From assembly GCF_021533215.1 (NCBI RefSeq), contig NZ_JAJNKA010000014.1, positions 1 to 64,000 on the forward strand: a stretch of 64,000 bases of DNA. The letters run 5' to 3'. Under the pieces are notes generated by a model. The model had not been told where the DNA came from and did not search any database. It saw only the letters and a list, made by a program, of their open reading frames with translations. This document shows, one piece after another, positions 1-64,000 of this stretch; position 1 is the first letter of the stretch, and the number at the start of each line of letters is the position of its first letter. The position numbers and the translations under genes were made by a program. The stretch is from Portibacter lacus (GTDB lineage Bacteria > Bacteroidota > Bacteroidia > Chitinophagales > Saprospiraceae).

Positions 1-77
1 GAATTGATCTCAAAGGGGAAAGCCTCAGAAACAGATCTAAAATATAATTGTAAATTTGAAATAGCGAGTTATCCACA

Positions 78-112
78 TAGGGGGTCAAACCTCAAGAACT
101 AGGGGGTCAAAC
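78..112. repeat. Two direct copies of a 13-bp sequence
   Basis: TAGGGGGTCAAAC occurs at 78-90 and again at 100-112, with starts 22 bp apart. The second copy overlaps the stop codon and last codons of the minus-strand DUF3667 gene. It could be a small local duplication. No function is evident. Confidence 0.5.
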
Positions 113-923
113 ACATAGGAATAAGCAGTGTGTACAATGACAAAAAATTGATCCCTATTCTATAAAACTGTGTAAGGATTAAAATCAAAAATACTGCTAA
201 AATACCTTTCCACAATGCTGCGAGCCAAGAACTTCTATAAAAGGTTTTAAACCCTATCGCATAGTACACAGGTATTATTAAAATGGTAGGGATGACAAAA
301 AACCACTTATTGAATTTATCATCGATTAAGTAATTTACACCACTTATAATCACCAGATAAAATAGAAAAAAGGAGAAAAAATGCGTTGCAAATATGATAT
401 GTTTCCCAAAAGCTATCCCCATTTTTATATTAAATAAATAACCAATTAATGCTATAAAAGGAATATAAACTATGATTAATCCTTTTGCTAAGGAAGATGA
501 TCTTTTATCATATGCTACTGCAATTTCTGAAATTTCTAATCCTTTTTTTTCTGAGATACTCCTCACTTTATCCATTACCCTTACCCCATCGAAATACTCC
601 GAAAAATACCATTGTGATGGATTTCTAAATAAGTCCAACTCAGAAAGAAAAATAAAAAATACAATATTCGAAATGACGAAGAGTTGAAAGGGTTTCATGT
701 AAGGCACTCTAATGCCTTCTACAAACTTGATTGTCAGCTTGCCAGGAAAGAAAAATAGCAATTTGAGTGTCTGAAAAATTTTAGAATCAAAGTTGGTTAA
801 GGTGCCGAATGCCTGACTGATGATATTATTTATTCTAAAATCCTTTTCATGTATAACTTTTTCACCGCAAGCGTTGCAAAAGCTTCCTTCAAATTCATGT
901 TGACAATTTTTACAAATATTCAT
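99..923 (-). CDS. DUF3667-type zinc-ribbon membrane protein
   Basis: Probable inner-membrane protein of the DUF3667 kind, function unknown. The N-terminus carries a zinc ribbon with Cys4, Cys7, Cys16 and Cys19 (CKNC...CNACGE). It is followed by about five hydrophobic segments, the first near residues 78-96 and the last near 235-255. I chose the ATG at 921-923, giving 274 aa, because the family begins right before the first CxxC; the longer frame only adds a TTG start. The C-terminus ends inside a 13-bp direct repeat (78-90 and 100-112), so the last residues may have been altered. Family recognition is good; the role is unknown. Confidence 0.75.
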   Translation of the reverse strand: MNICKNCQHEFEGSFCNACGEKVIHEKDFRINNIISQAFGTLTNFDSKIFQTLKLLFFFPGKLTIKFVEGIRVPYMKPFQLFVISNIVFFIFLSELDLFRNPSQWYFSEYFDGVRVMDKVRSISEKKGLEISEIAVAYDKRSSSLAKGLIIVYIPFIALIGYLFNIKMGIAFGKHIIFATHFFSFFLFYLVIISGVNYLIDDKFNKWFFVIPTILIIPVYYAIGFKTFYRSSWLAALWKGILAVFLILILTQFYRIGINFLSLYTLLIPMCLTP

Positions 924-1049
924 TTCGCAAATCAATAATGACCTTAAATATTAGAGTAGTAAAATAAACAACTTTATGTCAAACAACTTAATTCCACAAC
1001 ATCACTTTGACTAAACCTGTAACTTCGATCATTCGCAATCTATAGCCAT

Positions 1050-1970
1050 TCATGATTTAAAAACTGCTTCTGTCCCCTTGTTTCGACTCAAGTAAATATC
1101 AAATTTTTCGAAGTCAAGATAAATATTGAATCTTTTCAGAATCTCGCCTCCCATGACACTAGTGTTCTGTATCTCTATCTCACTATCGAAATAACTCAAA
1201 GGCATTTTAGGAAAACTTGTATTTCCAACCTTGAAATTATCCACCATGACTTTCTTAGTCTTTATAATATTCCCAAAAGAATCTTTCAACTCCTTAACTT
1301 CTATCGTTTCTAATTCACTAAAAACAGGATTTTCTTTGCAAAATGAATCATCCAAGATGACGGTTCCTCCATAGCCAGAATGAAGCAAAAATTGATGTGC
1401 AATATGCTGACCATTGACTTCTACTTCACCCGAGATGAATATAGAATTATGCTCATCAGTTGTCAATTTGAATTTCTGAATCTGATCTTCATCTGGATTG
1501 AATTTTTCCGGATCATGCAGGACGATAATCTGTTCATCGTTATTGATTTCAATGATTTTATTTCCGAATAGATTAGGACCAAATTTACCATCAGATCCAG
1601 GACCAGACAACATGTCTAACCACACAGCTAAACTATCCCAGCTCAGATTAGCAATAGTCAGTGAATTATTTTCAATGTAATTCACTTCTTTAGCTCCAGT
1701 CCAACTTTTAGAATTACTAGATTTCTGATTTTCGGTTTTCAGTTTCGCGGTCATCTCTGGAGTCAAGGAAACAGAACCAATAGCGGTATGAAACATCAAC
1801 TTCAAAAGAGTTGTAGTATTCAAGGTGGCTTCAACTAATATATTATTATGCTCTGAAAGTGTAAACTTAATTGTATCGTTCACTGGCGTATATTGTATAG
1901 CATCCGCTGCGGAATAAGCTTTGAAATTGACAATGAAAAAAAGTATGGCAAGTAGTAAAGTTCTTTTCAT
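1050..1970 (-). CDS. Secreted aspartic-protease-like protein lacking catalytic Asp
   Basis: 306 aa with an N-terminal signal peptide (residues 1-20, ending AYSAA). The body shows two retropepsin-like lobes. Lobe one has the FHTAIGS motif at residues 60-66 and the later G-NLFGNKIIEI strand; lobe two has LLHSGYGGT at 195-203 and GGEILKRFNIYLDF near the end. In active family members these motifs read DTG and DSG; here both Asp positions are His (H61 and H197). The fold looks intact but acid-protease catalysis is unlikely, so a binding or scaffold role is inferred. A -7 element (2003-2010) lies about 30 nt upstream. The downstream gene on this strand (DUF3667) is unrelated. Confidence 0.7.
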   Translation of the reverse strand: MKRTLLLAILFFIVNFKAYSAADAIQYTPVNDTIKFTLSEHNNILVEATLNTTTLLKLMFHTAIGSVSLTPEMTAKLKTENQKSSNSKSWTGAKEVNYIENNSLTIANLSWDSLAVWLDMLSGPGSDGKFGPNLFGNKIIEINNDEQIIVLHDPEKFNPDEDQIQKFKLTTDEHNSIFISGEVEVNGQHIAHQFLLHSGYGGTVILDDSFCKENPVFSELETIEVKELKDSFGNIIKTKKVMVDNFKVGNTSFPKMPLSYFDSEIEIQNTSVMGGEILKRFNIYLDFEKFDIYLSRNKGTEAVFKS

Positions 1971-2002
1971 TTTATTCCTTTCTGATTAATGTATACAATA
2001 GG

Positions 2003-2010
2003 CAAATATA
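2003..2010 (-). promoter_or_regulatory. Candidate -7 element for the aspartic-protease-like gene
   Basis: On the minus strand the sequence reads TATATTTG, matching the Bacteroidota -7 consensus TAnnTTTG, 32 nt before the ATG at 1970. A convincing -33 element was not identified. Confidence 0.45.
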
Positions 2011-2111
2011 TCATAAAACGAATAAGAAGTACAAACTGTCCGTAAATGCAAGTTGGGAACTGAATCTTAGGACTGCTATCTATTCAATCTGACCATACAA
2101 GTCTCCATATT

Positions 2112-2843
2112 CTAAGATCTAAATAAGGCAATCGTGTAATCCAGCAAGTCTGTGTTTCCTGGATCTCCATGACCTGGAACAATCACTTTAACGTTTCTAT
2201 ATTTGGATTTAATCGCTTCTACCGTGTTCGACCACTCATCAACATTAGCATCACCTAAATATCCTTTGCTCGCATCCAGTGTCTTGATCAAACAACCACC
2301 AAAAATGACTTCTTCAGATGGGAAATAGCAAATGATATTGTCTTGCGTATGTCCTTCCCCAAAAAACTCATTGTGCACTTTTTTATATCCAACTTCGATT
2401 GCTAGACTCGTTTCGAAACCTACTTGTGGAATTGCTTTCTCTTCATTTTTTGCCAGTTCAATCGTTCTAAAAGATGCGTACGAAGGAACGCTCCTCTTAT
2501 GAAACTCATTCAATCCACCCAGACAATCCGCGTGAAAATGAGTAACAACGACTCCGACTACCTTCGCCTTTAAGGTGTTTTCTATCCAGTCAATAAGTTC
2601 TTTTGAGTCCTCATCATTAGTAGGTGTATCCATTACAATCGCTTCCCCCTGATCGACCACAATCATCCCATTACAACTCACCTTACCAAAATCATCCGTG
2701 GACAAGTAAGAAATGTGTCTATAAGTGTTAGCGGTTAAAGGTTCTATTGTAATTTGCTCACTTTTATAAAGAGGAATATTTTTTGTTTTGCAACTTATGA
2801 ACGAAAGAGTGAGTATGAAAAACATGAACGCAGTACCCTTCAT
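2112..2843 (-). CDS. Subclass B1 metallo-beta-lactamase, predicted lipoprotein
   Basis: 243 aa. All zinc ligands of a subclass B1 metallo-beta-lactamase are visible: H102, H104 and D106 in THFHADC, H165 in GEGHTQDN, C184 in FGGCLIK and H225 in VPGHGD. Lys187, three residues after the Cys ligand, fits the B1 substrate-binding Lys (Lys224 in BBL numbering). The spacing and the G-GDANVDEW block after the Cys resemble CcrA/BlaB-type enzymes, so this is not merely a generic MBL-fold hydrolase. The N-terminus ends in SFISC (C18), a plausible lipobox, so the enzyme is probably tethered to an envelope membrane. It would hydrolyse beta-lactams including carbapenems; activity is inferred. No regulator or resistance partner is adjacent, suggesting an intrinsic chromosomal gene. 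Confidence 0.88.
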   Translation of the reverse strand: MKGTAFMFFILTLSFISCKTKNIPLYKSEQITIEPLTANTYRHISYLSTDDFGKVSCNGMIVVDQGEAIVMDTPTNDEDSKELIDWIENTLKAKVVGVVVTHFHADCLGGLNEFHKRSVPSYASFRTIELAKNEEKAIPQVGFETSLAIEVGYKKVHNEFFGEGHTQDNIICYFPSEEVIFGGCLIKTLDASKGYLGDANVDEWSNTVEAIKSKYRNVKVIVPGHGDPGNTDLLDYTIALFRS

Positions 2844-2927
2844 AGATAGAATTTATAATGAATGCTAAAAGTAGTTATTATCTATAAATTAGAATGAAAT
2901 TTATAGACAAACTGACGCAACATCATA

Positions 2928-4232
2928 TTAGAGAATACTCTTAGATCTTTCTAGTAAATCATTTAAATCGCTAGCCTCCTTTATCGTGTCTTTTCCGACA
3001 TTCAGGACCATCTGAGCATGGTGTGCTATATTTCTTTTATAGTCTTCTTTTTCGGTAAATTTATTTATCGTGATCAATGCCTCCATCAACCGTATAATTA
3101 CTGCAGGGCTTCCAGCTGAAAATTGACGAATCTGATTAAAAGACGCACTTAACAATCCATTAAAATCGAATGTTTCCGCGATGATTCTCAAGTTTTTTTC
3201 TTCATCAACTCTATATTTAGATGGGAAATTAACTTGGGTTAATTTGCACAACATGGCTTTTAAATTATCTATGCACGCGATCGCTGTATATGGATCGTTC
3301 ACACCAGGAGATAAGGCTCTGGCAGCTATTTCAACCATTTGATGGATCGAAAATTCGATATCTTGCTGAGCATTCTTCGTTTTTCCAACCACAAACTGAC
3401 GCTGTAGTCGTTCTAATACTTTTTCGTCTATTTCTTCAATAGAATACAATTTTCCAACTTCAATATCTTCTACCAAATGATCTCCTGGTCTAAAATTTAA
3501 TTCGAAAAGACCGTTGTGCGAAGATACAATTTCAAGTAGAGTTTCAGTATCGATGTATTGTAAGTATCCATTCTTAGGTGATAGAATAGGAGATACAAAA
3601 GAGCAATTTTCTTTCAACTGATCAACAGAACCAGAAAAATCCTTATTCGTTTCGTCACCTATTTCAGTTGGGAAAAGCCTCTTAATTTGATTAGACATAA
3701 TATCTGATACATCAGAAATCACCTTATCTGCTTGTATGCTAATCGCTATATTATGAATGAAAACAATCAGCAAAATAATATTGACAAATGCTGCAGCAAT
3801 AGCTAGTAAGATAGAGATCGAAGGGATAAAGGTAAAGGAATCTGATCCTTTTATCGCATTTAGAACCAGCAGACAATATAAATAGGTAGCAACATAAGAT
3901 CCAAGGACAACTTGGTTTAATCTCACATACATAAAGTTCTTAATCAGTCTAGGCCCGAATTGCGAGGATGCCAATGTCAATGCAACTAAGGTGACCGAAA
4001 ACACGGTACCCGCAACACCGATCATTGCTCCAGAAATCGTCGTTAATATACTTCTTGCCGATGCTGCGCTGTTCACAAAAAAGAAACGTCCTAGTCCATC
4101 CTGTGGCAAACTGACAAACTCATCTAGAATAACTGTTCCGGTTGCTAGGAGAATAGATAAAACAATAATAAGCACAGGCACGAACCAGAACGTGGCCTTT
4201 AACTCATTAAAAGAAAACAGTATTTTTTTCAT
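2928..4232 (-). CDS. DUF2254 family membrane protein
   Basis: 434 aa. The N-terminal 165 residues hold about four hydrophobic helices (around 12-35, 60-90, 108-128 and 135-165), with the family-typical stretch TISGAMIGVAGTVFSVTLVALTLASS. The rest is a soluble domain with the conserved ...LSPGVNDPYTAIACIDNL block. DUF2254 proteins are widespread predicted inner-membrane proteins of unknown function. The ATG at 4230-4232 is supported by the immediate MKKILFSFNELKATFW start. The gene appears monocistronic, with 84 bp to the next gene and 294 bp of unfeatured sequence upstream. Confidence 0.8.
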   Translation of the reverse strand: MKKILFSFNELKATFWFVPVLIIVLSILLATGTVILDEFVSLPQDGLGRFFFVNSAASARSILTTISGAMIGVAGTVFSVTLVALTLASSQFGPRLIKNFMYVRLNQVVLGSYVATYLYCLLVLNAIKGSDSFTFIPSISILLAIAAAFVNIILLIVFIHNIAISIQADKVISDVSDIMSNQIKRLFPTEIGDETNKDFSGSVDQLKENCSFVSPILSPKNGYLQYIDTETLLEIVSSHNGLFELNFRPGDHLVEDIEVGKLYSIEEIDEKVLERLQRQFVVGKTKNAQQDIEFSIHQMVEIAARALSPGVNDPYTAIACIDNLKAMLCKLTQVNFPSKYRVDEEKNLRIIAETFDFNGLLSASFNQIRQFSAGSPAVIIRLMEALITINKFTEKEDYKRNIAHHAQMVLNVGKDTIKEASDLNDLLERSKSIL

Positions 4233-4526
4233 TTGACTTAGCTTGCAATTCGAATGATTAGATCTTCCACTTTTTTCTCAATTCTAGATACTTCATTCGT
4301 ATTTCAGAACATTGGAACATCCAATTTTAGACATTGCAATTTACCAATCAATCTATACCATAGAGAACATTACAATGAACAATAATAAAAACTAAGGAAG
4401 TGGGCCAATTGTTCTAAAACCATAAGATTAAGAAGTTTGAGGTGGATCACATAGCAACTTTAGAGGTTAATTAGACATCTATTTTTAGATCATTTCCTAT
4501 ACCGACTTTCTATCTATTCTAGCGAA

Positions 4527-5396
4527 TCACCTTCTTTTTTCATTCACTTTATCAAGGAATTCAGGCGTTATCAATTCTACCCCTTCTTGTTCTGCAGCCT
4601 CATTAACCTTAGAAATCACCATTTTCAGAAATACCCTCGGAACTTTAACCAACTTCTTATAAGAATCTGGATGCCACTTAACGTTTCCTTCCATCCGGTC
4701 TACTTGATATTTAACAGAATCCGTATCTACTCCTTTGGATTTCGGAATCGGTTCTGCATATGGATGAGTATGCTTACTAAACCAGAATTGCTTGCTATCT
4801 CGATAACCAAAATCAACGGGCAGCGTTGGAAAGCCTTCTCCTTCCTTAAGATAATCTGCATATCTTTCCTGCATAATGATCTTATCTATTCTCAACAGGA
4901 AATGAGCCTCTATTTCAGGACCATCATATTTGAAAATACCAGACTCATCCACCGTACATTCAAAAATCTGAACGGACTCTTTGATTATTTCTGGATACCT
5001 AACACCCTCCACTTTCTCTTCTTCACTTCTAGAAGAAGGTATTAAGGTGAATATGCTTTCTTTTAATTTTTCTTCTGTTGTTTCTCCTGGAAATCCTAAT
5101 TCAACGGCATTTTTCAAATAGGCCTTATCGAATGGTATGAAATTGAGCGCAATCGTTTTATTCTTCCTAATATTTGCCGCAGTATTGGATGTGCCTCTGC
5201 TGATCAACATCATATAATGATCTTTAGAAATCCCAAATGGAAAACAAAGTGAGTAGGAACCGATATTTGTCAAACCATTCTCAGAAACAGTGGAACACAG
5301 AACAACTGGCATCGGATAAAATGAAGATGTCTGATAGAAATTATCTAGAATATTTACATTTACAAAATCTGTTTTATCTTCTTTAAACCACGACAT
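4527..5396 (-). CDS. Flavin reductase-like FMN-binding split-barrel protein
   Basis: 289 aa. The N-terminal half matches the flavin reductase-like/DIM6-NTAB split barrel: PMPVVLCSTVSENGLTNIG at the start of the barrel, then ISRGTSNTAANIRKNKTIALNF, which corresponds to the phosphate-contacting region. The C-terminal part is longer than in a minimal flavin reductase and ends in a helical tail (VSKVNEAAEQEGVEL). Such proteins bind FMN and act as flavin reductases or small oxidoreductases; the substrate cannot be told. It is separated from neighbours by about 90 to 290 bp. Confidence 0.72.
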   Translation of the reverse strand: MSWFKEDKTDFVNVNILDNFYQTSSFYPMPVVLCSTVSENGLTNIGSYSLCFPFGISKDHYMMLISRGTSNTAANIRKNKTIALNFIPFDKAYLKNAVELGFPGETTEEKLKESIFTLIPSSRSEEEKVEGVRYPEIIKESVQIFECTVDESGIFKYDGPEIEAHFLLRIDKIIMQERYADYLKEGEGFPTLPVDFGYRDSKQFWFSKHTHPYAEPIPKSKGVDTDSVKYQVDRMEGNVKWHPDSYKKLVKVPRVFLKMVISKVNEAAEQEGVELITPEFLDKVNEKRR

Positions 5397-5486
5397 AATT
5401 ATTCAATTTTCAGGATTAAAAATACTTATTTATCAGTCAATAGATGGATACTCAGGTTACACTCAATTCAGCTATTTATCCGAATA

Positions 5487-6227
5487 TCACTTCCCTTTTT
5501 CTGCTCTTTCTTTTCTTCGTCGAGCTTGACTTTCCAGAATACGTAGAGGAATCACTTTATGCATTAGATCTAGAAGTTCTCTTTCTGTTTCAGGAAGTTC
5601 TTTGCTTATCTCTTTTAATAAAGCGCCTACGTGATAAGCTTCAGCAAAAATTTCAGCAGTTCGCCTTTTACCCGCATCAATAAAATCATGATCTGATTGA
5701 ATTTCTTCTGCTAACTTAAATAGGGCCAATGCTTTAGTATACGCTGTATGATTGCATAACTCATCCGCTAATATGGCATATCTTAACTTTTCTAAATCCT
5801 GAACATTTAAAGAATCTATTTCTTTTCTTGCCTGGGCTTTCCGTTTATCAGAAAGTAATTGGACTTCTTCGGGAATGCTCTCTGTTTCGATGCCTCTAAA
5901 TCCTTTATCTATTTGCAGAAGGAATAATCTTATTAGGCCGGTCGTTTCCTCTACAATCTCTATCTCCATATTGGCAACTTTTAGCAATATTTCTGGTAGG
6001 TCAATTTCTACTTTATGGTAAAATTGGGTAAGCACACAAGCGAGGAAAGCTAACTCATCTTCACCGTGGGGTTCGCTTAATGCTAGAGCAAACCGGTGTA
6101 TGGTTTCTTCGTAATAATCTTGGACGCATGCTAGCAGTATTGCTGTTTCTTTTTTGGTGAGCTCATCTAAATCAGTTAGCGTATTGACATAGGGTGCATT
6201 TTTCGGTCCAAGAATGTTGGTTTGCAT
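5487..6227 (-). CDS. Unknown all-helical protein next to the BtrH-like gene
   Basis: 246 aa, not recognised. It is predicted to be mostly alpha-helical, with no signal peptide or membrane segment, and rich in Glu, Leu and Lys. The C-terminus is strongly basic (SQARRRKERAEKGK). It starts 87 bp downstream of the BtrH-like gene on the same strand, so the two are probably co-transcribed. Length and orientation fit a soluble partner protein. No motif supports a catalytic role. Confidence 0.55.
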   Translation of the reverse strand: MQTNILGPKNAPYVNTLTDLDELTKKETAILLACVQDYYEETIHRFALALSEPHGEDELAFLACVLTQFYHKVEIDLPEILLKVANMEIEIVEETTGLIRLFLLQIDKGFRGIETESIPEEVQLLSDKRKAQARKEIDSLNVQDLEKLRYAILADELCNHTAYTKALALFKLAEEIQSDHDFIDAGKRRTAEIFAEAYHVGALLKEISKELPETERELLDLMHKVIPLRILESQARRRKERAEKGK

Positions 6228-6314
6228 AGAAAATTTTAATCTGCTTTGTTAACTAATCCATAGCAATTTACCATTAAATCTCCATTTACCGAGCAGAGAA
6301 TAAGCTTTCTTTTC

Positions 6315-7322
6315 TTAGCTTAACCTATCTAAATGCTCCTTCAGTCGCAGCATGGAAGTTCGTTCCATTTCAGACAATTTAATAAAAAGAGCAGATGCTT
6401 CCATTACCTTTTTCTTCGACTTTGTCTCCCCAATCTCCATAAATAAGTCCGATACTTCCTTCCATAATTTGGCAATCGCAGCGTAAGTCGCGCTTTCTTG
6501 AATCAAAACGTTGTCTCTAATCAATTCACCACTTTCTCTCAGGAAATCACGGTAAATATTTCTGAACAACGAACCACCCGTTCCGCCACGTTCCATGATG
6601 GAAGCTGAGGTCTGGAAATCTTTCTTAATGTCAGTACTTGTTTCGAACCATTTTATGATTTCTGAGCTGGTTTTATGAATGCCAAGGTATCCTAAGTTTT
6701 TAATAGGTGGATTAAGAAAGTCGTGAGCATTATGACAGATTGCTTTTTTAATGACTGCAGTCAAGTCAGGCGATATTCCATTCTTACTTATGGTAAATGA
6801 GCGATTTCGCGAAGACATCGGTCCTCTCTCATTTCTAGCCAGCGCCAAACTCTCCAATGAAGTTTTCGCATCTCTTCCTTGCTGATTGGTATCATTCAGA
6901 TAAGCCAGTGCTTCATCATATCCATATATCGAAGCATAATGTCCAGCGAAATGAATCTTGCTTGTGAAATATGCTAAGTGATAGCAATCTAGTTTAAGGC
7001 CTACCGCTTTTCCTAGGTCAATGTTAGACTTCACATTCTCCCAAGCCTTTCTCACCGATGAAGTTTCTCGTACTTCCAGATTGAGGTTGAGGTTTTTGCA
7101 AATATTTTCCGTTAATAAATCTGTTTTTATTCGACCGCCAATAAAAGGAAAGTCCATAATTTTCATATTCCAGAAAACATAGCCTAAGCCTTCGCCTATT
7201 CCAAAAAGCATCGGCTCACTAAGTTCTATACCTAATTGATAAAGCAAGCTACCTGTAGCTGTTGTTTCACAATGCTGCCCGTTAAATGTTTTAAAGTCTT
7301 TGATGATCATCTGAAATTCCAT
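6315..7322 (-). CDS. BtrH N-terminal domain / DUF4872-like protein
   Basis: 335 aa. The N-terminus reads CETTATGSLLYQLGIELSEP and then FGIGEGLGYVFW, the signature of the BtrH N-terminal (butirosin biosynthesis H) domain, whose first Cys is the presumed acyl-transfer nucleophile (about residue 18). The middle keeps the HFAGHYASIYGYDEALAYLND segment typical of the papain-like His/Asp region. The C-terminal DUF4872-like helical part runs to residue 335. BtrH itself transfers an amino-acyl group from an acyl carrier protein, but no carrier protein or antibiotic cluster is present here. A -7 element at 7335-7342 lies just upstream. An internal ATG at residue 5 is an alternative start. Confidence 0.7.
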   Translation of the reverse strand: MEFQMIIKDFKTFNGQHCETTATGSLLYQLGIELSEPMLFGIGEGLGYVFWNMKIMDFPFIGGRIKTDLLTENICKNLNLNLEVRETSSVRKAWENVKSNIDLGKAVGLKLDCYHLAYFTSKIHFAGHYASIYGYDEALAYLNDTNQQGRDAKTSLESLALARNERGPMSSRNRSFTISKNGISPDLTAVIKKAICHNAHDFLNPPIKNLGYLGIHKTSSEIIKWFETSTDIKKDFQTSASIMERGGTGGSLFRNIYRDFLRESGELIRDNVLIQESATYAAIAKLWKEVSDLFMEIGETKSKKKVMEASALFIKLSEMERTSMLRLKEHLDRLS

Positions 7323-7334
7323 TTTTTACGATCG

Positions 7335-7342
7335 CAAAATTA
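7335..7342 (-). promoter_or_regulatory. Candidate -7 element for the BtrH-like gene
   Basis: The minus strand reads TAATTTTG (TAnnTTTG), ending 12 nt before the ATG at 7322. This implies a very short leader, or use of the second Met at 7310. Confidence 0.4.
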
Positions 7343-7461
7343 GGCATGAGAGTGACAACCTTATGGCAACCCTGTTATAGAAAGATTGGATTATTCCTCA
7401 GGGATAAGCGGAATAGCGACAAAGGAGCTTTTCATTCTTCGCCGCATGCTATCAAGAATTG

Positions 7462-7776
7462 CTACGCTATTGATATGGTTATTTCTTTGCTAAGACCTAC
7501 TTCAATGATTTTATACAATGTGGACAATTGGATATCTGTTTTCCCGTTTTCAACTCTAGAAATATAGCTTTTCTTAGCTCCTATTTTGTTGGCAAGTTCT
7601 TCTTGCGTCAAATTAGCTTATAGCCGTTCATCTTTTAATAATGCACCAATTGTAAATGCTTTGGCTTTAGCTTCAAATTTATCCCTTTTAGATGTTCCAA
7701 TTTCTCCATATTGTTTGGAAAGGTGCTTTGTGGTTCGGTTTAACACCTATCTAAACCACACTCTTTCATCTAACAT
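7462..7776 (-). pseudogene. Decayed XRE/HigA-like antitoxin gene
   Basis: One minus-strand frame, read through two stops, encodes a typical helix-turn-helix antitoxin. The upstream half ends KAKAFTIGALLKDERL, then a TAA at 7618-7620 replaces what is usually Lys. The frame continues ANLTQEELANKIGAKKSYIS and RVENGKTDIQLSTLYKII, the XRE helix-turn-helix, ending at a TAG at 7462-7464. A second in-frame stop (TAG, 7747-7749) separates the ATG at 7774-7776 from the rest. The surviving GTG at 7744-7746 could at best give a 42-residue fragment. Such antitoxins are normally paired with a RelE/HigB toxin, but none is visible upstream before nadV. Two sequencing errors are less likely than decay. Confidence 0.8.
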
Positions 7777-7807
7777 TGCTTCAACATTGACCTAAACCCG
7801 ACTAAAT

Positions 7808-9259
7808 CTAGGCCTTAACTCTTTCTCGGATTTCACTCAGCTTCTGGTCTACTAACAGATTTCCATCTCTATAAACCTCTACGAGTGCTCCCCTAGCCTC
7901 TTCTTCCCAATTCACTTGGTCAACTAAGACATATCCTCCGTCTTGCTCTTCTATTTTGATTAATCCTTTCGCAGATTTCTTCGTTCCATCATCGGTAATC
8001 GGGTCTTTGAAAATTTCTCTGCCTTCACCATTTACCTCGCCATAAGTAGCCTTCATCGCAAATCCAAAAGTATCTCTGGTATTGTACTGGTAGGTAAATG
8101 AACCGATTCCTAAAACGACATTCGTAGAAGCGAATCCATTCTTTTTCAAGCGTTCGCAAATATTCATCGCTCGTTGTAAAGTTATGCTATCACCGTAAAT
8201 CGCACCAATATGCGGATCTAATTCTTTATATCCTTTATCATTTACAGTGCCACCAAAAGTATCCCATAATAACTGAATGACTCCTTTTCGCACATTCTCA
8301 TTATAACTGTCCGGGTCTCCGCAGATAATATCTACAGGATCTCCACTATCTGGTCTTACGACCACTCTGCCATCTCTTGCTAATACTTCCTCTTTTAATT
8401 TCGGGAGATATTCAGTCAGTACTTTCCACAAATCCCAAGTATCTGAAACGATGGACACGATGCCGCCAGGATATACTTCTGTGATCAATCTCCGGAAAGT
8501 CTCTTCCTCAGCATTCAATGTTCCCATACTCATTACGGAATGCTCTGTTGCAGCAACTGAACCTCCTACTAATTCCTCATCTGAATTGGCTCCATAATAC
8601 TCTTCTAGAAAATCTATCGCTGGAATCGTATCTGAGCCTGTAAAACTCAACAAGTGTGCAGCACTACTAATTAAACTTGCCTCTAATCCTGCCATGCCCC
8701 TCATCGAAAAGTCATGTCCTTGCCAGTCCACAAATTCAGGAACAGAAGAAGTTTCCGCTGCATAATGATCTAGAATTTTGCGGTATTGCTTAGCAATTGT
8801 CGCGGAATTACACGGCAACCAAACCTCCGCAGAAAGTAATGTTTCGAAGTAGTTTGTCAACCAGAAGAATTCAGAGAGCGTATTATACATGGTGAACATC
8901 GGTACCCGAATTGGAACAGAAACACCTTCAGGAAGTGCCTTGAAAACCATCGGAATATACCCTAGATCATGCAGATCTTCTATATGTTTGATTCCCACTT
9001 GGTTAGGTCCTAAGTAATTATTAACTCGTCTAGAATATCTTGCACAAACGACTTCTTTTGGTTGATCGAAGAAGTTTTGCTGGAAATCCCGAATGATGTA
9101 TTTTTTGATAAAATACTGAAGTCCAAAGAAGACCACTTCTTCCACGCCTTCTATTCTACTTTTTCTCGGTGTCCAGTTAGAGTAAACGAGTGTTGTTCCT
9201 TCTGGATATTGGCGTCTATGATCGAGTTTATACCCGTCAGTATATAATAATGGATTCAT
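7808..9259 (-). CDS. nadV: Nicotinamide phosphoribosyltransferase
   Basis: 483 aa, full length for NAMPT/NadV. It makes NMN from nicotinamide and PRPP in one-step NAD salvage. Visible active-site residues are D210 (FTGSDTIP), His240 (VAATEHSVMSMG, the phosphorylated His), R302 and D304 (VVRPDSGDP), and the G-IGSFTYQYNTRDTFGFAMK segment. It is the last gene of a same-strand cluster with a deoxyribosyltransferase-like gene and prs, whose product supplies PRPP, under a probable NrtR operator upstream of prs. A separate NMN adenylyltransferase is not in the window. Confidence 0.93.
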   Translation of the reverse strand: MNPLLYTDGYKLDHRRQYPEGTTLVYSNWTPRKSRIEGVEEVVFFGLQYFIKKYIIRDFQQNFFDQPKEVVCARYSRRVNNYLGPNQVGIKHIEDLHDLGYIPMVFKALPEGVSVPIRVPMFTMYNTLSEFFWLTNYFETLLSAEVWLPCNSATIAKQYRKILDHYAAETSSVPEFVDWQGHDFSMRGMAGLEASLISSAAHLLSFTGSDTIPAIDFLEEYYGANSDEELVGGSVAATEHSVMSMGTLNAEEETFRRLITEVYPGGIVSIVSDTWDLWKVLTEYLPKLKEEVLARDGRVVVRPDSGDPVDIICGDPDSYNENVRKGVIQLLWDTFGGTVNDKGYKELDPHIGAIYGDSITLQRAMNICERLKKNGFASTNVVLGIGSFTYQYNTRDTFGFAMKATYGEVNGEGREIFKDPITDDGTKKSAKGLIKIEEQDGGYVLVDQVNWEEEARGALVEVYRDGNLLVDQKLSEIRERVKA

Positions 9260-9311
9260 TGATTTTGATTTTAAAGTTTTAAAAATGTTAACTATGCTTC
9301 GATGATGTTGC

Positions 9312-9764
9312 TTACTTAAAGCTGTTTTTTAAAAGGTAGTCTAATGATAAATGTTGCTTTATTCCATATTTATGACACACGATGTCTACGTTCCCCTTCC
9401 TCCAAAATCCATCTTCACAGACAACCTGCATTTTTCCTGACTGAGCATACAGTCCAAATTCTAGAAGAGAAATGGGTGATTTTGTCATTGCAGCAAAAAA
9501 CATGATAATGTGATCTGCCTTTTCTAAAGCTTCTAATTCCCAGTCAACTTGTGCTCTAAACTGCTCGTTCTCCATGGTCTGCTCCCAACTTGAGTCCCAT
9601 GCTGCTCTTCGAGGATTAAAAACATTAAATCGTTGCCCTAAAAATTCTTCACATTTCGCTTGCCAGTTGATCGCTCTGTCCATTTCTATCGATCCCGCAA
9701 GGAAAATACTTTCCTTCTCTCGGTCAATGTTTTCTATCGAATCCGGCGCTTTATAAATGGACAT
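9312..9764 (-). CDS. Nucleoside 2-deoxyribosyltransferase-like protein
   Basis: 150 aa from the ATG at 9762-9764 (MSIYKAPDSIEN). An upstream frame extension exists but is less likely. The sequence has the features of the nucleoside 2-deoxyribosyltransferase-like family: IFLAGSIEM near the start, FNPRRAAWDSSW in the middle, and the acidic/Glu block KSPISLLEFGLYAQSGK, where the Glu is the usual nucleophile. These proteins cleave N-glycosidic bonds of nucleosides or related compounds. Placement between prs and nadV suggests a role in nucleoside, NAD or ADP-ribose turnover, which is inference. It lies about 50 bp upstream of nadV in the same direction. Confidence 0.72.
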   Translation of the reverse strand: MSIYKAPDSIENIDREKESIFLAGSIEMDRAINWQAKCEEFLGQRFNVFNPRRAAWDSSWEQTMENEQFRAQVDWELEALEKADHIIMFFAAMTKSPISLLEFGLYAQSGKMQVVCEDGFWRKGNVDIVCHKYGIKQHLSLDYLLKNSFK

Positions 9765-9813
9765 ATTATTTTTTTTATGATTTATAAACAACTTATTTAC
9801 AAGCTAGAGCGAT

Positions 9814-10641
9814 CTAAATAGCGATCTGCTTAACCTTTTCTGATTCTGCTATGGTTCTAAATGAATTAGTACAGTAAATTCCGTCAAAGACCTCGTTTAG
9901 CTTTTCCGTTCCTTTGCTAAAAATGCCATGACTCACTGCTAAATATAGCTTCCCTGCATTTTTCTCTTTTAATGCTCCGGCGAGGCCCATAAATGTTCCT
10001 CCTCCATCACAAATATCATCTACAATTAGGCAGTCTCGACCCTCTAGGTCCTCATGATAAACTTGAAAACCAGACAATTTTCCTGTTTTGACATCTCTTG
10101 ATTTAGAACATTCCACCACATCATAATCTTGGAGCTTAGCAGCCAATTTGTAAATCTTTTTTAAGGCACCTCCGTCCGGAGAAATGAGAATCACATCATC
10201 ACTCAAATCTGTGAGGACTTCTTTTATAAATGAATGATTATCTATTGCATTACAATGATCTAAAACTGCTGGAGTCACCTCTGAATGTGGATCAAAGACT
10301 GTTATTTCATTTAGCTTAACGGCATTAAATAAATCAGCATAAACCTTTACAGATAATGCTTCACCAGGAATCATTACCCGATCTTGTCTAGCTGCTGGAA
10401 AGTATGGAATATAGGCAGAGATGTTTTTCACACCCATTCTTCTAAGTGCATCGACGGCAACTAAGAAAAGCCCCATATCATTAAATGATTGGATACGATG
10501 AGAAATGGTGACCGCCTCAACCTTGGTCAGGTCTGATTTAATTTTAATGTGAGGTTCACCACCGTGAAAAGTAAATGCTTCGAATTCTATCGTATGTGCT
10601 CCTGGGAAGGGATTAAAGTTTGGATCTAAGTTGAGTTTCAT
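9814..10641 (-). CDS. prs: Ribose-phosphate pyrophosphokinase (PRPP synthase)
   Basis: 275 aa from the ATG at 10639-10641 (MKLNLDPNF). The frame can be extended to 10674, but that would place the start inside the operator and -7 element, so the shorter form is preferred. Hallmarks are YIPYFPAARQDRV, the FDPHSEV divalent-metal site and the PRPP loop LIVDDICDGGGTFMGL. It is shorter than housekeeping Prs (about 310 aa) and resembles NAD-salvage-associated, phage-like Prs enzymes. It makes PRPP for NadV. The neighbours (nadV downstream, nrtR upstream) and the palindromic operator support an NAD-dedicated role. Confidence 0.9.
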   Translation of the reverse strand: MKLNLDPNFNPFPGAHTIEFEAFTFHGGEPHIKIKSDLTKVEAVTISHRIQSFNDMGLFLVAVDALRRMGVKNISAYIPYFPAARQDRVMIPGEALSVKVYADLFNAVKLNEITVFDPHSEVTPAVLDHCNAIDNHSFIKEVLTDLSDDVILISPDGGALKKIYKLAAKLQDYDVVECSKSRDVKTGKLSGFQVYHEDLEGRDCLIVDDICDGGGTFMGLAGALKEKNAGKLYLAVSHGIFSKGTEKLNEVFDGIYCTNSFRTIAESEKVKQIAI

Positions 10642-10642
10642 A

Positions 10643-10663
10643 TTTGCGTATATTTTACACAAA
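10643..10663 (-). promoter_or_regulatory. Candidate NrtR operator at prs
   Basis: An 8-5-8 palindrome, TTTGCGTA-N5-TACACAAA with one mismatch, starts 2 nt upstream of the prs ATG. Its distal arm shares the TTTG of the minus-strand -7 element at 10660-10667, so bound protein would block initiation. The same arrangement occurs at nrtR. Confidence 0.7.
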
Positions 10664-10667
10664 TATA
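10660..10667 (-). promoter_or_regulatory. -7 element of the prs-nadV operon
   Basis: Minus strand TATATTTG matches TAnnTTTG. It lies 18 nt upstream of the prs ATG and overlaps the palindromic operator. Confidence 0.55.
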
Positions 10668-10693
10668 ACCGCATTAGTAATACGGTGCAAGTA

Positions 10694-10714
10694 TTTGCGT
10701 ATATTTTACGCTAT
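10694..10714 (-). promoter_or_regulatory. Second, upstream copy of the operator
   Basis: TTTGCGTA-N5-TACGCTAT. The left arm and spacer are identical to the prs-proximal operator; the right arm is degenerate in its last three positions, where the nrtR stop codon (10711-10713) lies. Its centre is 51 bp from the first operator, close to five helical turns, which would allow cooperative binding. Confidence 0.6.
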
Positions 10715-11397
10715 TTAATTTCAAAATGGAAGCCTTTCGACTCTAAAGCCCTGTATTTACTGACGTTAAAGCGGTACAACTTTGCAGGTCGTCCGCTACC
10801 TTCACTTCTAAACTTGCCTGTTTCTGTTAGAATCCCGAATCCCAAAACCTTTTTTCGGAAATTTCTACGGTCAATGTCATGCCCTAAAATCGTCATGTAC
10901 AATTGTTCTAATTCTGAAAATACAAACTCTTTGTTGAGCAGGTCAAAGCCAATTGGCTGATATTGAATCTTAGACTTGAGTCGATCTATGGCTACTTTAA
11001 TAATGATATTATGATCATAAGCAAGTTGAGGTAATTCATCTAATGGAAACCATTCTGCTTTGGCAGCATCTGTGTCAGCTTTCAGTACCAGTTTCTTAGG
11101 ATTCACCAATGCAAAATAAGCTACGGATACTACCCTAGTCCTTGGATCTCGATCGACTTGATCTCCAAATGTGTACAATTGCTCAAGATAGTCTACTTGT
11201 ATTCCTGTTTCTTCCTGAAGTTCTCTCCGAACAGCGTCCTTAAGACCTTCGTTTGTTTTCACAAAACCACCTGGAAGTGCCCAGTTGTTTTGGAAAGGGC
11301 CTGATTTAGGCTGTATAAGGAGAACTTGCAATTTACTATTTGCATAGGCAAATACTATTGCATCGACAGCAAGAGAAATATTGGATTCAAAATTCAT
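10711..11397 (-). CDS. nrtR: NrtR-type Nudix transcriptional regulator of NAD metabolism
   Basis: 228 aa from the ATG at 11395-11397 (MNFESNISLAVDAIVF). The N-terminal Nudix domain is followed by a C-terminal winged helix (about residues 150-228, KVLGFGILTETGKFRSEGSGRPAKLYRF). NrtR proteins sense ADP-ribose or related compounds and repress NAD genes. Context agrees: prs and nadV lie downstream, and copies of one palindrome cover its own and the prs promoters, implying autoregulation. The Nudix box is intact (G-FVKTN-E-x7-REL-x-EETGI), whereas many NrtR proteins have a degenerate one. An arabinose-type Nudix regulator is the alternative, but context favours NrtR. Confidence 0.85.
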   Translation of the reverse strand: MNFESNISLAVDAIVFAYANSKLQVLLIQPKSGPFQNNWALPGGFVKTNEGLKDAVRRELQEETGIQVDYLEQLYTFGDQVDRDPRTRVVSVAYFALVNPKKLVLKADTDAAKAEWFPLDELPQLAYDHNIIIKVAIDRLKSKIQYQPIGFDLLNKEFVFSELEQLYMTILGHDIDRRNFRKKVLGFGILTETGKFRSEGSGRPAKLYRFNVSKYRALESKGFHFEIK

Positions 11398-11398
11398 T

Positions 11399-11419
11399 AT
11401 TGCGTAATATATACACAAA
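11399..11419 (-). promoter_or_regulatory. Candidate NrtR operator at nrtR
   Basis: ATTGCGTA-N5-TACACAAA, the same 8-5-8 palindrome as at prs, beginning 2 nt upstream of the nrtR ATG. It overlaps the -7 element at 11416-11423 in the same register, indicating autorepression. Confidence 0.7.
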
Positions 11420-11423
11420 AGTA
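11416..11423 (-). promoter_or_regulatory. -7 element of nrtR
   Basis: Minus strand TACTTTTG (TAnnTTTG), 18 nt upstream of the nrtR ATG, the same distance as in prs. Confidence 0.55.
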
Positions 11424-11454
11424 AAGGAAATAAAACTCTGAATCAATAACAAGT

Positions 11455-12363
11455 TTAAAATCTGGTGGATTCCCAAATCTTTCTTTGCTTTTCATCTAGA
11501 TAAGTCCAAGCCACGAAACGGCTCTTCTTGTTCCCTTGTGCCATTTCGACCGTTTTATACTCTGTCACTTTAGCTCTTCTGAAAGCTTTGAAAATAGGTT
11601 GAAGCAAGTCTTCTTTAGAAACTAAGGTTGAAAACCAATAGACTGAATTTTTATAATTACGACTTTCATGAACCATATCATGAATGAATTTCTCTTCACC
11701 GCCTGCAGTCCAAAGTTCATTGGATTGACCTCCGAAATTCAGGTTTTTGCTTCTTGTAGATTTGGGATTGATGCTTCTTAGTTTCTTTTTATTGGCCGCT
11801 TTTGCTTCCCGAGCTGAAGAGTGAAACGGTGGATTACACATGGAAAAATCAAATATTTCATCCTTGTTGATGATTCCTTGAAAGAAACAATTGGAATTAG
11901 GTTGAAATCTAACTTCTACTTTATCTTTTAACGATTTGTTTTTAGCAACGATCTGAGATGCTGATCCATAAGCATCTTTGTCGGCATCTGATGCAACGAA
12001 AGTCCAATCGTACTCATGCGATCCTAAAATCGGGTAAATCAAATTCGCTCCCGTCCCAATATCAAGACCTCTTAAGCCTTTCTTTCCATTTAACAAATCA
12101 CTAAGGTGGTGAATGTAATCCGCTCTTCCTGGAACTGGAGGACACAAAAAACCTTCTGGAATTTCCCAAAATTCAATTCCGTAGTACTCCATTAATAGAG
12201 ACTTATTTAACTCAATTACAGCTTGGTCATCGAAGAAGTCAATTGTACTTGTACCAAATTCATTTACAAAAACGAATGGCTTCAGTGCTTCGTTCTTAGA
12301 AGTTAGGACTTCTAGATCGTATTGATCTCTGTGTTTATTTCTTGGATGCAGCTTTGATTTCAT
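11455..12363 (-). CDS. rlmF: 23S rRNA m6A1618 methyltransferase
   Basis: 302 aa, the usual size of RlmF (YbiN). It begins with the family-specific LHPRNKHRDQYDL. It contains the SAM-binding GLDIGTGANLIYPILG, the acidic strand FVASDADKDAYGSA and the catalytic NPPFHSS motif (N6-adenine methyltransferase type). A near-C-terminal SRFVAWTYLD block also fits. It methylates A1618 of 23S rRNA. A -7 element at 12417-12424 and the four-copy repeat array lie upstream. Confidence 0.92.
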   Translation of the reverse strand: MKSKLHPRNKHRDQYDLEVLTSKNEALKPFVFVNEFGTSTIDFFDDQAVIELNKSLLMEYYGIEFWEIPEGFLCPPVPGRADYIHHLSDLLNGKKGLRGLDIGTGANLIYPILGSHEYDWTFVASDADKDAYGSASQIVAKNKSLKDKVEVRFQPNSNCFFQGIINKDEIFDFSMCNPPFHSSAREAKAANKKKLRSINPKSTRSKNLNFGGQSNELWTAGGEEKFIHDMVHESRNYKNSVYWFSTLVSKEDLLQPIFKAFRRAKVTEYKTVEMAQGNKKSRFVAWTYLDEKQRKIWESTRF

Positions 12364-12416
12364 AAGATAGATTTTACTTTATTTTTCATTGTGATTGCTC
12401 AGAAAAATAAGAAATG

Positions 12417-12424
12417 CAAATGTA
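12417..12424 (-). promoter_or_regulatory. Candidate -7 element for rlmF
   Basis: Minus strand TACATTTG, 53 nt before the rlmF ATG and immediately downstream of the 103-bp repeats in the direction of transcription. Confidence 0.45.
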
Positions 12425-12440
12425 ACATTAAAATTGATGT

Positions 12441-12834
12441 CAATCTACCAGCGCTCTAAGCGATGTTAGATTTGACTTCGTAATATTGATGTCATCGCGG
12501 GAAGTGATAATATCAGATCATGCTTAGTAAAATTCATTTCTATCAATCTGACAGTGCTTTAAGCGATGTTAGATTTGGCTTCGAAGTATTGATGTCATCG
12601 CGAGAACCGATAACATCAGATTATGCTTTTTATAATTCATTTTTATCAATCTACCAGCGCTCTAAGCGATGTTAGATTTGGCTTCGAAGTATTGATGTCA
12701 TCGCGGGAAGCGATAACATCAGATTATGCTTTTTATAATTCACTTTTATCAATCTGACAGCGCTCTAAGCAATGTTAGATTTGGCTCCGAAGTATTGATG
12801 TCATCGCGGGAAGCGATAACATCAGATTATGCTT
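12441..12834. repeat. Four tandem copies of a structured 103-bp repeat
   Basis: Unit starts are at 12441, 12544, 12647 and 12750, a constant 103-bp period. Copies 3 and 4 differ at only a few positions; copy 1 is the most diverged. The array fills the gap between the BaiN-type gene and rlmF, and its end overlaps the former's stop codon. Each unit contains a strong hairpin, for example 12694-12720: GATGTCATCGC-N5-GCGATAACATC, which on the minus strand is an 11-bp stem with one G-U pair. A second, weaker hairpin (AATCTA...TAGATT around CGCT/AGCG) precedes it. No ORF spans the array. Confidence 0.85.
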
Positions 12835-14044
12835 ACTTCAGCATACCTGCAACGTAGCCCGTCGTCCAAGCACCTTGAAAATTATATCCCCCAGTAATAG
12901 CATCTATATCCATCACTTCACCTGAGAAATATAAATTCTTCACGACTTTACTCTCCATCGTTTTCATATTGATAGATTCCAAACTCACGCCTCCACAAGT
13001 CACAAATTCTTCCTTGAAAGTAGTCTTACCCTTCACTTCATAAACATCATTCGTCAACAAAGTCACCAACTTATTCATCCCTTTTTTACCAATATCTGAC
13101 CAAATTCTATCAGCTGGCAATTCGGACTTCACCAACAAATACTGCCATAATCTATCTGGCAATCCGTAAGGTCTATAATTTGTTAATAATTTCTTACCAT
13201 GATCTTTCAATACCGACTGCAACTCCTGCTTGACCACTTCATTGTTCACCTCGTTTACCCAATTCACCTGAACATTGAATTCATAATTCATTTCTGAAAG
13301 CATCCGCGCGCCGAATGCAGACAACTTAAGAATCGACGGTCCACTCATTCCCCAGTGTGTTATCAACAAAGGACCATCAGACTTGAGTGCAGTGCCTTGA
13401 ATAGTGGTAATGGTTTCTTCCACAACAACACCCATTAAGGATCGAATAGATTCTGATGGCATGTTAAATGTAAACAATGACGGAACTGGATTTTCAATCT
13501 TATGCCCCAATTCTTCCAACCATTCTAAGCCTTTCCGCTTAGGAGAACCTCCAGTTGCAATAATAACTTTATCGAAAATCTCTTCTTCTCCTTTAGAAAT
13601 ACTAAGAGCGATTTGAAAATTCTCCACCTCACGAATACGCTCTACGCCGCACCTCGTTCTGATATCAATCTTAGACTTTTTCGCCTGATCTAAAAAGCAA
13701 TCAATGATACTTTGTGAATCCTGGCTAACTGGAAATACACAGTTGTCCTCTTGAATCATCAAAGGGACACCTCTTGACTCGAACCACTCATAGGTATGCT
13801 TTGTATTGAAGATAGGGAACAACTTTTTGAGTGCTCTTCCACCTCTAGGATATGCTTTCCATAGATCTTTTATAGATTCTGTTCCATTGGTCACATTGCA
13901 GCGTCCACCGCCAGAAACTTTAACCTTAGACAGCAACTTCGGCGATTTCTCTAGAATGGAAATGGATGCTTTCGGATGATGCTCTGCTACTGATAATGCA
14001 GCAAAGAACCCAGCTGCACCGCCTCCTATAATGGCAACTTTCAA
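12833..14044 (-). CDS. BaiN/HI0933-type NAD(P)/FAD-dependent oxidoreductase
   Basis: 403 aa. It begins with the dinucleotide-binding motif MKVAIIGGGAAGFFAAL and has the family-defining LLSKVKVSGGGRCNVTN, the IIATGGSPKRKGLEW motif, and the C-terminal GGYNFQGAWTTGYVAG FAD contact. The family (YhiN, BaiN, RdsA) is flavin-dependent; some members reduce steroids, but the housekeeping substrate is unknown. It overlaps the upstream DUF4177 gene by 4 nt, indicating translational coupling. The 103-bp repeats begin at its stop codon. Confidence 0.85.
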   Translation of the reverse strand: MKVAIIGGGAAGFFAALSVAEHHPKASISILEKSPKLLSKVKVSGGGRCNVTNGTESIKDLWKAYPRGGRALKKLFPIFNTKHTYEWFESRGVPLMIQEDNCVFPVSQDSQSIIDCFLDQAKKSKIDIRTRCGVERIREVENFQIALSISKGEEEIFDKVIIATGGSPKRKGLEWLEELGHKIENPVPSLFTFNMPSESIRSLMGVVVEETITTIQGTALKSDGPLLITHWGMSGPSILKLSAFGARMLSEMNYEFNVQVNWVNEVNNEVVKQELQSVLKDHGKKLLTNYRPYGLPDRLWQYLLVKSELPADRIWSDIGKKGMNKLVTLLTNDVYEVKGKTTFKEEFVTCGGVSLESINMKTMESKVVKNLYFSGEVMDIDAITGGYNFQGAWTTGYVAGMLK

Positions 14045-14241
14045 TATTCTGGTAATTCTCTTTTCAACAATATTTCTTGTCCTTTCACGCCTTTTGGTTG
14101 CAATACCTTAGGAATAAATTCAACAAACTCCCATCCTTCTTTTCCGTTTTCATTAAGCGCTTCTAAATAATCCGACTCCGCTCTTCCGGACCAAACCATA
14201 TCAATCTTTATTAAGATTGCTTTGTATTCATACTTTTTCAT
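14041..14241 (-). CDS. DUF4177-like small protein
   Basis: 66 aa. It begins KKYEYKAILIKI and has LNENGKEGWEFVEFIPK in the middle, typical of DUF4177 (short alpha/beta proteins of unknown role). The ATG at 14239-14241 follows a -7 element at 14250-14257. It overlaps the flavoprotein gene by 4 nt and probably forms a two-gene operon with it. Confidence 0.7.
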   Translation of the reverse strand: MKKYEYKAILIKIDMVWSGRAESDYLEALNENGKEGWEFVEFIPKVLQPKGVKGQEILLKRELPEY

Positions 14242-14249
14242 ATTAAAAG

Positions 14250-14257
14250 CAAAGATA
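14250..14257 (-). promoter_or_regulatory. Candidate -7 element for DUF4177-flavoprotein operon
   Basis: Minus strand TATCTTTG ends 8 nt before the ATG at 14241, so the transcript would have little or no leader. Confidence 0.4.
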
Positions 14258-14326
14258 GGTAAGTTTTTAGTTATTTGATGCCGATATAGAATACTTTAGC
14301 TGCTCACAAATTTACGTCTGCTAAAA

Positions 14327-16477
14327 TCACAGAATCAATAAATTCATCTCTTTCACAACATCCATTTCTGAAGAATACCACCATGTATCAAAGTTCTTAT
14401 ACTTTAATTCATAGTCTTTTTTTAGGTCAATGTATCTCTGAGGAGTATTAGAATTCGCAAATTTCATCAACCATTCTCCATTTTCTTTAGAGCACATTAC
14501 GCTATCTTCATCTTCATTTCTATAAAGCTTAAGCTCTACTTTTTTGCCTTTTGAGATCAGGATAGGTGGCGAACCTAACCACATGATGAGTGCACTTTTT
14601 TTAGTTACTGGATAAAGCACATCTTCTAAACAATCTAGGATATAAGTTTCGCCAATAGAAGTTGGTGGCACTTTAAAATCAAACCACTCTTTGAGTTCAA
14701 AATCAAAACCAACGCCATGCATAAAATTAAACAATGATTTCTTTAAGCCGAAGCTAAATTTACTATGATCTATTCCTGTCGAATCCTTGAATTGAACATC
14801 ATTGTTTGCAAACTCAATTGGCTTCAATTCAGGAATCACACCATATGCTTCTGGCTTCATCCCAACTGGACTGTGGGTAGTTAATGCAAATTGGTGCCAG
14901 AAACCAGATTGCAAAATGCCAAGCTCAAACATTTGCCTTACCATTTCTAAACTGTCGATGGTTTCCTGAACCGTCTGTGTGGGATAACCGTACATTAGAT
15001 AACTATGGACCATAATCCCCGCTTCCGTAAAATTACGGTTCACCTTGGCCACTTGTTCAACGGTAACGCCTTTATCTATCAACTTTAATAATCGATCTGA
15101 GGCAACTTCTAAGCCACCGGAAACGGCAATACATCCAGAAGCTTTTAACAACCGACACAAATCATATGTGAAATTCTTCTCGAAGCGAATATTCGTCCAC
15201 CATGAAACAATCAAGCCTCGCTCAATAATTTCCATGGCCAATTCTCGCATTAGCGCAGGTGGTGCAGCCTCATCCACAAAATGAAAACCCGTTTCTCCAG
15301 TTTGGGCAATGATTTCTTCCATCCGATCTACCAACAACTTTCCAGCCACTGGCTCATAATTCTTAATATAATCTAGAGACACGTCACAAAATGTACAATT
15401 CCCCCAGTAACATCCATGCGCCATAGTCAATTTATTCCATCTTCCATCACTCCAAAGCGAATGCATCGGATTAGCAATTTCAATCACAGAAATATATTGA
15501 TCTAACAACAAATCTGAATAATCCGGAGTTCCTAATTCTGCCTGAGCATAGTCTTTCCTTAATGAAAAATTGTTATATATAATCTCCTCTCCATCAATTA
15601 TAAACGTCCTTTTTAGAAAATTATAGTTAGGATTTGATTCACTCGGATTCAAAACATTACTTATAATTAATTCAAGTGGAAGTTCTCCATCATCGAGACT
15701 GATATAATCGAAAAATTCAAAAACACGTGGATCTGCTAACTCTCTTAGCTCTGTATTGGCGAATCCTCCACCCATCGCAATTTTGATTTCTGGGTTGTTA
15801 TTTTTTATCCATTGACCACAACGGAATGCACTGTAAAGATTCCCAGGAAATGGAACAGAAAGACAGACAAGCTTGGGTTTCACTTCTTTTAACCGTTCCT
15901 CGAGAATCTCAATGGTAAATCCATCGACGAAGGAAAGTGGTTCTTGTAAAGTGTCATATATCTCATCGAATGAATTAGCACTCATCCCTAGTCGCTCTGC
16001 ATACCTACTAAACCCAAAATTCTCATCGACACACTCCTTTATAAAATCACTTAGATCTTCTAGAAACATTGTCCCCAGGTGCTTCGCCTTATCCTGAATA
16101 CCCATGTTCCCAAATGCCCATTCCATATCATCGAGTTGAGCGAACCGCCCTGCTTGAGGGAGATGATTATGAGAGGCAATCTGTCTTGCAAGACTTGGAC
16201 GCTGGCCTTGAAGAAAATGAACAACGGGTTCCACTTTCTTGATATATTCTGCCCTTAGAGCGTATATTCTTCTAGCATTTTCCGACTCAGGAATCGCTTG
16301 TGCAAAGATTTTCTTTAATCCATTTGCTGAAAACAACTTCAGAATGACTTCGATTCCTAGATCCATCTGAAAAGCATTGATGTCCTTGGTTTTCAAAAAC
16401 CCTTTTATGTAAGCCGTTGCTGGATACGGTGTATTCAGTTGTGTAAACGGAGGAGTGATTAAAAGGATATCTGCCAT
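14327..16477 (-). CDS. B12-binding radical SAM protein
   Basis: 716 aa. The N-terminus ADILLITPPFTQLNTPYPA is the start of a cobalamin-binding-type domain, which continues to about residue 270 (KIAMGGGFANTELREL). The radical SAM core follows, with the cluster motif CYWGNCTFC: three Cys with Cx4Cx2C spacing instead of the usual Cx3Cx2C. Later GGLEVASDRLLKLIDKGV and VHSYLMYGYPTQT fit the radical SAM barrel. The last 150 residues are a family-specific tail. The substrate is unknown; relatives include methyltransferases and ring-modifying enzymes. It is not close to any biosynthetic cluster. Confidence 0.82.
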   Translation of the reverse strand: MADILLITPPFTQLNTPYPATAYIKGFLKTKDINAFQMDLGIEVILKLFSANGLKKIFAQAIPESENARRIYALRAEYIKKVEPVVHFLQGQRPSLARQIASHNHLPQAGRFAQLDDMEWAFGNMGIQDKAKHLGTMFLEDLSDFIKECVDENFGFSRYAERLGMSANSFDEIYDTLQEPLSFVDGFTIEILEERLKEVKPKLVCLSVPFPGNLYSAFRCGQWIKNNNPEIKIAMGGGFANTELRELADPRVFEFFDYISLDDGELPLELIISNVLNPSESNPNYNFLKRTFIIDGEEIIYNNFSLRKDYAQAELGTPDYSDLLLDQYISVIEIANPMHSLWSDGRWNKLTMAHGCYWGNCTFCDVSLDYIKNYEPVAGKLLVDRMEEIIAQTGETGFHFVDEAAPPALMRELAMEIIERGLIVSWWTNIRFEKNFTYDLCRLLKASGCIAVSGGLEVASDRLLKLIDKGVTVEQVAKVNRNFTEAGIMVHSYLMYGYPTQTVQETIDSLEMVRQMFELGILQSGFWHQFALTTHSPVGMKPEAYGVIPELKPIEFANNDVQFKDSTGIDHSKFSFGLKKSLFNFMHGVGFDFELKEWFDFKVPPTSIGETYILDCLEDVLYPVTKKSALIMWLGSPPILISKGKKVELKLYRNEDEDSVMCSKENGEWLMKFANSNTPQRYIDLKKDYELKYKNFDTWWYSSEMDVVKEMNLLIL

Positions 16478-16481
16478 AAGA

Positions 16482-16489
16482 CAAATGTA
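16482..16489 (-). promoter_or_regulatory. Candidate -7 element for the radical SAM gene
   Basis: Minus strand TACATTTG lies only 4 nt upstream of the ATG at 16477. The B12 domain demands this start, so the mRNA may be leaderless. Confidence 0.4.
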
Positions 16490-16666
16490 ATTCTTTATCT
16501 TTTAGAGGCTCGTAGATTGATCACTAAAAAAGTATCGAAGGTTGTTAAGAAGGATAAAACATTGACCTATAAAACAAATAATTCAAAAATTCACAACAAA
16601 TATATTGTCATAAAAAAAAGACAAAAATTTATTTCCTCAACATTAATCAGAAGTCGATATCATTCT

Positions 16667-16674
16667 TATATTTG
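16667..16674 (+). promoter_or_regulatory. Candidate -7 element for the TonB receptor operon
   Basis: TATATTTG (TAnnTTTG), 73 nt upstream of the ATG at 16748. The inverted repeat at 16683-16697 sits just downstream, near the expected transcription start. Confidence 0.5.
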
Positions 16675-16682
16675 TTCTTAAA

Positions 16683-16697
16683 TTAGATTTAGTCTAA
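16683..16697 (+). promoter_or_regulatory. Inverted repeat, candidate metal-regulator operator
   Basis: TTAGA-N5-TCTAA, with the inner perfect palindrome ATTTAGTCTAAAT (16687-16699), lies between the -7 element and the start codon. Another TTAGAT follows at 16704. Position and AT-rich TTAG/CTAA half-sites suggest a DtxR-family or Fur-like operator, consistent with an iron-uptake operon. The regulator is not in the window, so this is tentative. Confidence 0.4.
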
Positions 16698-16747
16698 ATA
16701 AGCTTAGATAAGGAAATCTTAAAAAAACAAAACAATTACCACGTTTT

Positions 16748-19177
16748 ATGCGCCACCGCAACATATACATCTTGGTTTTTACATTTAACCTACTTTATAT
16801 TGGGTTAAACGCGCAGGCACCTAGTACGATCTCCGGGCATATTACTTCTTCTAACAAAGAAGAATTAGTGGGAGCAACCATCATTATCAATGCCTCATCT
16901 GATGGTACCTTTTCTGACATTAATGGAAAGTATGAATTCAGTAAGCTGAAAAACGGTACTTATACCTTAACGGCAACATATCTAGGTTTTCTATCTCAAT
17001 CTAAGACCATAGAGATTAATAATGCTTCTCATGTTGAGTTAAACTTTAGTCTGCAAGAGAACTCTAAGGAGCTTGAAACGGTCTACATCACAGAAAAAAC
17101 AGATAAAGCAAGAATCGAAACCAAGGGATTCGCAGTGAATGCTCTAGATTTCAGAGACTTAGAAGTACAATCTATTCAAGCAACAGAAGTATTAGATAGA
17201 ACTGCTGGCGTCCGAATTAGACAAAGTGGAGGTATGGGTTCTCGTATTAACTATAATATAAATGGTCTTTCAGGTCATGCCGTTCGAATATTTATAGATG
17301 GCATTCCTGCTAGTAATTATGGCCCTTCATTCTCCCTAAGCAGCATTCCTGCTAGTATGATTAAACGAATAGAAGTATATAAAGGAGTTGTACCAGCTGA
17401 TCTCGGAGATGATGCGCTCGGCGGAGCAATCAACATTATCTTGAACACAAATGCTAAAAATAGCCTTGCTGCTTCTTACTCTTTTGGATCATTTAATACG
17501 CACCAAGCAAGCATTAATGGTAGTTACCGTGATCCTTCGACAGGTATTACACTTACCGCTTCAGGATTTCTGAATTCCACCGACAATAGCTATAAAGTCT
17601 GGGGAGACCAAGTTTATATTACGGATATCAAGACTGGAAACATTGAATACATTAAGGCTAAGCGCTTCCATGACGACTATCTTTCACGAGGACTAAAAGC
17701 TGAAATCGGCATCACCAATAAGTCTTGGGCAGATCAATTTCATGTCGGCGTTATTGCATCAGATTTAGATCGCGCCATCCAACATGGTGCTACGATGGAA
17801 TCCGTTTACGGTAGCAGAAGAGCCACTCAAAATACTGTTCAAGTCAATTCAACTTATAAAAAGAAAGGTTTCCTTGTGAAGAATCTGGACATCAATTTAT
17901 ATGGTTCATTTTCGAAGTTGGAAAGAAATATTATAGACACGATACCCTTAAAGTATAACTGGAAAGGGGAATTAACGCCAGACTATTGGGACTTGACAGA
18001 TGGTGAATGGCTGGAGCACATTACGGGTGCTGAGGGCAACAGACCTTCTTTGTCATCTACGTATGAAAATGTGGTTTCTGCCAGAGGAAATTTAACGTAT
18101 CGAATAAATCCTTACCATAGAATAGTAGGAAACTATACGTTGTCTGGCTTCAAGCGTAACACTCAGGATCCATTATTAGAAGAAAACCTCAGAAAATTAA
18201 TGGACACTAGGTTTTTGACCAAGCAGATTTTCGGTGCTGCATACGAAATCACAGCTTTTGATAACAAGTTTCAATCTTCTCTTTTCCTTAAATATTTCAA
18301 CCAAGACATCGAAATTGCTAAACCAGAATTAGTACAAGGAGAATTAGATCCGATCATTAATCGATTTGACAAATTAGTCAACGAAACGGGTTACGGAATT
18401 GCATTATCCTATCAGTTAACGCCCACTATTCAAATCATGGTTTCAGCAGAGAATGCATTGCGCCTTCCGGAAACACATGAGCTGTTTGGAAATGATATTG
18501 AAAATGTAGAAGAAAGTTATATTCTTAAGCCTGAGCGAAGCAAAAATCTAAATTTAGGTTTCAATTTTGGAACCTTTAACTTTAGTCAAAACACCTTAAA
18601 AGTTAATACCAATTTCTTTATCCGAGACACAAAAGACAAGATCAAACTTGATGTAACAACTGACCAGACTGCAGAAGTATCAAGCTATATCAATGATGAC
18701 AGCTATTTCAGTTCTGGAGTAGATGTAGAAGTTAAATATACGCATCAAGAAAAATTATGCACCTCTCTAGGTACTTCTATATTCAATTCCAGATTTAATA
18801 CAGAATTTGACGAGAATGGTGTTCCCTATCAATGGTATAAGAATAGAGAAAGAAATGCCCCTTTCTTCACAGCAAACTTAAATACAAGGTATTATTTTTC
18901 AAATTTCTTGCAGTCGGATTCGAAGACGACCATTAATTACAATATCGGATATGTCCACGCCTTTTACAGAGATTGGTCAAGTCTAGGAGGAGAGGGAAAA
19001 GACATCATTCCTTCCCAATTGGTTAATGATATCGGAATAAGTTACACTTTCCCAAAAGATAAAATAACAATGAGTTTTGATGTGAAAAATATTTTCAATG
19101 AACAAGTATTCGACAATTATGCGCTTCAGAGGCCTGGAAGAGCATTCTATGTGAAGATGTTTTATAAAATCATTTAA
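16748..19177 (+). CDS. TonB-dependent receptor
   Basis: 809 aa outer-membrane receptor. A signal peptide (1-23, ...LNAQ) is followed by a carboxypeptidase-regulatory-like beta-sandwich (about 25-110). The plug (about 110-240) has RIFIDGIPASNYGP and IEVYKGVVPADLGDDALGGAINI, both plug landmarks. The beta-barrel ends in an aromatic strand (RAFYVKMFYKII). It takes up a metal-chelate such as a siderophore using TonB energy. The neighbours (DUF4374, PepSY-flavoreductase) strongly suggest ferric-siderophore transport. It is the first gene of a five-gene operon. Confidence 0.9.
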   Translation: MRHRNIYILVFTFNLLYIGLNAQAPSTISGHITSSNKEELVGATIIINASSDGTFSDINGKYEFSKLKNGTYTLTATYLGFLSQSKTIEINNASHVELNFSLQENSKELETVYITEKTDKARIETKGFAVNALDFRDLEVQSIQATEVLDRTAGVRIRQSGGMGSRINYNINGLSGHAVRIFIDGIPASNYGPSFSLSSIPASMIKRIEVYKGVVPADLGDDALGGAINIILNTNAKNSLAASYSFGSFNTHQASINGSYRDPSTGITLTASGFLNSTDNSYKVWGDQVYITDIKTGNIEYIKAKRFHDDYLSRGLKAEIGITNKSWADQFHVGVIASDLDRAIQHGATMESVYGSRRATQNTVQVNSTYKKKGFLVKNLDINLYGSFSKLERNIIDTIPLKYNWKGELTPDYWDLTDGEWLEHITGAEGNRPSLSSTYENVVSARGNLTYRINPYHRIVGNYTLSGFKRNTQDPLLEENLRKLMDTRFLTKQIFGAAYEITAFDNKFQSSLFLKYFNQDIEIAKPELVQGELDPIINRFDKLVNETGYGIALSYQLTPTIQIMVSAENALRLPETHELFGNDIENVEESYILKPERSKNLNLGFNFGTFNFSQNTLKVNTNFFIRDTKDKIKLDVTTDQTAEVSSYINDDSYFSSGVDVEVKYTHQEKLCTSLGTSIFNSRFNTEFDENGVPYQWYKNRERNAPFFTANLNTRYYFSNFLQSDSKTTINYNIGYVHAFYRDWSSLGGEGKDIIPSQLVNDIGISYTFPKDKITMSFDVKNIFNEQVFDNYALQRPGRAFYVKMFYKII

Positions 19178-19230
19178 TGCTCTAATTCAAATTTTAAAAC
19201 AATTCAAACAACATAAAAATTTATTCAGAA

Positions 19231-20541
19231 ATGAACCTATTAAATAATATTACCAAAATTTTAGCCGCCGTATTGTTGATTAGCATCACAACAATCTCGT
19301 GCGACAAAGTTGACCCAATCATAGATGAGACTGAAAATCCAGGCTCAGAAGATAGAAACTTAACCGTTGCTATTTCTGTTGGTTCTGGAAGTAATCCTGC
19401 AAAAGTTTATACCCAGACCTTCGATCAATTGAGTGATATCGATATTAATTTCAATGGCTTTGGATATGAAATTCCATCTACTAGAACAGCAAGAATTTTC
19501 ACATCTGAGGATGGAAAATTCCTTTACAATCTAGACTATGGTGGAGGTAGAATTTACAAATTTTCAGTAGATGGTGGTCAAGATTTCACTCAACTAGCAG
19601 AAAAAAATGTAGAGTTTGCTATGGGAACTGCATTCCCTAGATGGACGAAAGCGAGTGAAAATTATGCGTCTATCCAATATGCTGACGGCGGAAATGCTGT
19701 CCGAGTATATGATTCTTTAGATAATTATATCAGAACAGATGTAACCTTAAGAATCATGTCTGTTAATTTAGAAAACCTTGAGATTGGAACAGTGGAGCAA
19801 TTCACCATTCCAGTAAGTGGTGTGGATGAAGGAACATTTGATTATGTGTTCCGAGTAGATGCACCGATCATCGCAGGTGACAAAGCTTATTATGGTCTTG
19901 CGAAAAGAGGATACAATCCTTTAGATCCAACAGAAAGGATCAATGCTTCTTATAAAAATGTAGAAACAATCGTAGTAGACTACCCAGCATTGACAAATCC
20001 TAAGATTATCTCTACGAATGTAGGAGGTGCGAAAGGAGCTACAAATGGTTACAGAACTCCAGTTGCCCACCTAGATGAAGAAGGAGATATTTATCAAATT
20101 ATCACTGTTCCTGATAACACTTATGATACACACATTTTAAAAATTAAAGATGGAGCTTACGATGAGAGCTTTGACTTCAACTTATCTGAATTGCTAGGAG
20201 AAAATACTATGGCAAATGGTTGGTTTTACGTTGGAGATGGAATCGGATATGTTCCATATGCAAGATCTGATGAAGGCGGATTAGGAGATAATGTATGGTC
20301 ACTAGCGCGAATCGATCTCAGAAATAATACCGCAGTAAAGATAAACTTACCTGAAAATCTATGGCTACAACAATACCAAAATGGTGTCGTAGATGGCGAT
20401 AAATTTTACATGGCAATCACTCCTCTAGGCGAAGAAGGCTATGTCTATATTTTTGATACAAAATCTACAAGCCCTGATGGATTCACAATTGGTAGCACCT
20501 TGCAGTCATTAGCAGATGCTACTTATATCGGAATATATTAA
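19231..20541 (+). CDS. DUF4374 lipoprotein
   Basis: 436 aa. The signal peptide ends in TTISC, a lipobox with Cys24, and is followed by an acidic linker. The rest fits the DUF4374 family, a probable beta-propeller in Bacteroidota (FTSEDGKFLYNLDYGGGRIYKFSVDGG and several similar blades). DUF4374 lipoproteins are usually encoded next to TonB receptors and PepSY proteins and are thought to help bind the chelate at the cell surface. It lies 53 bp after the receptor gene. Confidence 0.82.
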   Translation: MNLLNNITKILAAVLLISITTISCDKVDPIIDETENPGSEDRNLTVAISVGSGSNPAKVYTQTFDQLSDIDINFNGFGYEIPSTRTARIFTSEDGKFLYNLDYGGGRIYKFSVDGGQDFTQLAEKNVEFAMGTAFPRWTKASENYASIQYADGGNAVRVYDSLDNYIRTDVTLRIMSVNLENLEIGTVEQFTIPVSGVDEGTFDYVFRVDAPIIAGDKAYYGLAKRGYNPLDPTERINASYKNVETIVVDYPALTNPKIISTNVGGAKGATNGYRTPVAHLDEEGDIYQIITVPDNTYDTHILKIKDGAYDESFDFNLSELLGENTMANGWFYVGDGIGYVPYARSDEGGLGDNVWSLARIDLRNNTAVKINLPENLWLQQYQNGVVDGDKFYMAITPLGEEGYVYIFDTKSTSPDGFTIGSTLQSLADATYIGIY

Positions 20542-20677
20542 TTAACGAAACAAATTTTCAAACACATAAATTGGAAGCTTACTGTTTAAGATCCTGACTA
20601 TAACACACTTTTAAGCACCCTAATTAAGAGCAGGTCAAGGTCCAGGTGGGCTTCCATTTTTTCAGAAATTCAAAATA

Positions 20678-22177
20678 ATGAAAAAAGTAATTTTTAATCT
20701 TTTCTGTATAGCATTATTTGCTTCTAACATAAGTGCGCAGGGCGAAAACGTCTTGCATGAAAGATCTTTCTGGAGCAATGCCCCTACGCTTGCGTCTGTT
20801 AAAGAAAAAATAGCTGCTGGAAATGATCCTGTTGCTTTGAATGATAATGCATTCGATGCAGTTACCAACGCGATTAACACTGGCGCTTCTATGGATATCA
20901 TTCAGTTTTTATTGGACATTCCTGGTAATGACATCAACAAGAAAACTCATGATAGCAGGAACTACTTGATCTGGGCAGCTAGAACAGGAAACAAAGAACT
21001 GGTTAAATATTTACTTGAAAAAGGTGGAGATCCGAAAGTGGTTGATTCACATGGATACAATGCATTAACATTTGCCGCTGCGGCAGGTCAGACAGATACA
21101 GGACTATATGACATGCTCATCAGTAAAGGTATATCTGCGAAATCAACGAATCGGTCTGGAGCGAACGTTCTGCATATATTAGCAGGTTCAGTTAAAGACA
21201 AGTCTTTAATCAAATACTTCCAAAATAAAGGGGTAGATATTCACTCTAAGGATTCCTTCGGAAATGGGATTTTTAATTATGCTGCTAAGAAGGGAAACTC
21301 GGAGTTAATGAAAATCCTAATTGACGATAAATTAGAATATCTTTCTTTAAATGACAAGGGTGAAAATGCACTGATGTTTGCAACGGAAGGAGGAAGAGGC
21401 TTTAGCAATACTGTTGAAACGTACAAATATTTGGCATCACTAGGAATGGAGGTTGATATCGTGAACTGGGAAGGAAAAACTCCACTTCATAATGTTGCCA
21501 AAACTGCTAAAGATGAAGCCGTATTAGATTACTTCATTACTAATGGTGTGAACGTAAATCAAATAGATCAATCTGGAAACACTGCCTTTCTTAATGCTGC
21601 AGAAGCAGGTAACTTAGTTGCAGTGAATAAGTTTATGCCTTTCGTGAAAAATGTCAACCAGGTAAATAAGGAAGGAAATTCAGCTTTAGTATATGCTGTG
21701 ATTCGTGGGTCAAAAGAAATGTATGATCTGCTTGTTAAAAATGGTGCTGATCTTAAGGTGATGGATAATAAAAGTAACAATTTAGTCTATCATTTATTTC
21801 AATCTTATAATCCTAGAAACCAAGATGATTTTGAGGGATTCTATCAAACTTTTAAATCAAATGGACTTTCCTTCTCTGATCAGTTCGAAGGTGGAAATAC
21901 TTTGATTCATATAGCAGTGGACAAGGGTAGCAAATTTTTATTAGAGAAAGCACTGATAAGTGGAGCTGATATCAATGCACAGAATGATAACGGACTGACA
22001 GCATTGCACCTTGCAGCCATGAAAGCTCATGATCAAGCACTACTAAATCTACTTTTAGATAAAGGTGCAGATAAAAACATTCTCACTGAATTCGAAGAAA
22101 GTGCCTATGACTTAGCAAATGAAAATGAAGCGCTTTCTAAAAATGGAATGGACTTAAACTTCCTGAAATCAAAATAA
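20678..22177 (+). CDS. Exported ankyrin-repeat protein
   Basis: 499 aa with a signal peptide (MKKVIFNLFCIALFASNISAQ). About 10-12 ankyrin repeats fill residues 45-480; clear units read GNKELVKYLLEKGGDPKVVD and DNGLTALHLAAMKAHDQALL. Ankyrin repeats bind other proteins. In this locus a periplasmic scaffold between the receptor and the inner-membrane reductase is plausible but unproven. A 136-bp gap separates it from the DUF4374 gene; no terminator was found there, so it probably shares the operon. Confidence 0.85.
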   Translation: MKKVIFNLFCIALFASNISAQGENVLHERSFWSNAPTLASVKEKIAAGNDPVALNDNAFDAVTNAINTGASMDIIQFLLDIPGNDINKKTHDSRNYLIWAARTGNKELVKYLLEKGGDPKVVDSHGYNALTFAAAAGQTDTGLYDMLISKGISAKSTNRSGANVLHILAGSVKDKSLIKYFQNKGVDIHSKDSFGNGIFNYAAKKGNSELMKILIDDKLEYLSLNDKGENALMFATEGGRGFSNTVETYKYLASLGMEVDIVNWEGKTPLHNVAKTAKDEAVLDYFITNGVNVNQIDQSGNTAFLNAAEAGNLVAVNKFMPFVKNVNQVNKEGNSALVYAVIRGSKEMYDLLVKNGADLKVMDNKSNNLVYHLFQSYNPRNQDDFEGFYQTFKSNGLSFSDQFEGGNTLIHIAVDKGSKFLLEKALISGADINAQNDNGLTALHLAAMKAHDQALLNLLLDKGADKNILTEFEESAYDLANENEALSKNGMDLNFLKSK

Positions 22178-22204
22178 TTAGATAACTGAATATCAAATAT
22201 TAAC

Positions 22205-22699
22205 ATGTTAAAGAAATATATAATACCTATACTAAGCATCTTGATTTTTTCTTCATTTGTGATGATCAATCCAGCAGGTGATAGTCAAAAATACAAGTGT
22301 ATGATCCAGTTAACCAATTATACTGGTGAAGGCGCATATATAGTGGTTTCTGTATTAGACAAAGATAAAAACTACCTTAAAACATTACATGTCCTCGGTG
22401 ACGATAAGGAGTGGTATCCAGACATTCCAGCATGGTGGCAATTCCATAGTTCTGACCGTCAGACACCGATAGATGGCATCACTGGTGCAACAATAGCAGG
22501 AGGAGAAAGATCTATTTTCCCACTAGAAATCGATAATTCGTTAGTTGATTCAGGAAATTTCTTAAGATTTGAAACCTCTGTAGAGCATCAAGATTACCAT
22601 GAAGAAGACCTGCAATTACCATTGACCACCGAAACCTTAAGTGGGAAATTCGAAGGGAAGGGCTACATTCGATATGTAAGGTTGATAGCTAATAAATAA
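22205..22699 (+). CDS. DUF2271 family exported protein
   Basis: 164 aa with an N-terminal hydrophobic signal (1-23). KCMIQLTNYTGEGAYIVVSVLDKD, then EWYPDIPAWWQF, the central DGITGATIAGG and a C-terminal GYIRYVRLIA strand all fit the DUF2271 family. The family is regularly encoded beside PepSY-type flavoreductases, as here, where the PepSY gene starts 26 bp later. DGITGAT resembles the flavinylation-site motif of FMN-carrying periplasmic proteins (D-G-x-[ST]-[GA]-A-T), so covalent FMN is possible. That would fit electron transfer to the chelate, but it is inference. Confidence 0.75.
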   Translation: MLKKYIIPILSILIFSSFVMINPAGDSQKYKCMIQLTNYTGEGAYIVVSVLDKDKNYLKTLHVLGDDKEWYPDIPAWWQFHSSDRQTPIDGITGATIAGGERSIFPLEIDNSLVDSGNFLRFETSVEHQDYHEEDLQLPLTTETLSGKFEGKGYIRYVRLIANK

Positions 22700-22725
22700 T
22701 TGCAGTCTAAAGAAAATCAAATAGA

Positions 22726-24921
22726 ATGCTAAAAAATATCTGGAGATATAGCCACTTTGGGTTGGCTATATCTTCTTCTCTTTTTATCATTATCGCATCT
22801 ATCACTGGAGTAATTCTGGCATTCGAACCAATAAGTACTGAGCTGCAGCCATTCAAGGTAGCTGGTATGGAAGACCTTCCACTATCTCAATTAATCGATA
22901 GCCTTAAGAATAATTATGAAGAGGTCATCGACATTGAAATCAATAAAAACCATTTTGTAAAAGCTTCCGTTTTCAGCATGGAAGATGAGCTCAGTGGAGA
23001 ATTCTATATAAACCCTTTCAATGGTGATAAGATAGGTGATATTCCAAAGAAGAAGCCGCTATTCGAGTGGACGACCAACTTTCACAGATCCTTATTTCTA
23101 AAGACACCTGGTCGAATTTTCATCGGCATCGCTTCCTTCTTCTTATTTCTGATTTCCATTACAGGAACAATCCTCTTGATCAAAAGACAAAAGGGCTTCA
23201 AAAAGTTGTTTGCTAAAATTGTTAAAGATGATTTCTACCAATATTATCATGTAATTTTTGGAAGACTTTCCTTAATTCCGATCATCATTATTAGCTTGAC
23301 TGGAGTTTATCTCTCATTATATCGCTTCGAACTTATTCCTGAAAAAACATTAGAATCTAGGATTTTCGAAAGCACCCAAGAAATAGATCTAGAAAATACC
23401 AAAATCGATCTTTTTAACCAGCTGACTTTACAAGAAATAAGTAAACTAGAATTCCCATTTTCTTCAGATGAAGAGGATTACTACATCCTTGACCTACACT
23501 CGAAATCGGTAAAAGTACATCAGTATTCTGGGGCAATCATTGAGGAAATCGAATATCCATTTTCAGAAACTTTACAGAAACTAAGTTTCAATTTGCACAC
23601 TGGAAATGGAAGTATTTTGTGGTCAATAATTCTCGGAATTGCATCGTTAAACATTCTTTTCTTTTTATACTCTGGAGCTGTCATTAGCTTTAAACGACTA
23701 CGAACATCTATCAAAAATAAATACTCTCCAGAAGAAGCTTCAGTCATTATCTTAATTGGTTCAGAAAATGGAGGAACGAAAAGAAAAGGAATACTCCTTC
23801 AGCAAGCACTTTTAAAGCTAAAAAAGAAAGTATACTTAGACGAGTTAAATAATTATCGGGAATATCGAAGCATGAAGAGCCTGATTATCTTAACGTCTAC
23901 TTATGGAGAAGGAGATCCTCCTTCGAATGCTGACCGATTTCTGGAATTACTGAAAGAAATAAATCATTCACAACATATTGATTATTCCATCGTAGGATTT
24001 GGTTCTCATGCATATGACAACTTCTGCCAATTTGCAAAAGACATCGATAAAGCTTTAACTAAGTATCAAAATTACAGCCCTACCCTTCCGATCTCCTTCA
24101 TTCACAATCAGGACTATGCTGAGTTTAATATCTGGGCAACAAACTGGGCAAAAACTAAAGACCTAAACCTACAACTCCCCGAATCCCTCGGTGGTAAAAA
24201 AGAAAAACTAAGCCCATTTAAGATCCTAGAAAAGAATAGCGTCCAAGATGAATATAATGACACATTCACCTTACACGTAGAAGCTAAATTCAACAACTTC
24301 CAATCAGGTGATTTACTTGGATTGCAACCTTCGCAAGATTCAGCTATTCGTTGGTACTCCATTGCAAAAACAGCTCCCCGCAAAATATTGTTGAGTATCA
24401 AAAGGCACGAATTAGGGCTGTGCTCTAATTATCTAAATGACTTAAGCATCGGTGAACAATTCGAAGGTTTCATCAAGAAAAATAAAGACTTTCACTTCCC
24501 AAGCACAGCATCTGAGGTCATTCTGCTTTCTAATGGTACGGGCATCGCACCTTTCATCGGAATGCTCCAACACAATACAAAGAAAGTGAAGACCACCTTA
24601 TTTTGGGGAGGCCGAACGGAAGATTCATTTAGCATATACCAAGCTTGGGTACAAGATGCGATGGATACTGATAAGCTATCTAGATTCGAATTAGCATATT
24701 CAAGAGAAAATGGTGAGCTTAAATATGTACAAGATTTGATCAAGCCAGAACTTGAATATCTTGTTGAAACCTTGAACAACGGTGGTGTCATCATGATATG
24801 CGGTGCGATTAATATGCAAAATGATGTTCTTAAACTGATAGCTGATGCATGTAAAAATGCTAACAAGCATAATATTGAATACTATCAAGCTAATCATCAG
24901 ATTCTTACAGACTGCTATTAG
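22726..24921 (+). CDS. PepSY transmembrane flavoreductase (flavodoxin plus FAD/NADPH domains)
   Basis: 731 aa. The N-terminal 330 residues form a PepSY-TM unit with four membrane helices (first at 12-34; later ones near 128-150, 183-203 and 300-320). From about 338 a flavodoxin domain follows (IILIGSENGGTKRKG; TSTYGEGDPPSNADRF). The C-terminal half is a ferredoxin-NADP reductase/sulfite-reductase-like domain with RHELGLCSNYL, the LLSNGTGIAPFIGML nucleotide loop and a C-terminal segment ending in YYQANHQILTDCY. It should carry electrons from cytosolic NADPH through FAD and FMN to the periplasm, probably to reduce a ferric siderophore. Last gene of the operon. Confidence 0.88.
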   Translation: MLKNIWRYSHFGLAISSSLFIIIASITGVILAFEPISTELQPFKVAGMEDLPLSQLIDSLKNNYEEVIDIEINKNHFVKASVFSMEDELSGEFYINPFNGDKIGDIPKKKPLFEWTTNFHRSLFLKTPGRIFIGIASFFLFLISITGTILLIKRQKGFKKLFAKIVKDDFYQYYHVIFGRLSLIPIIIISLTGVYLSLYRFELIPEKTLESRIFESTQEIDLENTKIDLFNQLTLQEISKLEFPFSSDEEDYYILDLHSKSVKVHQYSGAIIEEIEYPFSETLQKLSFNLHTGNGSILWSIILGIASLNILFFLYSGAVISFKRLRTSIKNKYSPEEASVIILIGSENGGTKRKGILLQQALLKLKKKVYLDELNNYREYRSMKSLIILTSTYGEGDPPSNADRFLELLKEINHSQHIDYSIVGFGSHAYDNFCQFAKDIDKALTKYQNYSPTLPISFIHNQDYAEFNIWATNWAKTKDLNLQLPESLGGKKEKLSPFKILEKNSVQDEYNDTFTLHVEAKFNNFQSGDLLGLQPSQDSAIRWYSIAKTAPRKILLSIKRHELGLCSNYLNDLSIGEQFEGFIKKNKDFHFPSTASEVILLSNGTGIAPFIGMLQHNTKKVKTTLFWGGRTEDSFSIYQAWVQDAMDTDKLSRFELAYSRENGELKYVQDLIKPELEYLVETLNNGGVIMICGAINMQNDVLKLIADACKNANKHNIEYYQANHQILTDCY

Positions 24922-24970
24922 CAACCTCATCCACCATTATACAACAAGCAATAAAATGATAGCATAAAAA

Positions 24971-24993
24971 AGGCCTGCAAAACTTGCAGACCT
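24971..24993 (-). terminator. Rho-independent terminator after the htrA operon
   Basis: Stem AGG-c-CTGCAA / TTGCAG-a-CCT with a 3-nt loop. On the minus strand it is followed by a run of Ts (24965-24970 region), so it ends the transcript containing the 47-aa ORF. Confidence 0.7.
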
Positions 24994-25017
24994 CTAGTAA
25001 AACAAATCAAAAATCAC

Positions 25018-25161
25018 TTAATTTTCGAAAAAAGTCTTGTAGAAATTCTGTCCTACTTCTACCGGTACTTCCAAAAATGGAAACTTCATTAAATACTTTC
25101 CGTCCCTCTCTTCTACCTCCTCTATTTCCATTCCGTCAGGATAATTTCTAATATTTTCCAT
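25018..25161 (-). CDS. Small 47-aa protein downstream of htrA
   Basis: 47 codons with ATG at 25159-25161 and TAA at 25018-25020. The protein begins MENIRNYPDGMEIEEVEERD and ends NFYKTFFEN; it is acidic, with no membrane segment. It starts 17 bp downstream of the htrA stop on the same strand, and a clean terminator follows at 24971-24993. This makes it the last gene of that transcript and argues that it is real. I do not recognise a family. Confidence 0.6.
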   Translation of the reverse strand: MENIRNYPDGMEIEEVEERDGKYLMKFPFLEVPVEVGQNFYKTFFEN

Positions 25162-25178
25162 AATCTTCGTTATTATTT

Positions 25179-26636
25179 TTACAATCCAAAAGCATAAAAA
25201 TATTCTCCAGGAATATCTTTGTAAATCCCAGAAAGCATGACTCCTCCCTTCTTAGATTCAAATATCTTAATCAGTTCTTTCTTAGATTTAATTTTCTTGC
25301 CATCGACTTCTTGGATGATGAAACCATCTCTCATTTGTGTTTCTCTACCAATCTTCCCTGGATAGATTTTTTCAACTTTAATCCCCTCATCTACTTCTTT
25401 AAGATCAATTCCTAATACCTTCAGCACTTCAACATTTTCCTTCGAAACGATCTCTGTTCCACCTTTGCTATCTCTTAATAAAACATCAAACTCTTTCTCA
25501 CTTCCTTTTCTATTCACGGTCACTCTTACTTTTTCACCAGGGCGATGTCTTGCAATCATGCCTTGAAGTTCTGGAGATGAATTGATTTCAGTATTATCTA
25601 CTTTAACAATGACGTCTCCTGGTTTCAATCCAGCTTCTTCTGCGGCACTATTCTCCATGAGCGTATCGATGTAGACACCTTTAAGCAAGTCGATTTGCTT
25701 TTCTTTGGCCAAATTTCCATCCAGATCCCTAATCATTACACCTAGAACGCCTCGCTGCACCGCACCATACCTCATTAAATCTTCCATCACTTTTATTACA
25801 ATATTAGCCGGAACTGCGAATCCATAACCACTGTATGAACCTGTCGGACTCGCTATCGCTGTATTAATACCGACTAAGCCGCCATCCAGATTGACCAGTG
25901 CGCCACCACTATTTCCAGGATTAATAGCTGCATCTGTCTGAATGAAATCTTCAACCGCATATTTCTCCTTTAGAATATTAATATTTCTACCTTTTGCACT
26001 CACGATACCAGCCGTAATCGTAGAATTAAGGCTATATGGATTTCCTACTGCCATGACCCATTCACCGATCTTTATTTCATCAGAATTAATAAATGGAATA
26101 GTTGGCAAATTTTCTTCTTTGATTCTTAAAAGTGCCAAGTCCGTCGTCGGATCAGTGCCGATTAGGACTGCCTTATAAGTTCTATTATCATGGAGTGCAA
26201 CTTCTATATCTTGCGCATTATCAATAACGTGATTGTTCGTCATAATATATCCATCCGACCCAACGATCACACCAGAACCAGTTCCCACACGTGCTTGTGG
26301 CTGAAGCGGAGTCCCATTCTGTGGCATTCTAAAAAAATGCCTGAAAGGCTCTGGAATTTGTTGCTCTTGGAAGCCATATTGCTGAGAAGCGCTACTCAAC
26401 TGGGTTGACTTAATATGAACCACTGCATCAATGACCTTTTCAGCAGTCTTTGTAAAATCCAAAGGGACGATTTTATCATTTTCATCAAGCGTATATACAG
26501 CACTTGATGAAGGTGTTTTGTTAACGTGTTCAATGGTGATACCATTCTCACTTTTATCCAAGACCTTAAATGTTCCAATCGTCATTATACTAACGAGCAT
26601 GGCAATAAGGCCTGAATACAGAATATTTTTACTCAT
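25179..26636 (-). CDS. HtrA/Do-family periplasmic serine protease
   Basis: 485 aa. An N-terminal signal anchor (6-24) is followed by the trypsin-like domain with catalytic His136 (TNNHVI), Asp166 (TTDLALL) and Ser243 (GNSGGAL). PDZ domain 1 (about 295-385, GVLGVMIRDL and EAGLKPGDVIVKVD) and a shorter second PDZ-like domain (about 395-485) complete a classic Do/DegP layout. It degrades or chaperones misfolded envelope proteins. The small-heat-shock gene lies just upstream on the same strand, so stress-linked expression is likely. The hsp20 terminator at 26665-26683 separates the two transcripts. Confidence 0.92.
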   Translation of the reverse strand: MSKNILYSGLIAMLVSIMTIGTFKVLDKSENGITIEHVNKTPSSSAVYTLDENDKIVPLDFTKTAEKVIDAVVHIKSTQLSSASQQYGFQEQQIPEPFRHFFRMPQNGTPLQPQARVGTGSGVIVGSDGYIMTNNHVIDNAQDIEVALHDNRTYKAVLIGTDPTTDLALLRIKEENLPTIPFINSDEIKIGEWVMAVGNPYSLNSTITAGIVSAKGRNINILKEKYAVEDFIQTDAAINPGNSGGALVNLDGGLVGINTAIASPTGSYSGYGFAVPANIVIKVMEDLMRYGAVQRGVLGVMIRDLDGNLAKEKQIDLLKGVYIDTLMENSAAEEAGLKPGDVIVKVDNTEINSSPELQGMIARHRPGEKVRVTVNRKGSEKEFDVLLRDSKGGTEIVSKENVEVLKVLGIDLKEVDEGIKVEKIYPGKIGRETQMRDGFIIQEVDGKKIKSKKELIKIFESKKGGVMLSGIYKDIPGEYFYAFGL

Positions 26637-26664
26637 TTCTTATTAATTTATATGTTTTGAAAAA

Positions 26665-26683
26665 GGGCAGCATTTCACTGCCC
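26665..26683 (-). terminator. Rho-independent terminator after hsp20
   Basis: Perfect 6-bp stem GGGCAG/CTGCCC with a 7-nt loop, followed on the minus strand by TTTTT. It lies 11 bp beyond the hsp20 stop. Confidence 0.7.
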
Positions 26684-26693
26684 AGATAATTTC

Positions 26694-27140
26694 TTAAGAA
26701 ATCTCTATCGTTTTTGGAGGATGGGACTTAGCTTCTTCCCTTTTTGGAATGGATATTTTTAGAATTCCATTTTCATATTTTGCATCGATATTGTTATCAT
26801 CCACAACATCCTTGTTCAAGTGAAATGAACGACTAAATGATGCATAATTGTATTCCTTTTTCAGGTATTGACCATTTTCATTTCCTTCCTCGGAATCGGA
26901 CTCTTCCTGATAACTGATGGTTAAATAATTCTTATCTAAAGAGACCTTAAAGTTCTCTTTTAATAATCCAGGAGCTGCCATTTCTACGCAAAATTCATCT
27001 TCTCTTTCATGAATATTGACTGCTGGCATACTAAGATTTCTAGATGCAAGGTCGCTATTAGACCATTCAAATAAGTTTTTCCAATCATCGTCAAAAAATC
27101 TTGAGACGGTCGGAAATAAATTCCTTTTTACTGGTAACAT
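26694..27140 (-). CDS. Hsp20 / alpha-crystallin small heat-shock protein
   Basis: 148 aa, a normal size for bacterial Hsp20. The alpha-crystallin domain (about 38-135) has PAVNIHEREDEFCVEMAAPG at its start, the conserved YNYASFSRSFHLNKDV and the YENGILKISIPKRE end strand. The C-terminal I-x-I-like tail (KTIEIS) fits oligomer assembly. It binds unfolding proteins without ATP. A 215-bp upstream region contains the inverted repeat at 27268-27287. Confidence 0.92.
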   Translation of the reverse strand: MLPVKRNLFPTVSRFFDDDWKNLFEWSNSDLASRNLSMPAVNIHEREDEFCVEMAAPGLLKENFKVSLDKNYLTISYQEESDSEEGNENGQYLKKEYNYASFSRSFHLNKDVVDDNNIDAKYENGILKISIPKREEAKSHPPKTIEIS

Positions 27141-27267
27141 AACTCAAAATTTATTGGTTAAATAAATAATAATATCACTTATAAAAACGCAATTTCTGTT
27201 CCACTTGTTTAAACCTGACAGTATTAAATATTTGTTAATAAAATATATGTCAATTTTACTTTTAAGC

Positions 27268-27287
27268 TGTCAAAATTTCAGTTGACA
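27268..27287. promoter_or_regulatory. Inverted repeat upstream of hsp20
   Basis: TGTCAA-N8-TTGACA, perfect 6-bp arms, about 130 nt upstream of the hsp20 ATG. It is too far for a simple promoter and lacks the 9-nt spacing of CIRCE, so it is an unassigned candidate operator. Confidence 0.3.
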
Positions 27288-27355
27288 CATAAAATTGTGG
27301 ACATAAAACTTTAGATGAAGTCCTCTAAACACAAGAATTTAAATTAACCAGGAAT

Positions 27356-27775
27356 TTACTTCTTAGGCTTAAGCAAATATGCTGCAGCTAAATAAGCATC
27401 ACTTTGGTAGGCTTTGATTTGACTAGAGATTGCTGATGTGTCTAATGATTTTAGAGCAGCCTTAATGGTTGCTGCATGAATCACTTCCACCGCCGCAGAA
27501 GATGTCTGAATAATGCCTTCCATTTTAAATGAAACAGATCCACCTGCAAATCTTCCTTTGGTAGCACGAGCTTTTATTCCTACTGCATCAAATTCATTTT
27601 CTTCCAGAAAGGATTTTATATTCTCGGAAAATTCAATGACAGATTTTTGGTCTAGAGCATCGCCAAGTTTGATTTTCCTGACTTCTTCTATAATCAAATG
27701 ATGGTCATCAATGTTACCTTCTAAGCAAACTAGAACTGCATCATTGCCTTTTAAATCTATACCGCAAACTTTCAT
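27356..27775 (-). CDS. DUF3010 family protein
   Basis: 139 aa. It begins MKVCGIDLKGNDAVLVCLEG, a start typical of the DUF3010 family and reminiscent of the RNase-H-like/RuvC fold. The centre has VGIKARATKGRFAGGSVSFKMEGIIQ and the end AYQSDAYLAAAYLLKPKK, both family-like. It is a soluble protein of unknown function. The gene stands alone between hsp20 and the divergent oxidoreductase gene. Confidence 0.75.
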   Translation of the reverse strand: MKVCGIDLKGNDAVLVCLEGNIDDHHLIIEEVRKIKLGDALDQKSVIEFSENIKSFLEENEFDAVGIKARATKGRFAGGSVSFKMEGIIQTSSAAVEVIHAATIKAALKSLDTSAISSQIKAYQSDAYLAAAYLLKPKK

Positions 27776-28045
27776 ATTAATAGAATTGAGAACACAAGAT
27801 GCAAAAAAATAGAATATGAGTTTTTACGAAGCCTCTAGATCAGTCATTTTTAGTCTAACTATGTGAGAAGGCTAAAAGCAAAAGAACTTGCATAGCGATC
27901 TAGGTTGATTATAAAAACTTCACGACTCATACACACGATAAGCCACCCTAGAAGACCTAATTCGTTAATATATAAATTCGAATCATTCGTATAAATCACT
28001 CTACAAATACCATAAACTAGTTTATCTTTTACTTAAATTAAAACT

Positions 28046-29002
28046 ATGAAGGCTACCTACCATTCTAAATACGGAAGTTCAGAAATTATTTCTGTAGTAG
28101 AGCTTCCAAAACCAAAGCCCAGTAAGAAAAAAATCCTCATCAAAGTCATCTGTACAACGGTGAATCGGACAGATGTTGCCATGACTACTGGAAAGCCCTA
28201 CATTAATAGAATGGTTGCTGGATTTCCAAATCCAAAGAAAAAGACTCCTGGAACTGACTTCTCAGGAATCGTAGTAGAAATAGGACCAGAAGTTTCCAGA
28301 TTTAAAATTGGTGATCACGTTTTTGGATTCGATGACTCGATCATAAGCTCCCAAGCTGAATATTTACTATTAAAAGAAGATGGGAAAATTACTTTCAAAC
28401 CAGAAAATGTAAGTTTCGAAACTGCCGCGGCAAGTTGCGAAGGTCCACATTATGCCATTAATATGCTTTCTTATATCGATGTAAAGCCCGGCGATAAAGT
28501 CCTAGTGAATGGCGCAACTGGAGGAATAGGTTCTGCATTAATACAACTTCTAAAAAATAAAGGAGCCCATGTCACTGCCGTCATCAATACGAAAAACATT
28601 CCTTTGATCAATTCTTACGGTGTAGATGAAATCATAGATTACTTAAAAGAAGATTTCACTCAGCAGCAAATCGAATACAAATATATTCTCGATGCAGTAG
28701 GCAAAAGTTCGTTTAAAAGTTGCAAATCAATTCTTGCTTCGGATGGACGCTACATTTCCAGTGAACTAGGGAATAACAGTATCAACTTATGGCTAGCATT
28801 GACAAATAAACGTGTTTCTTTTCCTATTCCAAAAAACAAGCTTAAAACTCTAGAAATTATGAAGAACTTACTATCTGAAGGGAAATATAAACCTATCATT
28901 GACAGAAGGTATCCATTAGAAAATATAATGGATGCTTATCAATATGTTGCTTCAGGTCAAAAAACGGGAAACGTAGTTATTAATATTGGTGAAGTAAACT
29001 AA
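28046..29002 (+). CDS. Zinc-free MDR family NAD(P)-dependent oxidoreductase
   Basis: 318 aa, medium-chain dehydrogenase/reductase of the quinone oxidoreductase kind. The N-terminal GroES-like domain (KATYHSKYGSSEII; PGTDFSGIVVEIG; FKIGDHVFGFDD) is followed by the Rossmann domain with VNGATGGIGSALIQLLKNKGAHVTAV. No structural zinc Cys cluster is visible, so it is probably a quinone or enone reductase. It reads away from the DUF3010 gene. Substrate unknown. Confidence 0.85.
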   Translation: MKATYHSKYGSSEIISVVELPKPKPSKKKILIKVICTTVNRTDVAMTTGKPYINRMVAGFPNPKKKTPGTDFSGIVVEIGPEVSRFKIGDHVFGFDDSIISSQAEYLLLKEDGKITFKPENVSFETAAASCEGPHYAINMLSYIDVKPGDKVLVNGATGGIGSALIQLLKNKGAHVTAVINTKNIPLINSYGVDEIIDYLKEDFTQQQIEYKYILDAVGKSSFKSCKSILASDGRYISSELGNNSINLWLALTNKRVSFPIPKNKLKTLEIMKNLLSEGKYKPIIDRRYPLENIMDAYQYVASGQKTGNVVINIGEVN

Positions 29003-29150
29003 TGATTTTTCGATTGAAAGTAGGCCGCTTTAAGAAATACAAGGCTTGCTCCAATGGAAAAGAATTATTTTCTAGGTAAATGTTAGATCAATCTGCAAAG
29101 TGCTTGCTTGTTTCCAGCGAGATCACATTGACCTAAAAAAAGGAAAGGGC

Positions 29151-29181
29151 AAAAAAAAGCCCGTCAACTAAGTTGACAGGC
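29151..29181 (-). terminator. Rho-independent terminator after the cold-shock gene
   Basis: Stem GCC-c-GTCAAC / GTTGAC-a-GGC with a 3-nt loop; on the minus strand the stem is followed by eight Ts (29151-29158). Confidence 0.75.
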
Positions 29182-29210
29182 CTATATGTCTTAAAAGACA
29201 GAATGCAAAA

Positions 29211-29402
29211 TTACACTACTGTAACATTAACTGCATTAGGTCCTTTTCTTCCTTCTTCTACATCATAGCTGACTTTGTCACCTTCGTTAATAGAATCTGT
29301 AAGTCCATTAACATGAACAAAAACATCTTTACCTCCACCATCTGGAGTAATAAAACCGAATCCTTTTGATTCGTTGAAAAATTTAACTGTACCGTTACTC
29401 AT
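29211..29402 (-). CDS. Cold-shock protein (CspA family)
   Basis: 63 aa, a single cold-shock domain. It has RNP1 (KGFGFI, residues 14-19) and RNP2 (VFVHV, about 28-32). It binds single-stranded nucleic acid and acts as an RNA chaperone. A -7 element at 29480-29487 implies a leader of about 70 nt, as is common for cold-shock mRNAs, and a strong terminator follows. Single-gene transcript. Confidence 0.95.
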
Positions 29403-29479
29403 TTGTATATATATTATAAATTATTATTGTAGTCTACCGATGTTCAAACGTAGATCACCGTCCACTACACTTACTAAGA

Positions 29480-29487
29480 CAAATATA
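29480..29487 (-). promoter_or_regulatory. Candidate -7 element for the cold-shock gene
   Basis: Minus strand TATATTTG, 77 nt before the ATG, leaving an AT-rich leader of about 70 nt. Confidence 0.5.
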
Positions 29488-29553
29488 ATGATATTCTAGT
29501 TCCCATTATTGCTTTTTATTTTAAATTAATTTTATTTCTTTCTATTATTGTCT

Positions 29554-30018
29554 TTATTCAACAAGCATAATGGCTATCATTTCGGCATAACACGCTGGTT
29601 TTTCTACATTTTCCAACTCTAATACGACCTCTGTTTTATACTTAACCCCTCCACTAATTTCGGACACTTCAGCTAATGTAATTCTTGCTCTTATTCTAGC
29701 ATTGACAGGAGTTGCATTCATAAATCGCACCTTATCCATACCGTAATTAATACCCATTTTTACATTTGCAAAAGATATCGTTTCTGTCAAAAACTTAGGG
29801 ATCAAACTTAAAATTAGAAAGCCATGAGCGATCGGTTCACCATAGGGAGAATTTTTTTTCGCTTTTTCTGGATTTGTATGAATCCATTGCTCGTCAAATG
29901 TCACTTTTCCGAAAGCATTGATCTGTTTTTGGGTAATTTGAAACCAATCTGAGACCCCAATTTCCTTTCCTAGGAAGTTTTTCATCTCTGATAAGCTTTC
30001 GAATTTTGTCGTAATCAT
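29554..30018 (-). CDS. MaoC-like (R)-specific enoyl-CoA hydratase
   Basis: 154 aa, one hot-dog domain. The hydratase-2 motif is visible: Asp near residue 43 region (TFDEQWIHTNPEKAKKNSPYG) followed by PIAHGFLILSLIP with the catalytic His. It hydrates short enoyl-CoAs to (R)-3-hydroxyacyl-CoA, as PhaJ does. It lies 18 bp downstream of a FabG/PhaB-like gene, so the pair could make or use (R)-3-hydroxyacyl-CoA. No PHA synthase is in the window. Confidence 0.83.
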   Translation of the reverse strand: MITTKFESLSEMKNFLGKEIGVSDWFQITQKQINAFGKVTFDEQWIHTNPEKAKKNSPYGEPIAHGFLILSLIPKFLTETISFANVKMGINYGMDKVRFMNATPVNARIRARITLAEVSEISGGVKYKTEVVLELENVEKPACYAEMIAIMLVE

Positions 30019-30036
30019 CTTTTAATTCTTGATTTA

Positions 30037-30771
30037 TTAAATGGCATAGGAGCCACCATTAGCATGTAAAGTAATCCCATTAATAAAGCTTGCCTCTTTA
30101 GATGCAAGAAACAAATAAGCGTAACCCATATCTTCCGGCGTACCAATTCTACCCACAGGAATTTGCTTAATGCCCTGGTCGATCACATCTTGTGGCATGC
30201 TTGCTGTCATATCAGAGGCTATAAACCCAGGTGCTACGCAATTAGCCGTTATTCCATATTTTCCAACTTCCTTGCACAGTGAACGCGTAAAACCTTGAAC
30301 TCCAGCTTTAGTTGCTGCATAATTCGTCTGTCCGAAAGCTCCAGCACTTCCATTTACGGATGAAGCGCTGATAATCCGACCATACTTTGCAGCTTTCATA
30401 TGTGGTAAGACCAGTTTTGTGACGATAAAAAGGCTGTTTAAATTAACATTAATCACTGCATTCCATTCCTCGAAAGTCATTTTCGAAAAACTTTTATCTC
30501 TTATAATTCCTGCATTATTAATAAGGATGTCAATTTTTCCATGGTCTTCGATGGCTTCATTAACGGCTTCTTCTACTGAGTCGGAATTCGTCACATCCAC
30601 TTTTCTGAAGGTCGCTTTGTCTCCCAGATCGTCTGCTGTTTGTTGGCCAGAATCCAAAACATCCCAAAGGATAACATTGGCACCTGCATCAATAAACACT
30701 TTCGCAATTCCTGCACCTATTCCACGTGCTCCACCAGTTACGATGGCAACTTGATTTTTTAAATTAAACAT
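30037..30771 (-). CDS. 3-oxoacyl-ACP / acetoacetyl-CoA reductase (FabG/PhaB-like SDR)
   Basis: 244 aa short-chain dehydrogenase. TGGARGIGAGIAKVF is the NADP(H)-binding glycine motif, NNAG follows near residue 88, and the active site has Ser (SASSVNG) and YAATK (Tyr-x-x-x-Lys). The C-terminal NGITLHANGGSYAI is typical of FabG/PhaB. It is co-transcribed with the MaoC-like gene. Distinguishing a fatty-acid from a PHA-type reductase is not possible from sequence alone. Confidence 0.87.
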   Translation of the reverse strand: MFNLKNQVAIVTGGARGIGAGIAKVFIDAGANVILWDVLDSGQQTADDLGDKATFRKVDVTNSDSVEEAVNEAIEDHGKIDILINNAGIIRDKSFSKMTFEEWNAVINVNLNSLFIVTKLVLPHMKAAKYGRIISASSVNGSAGAFGQTNYAATKAGVQGFTRSLCKEVGKYGITANCVAPGFIASDMTASMPQDVIDQGIKQIPVGRIGTPEDMGYAYLFLASKEASFINGITLHANGGSYAI

Positions 30772-30901
30772 GTATTAAGTATTTCTAGAAAGGTAAGGAT
30801 TTACTTTTGCTTTCACAGCAGCGGCTGGTGTTTGCAATCAGTTTTAAATGAAATGAAGATTGGAGTTTAGTGTCTTTAGCAGGTCAATGCTAGATATTTA
30901 A

Positions 30902-31129
30902 TCACTTCTTCCGAAACGATTCTGCATACAACTCTTCTATCTTCTCTCTAGCCCAAGTATTTTTACGAAGCATTTTTAGCCCTGACTTAATCGTGGGGCG
31001 TGAACCAAAAACGTTAATGGATGTCATCTTATGCAACTTCTCCCAACCATGTTCTGCGACAAGATATTCTAGCATATCGAGCAATTTCACGCCGTGAAGT
31101 GGATTGTTTGGTTGTTCTACTGGTTCCAT
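30902..31129 (-). CDS. VF530 family small DNA-binding protein
   Basis: 75 aa. NPLHGVKLLDMLEYLVAEHGWEKL followed by VFGSRPTIKSGLKMLRKNTWAREKIEELY matches the VF530 family (DUF2132), a compact double-helix-turn fold reported to bind DNA. No signal peptide. It is a single gene between the SDR pair and the repeat-bearing 300-bp gap. Confidence 0.82.
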   Translation of the reverse strand: MEPVEQPNNPLHGVKLLDMLEYLVAEHGWEKLHKMTSINVFGSRPTIKSGLKMLRKNTWAREKIEELYAESFRKK

Positions 31130-31256
31130 TTTTGTCTAAATGATGAATTCATAAAAGTATGATATAATTTGAAATTGAGGGAATTTCCGGGGTTAAAGTC
31201 CGAGAGCCATTGTTAACAACATTGTCAAGTTGCCCATTGTAATTACTATTTCTAAA

Positions 31257-31285
31257 GGACCTCGTGCTTCAGCGCGAGACTTCCT
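31257..31285. repeat. 29-bp hairpin repeat, copy 1
   Basis: Identical to 31403-31431. It contains the stem-loop CTCGTGC-TTCA-GCGCGAG (one G-T pair). It lies in the 31130-31429 gap, which otherwise holds only short hairpins such as the one near 31336 (CTCGGAT...ATCCGAG). Confidence 0.75.
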
Positions 31286-31402
31286 GATGTTTTTATTGGA
31301 AATTCTCTTGATCTTCGATCTCGTTCTTTCCTTCTCGGATTAAAATCCGAGCTCCTTTTAATACTCCTTATATCATTTCTATTTGGAACTATGAATGTCA
31401 AT

Positions 31403-31431
31403 GGACCTCGTGCTTCAGCGCGAGACTTCCT
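31403..31431. repeat. 29-bp hairpin repeat, copy 2
   Basis: Second exact copy, 146 bp from the first. Its last two bases fall in the stop codon of the LytTR regulator gene. Possibly a REP-like element or part of the 3' end of that transcript. Confidence 0.75.
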
Positions 31432-32182
31432 ACCGTAATCCAGATTTAAGCAATGCCTCAAATGCTGACTTCTTACCTTGTGACACCCCAATTTTATCCC
31501 CATTTTTCATCACAATATATCCTCCTTGATTCTTTTCATACTTCTTTATAAAATTCAAATTGACTAAATGAGACTGGTGACAACGAAAAAAACCATGCCC
31601 TTGTAAAAGCTCTTGAACATGTTTCAATGGTTTCGAAATAATAATTTTCGATTCTCCATCAAGAAATATAGTCGCATAATTACTATTAGCCTCACACCTA
31701 ACAATCTCAGAAATTTCTGCAAATACATATCCTGTCTGCGTCGGCAAAGTGATTTTAGTAAAAATCGTATTAGGAGCATTGATTTTGCTGTGTATCTCAG
31801 AAAGCATTCGTTTCTCCCACACTCTTTTCTGATGGGCAACTCTATCTACTGCAGAGCTCAACTCATCCTTATCTATAGGCTTAAGCAAATAATCTACCGC
31901 ATAATATCGAAATGCTTTTAATGCATAATGATCATAAGCTGTTGTAAATATGATCTGAAAATCTATCGATTCTAATCTGTCTAATAATTGAAAGGCATTA
32001 AGGCCCGGCATTTCTATATCTAAGAAAACAATATCTACATCAAATGCTGGTAATTTCACCAAAGCAATTTCAGGATCATTGTACATGGCTAAAATGTGAA
32101 CAGTATCAGATAGTCTATTCAATTCATACTGTAGCACTTCCGTACAATTTAATTCATCATCTATAATTATCGCATTTAACAT
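31430..32182 (-). CDS. LytTR response regulator
   Basis: 250 aa. The receiver domain (1-115) has acidic DDE at 8-10, the phospho-acceptor Asp in VFLDIEMPG, the TTAYD Thr and the KPI Lys. The LytTR DNA-binding domain (about 145-248) shows VRCEANSNYATIFLDGE and FFRCHQSHLVNLNFIKKYEK. It is encoded 3 nt after the LytS-like sensor kinase gene, so the two form a system. Target genes are not identifiable here. Confidence 0.92.
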   Translation of the reverse strand: MLNAIIIDDELNCTEVLQYELNRLSDTVHILAMYNDPEIALVKLPAFDVDIVFLDIEMPGLNAFQLLDRLESIDFQIIFTTAYDHYALKAFRYYAVDYLLKPIDKDELSSAVDRVAHQKRVWEKRMLSEIHSKINAPNTIFTKITLPTQTGYVFAEISEIVRCEANSNYATIFLDGESKIIISKPLKHVQELLQGHGFFRCHQSHLVNLNFIKKYEKNQGGYIVMKNGDKIGVSQGKKSAFEALLKSGLR

Positions 32183-32185
32183 AAG

Positions 32186-34336
32186 TTAGTTTATTTCAGG
32201 AAGAAAAACAGTGACCCTTGTTCCCATCGGTTGATCTTGTGAATCCACCAAATCTTCTATTTCAGCAGTAGCTTTTATATGGTACAACGCATTAATACTA
32301 TGAATTCGGTCTTCCGTTATTTTCATCCCTAGGGATTCCCGAGTACTTCCCTTGTGCTTTCTAGCGTCTATCGCGGATTTCCTCCCTACCCCATTATCTG
32401 TAATGATACATTTTACATGTTGATCAAGTGCGAGGAAATCGATTTGCAGATTGCATTTCCCCTTTTTATTCAATAACCCGTGCCATATCGCATTCTCGAT
32501 GTATGGCTGCAGTAACATCGGCGCTACTTTAAAATTACTAAGATCGATTTCTGGGTCAATGTTAAATTCATAATCAAATTGGAAATTAAACCGCATTTGT
32601 TCCATCTCTACATACAACTTCAATGTTTCTATCTCTTGCTCCAAACTCAAAATATCCTTCCTCGAATTCTCCAATATTTTCCTCATCAATAAAGAGAATC
32701 TGGTAATATAATCAGCAGCCTCATCAGGTCCTTTATTCACTACATAATTCTTAATTGAATTTAGAGAATTAAATAAAAAGTGTGGATTCATTTGCGAGCG
32801 TAGAGCATTCAACTGCAAGCCTAATAATTGGTTTTCAAAATCTTCCTTATCCTTCTTACGCTTCCTAATTTGCCAGTAAAAACAAAAGCCTATGATCCCT
32901 AAACCAGCAAGACCCAAAGTTCGAAAAAACCATGACTCATAAAAATAAGGTGCGATCCGGAAGGTGAGGATCCTCGATTCGATTGCCATATCAGCGGAAA
33001 TTGCTTTTGCAAAAACCTCGTACTGACCTGCAGTGAGTTGGTCAAGTGCTACCTTTCGACTTTCATCTAACTTAACCCACTTTTCTTTGTTATTCAAAGC
33101 GTAATAATACTGAAAGGAATCAGCCGGATTAGGGTAATTTAGATTTACCAGAAAATCAAGTGCTCTTTCATAATTTTTTAAATTTTCATCGAAAGTTTGT
33201 TGGTGCACTCCATTCACCGCTAAATGCTTACTTTCTAATTTCAACGCTCGATTGCTTGGAACCAATGGCATCTTGCTTTTCATCAGTTTTTTAGTCCCAT
33301 TAATGCTGATCAAGTAACCGTTAGCATCAAGACCCGACTTGCTATAGTGATTTTCTTGTAAATCCGAATCGAAACGAGTCTCTAAAATGCCCAGTTCACT
33401 TTGTTCATTCTCAATAATCTCCGGCGGGTAATTTAAGTAGATAATTAAGGCGTATTCATTATTTATGGCTAACACATTTCGAATATACCTTTCATTCCCA
33501 GGTAGTATATTCCTCCATGTTTTATCAACTTTATTAAAAGAATAAACTTCCTTATGTAAAGAATGCAGCAGTACTTCATTCCCTAACATTTGCATCGAAT
33601 ATCCTCTTTCTGAATTATTAAAAAACCTACTATCATATGGGCCCTCTATTTGCTCCGCTTTTCGCTCTTTCTTATGATATTTAAACAACCCACTCCTTGT
33701 CAACAACCACAAAATATCCTGATCTACATTATCAGGCTCTATACGAAAGACGTGGGTCGAATATGCTCTATTGTCTCTAAAACTCTCCATCAGCAAACTA
33801 TCCACGACTTCTACTTCGTCCAGCAATTTATCGTAAACCAATACTCCTTTCTTAGTTGCTATCAATAGATTTTCTGCGTCTAAATCTGCAATATCGAAGA
33901 ATGCAACGTCATATATATCTGACCGAGAACTCGAATATTTATTCAATTTTGAAACAAATATATTTTTCTGAGGATCATACACTTGAACGCCATAAGATGC
34001 TGCAATCCACAAAGTGCTATCCGGTGATACATGTGTATTAAAAACCCGATTATTAACCAATGAGTGAGGATCATTGGGATCATTCACATATAGATTAAAT
34101 TGATAACCATCAAATTTGAAAAGGCCGCGTAGGGAAGAAAACCAAAGATTTCCATCGACATCATTATCAACAGCGGTTACATACTGAAAAACCGGTGCAT
34201 TTTCAGTTGGAAACCATTCCATATCTAATTTTTCAGGAATTTGGGAGAAGCCAATATTAAGAATGAAAGATAGAAGTAAAATGGAAAGGGTGTTTCTCCA
34301 ACTACAATCTAATTTAAATATGTATTTTGATGTCAA
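32186..34336 (-). CDS. LytS-type sensor histidine kinase with propeller-like N-terminus
   Basis: 716 aa. A signal peptide (about residues 12-31) precedes a periplasmic sensor with two-component-propeller blades (DGNLWFSSLRGLFKFDGYQF; DSTLWIAASYGVQVYD) and a Y_Y_Y-like sandwich ending near 455. One membrane helix (about 470-488) leads to the kinase: LRSQMNPHFLFNSLNSIKNYV with the phospho-accepting His near residue 515, then IENAIWHGLLNKKGK and ITDNGVGR for ATP binding. No in-frame ATG exists upstream of the signal peptide; the TTG at 34334-34336 is the likely start. The sensor is shorter than in hybrid polysaccharide sensors. Cognate regulator follows. Confidence 0.87.
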   Translation of the reverse strand: MTSKYIFKLDCSWRNTLSILLLSFILNIGFSQIPEKLDMEWFPTENAPVFQYVTAVDNDVDGNLWFSSLRGLFKFDGYQFNLYVNDPNDPHSLVNNRVFNTHVSPDSTLWIAASYGVQVYDPQKNIFVSKLNKYSSSRSDIYDVAFFDIADLDAENLLIATKKGVLVYDKLLDEVEVVDSLLMESFRDNRAYSTHVFRIEPDNVDQDILWLLTRSGLFKYHKKERKAEQIEGPYDSRFFNNSERGYSMQMLGNEVLLHSLHKEVYSFNKVDKTWRNILPGNERYIRNVLAINNEYALIIYLNYPPEIIENEQSELGILETRFDSDLQENHYSKSGLDANGYLISINGTKKLMKSKMPLVPSNRALKLESKHLAVNGVHQQTFDENLKNYERALDFLVNLNYPNPADSFQYYYALNNKEKWVKLDESRKVALDQLTAGQYEVFAKAISADMAIESRILTFRIAPYFYESWFFRTLGLAGLGIIGFCFYWQIRKRKKDKEDFENQLLGLQLNALRSQMNPHFLFNSLNSIKNYVVNKGPDEAADYITRFSLLMRKILENSRKDILSLEQEIETLKLYVEMEQMRFNFQFDYEFNIDPEIDLSNFKVAPMLLQPYIENAIWHGLLNKKGKCNLQIDFLALDQHVKCIITDNGVGRKSAIDARKHKGSTRESLGMKITEDRIHSINALYHIKATAEIEDLVDSQDQPMGTRVTVFLPEIN

Positions 34337-34467
34337 TTTTAAATCTCTTTATAACTTTAAAAAGCTGAGGCAAAAACACTTAAATAGCTAACTATTTGAA
34401 GTGATTTCAACGACTACTTTGATAAAAAGATATAAGATATATCTGACATATCTAAGCAAATTTGATT

Positions 34468-36636
34468 TTACTCCAAATTTCTTTTAATATCGGCTATCTC
34501 CGCTTTTAATTCCTGGAGCAATTGCTCCTGATGCTTCAATTGGTTTTCTTGGTTTATTATCTTTTGGTTTAATGCTTTTATTGATTCTACATAGAGGTGA
34601 TCATAAGTGCCATAGGCCGTCTGCAGATAGCCTTCGCTGTCCTCCGAAACATTTTCCGGCCATACTTGCTGAAGGTCTTGAGCAATAAATCCATATTGTT
34701 TTCCTTTGGGTCGGTCTTGATCCGATCTGGTGTCATTCCACTCATAAGTCACACCTTTCATTAATAGCAATTGCTGTAACATGGATTGACTTTCTAAATA
34801 ATGTATGTTTTTCTTAAGTCTCGCATCTGAGTTCGCAAGCCAGTCGCCAGCAGAACTTTTAGAAGCATTACCATGTACTTCAAGCCTGTTGGTACTTGGT
34901 GTTCTGCCGATGCCAAAATTCCCACCACCTTGCACCGTGACAATATGATGGGCTACATTCATATTCATAAGAAGGTTGGCTTCTGCAACATCAATTTCAT
35001 TTCCATCAAACAACATGGTTTGATTCGAGCTTTTAATTTGGAAACCACCAGTTACACCATCGCTATCATTGACATTTAGTTCTACGACATTACTATCAAA
35101 ATCTCCATAGATTAAGGGTGTAGCAGTATCTGAATTATCAATAATTAGTTTATTTGAACCTTGTTCATTTTTTCCAGCTTCAAAACCTATTAAGATATTC
35201 CTAGAGCCTTTAGTATTGAATCCTGACCCATATCCTATAAAAACATTATCGCTTCCACCATTATTATCACGTCCTGAATTTCCTCCTATGAATACATTAG
35301 TGGAGCCGTGATTTTCCATTCCAGATCTGTAACCTAAATTTGTATTTGTAGAGCCAATTAAATTATCTCTTCCAGATTCATAACCAATGTTTACATTTTT
35401 ATCTCCATCAGTATTAAATCTTCCAGAATAAGCTCCTACATTAGTATTTAGACCTATTCCTGAATTTTGGACACCAGCATTGTATCCTACATTTACATTC
35501 GAATGTCCAGTTTCATTAAATTCTCCTGCAAAAGCTCCAATATTTGTGTTTCTATTTCCAAATTGATTTTTATTAGAGGCATGAAGTCCTAGAGCAGTAT
35601 TGTATATGCCTTCCTCATTTTTCTCACCAGCAAGGGACCCAACCATGGTATTTCCGAAACCACTTGCTGAATTTTTACCCGCATTTGCACCTATATATGT
35701 GTTGTTGTAACTTGTGTTTTGATATCCTGCCGAGTCTCCTAACATCACATTGTTATATCCCGTCAGGTTGCTATAACCTGCACTCGTACCAATGCTTATA
35801 TTTTTTTTCCCAGTTGTATTTCTATTTCCAGAATCAGTGCCAATAAAAACATTTCCAGAAGTAGCATTACTGAAACCAGCCCTGGATCCTAGAAATACAT
35901 TATTATCGCCATTTACATTGTTAATTCCTGTTTGATTTCCTAAAAATGTATTGTACAGACCAGATCTATTTTTAATCCCTGATGATCTTCCAATAAATGT
36001 ATTGTAGTTTCCTTCATTAACATGTCCAGCAGAATCCCCTACCATGACATTATTATAATTTGTCCATCCTGAAACTCCTGCAAAATTACCAATTATCACA
36101 TTTCGGCTTCCACTTGAGTTTCGGGATGCAACTTTAGATCCTATATACACATTCGAAATACCAAAATTAATACCTGAACCAGCACTTTTACCAATTAATA
36201 TATTTTCATTATTCCCTTCCCACTCCAACGACAAAAAATTTGAAACATTCTTTCGAATATTTATATTTTTATTACTTAGTCTAAACTTGATTACATCTGT
36301 ATCTGCTCCACTGCTATCTACTGAAATTGCGGTATCGAAATCATCATCAACTAAGTGATCTTCATAAACTGGATTCACTTCTTTCCATCCAATAAAACTC
36401 CTCTTATACCAAAATGATAAAGTAGTAGTGTTATATATTAACAATCCATCTGCTGGGAATTCAATTTCATCCATTTCTGCTGTAGTCATGGTGGGAATTA
36501 AAATCCCTTTGTTTTCAGAACTTATATGAAGTGCTGCTGACTCATCTGGGTTAACAATTCCGATTCCTACACTTTGAGCTCCTAATTTAAAAATGGAAAA
36601 AAGTAAAATGACGCCTAAAAATATATTCCTGCACAT
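34468..36636 (-). CDS. Exported beta-roll repeat protein with C-terminal S74 chaperone
   Basis: 722 aa from the ATG at 36634-36636; the frame upstream overlaps the promoter. A signal peptide (ending about LFSIFKLGAQS) is followed by a short Bacteroidota surface-protein start. Residues of roughly 120-500 are about 20 copies of a ~16-residue repeat, consensus N-x-x-I-G-x-x-A-G-x-x-N-x-x-G, like YadA/hemagglutinin head repeats. The C-terminus (about 600-722) is a peptidase S74 intramolecular chaperone: SDARLKKNI with the Ser and, five residues on, the Lys dyad, then KQYGFIAQDLQQVWPENV and a final coiled coil. It probably forms a trimer that self-cleaves during folding. Likely an adhesin or surface fibre. 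Confidence 0.82.
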   Translation of the reverse strand: MCRNIFLGVILLFSIFKLGAQSVGIGIVNPDESAALHISSENKGILIPTMTTAEMDEIEFPADGLLIYNTTTLSFWYKRSFIGWKEVNPVYEDHLVDDDFDTAISVDSSGADTDVIKFRLSNKNINIRKNVSNFLSLEWEGNNENILIGKSAGSGINFGISNVYIGSKVASRNSSGSRNVIIGNFAGVSGWTNYNNVMVGDSAGHVNEGNYNTFIGRSSGIKNRSGLYNTFLGNQTGINNVNGDNNVFLGSRAGFSNATSGNVFIGTDSGNRNTTGKKNISIGTSAGYSNLTGYNNVMLGDSAGYQNTSYNNTYIGANAGKNSASGFGNTMVGSLAGEKNEEGIYNTALGLHASNKNQFGNRNTNIGAFAGEFNETGHSNVNVGYNAGVQNSGIGLNTNVGAYSGRFNTDGDKNVNIGYESGRDNLIGSTNTNLGYRSGMENHGSTNVFIGGNSGRDNNGGSDNVFIGYGSGFNTKGSRNILIGFEAGKNEQGSNKLIIDNSDTATPLIYGDFDSNVVELNVNDSDGVTGGFQIKSSNQTMLFDGNEIDVAEANLLMNMNVAHHIVTVQGGGNFGIGRTPSTNRLEVHGNASKSSAGDWLANSDARLKKNIHYLESQSMLQQLLLMKGVTYEWNDTRSDQDRPKGKQYGFIAQDLQQVWPENVSEDSEGYLQTAYGTYDHLYVESIKALNQKIINQENQLKHQEQLLQELKAEIADIKRNLE

Positions 36637-36651
36637 CCTTATTATTTTGCG

Positions 36652-36659
36652 CAAATGTA
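36652..36659 (-). promoter_or_regulatory. Candidate -7 element for the S74 protein gene
   Basis: Minus strand TACATTTG ends 15 nt before the ATG at 36636. It overlaps the first codons of the longer reading frame, which argues for the shorter start. Confidence 0.5.
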
Positions 36660-36842
36660 ATCGTCATTTGATTCAAATGATATAGCCAGTGAGTATTCAA
36701 TGCCCTATAGAAGATAATTCATTGCTTTGAATGATTTTCCTATCAAAAACGCTCTCTAAAAACATAACATATTTCACCATTTAGATGAATACACTCCTTA
36801 GAACTAAGAAAGTGACAAGCAAAACTTATCAACCTATTTAAG

Positions 36843-36872
36843 TTGAATAAACTAATAGAATTCCTACTTTTG
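36843..36872 (+). promoter_or_regulatory. Bacteroidota promoter of the ABC-F gene
   Basis: TTG at 36843-36845 (-33) and TACTTTTG at 36865-36872 (-7), 19 bp apart, a good match to the sigma-A type promoter of this phylum. The ATG follows 19 nt later. Confidence 0.6.
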
Positions 36873-36891
36873 CACCTTCAAATATTTCAAT

Positions 36892-38529
36892 ATGATTTCA
36901 GTAGATAATATAGCAGTCGAATTTAGTGGTCAAGTACTTTTTAGTGACGTCGCTTTCGTCATTAACGAAAATGACAAGATTGCTTTAATGGGTAAAAATG
37001 GTGCAGGAAAATCAACGATGATGAAGATCATCGCTGGCGAACAAAAACCAACTCGTGGAAGAATCAATGCACCTAAAGATGCCGTCATCGCTTATCTTCC
37101 GCAACACCTACTAACGGAAGATGACTGTACTGTTTTCGAAGAAACCATGAAGGCTTTCAGAGGTTATTTCTCTATGAAAACAGAGCTAGAAGCGCTAAAT
37201 CAGCAATTGTCTACAAGAACTGATTATGACTCTGAAGACTACATGAAAATCATTGAGAAAGCTTCTGACCTGGGAGAAAAGTTCTATTCCATGGAAGAAG
37301 TAAACTACGATAAAGAAGTGGAAAAAGCACTTCTGGGACTTGGATTCAAGCGAACTGATTTCACCAGACAGACCAGTGAATTCAGTGGAGGATGGAGAAT
37401 GAGAATAGAGCTAGCGAAAATTCTGCTTCAGAAACCTGACCTGATCTTACTCGATGAGCCGACGAACCACATTGACATAGAATCCGTAATCTGGTTAGAG
37501 GATTTCTTGATTAATAAAGCAAAAGCGGTGGTTGTGATTTCGCATGATAGAGCTTTCGTTGATAATATTACGAACAGAACCATCGAAGTGACGATGGGTA
37601 AGATCTACGATTACAAGGCTAATTATTCACATTACTTACAATTAAGAGAAGATCGCCGACAGCATCAACTTAAAGCTTTCAAAGAACAGCAGAAATTTAT
37701 TGCGGAACAAGAAAGGTTTGTAGAACGATTCAAAGGCACCTATTCGAAAACCAATCAAGTATCTTCCGTCGAGCGAATGTTAGAAAAACTTGAAATCATA
37801 GAAGTAGACGAAGTTGATAATAGCTCTTTAAAATTGAGATTCCCGCCGTCCCGAAGATCTGGTGATTATCCAGTTATAGCTAAAGGACTTACCAAATCAT
37901 ACGGTGACCACGTGGTATTTAAAGATGCTAATATGTCCATCGAAAGAGGCCAAAAAGTTTCATTTGTAGGAAGAAATGGTGAAGGAAAATCTACCATGAT
38001 CAAAGCCATAATGGGCGAAATAGAATTCGAAGGAGAATGTGGGCTAGGTCATAATGCGGAAGTAGGATACTTTGCACAGAATCAAGCTTCATTGTTAGAC
38101 CCTGATTTAACGGTTTTTCAGACTGTGGATGAGGTGGCTAAGGGAGATATCAGAACTCAAATTAAAAATATTCTAGGTCGATTCATGTTTAGTGGGGAAG
38201 ACATTGACAAAAAAGTAAGTGTGCTATCTGGAGGAGAGAAAACCAGACTCGCCATGGTTAAACTTTTACTTGAACCTGTTAATGTCCTTATTCTCGATGA
38301 GCCGACTAACCACCTGGATATCAAATCAAAAGACATCCTTAAAGAGGCGTTGAAAGAATTTGATGGCACATTGATCTTGGTTTCTCATGATCGGGATTTC
38401 TTAACCGGATTATCTGAGAAGGTATTCGAATTTAAAGAAAAAAGAGTGATCGAACACTTTGAAACAATCGATGATTTCTTGGCAAGGAACAGAATTGAGA
38501 ACTTAAAACAAATTGACCTAATGGCTTAG
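36892..38529 (+). CDS. ABC-F family ATPase
   Basis: 545 aa, two ABC domains without membrane segments. Walker A motifs are GKNGAGKST (about 35) and GRNGEGKST (about 362); signatures are FSGGWRMRIELAK and LSGGEKTRLAMVK; Walker B regions are LILLDEPTNHIDI and VLILDEPTNHLDI. The interdomain linker (about 240-320, rich in Arg, Gln and Glu) is of moderate length. ABC-F proteins act on the ribosome E site in translation; the paralogue type (YkpA/YbiT/Uup-like) cannot be fixed by eye. It is followed by a heptamer repeat array. Confidence 0.9.
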   Translation: MISVDNIAVEFSGQVLFSDVAFVINENDKIALMGKNGAGKSTMMKIIAGEQKPTRGRINAPKDAVIAYLPQHLLTEDDCTVFEETMKAFRGYFSMKTELEALNQQLSTRTDYDSEDYMKIIEKASDLGEKFYSMEEVNYDKEVEKALLGLGFKRTDFTRQTSEFSGGWRMRIELAKILLQKPDLILLDEPTNHIDIESVIWLEDFLINKAKAVVVISHDRAFVDNITNRTIEVTMGKIYDYKANYSHYLQLREDRRQHQLKAFKEQQKFIAEQERFVERFKGTYSKTNQVSSVERMLEKLEIIEVDEVDNSSLKLRFPPSRRSGDYPVIAKGLTKSYGDHVVFKDANMSIERGQKVSFVGRNGEGKSTMIKAIMGEIEFEGECGLGHNAEVGYFAQNQASLLDPDLTVFQTVDEVAKGDIRTQIKNILGRFMFSGEDIDKKVSVLSGGEKTRLAMVKLLLEPVNVLILDEPTNHLDIKSKDILKEALKEFDGTLILVSHDRDFLTGLSEKVFEFKEKRVIEHFETIDDFLARNRIENLKQIDLMA

Positions 38530-38531
38530 TT

Positions 38532-38729
38532 TAGTCGTGAGTCGTGAGTCTTGGGTCGTGTGTTCTAAGTCCTAAGTCCTAAGTCCTGAGACTAGAGACT
38601 AATGACTCCTGACTAATGACTTCAGACTCCAGACTTCAAGCTACAGATTATAGACTCCAAACTAATGACTTCAGACTCCTGACTCCAGACTAATGACTTC
38701 AGACTCCTGACTTCAGACTCCTGACTTCC
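38532..38729. repeat. Heptanucleotide repeat array with an orientation switch
   Basis: The region is built from degenerate 7-bp units. From 38533 to about 38589 the plus strand reads units like AGTCCTA (GTCGTGA, GTCCTAA...); from about 38590 to 38728 it switches to units like GACTCCT/GACTTCA, the reverse complement (AGTCnnn on the minus strand). About 8 units precede and about 19 follow the switch. The AGTC core is kept while the other three bases vary. No ORF crosses it. It lies between the convergent ABC-F and DoxX genes and could fold into a long hairpin, possibly as a bidirectional transcript end. Confidence 0.85.
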
Positions 38730-38736
38730 AATGAAA

Positions 38737-39153
38737 TCACTTAGGCAGTTTCAGTCGATATATTAATCGTTTCACACTGTACTTTCCAGACCCATTGACA
38801 ATGAGTAAGAGCAACCCTCCTACGATTGCAATGTTTTTCATAAACATGATCGACTGAATCCGTCTCACTTCTACTGGATCATTCCAAAAAGAGAAAATAA
38901 TAAAGGTTATCGGTATCCAATACAGCAGAATCAGTATGGCTCCCAAGTTTGCGTAATAACCTATAAGGACTAATGTTGCGCCTAAAACGAGTACAAAAAT
39001 AACAGCATACAACAACATGTCTTGATTCCATGTTAGACCATACGCGGTCATTGTATTTTTTGTTTGCTTAAAAAATGCTATAGAATCATAAGCTTCGAAA
39101 AAGAAGATCATGGACAGGAATATTCTTCCGATTAAATCAGCGACATCTTTCAT
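38737..39153 (-). CDS. DoxX family membrane protein
   Basis: 138 aa, four predicted membrane helices (about 5-22, 47-67, 70-88 and 105-125). The start DLIGRIFLSMIFFFEAYDSI and the central LVLGATLVLIGYYANLGAILILLY fit DoxX/DoxD-like quinone-related membrane proteins. Role uncertain. Faces the ABC-F gene across the heptamer array. Confidence 0.72.
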   Translation of the reverse strand: MKDVADLIGRIFLSMIFFFEAYDSIAFFKQTKNTMTAYGLTWNQDMLLYAVIFVLVLGATLVLIGYYANLGAILILLYWIPITFIIFSFWNDPVEVRRIQSIMFMKNIAIVGGLLLLIVNGSGKYSVKRLIYRLKLPK

Positions 39154-39197
39154 ATTTCCTTTTTTTACGTGGCAGGTTATTGTTGCAAATAAAACAA

Positions 39198-40751
39198 TTA
39201 TTGATAATATTCAGCTATTTTTCGAGCTACATTTTGACCATCCATTGCTGCAGAAAGTATACCGCCTGCATAGCCAGCACCTTCACCACATGGAAATAAG
39301 CCTTCAGTAGTCTCATGCATATAGGTTTCTCTATTTCTTGGAATCCTAATCGGAGAACTGGTTCGCGATTCTAATCCTACCAGATTAGCCTCTGCAGTAT
39401 AATAACCATTAAGTTTATACTTGAATACTTCGATAGCTTGTGCAAGTCGATCGTATATATGAATTGGTAGCAACTTATGAAGTGAAGCGCTATAAATTCC
39501 TGGAATATAAGAAGTTGGATTTAGGTCAATGGATTCTCTTCTATTTACAAAATCTGTCATCCGCTGAGCTGGAGCTTTCTGACTTCCATCACCTGCATTA
39601 AAAAAGGTCTTTTCTATCTGCTGTTGAAACTCCAGGCCTGCGAATACATTATCCGTTTTGTCAAAGAAATCATCTTTAGTTACTGAGGTAACAAATCCAG
39701 AATTTGCAAATGGCGAATCTCTTCTAGAAAGAGACATCCCATTAACCACTAATTCGCCGGGAGCCGTGGATGCTGGCACAATTAATCCACCTGGACACAT
39801 GCAGAATGAGAAAACACCTTTCTCCTTAATTTGGCAAACTAACTTATAAGAAGAAGCTGGCAAGTTTTCATGCCTAACTTTAGATCCATATTGGATTTCA
39901 TCTATTAGTTCCTGAGGATGCTCTATCCTTACACCTATCGCATAATCTTTAGGTTCAATTTTTACACCTTTCTGATGAAGTAGATAGTAAATATCACGAG
40001 CGGAATGACCAGTTGCAAGTACTGTTGCATTGGCTTCATATTCTTTGCCGTTGTGATCTACCACTCCTTTCATCTTGCCATCCTTGATGATAAAATCAAC
40101 GACTTTAGTTTCGAAGAGAATTTCTCCACCAAAAGTTTCTATCGTTTCTCTTAACTCTGCAACGATCCTTGGTAATTTATTAGATCCTATGTGTGGATGA
40201 GCATCGAGTAGAATTTCTGGACTTGCTCCATGTTCCACTAAAATTTTGAGGACATTAAAATAATTCCCTCTTTTCAATGATCTGGTATACAGTTTCCCAT
40301 CTGAATAGGTTCCTGCCCCACCCTCACCGAAACAATAATTAGAATCGGGATTAACAATACCATCTTGCTGAATGGCTTTCAGATCTCTCCTTCTTGCTTG
40401 TGCATCTTTTCCACGTTCTATCACAATAGGCTTAATACCTAAAGCAATCATTTCCAATGCTGCAAAATATCCAGCAGGACCAGCACCTACAATGATGGCC
40501 GTCTTCTTAGACTTCACACTTCCTAATGAACCTAAAAATGAAGTTTCTTCTGGTGGTTTTTCATCGATGAAAACATTGTACCTCAGCACATACTTAGGTC
40601 TTCTTCCCCTCGCATCTATGGATTTTCGATCCAACACAATCGCTTGTATTCTTGAAAATTCAACCTTTACTTTAGATGCTACTATTTTGTAAAGTTTATC
40701 CTCTTCTTGAATCTCTTCGGGAAGTATTTTTATTTCTATTTGTTTAATCAT
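39198..40751 (-). CDS. COG2509-type FAD-dependent oxidoreductase
   Basis: 517 aa. A ~90-residue N-terminal domain (KQIEIKILPEEIQEEDKL) precedes the FAD-binding motif AIIVGAGPAGYFAALEM. Family hallmarks are NYCFGEGGAGTYSDGKLYTR, ATGHSARDIYYLL and the C-terminal PCGEGAGYAGGILSAAMDG. These flavoproteins are conserved but functionally uncharacterised. The start overlaps the end of kdsA by 8 nt, so translation is probably coupled, though a link to LPS synthesis is unproven. Confidence 0.87.
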   Translation of the reverse strand: MIKQIEIKILPEEIQEEDKLYKIVASKVKVEFSRIQAIVLDRKSIDARGRRPKYVLRYNVFIDEKPPEETSFLGSLGSVKSKKTAIIVGAGPAGYFAALEMIALGIKPIVIERGKDAQARRRDLKAIQQDGIVNPDSNYCFGEGGAGTYSDGKLYTRSLKRGNYFNVLKILVEHGASPEILLDAHPHIGSNKLPRIVAELRETIETFGGEILFETKVVDFIIKDGKMKGVVDHNGKEYEANATVLATGHSARDIYYLLHQKGVKIEPKDYAIGVRIEHPQELIDEIQYGSKVRHENLPASSYKLVCQIKEKGVFSFCMCPGGLIVPASTAPGELVVNGMSLSRRDSPFANSGFVTSVTKDDFFDKTDNVFAGLEFQQQIEKTFFNAGDGSQKAPAQRMTDFVNRRESIDLNPTSYIPGIYSASLHKLLPIHIYDRLAQAIEVFKYKLNGYYTAEANLVGLESRTSSPIRIPRNRETYMHETTEGLFPCGEGAGYAGGILSAAMDGQNVARKIAEYYQ

Positions 40752-41562
40752 TAATTACCGCTCTTCTAATTCTTACAAGTTTCTCTAATAAACTTTCCAG
40801 TTTATCAAGTGCTAACATATTCGCTCCATCAGACAATGCCTTAGAAGGATCTGGGTGTGTTTCTATAAATAGTCCATTGGCTCCAGCTGCAATTGCACAA
40901 CTAGCCATCGTACCAATATATTCAGGCTTTCCTCCTGTAACTCCAGAGCCTTGGTTCGGTCGCTGGAGCGAGTGCGTGCAGTCCACTACAACTGCGTCAC
41001 ATATGGATTGCATTTCTTTCACGCCCATAAAATCCACGACCAGATCTTGATATCCGAAACTATTTCCTCTTTCTGTCAAAATAACATTTGGATTTCCAGC
41101 CTCGATTACTTTATTCATCGCATGCCTTATGGAAGCATGATTTAAGAATTGTCCTTTTTTAATATTGACTATCTTACCTGTATCTGCCGCTGCCTCTAAT
41201 AAGGAAGTTTGTCGACATAAGAATGCCGGAATCTGAAGAATATCGACGTATTGCGCTGCCAATCCAGCTTCTTCATCCGTGTGTATATCTGTGGTAGTCG
41301 GCAAATTTAATTGCTTTCCTACTTTTTTTATAATATTCAAGGCCGTTTCATCTCCTATTCCAGTAAATGAATCTCTTCTACTTCTATTAGCTTTTCTGTA
41401 AGATGCTTTAAAAACATATGGTATTTTAAAATCTTCACAAAGCGCTTTTACTTTCGTTGCAACCTCCATGCAAAGATCTTCTGATTCAACTACACAAGGA
41501 CCAGCAATCAAGAAAAAGTTATCTGGCGTTTGATTCAATAGTGATTCTACTTTAATTGCCAT
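40744..41562 (-). CDS. kdsA: 3-deoxy-8-phosphooctulonate synthase
   Basis: 272 aa, normal KdsA length. It condenses phosphoenolpyruvate with arabinose 5-phosphate to make KDO-8-phosphate for lipid A/LPS. Visible motifs include FLIAGPCVVES, FKASYRKANRSRRDSFTG, GKQLNLPTTTDIHTDEEA, NHASIRHAMNKV and the C-terminal GLFIETHPDPSKALSDG. It is the upstream gene of a pair with the COG2509 flavoprotein. Confirms a Gram-negative outer membrane. Confidence 0.95.
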   Translation of the reverse strand: MAIKVESLLNQTPDNFFLIAGPCVVESEDLCMEVATKVKALCEDFKIPYVFKASYRKANRSRRDSFTGIGDETALNIIKKVGKQLNLPTTTDIHTDEEAGLAAQYVDILQIPAFLCRQTSLLEAAADTGKIVNIKKGQFLNHASIRHAMNKVIEAGNPNVILTERGNSFGYQDLVVDFMGVKEMQSICDAVVVDCTHSLQRPNQGSGVTGGKPEYIGTMASCAIAAGANGLFIETHPDPSKALSDGANMLALDKLESLLEKLVRIRRAVIND

Positions 41563-42185
41563 TTTCGTTATTAGATTAAGCGGTAAAAGTAGTTAAGATT
41601 TATGGTCTTTTGAAATTCCGCTACCCTTCTTAGAATTAAATGTACTTAGAGTGATGTATTCTCGGGGTTAATTTACAATCAACTAAAAGTTTTGAATCTT
41701 TTATTAATCATCAAAATAAAATACAAATGCAAAAAAGACGACATTTCGGCTTCCGAATTCTTTTTATTTAGAAAGCAAAATAAATGTTCCATCAATGATT
41801 TTTGCACCTACCACTTGATGAGCATTCACCCACACAATCCTAATCTTAAACATATTACAATTTATGGTCAAGTACCTGAATAATTATAATCCTGAATATC
41901 AAGAATTGATTTGCATATTTTGCCCGAAATGAGAACGAATTTTATAATTTAGTAGTGTATATTTCATCAGGAGCGTGAGTAGTAAGAAAATTTGAGTATA
42001 CTGCATTCGCCTCTAATGAAGGCCTACTATAAAACTTATGCACTATACAATAATCAATTCATGAAAGATTGAGATGTATTTGATCCTTCTATTTTGAAAT
42101 TTTGCTAAACAATTTTAAACTAAAAGAGCTTACACTGAAAGAAAATATTTGCAAAAAAAGGTAACAACCGTTTTTAATTGAGATT
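41563..42185. other. 623-bp intergenic region without a convincing gene
   Basis: AT-rich stretch between kdsA and the GGCT-like gene. A 63-codon plus-strand frame (41692-41883) has no motif, signal or credible start, so I do not call it. No tRNA, repeat or terminator was seen. It may hold the promoters of both neighbours. Confidence 0.6.
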
Positions 42186-42536
42186 ATGAAGCATCTTTTT
42201 ACTTATGGAACACTAATGAATTCTAAAGTTTGGAATTCAATTGTAGCTAAAGATTACAAGTCTAAGCCATTTACCTTGTACAATTTTTCTAGAAAAAAAT
42301 TGATTGGGAAAGAATACCCCGGCATTCTGCGAGAAGAAGGTCATCAAGTTAAAGGATTACTCTATCTAGACATCGAATTAGATGACCTCATTAGGTTAGA
42401 CGAATACGAAGGAGAGGAATTCGAAAGGATAACGATGAAAGTTGATGATTATAGCATTGATACCTATCTATTTGTAGGGAATACTGAATTAATAAGTTCT
42501 GAGGAATGGTTGCCTTATGAGAATTCCCATCGATAA
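42186..42536 (+). CDS. Gamma-glutamylcyclotransferase-like protein
   Basis: 116 aa. FTYGTLMNSKVW is the GGCT/AIG2 start motif, and DEYEGEEFERI contains the catalytic Glu; YPGILREEGHQVKGLLY is also typical. Members open gamma-glutamyl-amine bonds to release 5-oxoproline; the exact substrate in bacteria is usually unknown. It is a single gene upstream of yidC. Confidence 0.82.
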   Translation: MKHLFTYGTLMNSKVWNSIVAKDYKSKPFTLYNFSRKKLIGKEYPGILREEGHQVKGLLYLDIELDDLIRLDEYEGEEFERITMKVDDYSIDTYLFVGNTELISSEEWLPYENSHR

Positions 42537-42636
42537 ATCTTTTTAATTGGTAGAATAAATTGATCTAAAAACCAATTCCATGGAACGAAATGTAATTAAT
42601 ATTAATTGAGTTCTTAGAACAGCAAAAACAAAATGT

Positions 42637-42644
42637 TACCTTTG
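42637..42644 (+). promoter_or_regulatory. Candidate -7 element for yidC
   Basis: TACCTTTG (TAnnTTTG), 25 nt upstream of the yidC ATG. No clear -33 at the normal distance. Confidence 0.5.
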
Positions 42645-42669
42645 CGGCTTATTTTAACGATGACAATTA

Positions 42670-44556
42670 ATGGATAAGAAACAATTAATAGGTTTACTTC
42701 TTATTTTCGGTCTATTTTATACTTGGTCACTAATGAATGGCAAAAGTAGAGCAGAGATCGAAGCAGAACAGCGGATTCAAGATTCTATAGCACTAGCGAA
42801 TCAACCTGCTCCAGAAGAAACCACAGCTAATATTACCAATACAACTTCTACTACTAATATACCTGTACCTATTGCTAATGACTCTTTGGCTAACGCTAAA
42901 TTAGCGTACCAATATGGAGGATTTGCTAGTGCAATAGGTGGTGAAGAAGAAGTTCTAACCCTTGAAAATGATCTAATTCAAGTCAATCTAAGTAATAAAG
43001 GTGGATTCATTAAAGATGTTTTAGTGAAAAACCATTACAAACTAGAAAGACAAGAAGACAATTCAGACAAGCAAGTTCCACTTTATCTCTTAAAGAATAG
43101 TAAGAACAAATTCAGTTACGAACTACCTATTTCGGGAGTACCTGGTGAAATAGTACGAACTGATGAACTTACCTATCAAGGTACAAAAGATGGAAATACT
43201 GTTGTATTTAGAGCACCCGCTGGAAATGGATCTTATTTTGAACAGCGTTATACTATACAGCCTGGAAAATATGACTTGGATTACTCTATTTCACTGGTTG
43301 GTTTAGACAGACAGATTGCGTCAGGAAAGAAAGAAATTAACCTTAATTGGGTTAATCATATCGATAAATTAGAACAGAATTTCAAGTTTGAGAAATTCTA
43401 CTCAACTATTTATTTCAAAGAAGTAGGTGAAGATTCTGACTACTGTAATTGTAGAAAAGATGATGAAGAAGATTTCGAGGGGAAGCCACTTCACTGGGTT
43501 TCTAATTCAAATCAGTTTTTCAATTCTACCCTAGTTGCTAAGTCCACACCCTTCGCAGGTGCTGTTATGGAAACAGAAATGCAGGAAGATGATAGTGAAG
43601 ATCTAAAACTACTTTCTTCTAATATAGAAATACCATATTCAGGAGGATCTGATTACTCTTTCGATATGTCTATATATCTAGGACCGAATGATTTTAACAT
43701 TTTAAAATCGTACGACATTGGACTTGAAGAGATTATTCCATATGGTAGAAGTATATTCGGAACGATTAACCGATGGGTTATTAGACCGTTTTTCCACTTC
43801 TTAGACAATATCATTGGGAATAAAGGAATTGCCATCATCATAATGATCTTTTTGGTTAAAATGATTTTATACCCATTGAATTACAAGATGCTGAAGTCTC
43901 AAGCGAGAATGGGAGCATTAAAACCAGAGATCAATAAGATAAAAGATAAAAACAAGGATGATCCACAGGCCGCCCAGATGGAGAACATGAAGCTCTATCG
44001 GGAATACGGTGTGAGTCCGCTTGGTGGTTGTATGCCGATGGTTATACAAATGCCGATATGGTATGCGCTATTCAGGTTCTTCCCCGCTTCTATAGATTTT
44101 AGACAAGAAAGTTTCTTGTGGGCGAATGACTTATCATCATATGATGTTATCGCATATCTTCCGTTCGAAATTCCTGCATATGGAGCACACATTAGTTTGT
44201 TCACTATTCTTTGGGCTATTAGTACGATAGCATACACGTACTATAATACGAAGCATATGGACATGAGTGCGAATCCAGCAATGAAGTATGTACAGTATTT
44301 CATGCCGCTAATGTTCTTATTCTTCTTTAATAGTTATGCTTCAGGATTAACTTGCTATATGTTTTTTAGTAATTTATTTAATGTAGGACAAACTGTAGTC
44401 ACTAAGAAGTTCGTTTTCAATGAAGATAAAATTCGAGCAGAATTATTGAAGAACAAAGACAAGCCTAAGAAAACAAATAAATTTCAAGAGAGAATGCAAT
44501 CAGCAATGAAGCAATCTCAGGCTTTACAAGAAGAGCGTAAAAAGAAGAAAAAATAA
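42670..44556 (+). CDS. yidC: Membrane protein insertase YidC
   Basis: 628 aa. An N-terminal helix (5-20) precedes a Ser/Thr/Asn-rich linker and a large periplasmic beta-sandwich (about 75-365). The conserved five-helix insertase core begins at IGNKGIAIIIMIFLVKMILYPLNYKML, with SPLGGCMPMVIQMPIWYALFRFF and the later TCYMFFSNLFNVGQT. A basic C-tail (KTNKFQERM...) may bind ribosomes. It inserts and folds inner-membrane proteins with or without Sec. The next gene starts at its last base. Confidence 0.95.
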   Translation: MDKKQLIGLLLIFGLFYTWSLMNGKSRAEIEAEQRIQDSIALANQPAPEETTANITNTTSTTNIPVPIANDSLANAKLAYQYGGFASAIGGEEEVLTLENDLIQVNLSNKGGFIKDVLVKNHYKLERQEDNSDKQVPLYLLKNSKNKFSYELPISGVPGEIVRTDELTYQGTKDGNTVVFRAPAGNGSYFEQRYTIQPGKYDLDYSISLVGLDRQIASGKKEINLNWVNHIDKLEQNFKFEKFYSTIYFKEVGEDSDYCNCRKDDEEDFEGKPLHWVSNSNQFFNSTLVAKSTPFAGAVMETEMQEDDSEDLKLLSSNIEIPYSGGSDYSFDMSIYLGPNDFNILKSYDIGLEEIIPYGRSIFGTINRWVIRPFFHFLDNIIGNKGIAIIIMIFLVKMILYPLNYKMLKSQARMGALKPEINKIKDKNKDDPQAAQMENMKLYREYGVSPLGGCMPMVIQMPIWYALFRFFPASIDFRQESFLWANDLSSYDVIAYLPFEIPAYGAHISLFTILWAISTIAYTYYNTKHMDMSANPAMKYVQYFMPLMFLFFFNSYASGLTCYMFFSNLFNVGQTVVTKKFVFNEDKIRAELLKNKDKPKKTNKFQERMQSAMKQSQALQEERKKKKK

Positions 44557-45164
44557 TGGGTATACTGAATTCATTCATATCGAAATGGACACTTTTAATT
44601 GGTTCTGTTTTAATCCTAACATCTTGTGGGACGACGAAAGCTGTTAAGCAAGTGATGGAGTCATACGACTTTGGAATTAAAAAAGTTCACGTTGAGAATG
44701 TAAATAGTTCGTATGATCGACTGGTGCCTGATTACTATGAAAGTTTGAAGTCATCAGATCAGAAATTTGCAGAAAAAATTGCAAAAGATACGATGCTCTA
44801 TATGCAGAAAGGCGCTTGTTTAGGCAAATGTCCAGTTTTCAGAATAACGATATTCAACAATGGAATTGTTAAGTATGAAGGCGTTAAGAATGTTGACTTA
44901 GTTGGAATTTACGAAAGTAAATTAAAGAAAGAGCAGCAAGAGAAGGCTAGAAGTTTAATTGATGCCATAGACTTACCTCGAATGTATAGTAAATACCCTC
45001 GTGGAATTACTATGAGCAAAGATGTAGCTATTACCAAAATGGTTTTGTCAGATGGAGTTCTTAAATTTCCAACTGTGATTAGTTATGATCAGCCTCAGGA
45101 ATTAACAAATATTGAAGTATATTTAAACCAACTTATAAAGGATTTAAGTTGGGTTCAAATATAG
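44556..45164 (+). CDS. DUF6438 lipoprotein
   Basis: 202 aa. The signal peptide ends in LTSCGTT, a lipobox. The mature part contains the DUF6438 hallmark KGACLGKCPVFRITIFNNGIVKYEG (two Cys four residues apart), then the VGIYESKLKKEQ helix. Family function is unknown. It overlaps yidC by one base and precedes gpsA by 7 bp, so the three are one transcript. Confidence 0.78.
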   Translation: MGILNSFISKWTLLIGSVLILTSCGTTKAVKQVMESYDFGIKKVHVENVNSSYDRLVPDYYESLKSSDQKFAEKIAKDTMLYMQKGACLGKCPVFRITIFNNGIVKYEGVKNVDLVGIYESKLKKEQQEKARSLIDAIDLPRMYSKYPRGITMSKDVAITKMVLSDGVLKFPTVISYDQPQELTNIEVYLNQLIKDLSWVQI

Positions 45165-45171
45165 ATAAAAC

Positions 45172-46206
45172 ATGGAAAAACCGGTAGGTGTTATCGGAGC
45201 TGGAAGTTTTGGAAGTACTATTGCTTCTCTGATATCGGAGAATAAAAGTGTATTGATTTACTCGCGAAATCAATTTGAAATAGACAACATCAACCAAGGA
45301 AAAGAGCACAAAGGGATAACTTTTGCTAAAAATGTGACTGCTACAGGCGATTTAAAATATTTAGCGGAATCGTGTAACTTGATATTTCCAGTTATTCCAG
45401 CGGGTGCATTCCGAAAAGTGATTAAGCAAATTGCTCCTTATATTACGCCCTTGCATATTATAATTCATGCAACGAAAGGGTTAGACATCGTCGAAGCTGA
45501 TATCGAAGACTTAGGAAATAAGACCTTCGACAAAGATATCATAAGGACCATGAGTCAAGTCATTACAGAAGAATGTAGTACCTTAAGGGTCGGTTGTATA
45601 TCTGGGCCTAATTTATCAAAGGAAATAAATTTATCCTACCCTACAGCCGCTGTGATTGCAAGTGAATTCCAAGAAGTAATCGACCAAGGTCAGATTGCGC
45701 TCAGTAGTTCAAGATTTTTTGTTTTTGGTTCGCACCAATTGCTAACTGCAGAGTTAGCTGGAGCCTTTAAGAACATCATTGCAATCGGATCTGGTATAAT
45801 CGGAGGAAAGCATTTAGGAAAAAACATGCAAGCCTTATTAATAACAAGAGGGTTAAGAGAAATAATTCATATAGGAATCGCTTTAGGAGCAGAAGGAAAA
45901 GCGTTTTTAGGAACAGCGGGACTAGGAGACTTAATTGCGACGGCGACGAGTGAAACTTCTAGAAATTATAATTTCGGAAGAAGATTAGCAGAGGGTGATA
46001 CGATAGAACAAATTAGAGCTTCTGAAGATGAAGTTGCAGAAGGAGTTCGGACATTGAAAATTGTTAAATATATACTGACTAAGTACAATCTTCATGCACC
46101 AATATGCGAGTTGATTTATGAAATAGTTTTCAAAGATTTAAATATTGACAAGGCAATTTCACACCTAATGCGTTATCCAAACGCACCAGATGTTGATTTT
46201 TTATAG
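45172..46206 (+). CDS. gpsA: Glycerol-3-phosphate dehydrogenase [NAD(P)+]
   Basis: 344 aa. VGVIGAGSFGSTIASLI binds NAD(P), VGCISGPNLSKEI and AGAFKNIIAIGSGIIGG (catalytic Lys) are GpsA landmarks, and GLGDLIATATSETSRNYNFGR completes the substrate site. It makes sn-glycerol 3-phosphate for phospholipids. Cotranscribed with yidC, a pairing that links membrane lipid and protein insertion. Confidence 0.94.
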   Translation: MEKPVGVIGAGSFGSTIASLISENKSVLIYSRNQFEIDNINQGKEHKGITFAKNVTATGDLKYLAESCNLIFPVIPAGAFRKVIKQIAPYITPLHIIIHATKGLDIVEADIEDLGNKTFDKDIIRTMSQVITEECSTLRVGCISGPNLSKEINLSYPTAAVIASEFQEVIDQGQIALSSSRFFVFGSHQLLTAELAGAFKNIIAIGSGIIGGKHLGKNMQALLITRGLREIIHIGIALGAEGKAFLGTAGLGDLIATATSETSRNYNFGRRLAEGDTIEQIRASEDEVAEGVRTLKIVKYILTKYNLHAPICELIYEIVFKDLNIDKAISHLMRYPNAPDVDFL

Positions 46207-46225
46207 GAACTTTATTATGATTAAT

Positions 46226-46233
46226 TATATTTG
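46226..46233 (+). promoter_or_regulatory. Candidate -7 element for the coiled-coil gene pair
   Basis: TATATTTG ends only 4 nt before the ATG at 46238, so the mRNA may be leaderless. It separates this pair from the gpsA transcript. Confidence 0.42.
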
Positions 46234-46237
46234 TTAA

Positions 46238-46789
46238 ATGAACATAGATTTAAATAAAATTTTCAATACTTCAAGCGAACTAGATAAAAAATTCGTTGAT
46301 GCATTGCTAAGAGCGATAAAAAACAATGCTATTAAAGAATTTGATTATTTAAAATTTATGCACTCTGTGAAATCTATGCAGGAGATGAATATGGATGTTG
46401 ATACCAGCTACAAGTCCGCATTTGCTACAGCACAGACGATAGGGTTAACAAAAGAGAAGTTGCTGAAGACTGCTAATCATTACAAAATTGTTCTAAATAA
46501 AGAACGAGAACATTTTGCTGATGCATTGAAAAATCAGAGGAGTGAGAAGATTTCAGGAAAACTAGAAGAAGTAGAAATTCTGAAAAACAAGATTCTCGAA
46601 TATGAGGAGAAGATGAAGCAGATGAATAAGGAAATTGCCATTTATCAGAAAAAAATTGCTGGAGCTGATAGTGCAATTGAAAAAGAAAAAGAAAAAATAG
46701 AAACCATTAAAAATAATTTCGTGAGCTCTTTTGAGCATTTTGCGGAAGTATTAGATCACGATATTGATTCAATAAATAACTTACTTTAA
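46238..46789 (+). CDS. Unknown soluble coiled-coil protein
   Basis: 183 aa, not recognised. Residues 1-90 are helical (SSELDKKFVDALLRAIKNN; TIGLTKEKLLKTANHYKIVL). Residues about 92-165 form a long heptad-patterned coiled coil rich in Lys and Glu. There is no signal or membrane segment. It lies 6 bp before the TM-PspA-like gene with its own promoter, so the two proteins probably act together. ESCRT-III or PspA partners are often coiled-coil, but that link is inference. Confidence 0.6.
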   Translation: MNIDLNKIFNTSSELDKKFVDALLRAIKNNAIKEFDYLKFMHSVKSMQEMNMDVDTSYKSAFATAQTIGLTKEKLLKTANHYKIVLNKEREHFADALKNQRSEKISGKLEEVEILKNKILEYEEKMKQMNKEIAIYQKKIAGADSAIEKEKEKIETIKNNFVSSFEHFAEVLDHDIDSINNLL

Positions 46790-46795
46790 GAAAAT

Positions 46796-47812
46796 ATGGC
46801 GACAACTAATCCATTTGAAAATTCCGGAAAGCCAAAAGGATTCTGGAAAAAACCTGAAGGCGTAACGGGTGCGTTATTTTTAATCGCCGCAATTGCTGGT
46901 ATCGGTTTTATTCTTGCCACGAATTTATCAGCAATAATGGCTTTCGTTTCTACTGTTTTAGGACTTGTAGTAACCTTATTAGTTCTAGGAGCTATCATCT
47001 ATATGGTATTAGATCCTAAGATGAGAGCTTTAGTAGGTTATATGTATAAAAGTGTCATGAGAAAAATTACTGGCATGTTTGTAACAATTGATCCTATCGG
47101 AATACTTAAGAACTATGTAGACGACTTGCAAGACAACTTAAGCAAGATGAGCAAGCAGATCGGAGGTCTTCGTGGTCAGATGAGAAAGATAAAAACTTTG
47201 ATGCAAGACAATTCAAAGGAAATCGAGCAAAACATGGCACTTGCAAGAAAGGCTAAAGAAGTTGGAAATCAGCAGCAGCTTACCTTATCTGCAAGAAAAG
47301 CAGCAAGACTTAAAGAATCTAACCAAAAATATGGTGCATTACACTCCAAAATGACCATTCTACATAGAGTGCTCACTAAGATGTATGCTAATTCTGAGAT
47401 CCTTCTCGAAGATACCAAGGATCAGGTTAAGATGAAAGAGCAAGAAAGAAAGGCTATTAGAGCATCTCACGGTGCAATGAAATCTGCAATGAGCATCATT
47501 TCTGGGGATTCAGATAAAAGAGCAATGTTCGATCAAGCAATGGAACACATCGCTGATGATGTAGCTAATAAAGTAGGTGAAATGGAAAGATTCATGGAGA
47601 TGTCTTCTACTTTCATGGATTCAGTAGACCTTCAGAACGGAGTTTTCGAAGATAACGGACTGAAAATGTTAGAGGAGTATGAAAAGCAAAGTTCTCTACT
47701 TTTAATGGGAGGAAATGAGCAGCTAGATGACGATGTATTAGATTTAGGAATTCCTGAAGAACAATACAGAGCTGGTAGTTCAAATTCTGATTATGAAGGC
47801 CTCTTTGACTAA
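46796..47812 (+). CDS. Membrane-anchored PspA/IM30-like helical protein
   Basis: 338 aa. Two membrane helices (24-41 and 47-72) anchor the protein. From 98 on the sequence is a long helical hairpin: TIDPIGILKNYVDDLQDNLSKM, then a long Lys/Gln/Ala-rich helix (about 120-225) and RKAIRASHGAMKSAMS. The order and spacing resemble PspA/Vipp1 (DP-x-x-...-DMQ-x-x-L start, RHQAA-like end). The usual amphipathic N-terminal helix is replaced by the two TM helices. The C-terminal tail is acidic and ends SDYEGLFD. An ESCRT-III-like membrane-protecting role is possible. Strong terminator follows. Confidence 0.6.
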   Translation: MATTNPFENSGKPKGFWKKPEGVTGALFLIAAIAGIGFILATNLSAIMAFVSTVLGLVVTLLVLGAIIYMVLDPKMRALVGYMYKSVMRKITGMFVTIDPIGILKNYVDDLQDNLSKMSKQIGGLRGQMRKIKTLMQDNSKEIEQNMALARKAKEVGNQQQLTLSARKAARLKESNQKYGALHSKMTILHRVLTKMYANSEILLEDTKDQVKMKEQERKAIRASHGAMKSAMSIISGDSDKRAMFDQAMEHIADDVANKVGEMERFMEMSSTFMDSVDLQNGVFEDNGLKMLEEYEKQSSLLLMGGNEQLDDDVLDLGIPEEQYRAGSSNSDYEGLFD

Positions 47813-47835
47813 AATAATATAAAATATAGATATAG

Positions 47836-47866
47836 GCTACTGTTTTAAATAACAGTAGCTTTTTTT
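47836..47866 (+). terminator. Rho-independent terminator before chrA
   Basis: Perfect 9-bp stem GCTACTGTT / AACAGTAGC (47836-47844, 47851-47859), 6-nt loop, followed by seven Ts. It closes the coiled-coil operon. Confidence 0.88.
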
Positions 47867-47871
47867 ATTTC

Positions 47872-48999
47872 ATGAAAAAAGCATCAAATTTAAAAGAAAT
47901 TGCACTTGTCTTCCTGAAGTTAGGACTCGTGGCTTTCGGTGGCCCAGCTGCTCACATCGCAATGATGGAAGCAGAAATTGTAGAAAAAAGGAAGTGGATT
48001 ACGCCAGAACACTTCTTAGATCTTATCGGTGCAACTAATTTGATACCAGGACCTAATAGTACTGAAATGACCATGCATTGTGGTCATGAGAGAGGCGGTA
48101 TTGCGGGTCTTTTTATAGCTGGAGCTTGTTTTATTCTACCAGCAGTTATCCTTACCGGAATCTTAGCTCACTTCTATGTAGAATATGGTACACTTCCTGA
48201 AATTCAGCCTTTTATTTATGGAATTAAACCTGCTGTACTAGCCATTATAGCAGGAGCAATTTTCAAGTTAGGCAAGAAAGCCATAAAAAATACGACTCTT
48301 GCCATTTTAGGATTATTAACCATCGGAATTAGTCTTGCAGGGATTAGCGAAGTGCTCGCATTATTAGCTATTGGTGTCTTTGGAACCATCTATTTCATGG
48401 TTAAAGATAGACTTAAAAATCAAACACTTAACTCTATCTTCATTCCCGTTTTCTTGTTTAAATCAGCTTCGGGTTTAATCTCAACCAGTAAAATATTCTT
48501 TACTTTTTTAAAAATCGGCGCTATTCTCTACGGAAGTGGTTACGTGTTATTTGCCTACTTAGATTCCGAATTAGTACTGAATGGTTTTCTTAGCAGATCA
48601 GAACTCATCGATGCGATTGCCATAGGCCAATTCACTCCTGGTCCTGTGTTATCTACTGCTACCTTTATTGGATATCAATTAGGAGGTTTCTCTGGAGCAG
48701 TATTGGCAACGTTAGGTATTTTTCTTCCATCGTTTATACTTGTCTGGATTCTCAATCCTTATGTTCCCAAAATGAGGCAGTCTAAACTCTTAAGTTATTT
48801 CCTAGACGTGGTCAATGTGGCAGCCGTAGGAATAATGTGTTCTGTACTTTATAAAATGGGCTTAGAATCCATTTCAGACTGGAGAACTTTAATAATAGGA
48901 ACATTGAGTTTCATCCTTGTTTTTGGTCTGAAAAAAGTGAACGTTATTTTTCTAGTTTTAGGAGGTTCAATCTTAGGTTATTTGTTAACACAGATTTAG
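47872..48999 (+). CDS. chrA: Chromate transporter ChrA
   Basis: 375 aa, long two-domain form with about ten membrane helices. The N-half motif LGLVAFGGPAAHIAMME and the C-half counterpart LKIGAILYGSGYVLFAYL are the CHR repeats; GATNLIPGPNSTEMTMHCG and AIGQFTPGPVLSTATFIGYQ are also characteristic. It exports chromate, or imports/exports similar oxyanions such as sulfate. No chrB regulator is adjacent. Confidence 0.9.
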   Translation: MKKASNLKEIALVFLKLGLVAFGGPAAHIAMMEAEIVEKRKWITPEHFLDLIGATNLIPGPNSTEMTMHCGHERGGIAGLFIAGACFILPAVILTGILAHFYVEYGTLPEIQPFIYGIKPAVLAIIAGAIFKLGKKAIKNTTLAILGLLTIGISLAGISEVLALLAIGVFGTIYFMVKDRLKNQTLNSIFIPVFLFKSASGLISTSKIFFTFLKIGAILYGSGYVLFAYLDSELVLNGFLSRSELIDAIAIGQFTPGPVLSTATFIGYQLGGFSGAVLATLGIFLPSFILVWILNPYVPKMRQSKLLSYFLDVVNVAAVGIMCSVLYKMGLESISDWRTLIIGTLSFILVFGLKKVNVIFLVLGGSILGYLLTQI

Positions 49000-49032
49000 C
49001 AATGAAGGTTAACGAGTTAAAATTAAATAAAT

Positions 49033-49040
49033 TACATTTG
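49033..49040 (+). promoter_or_regulatory. Candidate -7 element for the Na/Pi-DASS operon
   Basis: TACATTTG (TAnnTTTG), 85 nt upstream of the ATG at 49126. Confidence 0.42.
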
Positions 49041-49125
49041 CAGGAAACCTAGTATTTCTACTTGTTAAGGATAAGAGAGAGCTAGGTCATGGCTAACTTA
49101 TTTTAATCTTCGTAAAGCGATTTTA

Positions 49126-50817
49126 ATGGATTTTGGATTTTGGGGTATTTTACAAGTGGTCGGAGCGCTCTGCTTTTTTGTGTATGGGATGAAAATGATG
49201 AGCGACGGTATCCAGAGAGCAGCAGGTTCTCAATTAAGGAATATTCTTCGAACGATGACCAAAAACAGATTCCTAGGTGTAGGAACTGGTTTCCTTACGA
49301 CCGCGCTTGTTCAGTCTTCTTCTGCCACAACAGTCATGACTGTTTCCTTTGTCAATGCAGGATTACTTACACTTACCGAATCCGCAGGAATTATGATGGG
49401 TGCTAATATCGGTACGACGATTACAGGATGGATTGTTTCTATATTAGGATTTAAAATAAAGCTAAGTGCTTACTCTATTCCCCTATTCGCACTAGGCGTT
49501 CCAATGTTATTTTCGGGAAGAACCAAGCTCAAATATTGGGGAGAATTTTTAATAGGGTTTGCGATATTGTTTCTTGGTTTAAGTTACTTAAAAGAAGCTG
49601 TACCTGATCTAAAAGGGAATCCCGAAGTGCTTGATTTCCTTGCAAATTTCACTAATTGGGGTATCTTATCCAGAATATTATTTGTAGCCATCGGAACATT
49701 GGTTACCGTTGTTGTGCAATCTTCATCAGCAGCAATGGCCATAACTTTGACCATGTGTGCACAGGGCTGGCTTCCATTCGAAGTAGCCGCCGCCATGATA
49801 TTAGGAGAAAACATTGGAACCACCATTACGGCCGAAGTTGCCTCATTAGTTGGGAATACAAATGCAAAACGATCGGCAAGAATTCACTCTATGTTTAATA
49901 TAATAGGTGTCACTTGGATGGTCATTTTACTCCCCTATTTCTTACCTGTGTTATCTAACTTAGCTCAGACTTATTTAGGGATTTCTGATCCATATACTAA
50001 TGCAAGCGATATGCCTGTGGGACTCTCTGCATTTCACACTGCCTTTAACTTAATTAATGTGATTGTTATGGTTGGATTTGTTAATACGCTCGTCCGCGTG
50101 GCTATCTGGAGCGTACCAGACAAGGATGAAGAAGATGGAGAATACCGATTGAAATTTATCAGTGCAGGGATCAGAACGCCTGAACTTGCTATAGTGGAAT
50201 TGCAGAAAGAAACGGTTCACTTTGGAGAGGTGACGAGTAGAATGTCTACATTCACGAAAGAATTAATCAATACCACAGAGGCGAGTGTCCAGAAAAAATT
50301 ATATAAAAAACTCCGTAAATATGAAAAGATTACGGATCGCATGGAAATTGAAATTACGGAATACATTACTAAATTAACCAATCAAGAAATTACACCTCGA
50401 ACAGGTCAGAAATTGCGAAGTATATTAAATGTTTGTAATGATCTAGAAAGAATCGGAGACATCTACTACCAGATATCTAAGACGATCGAACTGAAAAACG
50501 AGAATAAGAATTACTTCCTCCCAGAGCAACGGAATAAATTAAATCAGATGATAGATTTAGTGGACACTGCCTTCGAAGAAATGAATAAAAACCTTAATAA
50601 CGATCACTTTGATAAGGTGGATATTTCAGGTGCTACTCAGATCGAAAAGGATATCAATAAGTTTAGAAATAAACTAAGAAAGGAAAATCAGTCTAATTTA
50701 GGAACCATAGGATATACGGTCGAAGCTGCTATGATTTATAACAATATTTTCTCTTCGTTAGAGAAAATTGGTGATCATATCATGGGAATCAATGAATCGA
50801 TCATAGGAGAAGTATAG
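49126..50817 (+). CDS. Na/Pi cotransporter with PhoU-like domain
   Basis: 563 aa. Two inverted Na/Pi repeats each show the QSSS motif: ALVQSSSATTVMTVSF (about 63) and VVQSSSAAMAITLTM (about 198), with about eight membrane helices to residue 325. The C-terminal 220 residues form a PhoU-like helical domain (CNDLERIGDIYYQISKTIE; EKIGDHIMGINES). The family imports phosphate with sodium or regulates phosphate efflux. The DASS gene follows after 9 bp. Confidence 0.9.
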   Translation: MDFGFWGILQVVGALCFFVYGMKMMSDGIQRAAGSQLRNILRTMTKNRFLGVGTGFLTTALVQSSSATTVMTVSFVNAGLLTLTESAGIMMGANIGTTITGWIVSILGFKIKLSAYSIPLFALGVPMLFSGRTKLKYWGEFLIGFAILFLGLSYLKEAVPDLKGNPEVLDFLANFTNWGILSRILFVAIGTLVTVVVQSSSAAMAITLTMCAQGWLPFEVAAAMILGENIGTTITAEVASLVGNTNAKRSARIHSMFNIIGVTWMVILLPYFLPVLSNLAQTYLGISDPYTNASDMPVGLSAFHTAFNLINVIVMVGFVNTLVRVAIWSVPDKDEEDGEYRLKFISAGIRTPELAIVELQKETVHFGEVTSRMSTFTKELINTTEASVQKKLYKKLRKYEKITDRMEIEITEYITKLTNQEITPRTGQKLRSILNVCNDLERIGDIYYQISKTIELKNENKNYFLPEQRNKLNQMIDLVDTAFEEMNKNLNNDHFDKVDISGATQIEKDINKFRNKLRKENQSNLGTIGYTVEAAMIYNNIFSSLEKIGDHIMGINESIIGEV

Positions 50818-50826
50818 CTCATATAA

Positions 50827-52320
50827 ATGGTAAGCATTAAAAAGATAGCACTCGGAAAGACTATTGGAATTATTTTAGGTCCACTTTCTTTTATATGCAT
50901 ATTGCTATTTGTAAAACCAGAAGGACTGAGTTCAAGCGGTGTAGCCGTTCTAGCGAGTACAGCCTGGATTGCCATATGGTGGATTACGGAAGCATTGCCT
51001 ATAGCCGTTACTTCTTTGCTTCCTATTATTTTGTTTCCACTTACAAATGCTGTTACTATTGCTGAAACCACGCAAAGCTATGGACATAAATATGTCTTCC
51101 TTTATATCGGTGGATTCATTCTAGCGATTGCCATCGAAAAGTGGAATCTGCATAAGAGAATTGCCTTAACCATCATCAAATTTATAGGTACAAATGTAAA
51201 ACTCATTATCCTCGGATTTATGGTCGCAACGGCATTCTTATCCATGTGGATCAGTAACACTGCTACTTCTATTATGATGCTGCCTATCGGGCTGGCCATC
51301 ATTACTCAACTCAAAGATAATCCTAACACCATTGCCAATGAAAATTTAATCTTTGGTAAAGCACTGATGCTCTCTATTGCCTACAGCGCCTCCATCGGCG
51401 GAATTTCTACGTTAATTGGCACACCACCAAACTTAGTGCTGGCTGGAATTCTAGACAACTTATATGGCATCGAAATAACTTTTACACAGTGGATTATTAT
51501 TGGCTTACCAATATCAATTATCTTATTAATGATCTGTTGGAAATATTTAACAGAGTTTGCATTTAAAATAAACAAGAAAGAGTTTCCTGGTGGCAAAAGT
51601 GAAATACAACGACAGATTAGTACACTAGGGAAAATTACCTACGAAGAAAAAATGGTTCTAATTGTTTTCGCCTCAACCGCATTCGCATGGATATCGAGAT
51701 CTTTTCTCCTTCAGAAATTTATTCCAGGAATAGACGACACCATCATTGCCATTGCTGCAGCGATTGTTCTTTTCATCCTACCTGCTTCAAAGGTAAAAAA
51801 TCGACGGATCTTGCTCTGGGAAGAAGCAGTTCGGATTCCGTGGGGTATTCTGCTATTATTCGGTGGCGGCCTAGCTATTGCAACTGGTTTCAAAGAAACT
51901 GGCTTAGCAGAATGGATCGGTGCTCAACTAACGCTATTAGAAGGTTTCTCTCTTATCTTTTTGCTTATTATTTTAATAGCAGCTATTAATTTCTTAACGG
52001 AGATTACTTCAAATTTAGCAACTACGGCAATGATGCTACCTATTCTAGCTCCTTTAGCACTTGGACTAAATGTGCATCCTTATATTCTAATGATCGGAAC
52101 GACCTTAGCTGCTTCCTGTGCATTTATGCTTCCAGTCGCTACACCGCCAAATGCTGTTGTATTTGGCTCTGGTTATATCAAAATCATCGATATGCTTAAG
52201 GCTGGATTCTTGATGAATATCATTTCTATTTTAATCATAACAATCGTTACCTATTTCTTACTTCCAGTGCTTTGGGATTTTGATCCATTAGTCTTTCCTT
52301 TAGACTGGATAAAAAACTAA
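50827..52320 (+). CDS. DASS family sodium-coupled anion symporter
   Basis: 497 aa with about eleven membrane helices. Divalent anion:Na+ symporter landmarks are the two SNT-type motifs (WISNTATSIMMLPIGLAI, about 138; ITSNLATTAMMLPILAP, about 396), the HP-loop GGISTLIGTPPNLVLAG and the C-terminal CAFMLPVATPPNAVVFGSG. Substrate may be dicarboxylate, sulfate or citrate. Operon with the Na/Pi gene suggests joint anion uptake. Confidence 0.9.
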   Translation: MVSIKKIALGKTIGIILGPLSFICILLFVKPEGLSSSGVAVLASTAWIAIWWITEALPIAVTSLLPIILFPLTNAVTIAETTQSYGHKYVFLYIGGFILAIAIEKWNLHKRIALTIIKFIGTNVKLIILGFMVATAFLSMWISNTATSIMMLPIGLAIITQLKDNPNTIANENLIFGKALMLSIAYSASIGGISTLIGTPPNLVLAGILDNLYGIEITFTQWIIIGLPISIILLMICWKYLTEFAFKINKKEFPGGKSEIQRQISTLGKITYEEKMVLIVFASTAFAWISRSFLLQKFIPGIDDTIIAIAAAIVLFILPASKVKNRRILLWEEAVRIPWGILLLFGGGLAIATGFKETGLAEWIGAQLTLLEGFSLIFLLIILIAAINFLTEITSNLATTAMMLPILAPLALGLNVHPYILMIGTTLAASCAFMLPVATPPNAVVFGSGYIKIIDMLKAGFLMNIISILIITIVTYFLLPVLWDFDPLVFPLDWIKN

Positions 52321-52531
52321 AATCATTACTATTCGCCTTCCTATCTCTTCACGATTAAGCTCTAGTACTTAACGGTCCCACTCACTTCCCTCACCACTTC
52401 CCTACCCTTTTCTATAGGTAAACCTATAGAGTGAAATATCAGTTTTCTTTTCAAGATTACAGGTTTATATCTATTTAATATTGCCTGCCATCCCTCCATA
52501 TTTGTGATATCAAAAAACAAATAATTATATT

Positions 52532-54169
52532 ATGAAAACATCACAAATAATTTTAAAACATACCTCTGGCTCAAGAGCTAATCAAAATGAATCATTCGAT
52601 TATAACTCAACTAAAGAAATAAAGATAGGGCGAGCAGACGATGCCCAATTAAAATTTGCTAATGATGAAGAAGGCGGTGTAAGCAGAAATCATGCAGTCA
52701 TTAGCAAAGGAAGTACAGACGGACAATTTTTCATAGAAGACCTTAACAGTCTTAACGGGGTTATTGTCAATGGAGTTAAGATAAGCGGTAAGCAAGAAAT
52801 CTTTGTTGATGACATCATTCAACTGGGTTTCAAGGGTCCTAAATTTGTATTTGATCTAAATCCCAGACCTGTATATCAGAAAGCAACAGAATTGATGTCC
52901 GTTCCAGCAGCCACAGAAGCCTATGAAGTTGCTCCTGCTCACGAACCAGTTCAAAAAGTAGGGATCGGTAAAGAAACTTTCGAAAGAGCCATCACTACTG
53001 AAAGAAAGAAATCAACAAAAACACTGGTTAATTCCATGGTCGTATTAGTATGTTTATGTGCTATTCTTGGGTTCACATTTAAGGATAAAATATTCAAGAC
53101 TGAACACACAACTACCACTAATATTATAGAAAAAGAAGAGTGGAGGCCTGATGTCATCGCAGCTAATAATATGGACAAGGTTATGTTCATAGAATTAGGT
53201 TACAACTTAATACATACGGGAACTTCTGATATGGTTTATCACCAATATATGCAGATAGAGGACCCGAAAACAAAACAAGTTTCAACAGTTGCAGTCTACA
53301 TACAGAATAATCAGGGAGAGTTAGAACCACTTCTAGGACTTAAGAAAAATACTCCAATAGGCGCCCCTATTGCTCAAGCAGGAATTTCAGGTTCAGGTTT
53401 TGTGGTAGATGAAGATGGATTCATTATGACGAATAAGCATGTAGCAGCACCTTGGACGTCAACTTATACTTTCCCACAAGAAGCTCAGACTGGGATGTTA
53501 ATCGAATTCGTGGACAATGAATGGCAACTTACCAGAGAAGTTCGAGCGCCACAAAGATGGATTCCTGCTAACACTACTTTCTTTGGTCGCAAGCCAGTGA
53601 GTGGTAAATTATTAACCGGAGAACATTCATATCTAGACGTCACGTTTGCAAAGTCTGAGCAGAGAACCCCTGCTAAGATATCTAGAGTCAGTGAAGTACA
53701 TGATGTGGCATTACTAAAAGTAGACATGATCGGTGATCTAGAAAAAGTCCTTCTACCTTCGTCAAGTGAAGAATTAGTCTTAGGCCAAAAGGTAGCAGTT
53801 ATGGGATACCCAGGACTTTCGCCGAATGGGGTTATTGTTTCTCAGTCTGATAATCCGATGTATGAAAACAGAGTATCGATGGTTCCTGATCCAACATTAA
53901 CAGATGGTTTAGTTAGTAAGGTTATCAGAAATGCAGATAATGCAAGCTTAGATTCTAAAGACTATTACAGCTTCTATGGAGAACATTATCAACTTAACAT
54001 TTCTGAAACAGGTGCTGGAAATAGTGGTGGACCAGTATTTAACAAAGATGGCCAAGTCGTAGGTATCTTCTCTTCGATGATGATGGATTACCAAGGCACC
54101 AAAATCACCTTTGCAATTCCGATCAAATACGGGCTCGAATTAATGGGTAATCGCAAAGTCATTAAATAA
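52532..54169 (+). CDS. FHA domain-transmembrane-trypsin-like protease fusion
   Basis: 545 aa. The N-terminal FHA domain (about 28-110) keeps phospho-Thr-binding residues: Arg34 in IGRA, Ser51-Arg52-x-His54 in VSRNHAVI, and Asn75 in LNSLNGVIVNG. One membrane helix (about 166-183) follows. The periplasmic part is a trypsin/HtrA-like protease with His303 (TNKHVAAPW), Asp391 (VHDVALL) and Ser498 (GAGNSGGP). There is no PDZ domain. The FHA would read kinase-made phospho-Thr in the cytoplasm and pass the signal to the external protease. First gene of the PP2C-kinase operon. Confidence 0.87.
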   Translation: MKTSQIILKHTSGSRANQNESFDYNSTKEIKIGRADDAQLKFANDEEGGVSRNHAVISKGSTDGQFFIEDLNSLNGVIVNGVKISGKQEIFVDDIIQLGFKGPKFVFDLNPRPVYQKATELMSVPAATEAYEVAPAHEPVQKVGIGKETFERAITTERKKSTKTLVNSMVVLVCLCAILGFTFKDKIFKTEHTTTTNIIEKEEWRPDVIAANNMDKVMFIELGYNLIHTGTSDMVYHQYMQIEDPKTKQVSTVAVYIQNNQGELEPLLGLKKNTPIGAPIAQAGISGSGFVVDEDGFIMTNKHVAAPWTSTYTFPQEAQTGMLIEFVDNEWQLTREVRAPQRWIPANTTFFGRKPVSGKLLTGEHSYLDVTFAKSEQRTPAKISRVSEVHDVALLKVDMIGDLEKVLLPSSSEELVLGQKVAVMGYPGLSPNGVIVSQSDNPMYENRVSMVPDPTLTDGLVSKVIRNADNASLDSKDYYSFYGEHYQLNISETGAGNSGGPVFNKDGQVVGIFSSMMMDYQGTKITFAIPIKYGLELMGNRKVIK

Positions 54170-54192
54170 TATACTTCATCAAATCATCTATT

Positions 54193-55044
54193 ATGATCTT
54201 CTCATTCTTTCGGAAAAACAACACTCATAACGCCCAAAACACCAATTGTAATCCAGTATCATATTCGGCTGTCGCTTCTTCAGACGTTGGATCAGTTAGA
54301 GAAAACAATGAGGATAAAGTGCTCTTTATCAAACCCTACGACAAAGATGTGCTACAGCAAAAAGGGATGTTAGGAATTGTTGCCGATGGAATGGGTGGTC
54401 ATAATTGCGGAGAGATCGCATCGCAGATTGCTGTAGATGTAATTTCTAAGCAATACTATCAATCGAAATTAGAAATATTAGAAGCGCTAGAAATGTCCTT
54501 TATTTCCGCTAATCAGAAGATATTTAAGAAAGCTGCTAAGAATGAAAATCAAAAAGGTATGGGAACAACATGCACTGCTGTAGTCCTTCACCAAAGGGAT
54601 TTATACCTCGCACATGCAGGTGATAGCCGAGCATATTTAGTCAATAAAAATAGTGTGAAAAAACTTTCTACAGATCATACTTACGTGCAATTCCTTCTTG
54701 ATAACGGTGTTATCAATGAATCCCAAATGAGTAATCATCCAGAAAGAAATGTAATCACAAAATCCATGGGCACTCAGAAAACTCTTATTCCAGATATTTT
54801 AAAATTTGAAAATATCCTTCATGAAGACGATCTCATTTTTCTATGCTCTGACGGTTTATATGAATACATCAAAGAACCTGAAATCCAAGAATATGTACTC
54901 AATAACTCCATTTTTGATGCAGCTGAACAAATGATTCAAGTAGCTAAAACCAGAGGCGGTCATGATAACATAAGTGTTCTAATCATAAAGCAATCAGCAC
55001 CTGAAAACGAAAATTTATTAAGCGTAACTCAAGAAATGAAATAG
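54193..55044 (+). CDS. PP2C-type serine/threonine phosphatase
   Basis: 283 aa, cytosolic. The PPM metal and catalytic motifs are complete: SDVGSVRENNEDK (about 30), VADGMGGHNCGE (about 64), HAGDSRAY (about 140), CSDGLYEYI and GGHDNISV near the end. It should dephosphorylate targets of the kinase encoded 2 bp downstream, as in Stp/PknB-type pairs. Starts 23 bp after the FHA-protease gene. Confidence 0.93.
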   Translation: MIFSFFRKNNTHNAQNTNCNPVSYSAVASSDVGSVRENNEDKVLFIKPYDKDVLQQKGMLGIVADGMGGHNCGEIASQIAVDVISKQYYQSKLEILEALEMSFISANQKIFKKAAKNENQKGMGTTCTAVVLHQRDLYLAHAGDSRAYLVNKNSVKKLSTDHTYVQFLLDNGVINESQMSNHPERNVITKSMGTQKTLIPDILKFENILHEDDLIFLCSDGLYEYIKEPEIQEYVLNNSIFDAAEQMIQVAKTRGGHDNISVLIIKQSAPENENLLSVTQEMK

Positions 55045-55046
55045 TC

Positions 55047-56846
55047 ATGATTGGCAGTAGAATAGCAAATTTTCAAATTGTAGAAGAACTTGGATCAGGC
55101 GGAATGGGAACGGTGTATAAAGCTCGTGATATTAATCTGAAGAGATTCGTAGCCGTGAAAGTTCTAAATCAAAACCTCTTAAAAAAGGATAACAATTACA
55201 AGCGATTCAAAAATGAGGCAGAAATATCTGCTCAGATGAATCACCCTAATGTAGCCACGCTCTTTAATTTTATAGAAGCAGATAATAAAGCCTACATTAT
55301 CATGGAATATGTAGATGGAAAGACACTGGAAGCTTTACTAGATGAAAAAGGTGCACTTAATAAAAAACAATGCGTGGATATCACCATCCAGATTTTAAAA
55401 GGACTTTCAGCTGCACACCGCTTAAACATCCTTCATCGAGACTTGAAGCCTGCTAACATCATGATCGACAAACATGGCTTTGTAAAAATTATGGACTTCG
55501 GCATAGCGCTAATGGAGAATACGACTAGGCTAACTACTCAAAATAAGGTCATCGGAACCATAGAATACATGGCGCCAGAATTATTCTCAGGATCTTTACC
55601 GACCACCGGCTCTGATCTCTATGCAGTAGGCATTATGTTATTCGAAATGTTAACTGGTAAATCATTGTTTCAGGCAGATAGTGAAGCATCATTAATGTAT
55701 CAAATCCTGCATAACAACCCAAAAATAGACCTCAAGCCAGCTAAGAAAAGTCTTGAATCTGTCGTGAGTAAACTAGTCCACAAGAATATTAAAAAACGTT
55801 ATGAACACACAAGTGATGTAATTATTGACCTAGAAAAAAAGCTAGCAAAAGACCCAGTGGTTAGCCCTATTAAACTTCCAGATCTTAACCCTGTATTTCT
55901 CAGAATAAAAAACAAGCTTAGATCTAAAACTAACTTCCTCAAATTAGATAACGTTGTTAAAATATCTAATAATCCTGCTCCCAAATTTGACTTATTCAAA
56001 TTTGTAAACAAACGTCTACTCATCGCTTGTCTTCTTCTTAGTACAGTGATCATTTTAATTGCTTCCTTTTCTAAACCAAAACCTTCTAAACAAATCTCTA
56101 AATTAGAAGTGGATTCAGGAGTGTCGCTTTACCCAAATAATAGTGTACAACAGAATATCTATGAACCTGAACCAATCGTGTATTTAGATCCTGATCCTTC
56201 TCATAAGAATGACTTAGAAATTGAAAAAAACAATCTTTCCCCGAGTAAATCTAAAAAAACAAAAGATTCAGAATTAGAGACCAAAAAAGTGGTCACAGAA
56301 TCTGTAGAACCAGTAAAGAAACCAACAAATTCCCCAGACGCCGATAAACAGCCTGAAGAAGAAATCAAAAGAACTACAGTTCCAGCAACACCAGAAATAG
56401 AAGAAAAAACTGAAAAGCTTAGTCCTCCAGAACCTTCACCTTCCCAACCTAAAGAAAGAGTTGAAAAAAGCAAAACAGAATCCGTTTCAGTTATGCTCCG
56501 TGAGCAAAAAATCAGCTTACTTTTTAATCAGTCTATCAGCAGTAAATCTTCAGAACTCGGTCAGATCTGTATGCTACAAACGAATGAAAATATCATTATC
56601 GATGGTCATATTGTCATTGCTAAAAATGCACCTGTTAAAGCTGTGGTGAGAAAGAAGAGAGCTGGTAATAATGGGAAGGTAAAATTCGGAATTGTATTCA
56701 AGGAAGTCCAAGCCGTTAATGGCAAATGGATCACACTTAAATATCCAGAATATACAGACATTCAGAAAGATGAAGTCATCTTCGAAAAAGGCAGGATCGT
56801 TAATAATGTCACGGTCCAATCATCGAGACTAAACATAAATATTTAA
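55047..56846 (+). CDS. Transmembrane Hanks-type Ser/Thr protein kinase
   Basis: 599 aa. The kinase domain (8-265) is complete: GSGGMGTVY loop, catalytic Lys38, His-Arg-Asp132 in HRDLKPAN with Asn137, and DFG at 150. A membrane helix (about 323-341) follows, then a Pro/Lys/Glu-rich linker (about 345-475). The external C-terminal domain (480-599, with LGQICMLQTNENIIIDGHIV and LNINI end) resembles a 'VxxDGxVVIAKxAPV' beta-domain found in other envelope proteins rather than PASTA repeats. Overlaps the phosphatase spacing by 2 bp, so the pair is coupled. Likely partner of the FHA-protease. Confidence 0.9.
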   Translation: MIGSRIANFQIVEELGSGGMGTVYKARDINLKRFVAVKVLNQNLLKKDNNYKRFKNEAEISAQMNHPNVATLFNFIEADNKAYIIMEYVDGKTLEALLDEKGALNKKQCVDITIQILKGLSAAHRLNILHRDLKPANIMIDKHGFVKIMDFGIALMENTTRLTTQNKVIGTIEYMAPELFSGSLPTTGSDLYAVGIMLFEMLTGKSLFQADSEASLMYQILHNNPKIDLKPAKKSLESVVSKLVHKNIKKRYEHTSDVIIDLEKKLAKDPVVSPIKLPDLNPVFLRIKNKLRSKTNFLKLDNVVKISNNPAPKFDLFKFVNKRLLIACLLLSTVIILIASFSKPKPSKQISKLEVDSGVSLYPNNSVQQNIYEPEPIVYLDPDPSHKNDLEIEKNNLSPSKSKKTKDSELETKKVVTESVEPVKKPTNSPDADKQPEEEIKRTTVPATPEIEEKTEKLSPPEPSPSQPKERVEKSKTESVSVMLREQKISLLFNQSISSKSSELGQICMLQTNENIIIDGHIVIAKNAPVKAVVRKKRAGNNGKVKFGIVFKEVQAVNGKWITLKYPEYTDIQKDEVIFEKGRIVNNVTVQSSRLNINI

Positions 56847-56855
56847 ATATAAAAC

Positions 56856-57476
56856 ATGAAATCAGCATTTTACATATTATTATTTATTACAATATCTATT
56901 AATCTGCAAGCCCAAGATGTAAGGTCTAGTGTTTCTGGCTTTTCAGCAGAACTTGACCTTTCCTATGGTGAATGGCATACTTCTAGCTTTTTCCTTGGGA
57001 ACTTAGCAGAATTGGAGCCAATCGGAGGTGGATTACAATTTAAAATCGGATATGGATTTCGAGAGCGGATCGAAGTTTTTGCAGCTTACACCACTATGAA
57101 TTACAATATTAGTGATGAATGGGATCGCTTTATTAATAACAACATTAAAGTAGGAGCTAGACTACATTTTGGAGCGACGTTGAAACGAATGAGACCTTAT
57201 ATTGAGGTAGGCATTACCAATAATAAATTTTTAATGGATCCGATTTATATAGATATAGAAGGTCCTTATGAATTAGACCTAAGCGGAATAGGAATTGCTC
57301 CAGGAGGTGGCATCAATTACTTTATTACTCCAAATTTGGCTGCTCATTTGAATATCGCATTTGCTTTTGGTAATTTCAGTAGTGCAGAAATTTCAGGCCA
57401 GAGAAATGAATTTGATGAAAATCTAGATTATACATTTTTTAATGTCGGCCTAGGAATGTCTTACTTTTTACAATAA
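56856..57476 (+). CDS. Small outer-membrane beta-barrel protein
   Basis: 206 aa. A signal peptide (to about residue 20, ...LQAQ) is followed by alternating hydrophobic strands with Gly and aromatic residues, for example GGGLQFKIGYGFRERIEVFAAY and the final FFNVGLGMSYFLQ, an eight-strand opacity/OmpX-like barrel. It lies 9 bp after the kinase and 9 bp before the response regulator, inside the signalling operon. It could be a sensor or target at the outer membrane. Confidence 0.75.
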   Translation: MKSAFYILLFITISINLQAQDVRSSVSGFSAELDLSYGEWHTSSFFLGNLAELEPIGGGLQFKIGYGFRERIEVFAAYTTMNYNISDEWDRFINNNIKVGARLHFGATLKRMRPYIEVGITNNKFLMDPIYIDIEGPYELDLSGIGIAPGGGINYFITPNLAAHLNIAFAFGNFSSAEISGQRNEFDENLDYTFFNVGLGMSYFLQ

Positions 57477-57485
57477 ATTTGAACC

Positions 57486-58130
57486 ATGCCCATAAGAATA
57501 TTTCTAGTAGATGATCATAAAATAATTTTAGATAGCCTCAGTATGTTGCTAGGCATGATCGAGAATTTTGAAATTGTCGGAACATGTTATGATTCCAGAC
57601 TTGTCATCGATGAAATCAAAGAATTAAAAATCGATGTATTGATCACGGATCTTTCCATGCCTTCCTTAGACGGAATTCAGCTCAGCTTCAAGTTGAAAGA
57701 AGCCTATCCCGATCTTAAAATACTTATGCTCACTGTAAATGACGATACCTCACTCATCGTCGATGCGTTTCAAGCAGGAATTTCTGGATATGTTATGAAG
57801 AAGGCTGGCCGTGCGGAGATGGAAAAGGCCATACGGACTGTGAATGATGGAGATCTTTATTACAGCCAAGAAGTAATGCGCGTCATTTTAGCTGGAAAAG
57901 GAGTTGATTTAGAAGTAGAACAAATCAAATTATTAACAAAGCGTGAAATCCAAATCATCAAATTAATGCTGCAAGAGAAGTCATCTGCTGAAATTGCTGA
58001 TGAGCTCTTCATTTCTCCAGGAACAGTAGAAACTCACCGACATAATATTTATAAAAAGCTAGAAGTGAGGAGTGTTGTAGGTCTAGTAAAATTTGGAATC
58101 AAACACAATCTGCACATTGATGAACATTAA
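57486..58130 (+). CDS. NarL/FixJ-type response regulator
   Basis: 214 aa. Receiver (1-120) has DD at 9-10, phospho-Asp55 (LITDLSMP), Thr83 and Lys105. The LuxR-type helix-turn-helix (about 145-205) reads LTKREIQIIKLMLQEKSSAEIADELFIS and VETHRHNIYKKL. It overlaps the histidine kinase gene by 11 nt, so the two are coupled. It connects two-component signalling to the Ser/Thr phosphorylation genes upstream. Confidence 0.93.
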   Translation: MPIRIFLVDDHKIILDSLSMLLGMIENFEIVGTCYDSRLVIDEIKELKIDVLITDLSMPSLDGIQLSFKLKEAYPDLKILMLTVNDDTSLIVDAFQAGISGYVMKKAGRAEMEKAIRTVNDGDLYYSQEVMRVILAGKGVDLEVEQIKLLTKREIQIIKLMLQEKSSAEIADELFISPGTVETHRHNIYKKLEVRSVVGLVKFGIKHNLHIDEH

Positions 58131-59892
58131 ATTGACAATCTTTTTCTTGTTATTCACTTTCATGGTCAATGGGCAGTTGAGTTTGCAAGATTCCTTATTT
58201 TTAAAGAAGGTAGAAAAACATTTGCCTATTATCAGAAACGGCAATTTTTTATCACAAAAGTACCTGGATACTTTAATCGAAATTCAAAGTAATAGTTCTT
58301 CAGAATTTAAAGAAGGCCTTGTGCAGCAAATTCAAGGAACTTACTGGCAAAGTAAAGGAGATCACGAGAAAACGCTGTGGCACTTTAGCAAAGCGGAACA
58401 GATATTAGGTCAATGTTGTCCATTGACGAATGAATATATAAATTCAGTTATTGGTTCTGGTTTCGCTCTTTCAAGCGCAGGATTAATAAATTATGATACC
58501 ACCTATTTTATAAAAGGATCTAATAAAATTAGAAAGGGTTATCGCCAATCTAAAAAACTAGGCAATCGATACAATGAGTTAATGTGTCTTGATTTTATCG
58601 GTGATTACAACTACTATTCAGCTTATCAAGTAGAAAATATGGATAGTGCTCTATATTACTACACCTTACTTGAAAAGGAGTTAGGTCCAGGTCCTGATTC
58701 TAGTTACCGGTTCGTAGAAAGTAAACACAATATGGCCAATGTCTACAGAAGACTAGGTGAAGATGAACTTTCAGAAAAGTACTTTAATGAGTCTATTGAA
58801 TTGTCCAGTAAATACGGCTATAACGATATCCTTTTTGCCATTTTGGGTGATAAAGCAGAGGTCTTAGAAGAAGACGGCAAACATAAAGAGACACTTGAGC
58901 TTAGATTAAAGTCTTACAATTATGTACTAAAAACGAACGATCCAGAGTATATCAATAGAATAGATCGACAGTTATACCGGAGTTATAAAAACTTGAACAA
59001 TCCTGAAAAAGCACTAGAATATCTTGAGAAATATAATCAAGGTATCCAGAATATGAATAAGAGTGGTGCTCTTAAACTCCAGGCAGAATTAGAGAAACAA
59101 TTAGAAATAGATCAACAAGAACTTGAAATTGCAAGACTTGAAAATAAAAATCTAGGGATCACTAGAAACTATCTAATCCTCTTAGCTGGATTATCCTTGT
59201 TGATCATGGGATTCATGTATTGGGCCTACAGACGATTAAGAAAGAGTAATATAAAATTGACCCAGAAAAACAAAGAGATTCTAATGGCGCAGATGAAGGG
59301 ACAGAATATAGAGAGAAAGAGAATGGCTGGTGAATTGCATGATAACTTGAATACAAAAATAGCAGCTGTACGTTACAGACTAGAAGCTCAAGCTCTTGCC
59401 GCGGTAGACCAAAATAAAAAAATGTTCGATGAGACACTCGCATTGGTTAATGATATTTATGAAGATGTCCGGTTAATTTCGCATAATCTGATGCCTGAAA
59501 CAGTAGAAGAAATCGGATTACTTCCTTCTTTACAGAAATTAATCCATACGCTAAATGATAATGATCATACTAAATTCCACCTTGTTTCCAGTATCGAAAA
59601 AGAGAAAGATCTAGAGGCTTATTCCTATCAACTCTATAATATAATCTTCGAAATGATTAACAATATTCTTAAGCATTCTAAAGCAAAGAATGCTTGGATC
59701 AGTCTATCGCAATTGGATTCAAAAGTGAATGTTACCGTAAGTGATGATGGACAAGGGTTCGATGTTAATGAAAACATGGGTGGCTTCGGTCTTAAGAGTA
59801 TCAATTCCAGAGTAGAACAACTCAATGGACATTATACAATTCAGAGCAATCCCGGCGAAGGCACTAAATATATGATAGAGATTCCTATCTAG
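58120..59892 (+). CDS. TPR-containing histidine kinase (NarX/DesK type)
   Basis: 590 aa from the ATG at 58120-58122. An upstream frame exists, but the signal peptide (MNIKLTIFFLLFTFMVNGQ) begins here. TPR repeats fill about 75-310; a coiled coil leads to a membrane helix (about 345-365). The HisKA_3 domain has AGELHDNLNTKIAAVRYR with His407, and the ATPase domain shows NNILKHSKAKN, SDDGQGF and GGFGLKSINSRVEQL. It senses in the periplasm and phosphorylates the NarL-type regulator. Last gene of the signalling operon. Confidence 0.92.
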   Translation: MNIKLTIFFLLFTFMVNGQLSLQDSLFLKKVEKHLPIIRNGNFLSQKYLDTLIEIQSNSSSEFKEGLVQQIQGTYWQSKGDHEKTLWHFSKAEQILGQCCPLTNEYINSVIGSGFALSSAGLINYDTTYFIKGSNKIRKGYRQSKKLGNRYNELMCLDFIGDYNYYSAYQVENMDSALYYYTLLEKELGPGPDSSYRFVESKHNMANVYRRLGEDELSEKYFNESIELSSKYGYNDILFAILGDKAEVLEEDGKHKETLELRLKSYNYVLKTNDPEYINRIDRQLYRSYKNLNNPEKALEYLEKYNQGIQNMNKSGALKLQAELEKQLEIDQQELEIARLENKNLGITRNYLILLAGLSLLIMGFMYWAYRRLRKSNIKLTQKNKEILMAQMKGQNIERKRMAGELHDNLNTKIAAVRYRLEAQALAAVDQNKKMFDETLALVNDIYEDVRLISHNLMPETVEEIGLLPSLQKLIHTLNDNDHTKFHLVSSIEKEKDLEAYSYQLYNIIFEMINNILKHSKAKNAWISLSQLDSKVNVTVSDDGQGFDVNENMGGFGLKSINSRVEQLNGHYTIQSNPGEGTKYMIEIPI

Positions 59893-59963
59893 CTCATTTT
59901 TTTACCACTAAAAATTAATCTCTCTGATTTTTATTATGATCTTTAGTGTTCAATAAGAAATTC

Positions 59964-60773
59964 ATGAAGATAAGACTCATTCTCTTTTTACTGATTTGCA
60001 ATACTGCAATTGCTTATGCATTCCAAGTAGACACCCTGATTATTCAAAGTCAGTCGATGAACAAATCGATCAAGAATTTGGTAATTGTTCCTGATCAATA
60101 TGAATCTCAAGAAGAAAGTTTTCCCGTATTGTATTTACTTCATGGAGCAACGGGTGATCATACCTCATGGCTCAGCATTTTACCCAATTTAGCAGAATTC
60201 GCCACTAAATACAAAATGATCATTGTCTGTCCTAATGGAGACCCTTATAGCTGGTATTTTGATAGCCCAGTTGATTCAGCTTTTCGATATGAAACCTATG
60301 TTTCGAAGGAATTGATCAAGGTCATCGATGACAAGTACAAAACAATTAGAAATAAATCAGGACGTGCAATCACAGGCTTAAGCATGGGAGGCCATGGCGC
60401 ATTTTATCTTGCCTTCAGAAACCAAGATATCTATGGAGCCGCGGGTAGCATGAGTGGAGGAGTTGATATACGACCTTTTCCTAAAGGGTGGGACTTGAAT
60501 AAACGATTAGGTGAATACGCTGAAAATAAGAAAAACTGGGAGCAGCATACGGTCATCAATATGGTGCACTTGCTTAATGGCAGTAATTTAAAACTCATCT
60601 TCGATTGTGGTGTGGATGATTTCTTTTATGATGGCAATAATAGATTGCATGAAAAATTATTGCAACGACGTATTCCGCATGATTATATAGAGCGACCAGG
60701 AAAACACGATTCTAAATATTGGGCTAATTCTATGAAGTATCAATTTTTATTCTTCAGTGATTACTTTAAATGA
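59964..60773 (+). CDS. Exported alpha/beta-hydrolase esterase (EstA/esterase D type)
   Basis: 269 aa from the ATG at 59964 (the upstream GTG adds six unlikely residues before a signal peptide). Signal peptide to about 20. VLYLLHGATGDHTSWL forms the oxyanion region, GLSMGGHGAFYLAFR holds the nucleophile Ser, the acid is near FDCGVDDFFYDG, and the His is in RPGKHDSKYW. It is the family of S-formylglutathione hydrolase/antigen 85-like esterases, probably acting on periplasmic or secreted esters. Single gene, convergent with cca. Confidence 0.85.
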   Translation: MKIRLILFLLICNTAIAYAFQVDTLIIQSQSMNKSIKNLVIVPDQYESQEESFPVLYLLHGATGDHTSWLSILPNLAEFATKYKMIIVCPNGDPYSWYFDSPVDSAFRYETYVSKELIKVIDDKYKTIRNKSGRAITGLSMGGHGAFYLAFRNQDIYGAAGSMSGGVDIRPFPKGWDLNKRLGEYAENKKNWEQHTVINMVHLLNGSNLKLIFDCGVDDFFYDGNNRLHEKLLQRRIPHDYIERPGKHDSKYWANSMKYQFLFFSDYFK

Positions 60774-60804
60774 TCGGTTTAATATTATATAAATTGGATA
60801 ACAC

Positions 60805-62214
60805 CTACCCTACTCCAAATTCTTCACCTTTTTTAAGCATGTAGGCAAATGCCGCATTGTAATCATTCTCGATGTCCCCGTCTAAAATAGCTTCTCTGAT
60901 AGCGGATTTAATATTTCCAACGATTCTCGAAGGTGGAATATGAAAATGTTCCATAATGATCTCACCAGAAATCGGTGGTTCCCAATTTCTAAGGTGATCT
61001 TTCGATTCTACTTCTTTCAGCTTTAGAATAACTTTCTCGTAATTCTTTAAGTAACGAACGACTTTAGCTTCATTCTTAGAAGTAATATCTGCCTTGCATA
61101 AAGTCATTAAATCATCGATGTCATCTCCAGCGTCAAAAAGCAAGCGCCTAATTGCTGAATCAGTGATTTCTTCTTTTGTAAGCGCAATCGGACGAAGATG
61201 CAATCGTACCAATTTCTGAACATATTTCAGTTTATGGTCTAGTGGTAGCTTTAATCGTTTGAAAATTTTAGCGGCCATTCTTTCTCCTACAACTTCATGA
61301 CCATGAAAAGTCCATCCAGCCTTGTCATTGAAACGCTTAGTAGGAGGCTTCGCAATATCATGAAGGATTGCAGCCCACCGAAGCCAAAGATTATCTGTAT
61401 GTTTTGAGATATTATCTAACACTTCTAGTGTATGATAGAAGTTGTCTTTATGTCCTTTCCCATTTCGAATCTCAACACCTTTTAGCGCTTGCATTTCAGG
61501 AAAAAAGAAGGGCAGCAATCCAGTTTCTTCTAGCATTTTAAAACCTCTAGAAGGCGTTGGAGACAGAATAATTTTGTTTAATTCCGTAGTGATTCTTTCC
61601 TTAGAAATAATAGATATTCTGGATTTAAACTCACTCAATGCTTTATAGGTCGTTGGCTCAATTTCAAAATCCAATTGAGTAGCAAACCTTATTGCGCGGA
61701 GCATTCTAAGCGGATCATCAGAGAATGTTTTCCCAGGTTCGAGCGGAGTTTTGATCGTCTTATTCTCTAGGTCAATAAGCCCTTCGAATGGATCCACTAA
61801 ACTCCCAAAATCCTCTTTATTTAAACTGACAGCTAGTGCATTAATCGTGAAGTCTCTTCGATTCTGATCATCTTCCAGACTTCCGCTTTCTATGGCAGGT
61901 TTTCTGGAATCCGATCGGTAAGATTCCTTCCGCGCACCTACAAATTCAATTTCTAAATCTTTGTGCTTGATCATCGCTGTACCAAACCTTTGATAAACCA
62001 CTAATCTAGGTATTGGCTTTAATTTACCAGCTAATTGCTGAGCGAGTTTTATACCGCTTCCTACACAGACAATGTCCATATCTTTCGATGGACGGTTTAA
62101 TAAGCGATCTCTCACATATCCACCTACGACATATGTAGGGTAACCTAATTCTTCTGCACAATCTCCGATCAATTCGAAAATTTTCCTTTCGTATTTCTGA
62201 ATTCTAAATATCAT
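60805..62214 (-). CDS. cca: CCA tRNA nucleotidyltransferase with HD domain
   Basis: 469 aa. The head domain has YVVGGYVRDRLLNRPSKDMDIV, with the G-G and DxD metal site; RRDFTINALAVSLN and DPLRMLRAIRFATQLDFEI define class II enzymes. The HD domain (about 245-400) shows HTLEVLDNISK and WAAILHDIAKP. It adds or repairs the CCA end of tRNA; the HD part may have phosphatase activity. Overlaps the dus gene by 4 nt. Confidence 0.93.
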   Translation of the reverse strand: MIFRIQKYERKIFELIGDCAEELGYPTYVVGGYVRDRLLNRPSKDMDIVCVGSGIKLAQQLAGKLKPIPRLVVYQRFGTAMIKHKDLEIEFVGARKESYRSDSRKPAIESGSLEDDQNRRDFTINALAVSLNKEDFGSLVDPFEGLIDLENKTIKTPLEPGKTFSDDPLRMLRAIRFATQLDFEIEPTTYKALSEFKSRISIISKERITTELNKIILSPTPSRGFKMLEETGLLPFFFPEMQALKGVEIRNGKGHKDNFYHTLEVLDNISKHTDNLWLRWAAILHDIAKPPTKRFNDKAGWTFHGHEVVGERMAAKIFKRLKLPLDHKLKYVQKLVRLHLRPIALTKEEITDSAIRRLLFDAGDDIDDLMTLCKADITSKNEAKVVRYLKNYEKVILKLKEVESKDHLRNWEPPISGEIIMEHFHIPPSRIVGNIKSAIREAILDGDIENDYNAAFAYMLKKGEEFGVG

Positions 62215-63203
62215 ACGGTTACATGATCTGCATAGCGCTCTCTAATCGTTTCTAATGTGTCTTCTAGCTCATTTATATCATGTGAAGTCACCAGAACTGC
62301 TCGAAAAGGCTTAATATGTGGATAACCTCTAAAATAATTTGTATAATGTCTTCTCATTTCTAGGATTCCTAAAACTTCTCCCTTCCATTCAAGACTTTTC
62401 TTCAAGTGTTGTTTTGCAGCATCTACTCTTTCATCTATAGTAGGTGGTGCGAGTTCTTCACCTGTTTTAAAGTAATGCTTAATTTCTCTAAATATCCATG
62501 GATTGCCAATGCTTGCTCTTCCGATCATGATTCCGTCCACACCATATCTATTCTTATATTCTAAGGCTTTAGGCCCAGAATCTATGTCCCCATTACCGAA
62601 AATCGGGATATGTACTCTTGGATTCTCTTTGATTTTACCAATCAGAGACCAGTCAGCCTCTCCTTTGTACATTTGTTTTCTAGTCCTTCCGTGGATCGAT
62701 AACGCTTTAATCCCCACATCTTGCAGTCTTTCTGCAACCTCTTCTATAAACTTTGTATTATCATCCCATCCAAGTCTTGTCTTCACGGTCACGGGAAGAT
62801 TCGTACTTTTCACAATATGATCTGTGAGCTTAACCATCTTGTCGATGTCTTGCAGAATTCCAGCTCCAGCCATCTTACAGGTTACCTTTTTCACTGGGCA
62901 ACCGAAATTGATATCTAGTAATTCTGGTTCAGCTTCTTCTACGATTGCCGCAGCGCGAGCCATAGAATCTAATTCCGCTCCGAAGATCTGAATACCGATA
63001 GGCCTTTCATCATCATAGATGTCCAGTTTCTGGACACTTTTAGTAGCATCCCGGATAAGACCTTCCACAGAGATGAACTCTGTATACATCATATCACAAC
63101 CTTGTTGCTTGCACAACGCGCGAAAAGGAGGATCGCTTACATCCTCCATCGGAGCAAGTAATAATGGGAATTCTCCTAGCTCTGTTTTACCTATTTTGAC
63201 CAA
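62211..63203 (-). CDS. dusB: tRNA-dihydrouridine synthase (DusB-like)
   Basis: 330 aa from the TTG at 63201-63203 (M)VKIGKTELGEFPLLLAPMEDVSDPPF. No ATG exists upstream, and the A-rich AAAAAGAAA stretch fits a start here; the frame extends further with TTG 63275. FMN-binding APMEDVSDPPF, INFGCPVKKVTCKMAGAGIL with the catalytic Cys, SIHGRTRKQMYKG and IFGNGDIDS are typical of Dus. It reduces uridines in tRNA using FMN. Forms a tRNA-processing pair with cca. Confidence 0.92.
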   Translation of the reverse strand: MVKIGKTELGEFPLLLAPMEDVSDPPFRALCKQQGCDMMYTEFISVEGLIRDATKSVQKLDIYDDERPIGIQIFGAELDSMARAAAIVEEAEPELLDINFGCPVKKVTCKMAGAGILQDIDKMVKLTDHIVKSTNLPVTVKTRLGWDDNTKFIEEVAERLQDVGIKALSIHGRTRKQMYKGEADWSLIGKIKENPRVHIPIFGNGDIDSGPKALEYKNRYGVDGIMIGRASIGNPWIFREIKHYFKTGEELAPPTIDERVDAAKQHLKKSLEWKGEVLGILEMRRHYTNYFRGYPHIKPFRAVLVTSHDINELEDTLETIRERYADHVTV

Positions 63204-63383
63204 GTTTATTTCTTTTTGAATCCACAAAAATAAGGCTATTTTTCTAAAGTCATAGAATAACCTGCTCAATAACAAAATCTCCTATTGACATAAGTCTATA
63301 TTTTATATTTATTCAAAAAATAATATTGTCAAAATTTTTAGTTAGTCTAGTAAATCTTTATGTTTCCGTAAAATTAGCCAACT

Positions 63384-64000
63384 ATGTTTTTAGCTATTGT
63401 TCTATGTTTTATTCTTGGATATATTGCTATCGTCCTTGAACACCCTTTAAAATTAGATAAAACCGTACCTGCTCTTATTATGGGTGCTCTGTGTTGGGCA
63501 TTTCTTGCAGTAGGATTTCATAAAGGTTTAATAACTGCAATCGATACACACGAAAATCTTTGGTCTCTTGCTGGCATTACAGACCATGCAGGGGAAGCTT
63601 ATCTGCATAACGAAGAAGGTTTCGTGAATGGATTACTTCACCACTTAGGAAAAACAGCGGAAATCCTCGTTTTCTTGATTGGAGCAATGACCATCGTCGA
63701 GATTATTGATCTTCATAGAGGATTTGATATCTTAAAAGGTTGGGTAAAAACAAAAAATAAAAGAAAGCTGCTTTGGATAATCGGAGTATTAGCCTTTATC
63801 CTTTCTGCTATTATAGATAACTTAACGGCAACGATTGTTCTAGTTACTTTATTGAGAAAAATATTCCACGACAGAGAGACGAGAATATGGTATGCTTCGA
63901 TGGTCGTTATTGCTGCAAACGCAGGTGGAGCTTGGTCGCCGATCGGTGATGTAACTACAACGATGTTATGGATAGGCAAGAAAGTAAGTACACTAGGATT
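63384..64000 (+). CDS. nhaD: NhaD-type Na+/H+ antiporter, 3' end cut by the window
   Basis: The first 205 codons from the ATG at 63384. Membrane helices begin at residues 2-20 (FLAIVLCFILGYIAIVLEHPL). The NhaD landmarks SAIIDNLTATIVLVTL and ANAGGAWSPIGDVTTTML are clear, as is LIGAMTIVEIIDLHRGFDI. NhaD exports Na+ or Li+ in exchange for protons and is common in marine bacteria. The gene lies divergently from dusB, with its promoter in 63204-63383. Confidence 0.9.
   Translation, partial: MFLAIVLCFILGYIAIVLEHPLKLDKTVPALIMGALCWAFLAVGFHKGLITAIDTHENLWSLAGITDHAGEAYLHNEEGFVNGLLHHLGKTAEILVFLIGAMTIVEIIDLHRGFDILKGWVKTKNKRKLLWIIGVLAFILSAIIDNLTATIVLVTLLRKIFHDRETRIWYASMVVIAANAGGAWSPIGDVTTTMLWIGKKVSTLG

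Follow-up and report, generated by a model that had tools for sequence, protein, structure and literature searches.

The operon at positions 52532-59892 (+) of the window, the whole 64,000-nt stretch of Portibacter lacus DNA analysed here, contains a module defined by its gene content, its intact catalytic and phosphothreonine-binding residues, its synteny and its uniqueness in the genome, and consisting of an FHA-protease, a PP2C-type phosphatase and a Hanks-type kinase. We tentatively propose that the operon encodes a self-contained trans-envelope threonine-phosphorylation relay, the output of which would be a membrane-anchored periplasmic protease. The six genes are co-directional and all six ORFs are intact. 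The spacings between them, in order, are 23, 2, 9 and 9 bp, followed by an 11-bp overlap, in agreement with the original prediction of gaps of 2-23 bp and an overlap, and the Pfam matches, which cover a domain of each gene, bear out the six product identities that it had assigned. Upstream of the FHA-protease gene 211 bp are free, and no terminator-like site was found on the + strand within the operon. The search for Bacteroidota-type promoters returned matches at chance numbers, and a sigma-70 scan was uninformative. No tRNA and no Rfam family was detected in the 64,000 nt. The flanks encode YidC, glycerol-3-phosphate dehydrogenase, ChrA, a Na/Pi cotransporter, a DASS protein, an esterase, a CCA-type polymerase and Dus.

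The first gene (52532..54169, +) encodes an FHA-TM-trypsin protein of 545 aa, in which Pfam recognises FHA (5e-14) and Trypsin_2 (8e-21) and no PDZ domain. Its layout comprises an FHA domain (residues 30-99) predicted to be cytosolic, a variable linker, a TM segment at ~165-183 and a predicted periplasmic protease; for all proteins described here, the TM segments and the cytosolic or periplasmic sides are predictions from sequence. The protease part has a trypsin-like fold with a His-Asp-Ser triad, as in the HtrA/DegS family, and this triad (H303/D391/S498) is intact, the protein as a whole lying below the curated family cut-offs of DegP (59 of 416 bits) and DegS (32.5 of 423 bits). The FHA domain matches GarA structures by profile, and its pThr-contact residues (GR33-34, SR51-52, H54, NG75-76 and N80) are, like the protease triad, invariant or near-invariant. 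A cytosolic FHA domain, one TM segment and an intact triad would be consistent with a protease that is controlled by FHA across the membrane. Within the linker, T119 and T149 are invariant in 15/15 loci, those of Xanthobacter and Gemmatimonadaceae included, and T119 sits in a T-x-x-aliphatic context in 14 of the 15; the only other invariant positions of this variable, low-confidence segment are G146 and K147. The Thr enrichment of the linker is modest (binomial p 0.046), the conservation of a third threonine, T128, depends on the alignment, and the structure model of the protein is mediocre (pLDDT 64).

The phosphatase gene (54193..55044, +) encodes a PP2C-type Ser/Thr phosphatase of 283 aa, predicted to be cytosolic, with a Pfam match of 4e-19 and a score of 243.8 bits against the Stp1/IreP equivalog NF033484 (cut-off 230). 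It is followed by the gene of the Hanks-type Ser/Thr kinase (55047..56846, +, 599 aa; Pkinase 2e-60), whose kinase domain (residues 9-253) precedes a TM segment at ~324-342, a stalk rich in Pro, Glu and Lys at ~345-475, which is long and probably unstructured, and a VirB10-like barrel domain at ~478-599. The catalytic residues of the kinase are invariant across the aligned relatives, as is Thr163 of the activation loop, Thr171 being nearly so. FHA, Pkinase and PP2C (PF00481) have one match each genome-wide, all three in this operon, and two congeners lack any Pkinase match. Since the genome offers a single Pkinase and a single FHA match, the pairing of the kinase with the FHA domain is nearly forced.

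The kinase ectodomain was not placed by Pfam or by PDB sequence searches, and it was the fold search that placed it. As modelled with AlphaFold (56448..56843, +; 132 residues, pLDDT 86), it has VirB10-family chains as all of its 13 best structural matches (Z 6.8-9.7, the next match reaching Z 4.1), with a best E of 2.9e-3 in Foldseek. On the basis of this model, the ectodomain is a small beta-barrel of the VirB10/ComB10/CagY-like type, shorter than VirB10 C-terminal domains and apparently without their antenna. The similarity in sequence is very weak: Pfam TrbI matched one of 13 ectodomain sequences (E 0.0019), and hhalign against TrbI gave a score of 26.4, the highest value from 100 column shuffles being 20.1, at a probability of only 14%. 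Neither VirB9/VirB7 nor other T4SS genes were found among the flanking proteins scanned. Because VirB10-like domains are found also in small secreted proteins, the fold alone does not imply a reach to the outer membrane. Neither the VirB10-like ectodomain nor the conserved linker threonines formed part of the original prediction.

The fourth gene (56856..57476, +) encodes an outer-membrane beta-barrel protein of 206 aa with a signal peptide (OMP_b-brl 5e-7); among 40 relatives sampled, copies of the barrel at E<=1e-40 were found only with the core. The last two genes encode a two-component pair of the NarL/HisKA_3 type, formed by a response regulator of 214 aa with a receiver and a LuxR HTH (57486..58130, +; Response_reg 6e-25, GerE 7e-19) and a histidine kinase of 590 aa (58120..59892, +) with an N-terminal signal, a periplasmic TPR region, a TM segment at ~345-363 and HisKA_3, HATPase_c and TPR matches in Pfam. 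For the latter, ATG 58120 is taken as the start, the TTG at 58093 chosen by the ORF caller being less likely.

At the evolutionary level, the FHA-protease, the PP2C and the kinase occur together in all 15 testable loci and are followed by the barrel in 11 of them, in a gene order that is fixed across phyla. The original prediction had left to a synteny search whether the arrangement extends beyond this strain, and the core is indeed kept over several Bacteroidota families and in two other phyla, reaching Gemmatimonadota and Alphaproteobacteria, with a patchy distribution. A single-sequence scan of named genomes gave no match, and an alignment-based scan gave 80, most of them to the protease part only, the full-length relatives being L026, L027, L028 and L062. 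The clustering of the core genes is more than chance; a tight run of genes alone proves little, and it is the conserved synteny, together with the confinement of all FHA, Pkinase and PP2C (PF00481) matches of the genome to these three genes, that makes the case for the core as a real unit. The sensor half is not universal, since the barrel is absent from some loci (L018, L062 and L028) and the Xanthobacter kinase carries Sel1 repeats where others have the VirB10-like domain. The two-component pair adjoins the core in the window and in three further loci (L021, L022 and L025), lies ~10 kb away in G323 and is missing from most homologous loci; relatives of the response regulator above 50% identity occur only within ~10 kb of the core. 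The pair is thus a lineage-specific add-on outside the general core, so that the proposal of six genes as one system holds for the operon's own family and is too broad in general. Distance-matrix partial correlations over 10 loci, in which the distances of each pair were controlled for the other parts, gave r 0.37 (p 0.012) for FHA and kinase and r 0.44 (p 0.019) for ectodomain and barrel, both among 15 pairs, with p values uncorrected for multiple testing and failing Bonferroni, and r 0.00 for protease and ectodomain.

The only detected kinase, phosphatase and phosphothreonine reader in one operon, the fusion of the reader to a protease and the envelope domain of the kinase together give the operon the appearance of a private relay from the cell surface to regulated proteolysis within the envelope. 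We hypothesise that the barrel and the VirB10-like ectodomain, carried on its long Pro/Glu-rich periplasmic stalk, would act as an envelope sensor, a change at which would alter kinase activity in the cytosol. The kinase could then phosphorylate the conserved threonines of the cytosolic linker of the FHA-protease, and the FHA domain could bind the linker pThr in cis or between neighbouring protease molecules, or else a pThr on the kinase. Such contacts may cluster or tether the protease and thereby switch its HtrA-like periplasmic domain, while the PP2C, as its family would suggest, would strip the phosphates and reset the relay. In the lineage of the window, the TPR histidine kinase and NarL pair, co-inherited with the core, may add a transcriptional branch.

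The covariation of FHA and kinase and the conserved Thr163 and Thr171 would also suit a reading in which the FHA domain binds pThr of the autophosphorylated kinase, in the activation loop or the juxtamembrane segment, and brings the protease to the periplasmic kinase stalk, a plausible substrate that it then cuts, so that the protease would be a feedback terminator of the kinase with no other substrates. This we consider unlikely: protease and ectodomain do not covary, and the invariant linker threonines of the FHA-protease would be left unexplained. It can also be argued that adjacency is no proof of a shared pathway and that the absence of the two-component pair from most loci points to a loose co-transcribed set, in which a kinase, phosphatase and FHA trio would serve many cytosolic targets and the barrel, protease and two-component genes would be envelope functions that are co-expressed but not directly linked. 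The FHA domain is covalently part of the protease, however, no further FHA match that could serve as reader exists genome-wide, the gene order is fixed across phyla and the ectodomain and barrel covary, all of which makes this quite unlikely. A role in phage defence, related to KKP (kinase-kinase-phosphatase) modules or otherwise kinase-based, in which infection would free the kinase from PP2C and the protease would damage the envelope, appears highly improbable. In five loci another kinase does intervene between the protease and the PP2C (order K-P-K), the core is patchily distributed and PADLOC PD-T4-6 models give scores for the kinase domain, but such kinase models would be expected to match many Hanks kinases; FHA is fused to the protease instead of the kinase, the cold-shock domain is absent, 50,697 phage and 72,556 plasmid records gave 0 matches, the neighbours are housekeeping genes, and neither the outer-membrane barrel nor the transcriptional two-component pair suits such a role.

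Returning to the proposed relay, several of its parts have counterparts in known systems. In GarA/OdhI of Actinobacteria, the threonine targeted by the kinase lies in a flexible segment flanking the FHA domain and can be bound by the protein's own FHA; these are soluble metabolic regulators, whereas the FHA domain of the operon is carried on a transmembrane protease. With DegS/HtrA the protein shares inner-membrane anchoring, a periplasmic trypsin fold and the HtrA-type active site, and it differs in the lack of PDZ and the added cytosolic FHA. Similarly, the kinase resembles VirB10/TrbI/ComB10 in having a TM segment, a periplasmic stalk rich in Pro and, at the C-terminus, a small barrel predicted to share their fold, but it has a kinase at the N-terminus, a shorter domain and no T4SS genes nearby. 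The threonine-phosphorylation pathway of the T6SS, formed by PpkA-PppA-Fha1 with TagQ/TagR (PMC10482370) and by TssL-Fha (PMC3953482), likewise encodes a membrane Hanks kinase, a PP2C antagonist and an FHA reader together, and the operon model resembles it in an FHA protein that is itself a Thr substrate, in outer-membrane or periplasmic sensors and in a post-translational output. In the operon, by contrast, the FHA domain belongs to a membrane-anchored protease, the ectodomain of the kinase is VirB10-like and a predicted integral barrel takes the place of TagQ; no T6SS genes were found among the flanking proteins scanned. KKP systems likewise place Hanks kinases together with PP2C and FHA in a single operon. 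Their kinase PfkB carries the FHA domain and PfkA a cold-shock domain, and more than 90% of the known cases lie in prophages, where most are found, or in mobile elements (PMC11341870). Some homologous loci have two kinases as well, but the operon itself has one Pkinase, on which Pfam detects neither FHA nor a cold-shock domain, no phage or plasmid match and housekeeping flanks. Excerpts of the eLife 2020 study of NTP-dependent conflict systems (PMC7159879) deal with FHA domains and trypsin-like peptidases in different contexts and do not contain the operon's set. The expectation that no described system has this set is in line with the open-licence literature, in which none was found. It is conceivable, though doubtful, that the operon represents a new phylum-crossing class of signalling across the envelope, in which a Hanks kinase with a VirB10-type ectodomain docks an outer-membrane barrel and uses the sole FHA domain detected in the cell to control a periplasmic protease from inside, cytosolic threonine phosphorylation thereby switching periplasmic proteolysis directly.

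It is generally difficult to find what a bacterial Hanks kinase responds to and acts on, since more than one kinase and FHA protein is present in many genomes. In this case the single matches to a kinase, a phosphatase and an FHA reader lie in one operon, which leaves the wiring nearly settled and open to direct tests. Should the proposed relay be true, threonine phosphorylation in the cytosol would have a way of controlling proteolysis on the far side of the inner membrane, and a VirB10-like domain would serve a kinase as its sensor in a setting other than secretion.

All six genes of the original prediction (52532-59892, plus strand: FHA-protease, PP2C, Hanks kinase, outer-membrane barrel, NarL-type regulator and TPR histidine kinase) were found where it had placed them, with every domain assignment backed by Pfam and with the tight packing it described, namely gaps of 23, 2, 9 and 9 bp followed by an 11-bp overlap. 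No terminator-like site was seen on the plus strand within the operon, and the six genes are likely carried on one predicted transcript. The FHA-protease and the kinase each possess a single hydrophobic segment (residues 165-183 and 324-342, respectively), so that the FHA and kinase domains are predicted to be cytosolic, and the protease and the kinase C-terminus periplasmic.

The synteny search suggested with the original prediction showed that the core order is kept beyond this strain. Relatives of the FHA-protease are present in 11 other genomes among ~650 searched; four named records also contain them (Spirosoma panaciterrae, Winogradskyella ursingii, a Gemmatimonadaceae bin and Xanthobacter oligotrophicus). 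The order FHA-protease, PP2C, kinase holds at 15/15 checkable loci, window included (L023, at a contig edge, is left out), and in five of them a shorter additional Hanks kinase separates protease and PP2C (L016:10926-12125, L019:8059-8979, L024:4450-5622, L026:11778-12992 and L027:4554-5900). The barrel follows the kinase in 11 loci and is missing from L018, L062 and L028; L027 runs off its contig. Among 40 relatives, barrel copies of strong similarity (E<=1e-40) occur only in core-carrying genomes, a single weak match (E 7e-7) being located elsewhere. In an additional genome, G473, the match is confined to the FHA part: a stand-alone 136-aa FHA protein, a PP2C and a 660-aa kinase (L020:6189-9487) are arranged in that order with no protease, an arrangement that is perhaps ancestral or reduced. 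A patatin-like phospholipase gene adjoins the FHA-protease divergently in two genera of the family to which the window belongs (L023:1956-2969; L024:7623-8645, Pfam Patatin 8e-22), both copies sharing the GGGIRG motif. A further Hanks kinase is convergent with the core at two loci of one genus (L015:1780-4125, a Pkinase-TPR protein, and L017:1223-3559).

The view of the six genes as one system stands in part. In 4/12 other genomes searched there is a response regulator sharing >50% identity with that of the window, always on the contig of the core: adjoining it in G538, G633 and G134, and ~10 kb away in G323, where it neighbours two TPR histidine kinases. The closest remaining paralogs in the four genomes reach <=42% identity. 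The two-component pair thus appears to be a lineage-specific part inherited along with the core rather than a chance neighbour, though it does not belong to the general core. Elsewhere in the window, at 31430-34336, only 3 bp separate a protein with a receiver-like start (31430-32182) from a large gene upstream of it, and the two may be a further two-component pair.

Beyond its membrane segment, the kinase continues with a ~130-residue Pro/Glu/Lys-rich stretch and a conserved ~120-residue domain. The best 13 structural matches to the AlphaFold model of this ectodomain (pLDDT 86, built with three sequences) are all VirB10-family chains (Z 6.8-9.7), including those of X. citri, R388 TrwE, H. pylori CagY and ComB10, and Legionella Dot/Icm, the fourteenth match having Z 4.1; Foldseek agrees with a VirB10-like fold. 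Comparison of the ectodomain profile with proteins of the TrbI (VirB10) family fetched from Bacteroidota gave a co-linear match that beats 100/100 column shuffles but is weak. The domain also occurs, by match to its profile, in apparently secreted, mostly short proteins (L136:6183-6881, L137:6552-7049, L138:4498-5085 and L139:5359-6627), none of which has a kinase of the operon's type beside it, and in an orphan Hanks kinase of G356 (L135:9412-11082) with no FHA-protease, PP2C or barrel alongside. It is thus a general envelope domain and no mark of type IV secretion.

In the FHA-protease, the FHA contact residues and the triad H303, D391 and S498 are invariant or near-invariant. The protease part matches HtrA1 and DegS structures but lacks a PDZ domain, and it scores far under both curated DegP and DegS cut-offs. 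The linker between FHA domain and membrane is variable in sequence and modelled with very low confidence (pLDDT about 25-40), and across 15 sequences only T119, G146, K147 and T149 are invariant within residues 114-165, a statistically modest enrichment in Thr (p 0.046). FHA domains display a known +3 selectivity, with which the aliphatic residue or Met at +3 of T119 in 14/15 sequences is in line. Another Thr follows T119 by ~9-13 residues in 15/15, in a register that depends on the alignment. Judged from conservation, the linker Thr are candidate phosphosites.

Covariation was evaluated from pairwise distances at the ten loci that have every part, using partial rank correlations in which the other four parts were controlled for. 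Within-protein pairs served as positive controls (FHA-protease parts 0.51, kinase-ectodomain 0.49). The top between-protein links, ectodomain-barrel (0.44, p 0.019) and FHA-kinase (0.37, p 0.012), are what contact between ectodomain and barrel, and between FHA domain and kinase, would be expected to produce; with 15 pairs over ten loci, this sign of contact is suggestive only.

The most economical reading of the operon is a trans-envelope relay. We propose that the barrel and the VirB10-like ectodomain would sense the envelope and that the linker of the FHA-protease would be phosphorylated by the kinase. The protease would be clustered or tethered through FHA-pThr contacts, and PP2C would reset the relay. 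A parallel exists in the threonine-phosphorylation pathway of T6SS, where PpkA, downstream of TagQ/TagR, phosphorylates Fha1 and PppA undoes it (PMC10482370); in A. tumefaciens, pThr of TssL is bound by Fha (PMC3953482). In the chief rival reading, the FHA domain recognises the kinase once this has autophosphorylated and so brings in the protease, which trims the kinase stalk. A defence role like that of the kinase-kinase-phosphatase module (PMC11341870) fits poorly, since FHA sits on no kinase, a cold-shock domain is absent, and neither phage nor plasmid matches were found.

In agreement with the original prediction, which knew of no such system, a search of the open-licence literature turned up no account of the FHA-protease/PP2C/kinase/barrel set. 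The separate parts are all of known kinds; what is new is the wiring, in which a phospho-Thr reader is joined to a protease on the far side of the membrane, along with the VirB10-like kinase ectodomain. In the window's own 6.3-Mb genome, FHA (PF00498), Pkinase (PF00069) and PP2C (PF00481) each have one match, inside the operon, and two further genomes of the genus have no Pkinase match, one of them having a different FHA match. This genome therefore has kinase, antagonist and reader bundled as one optional package.
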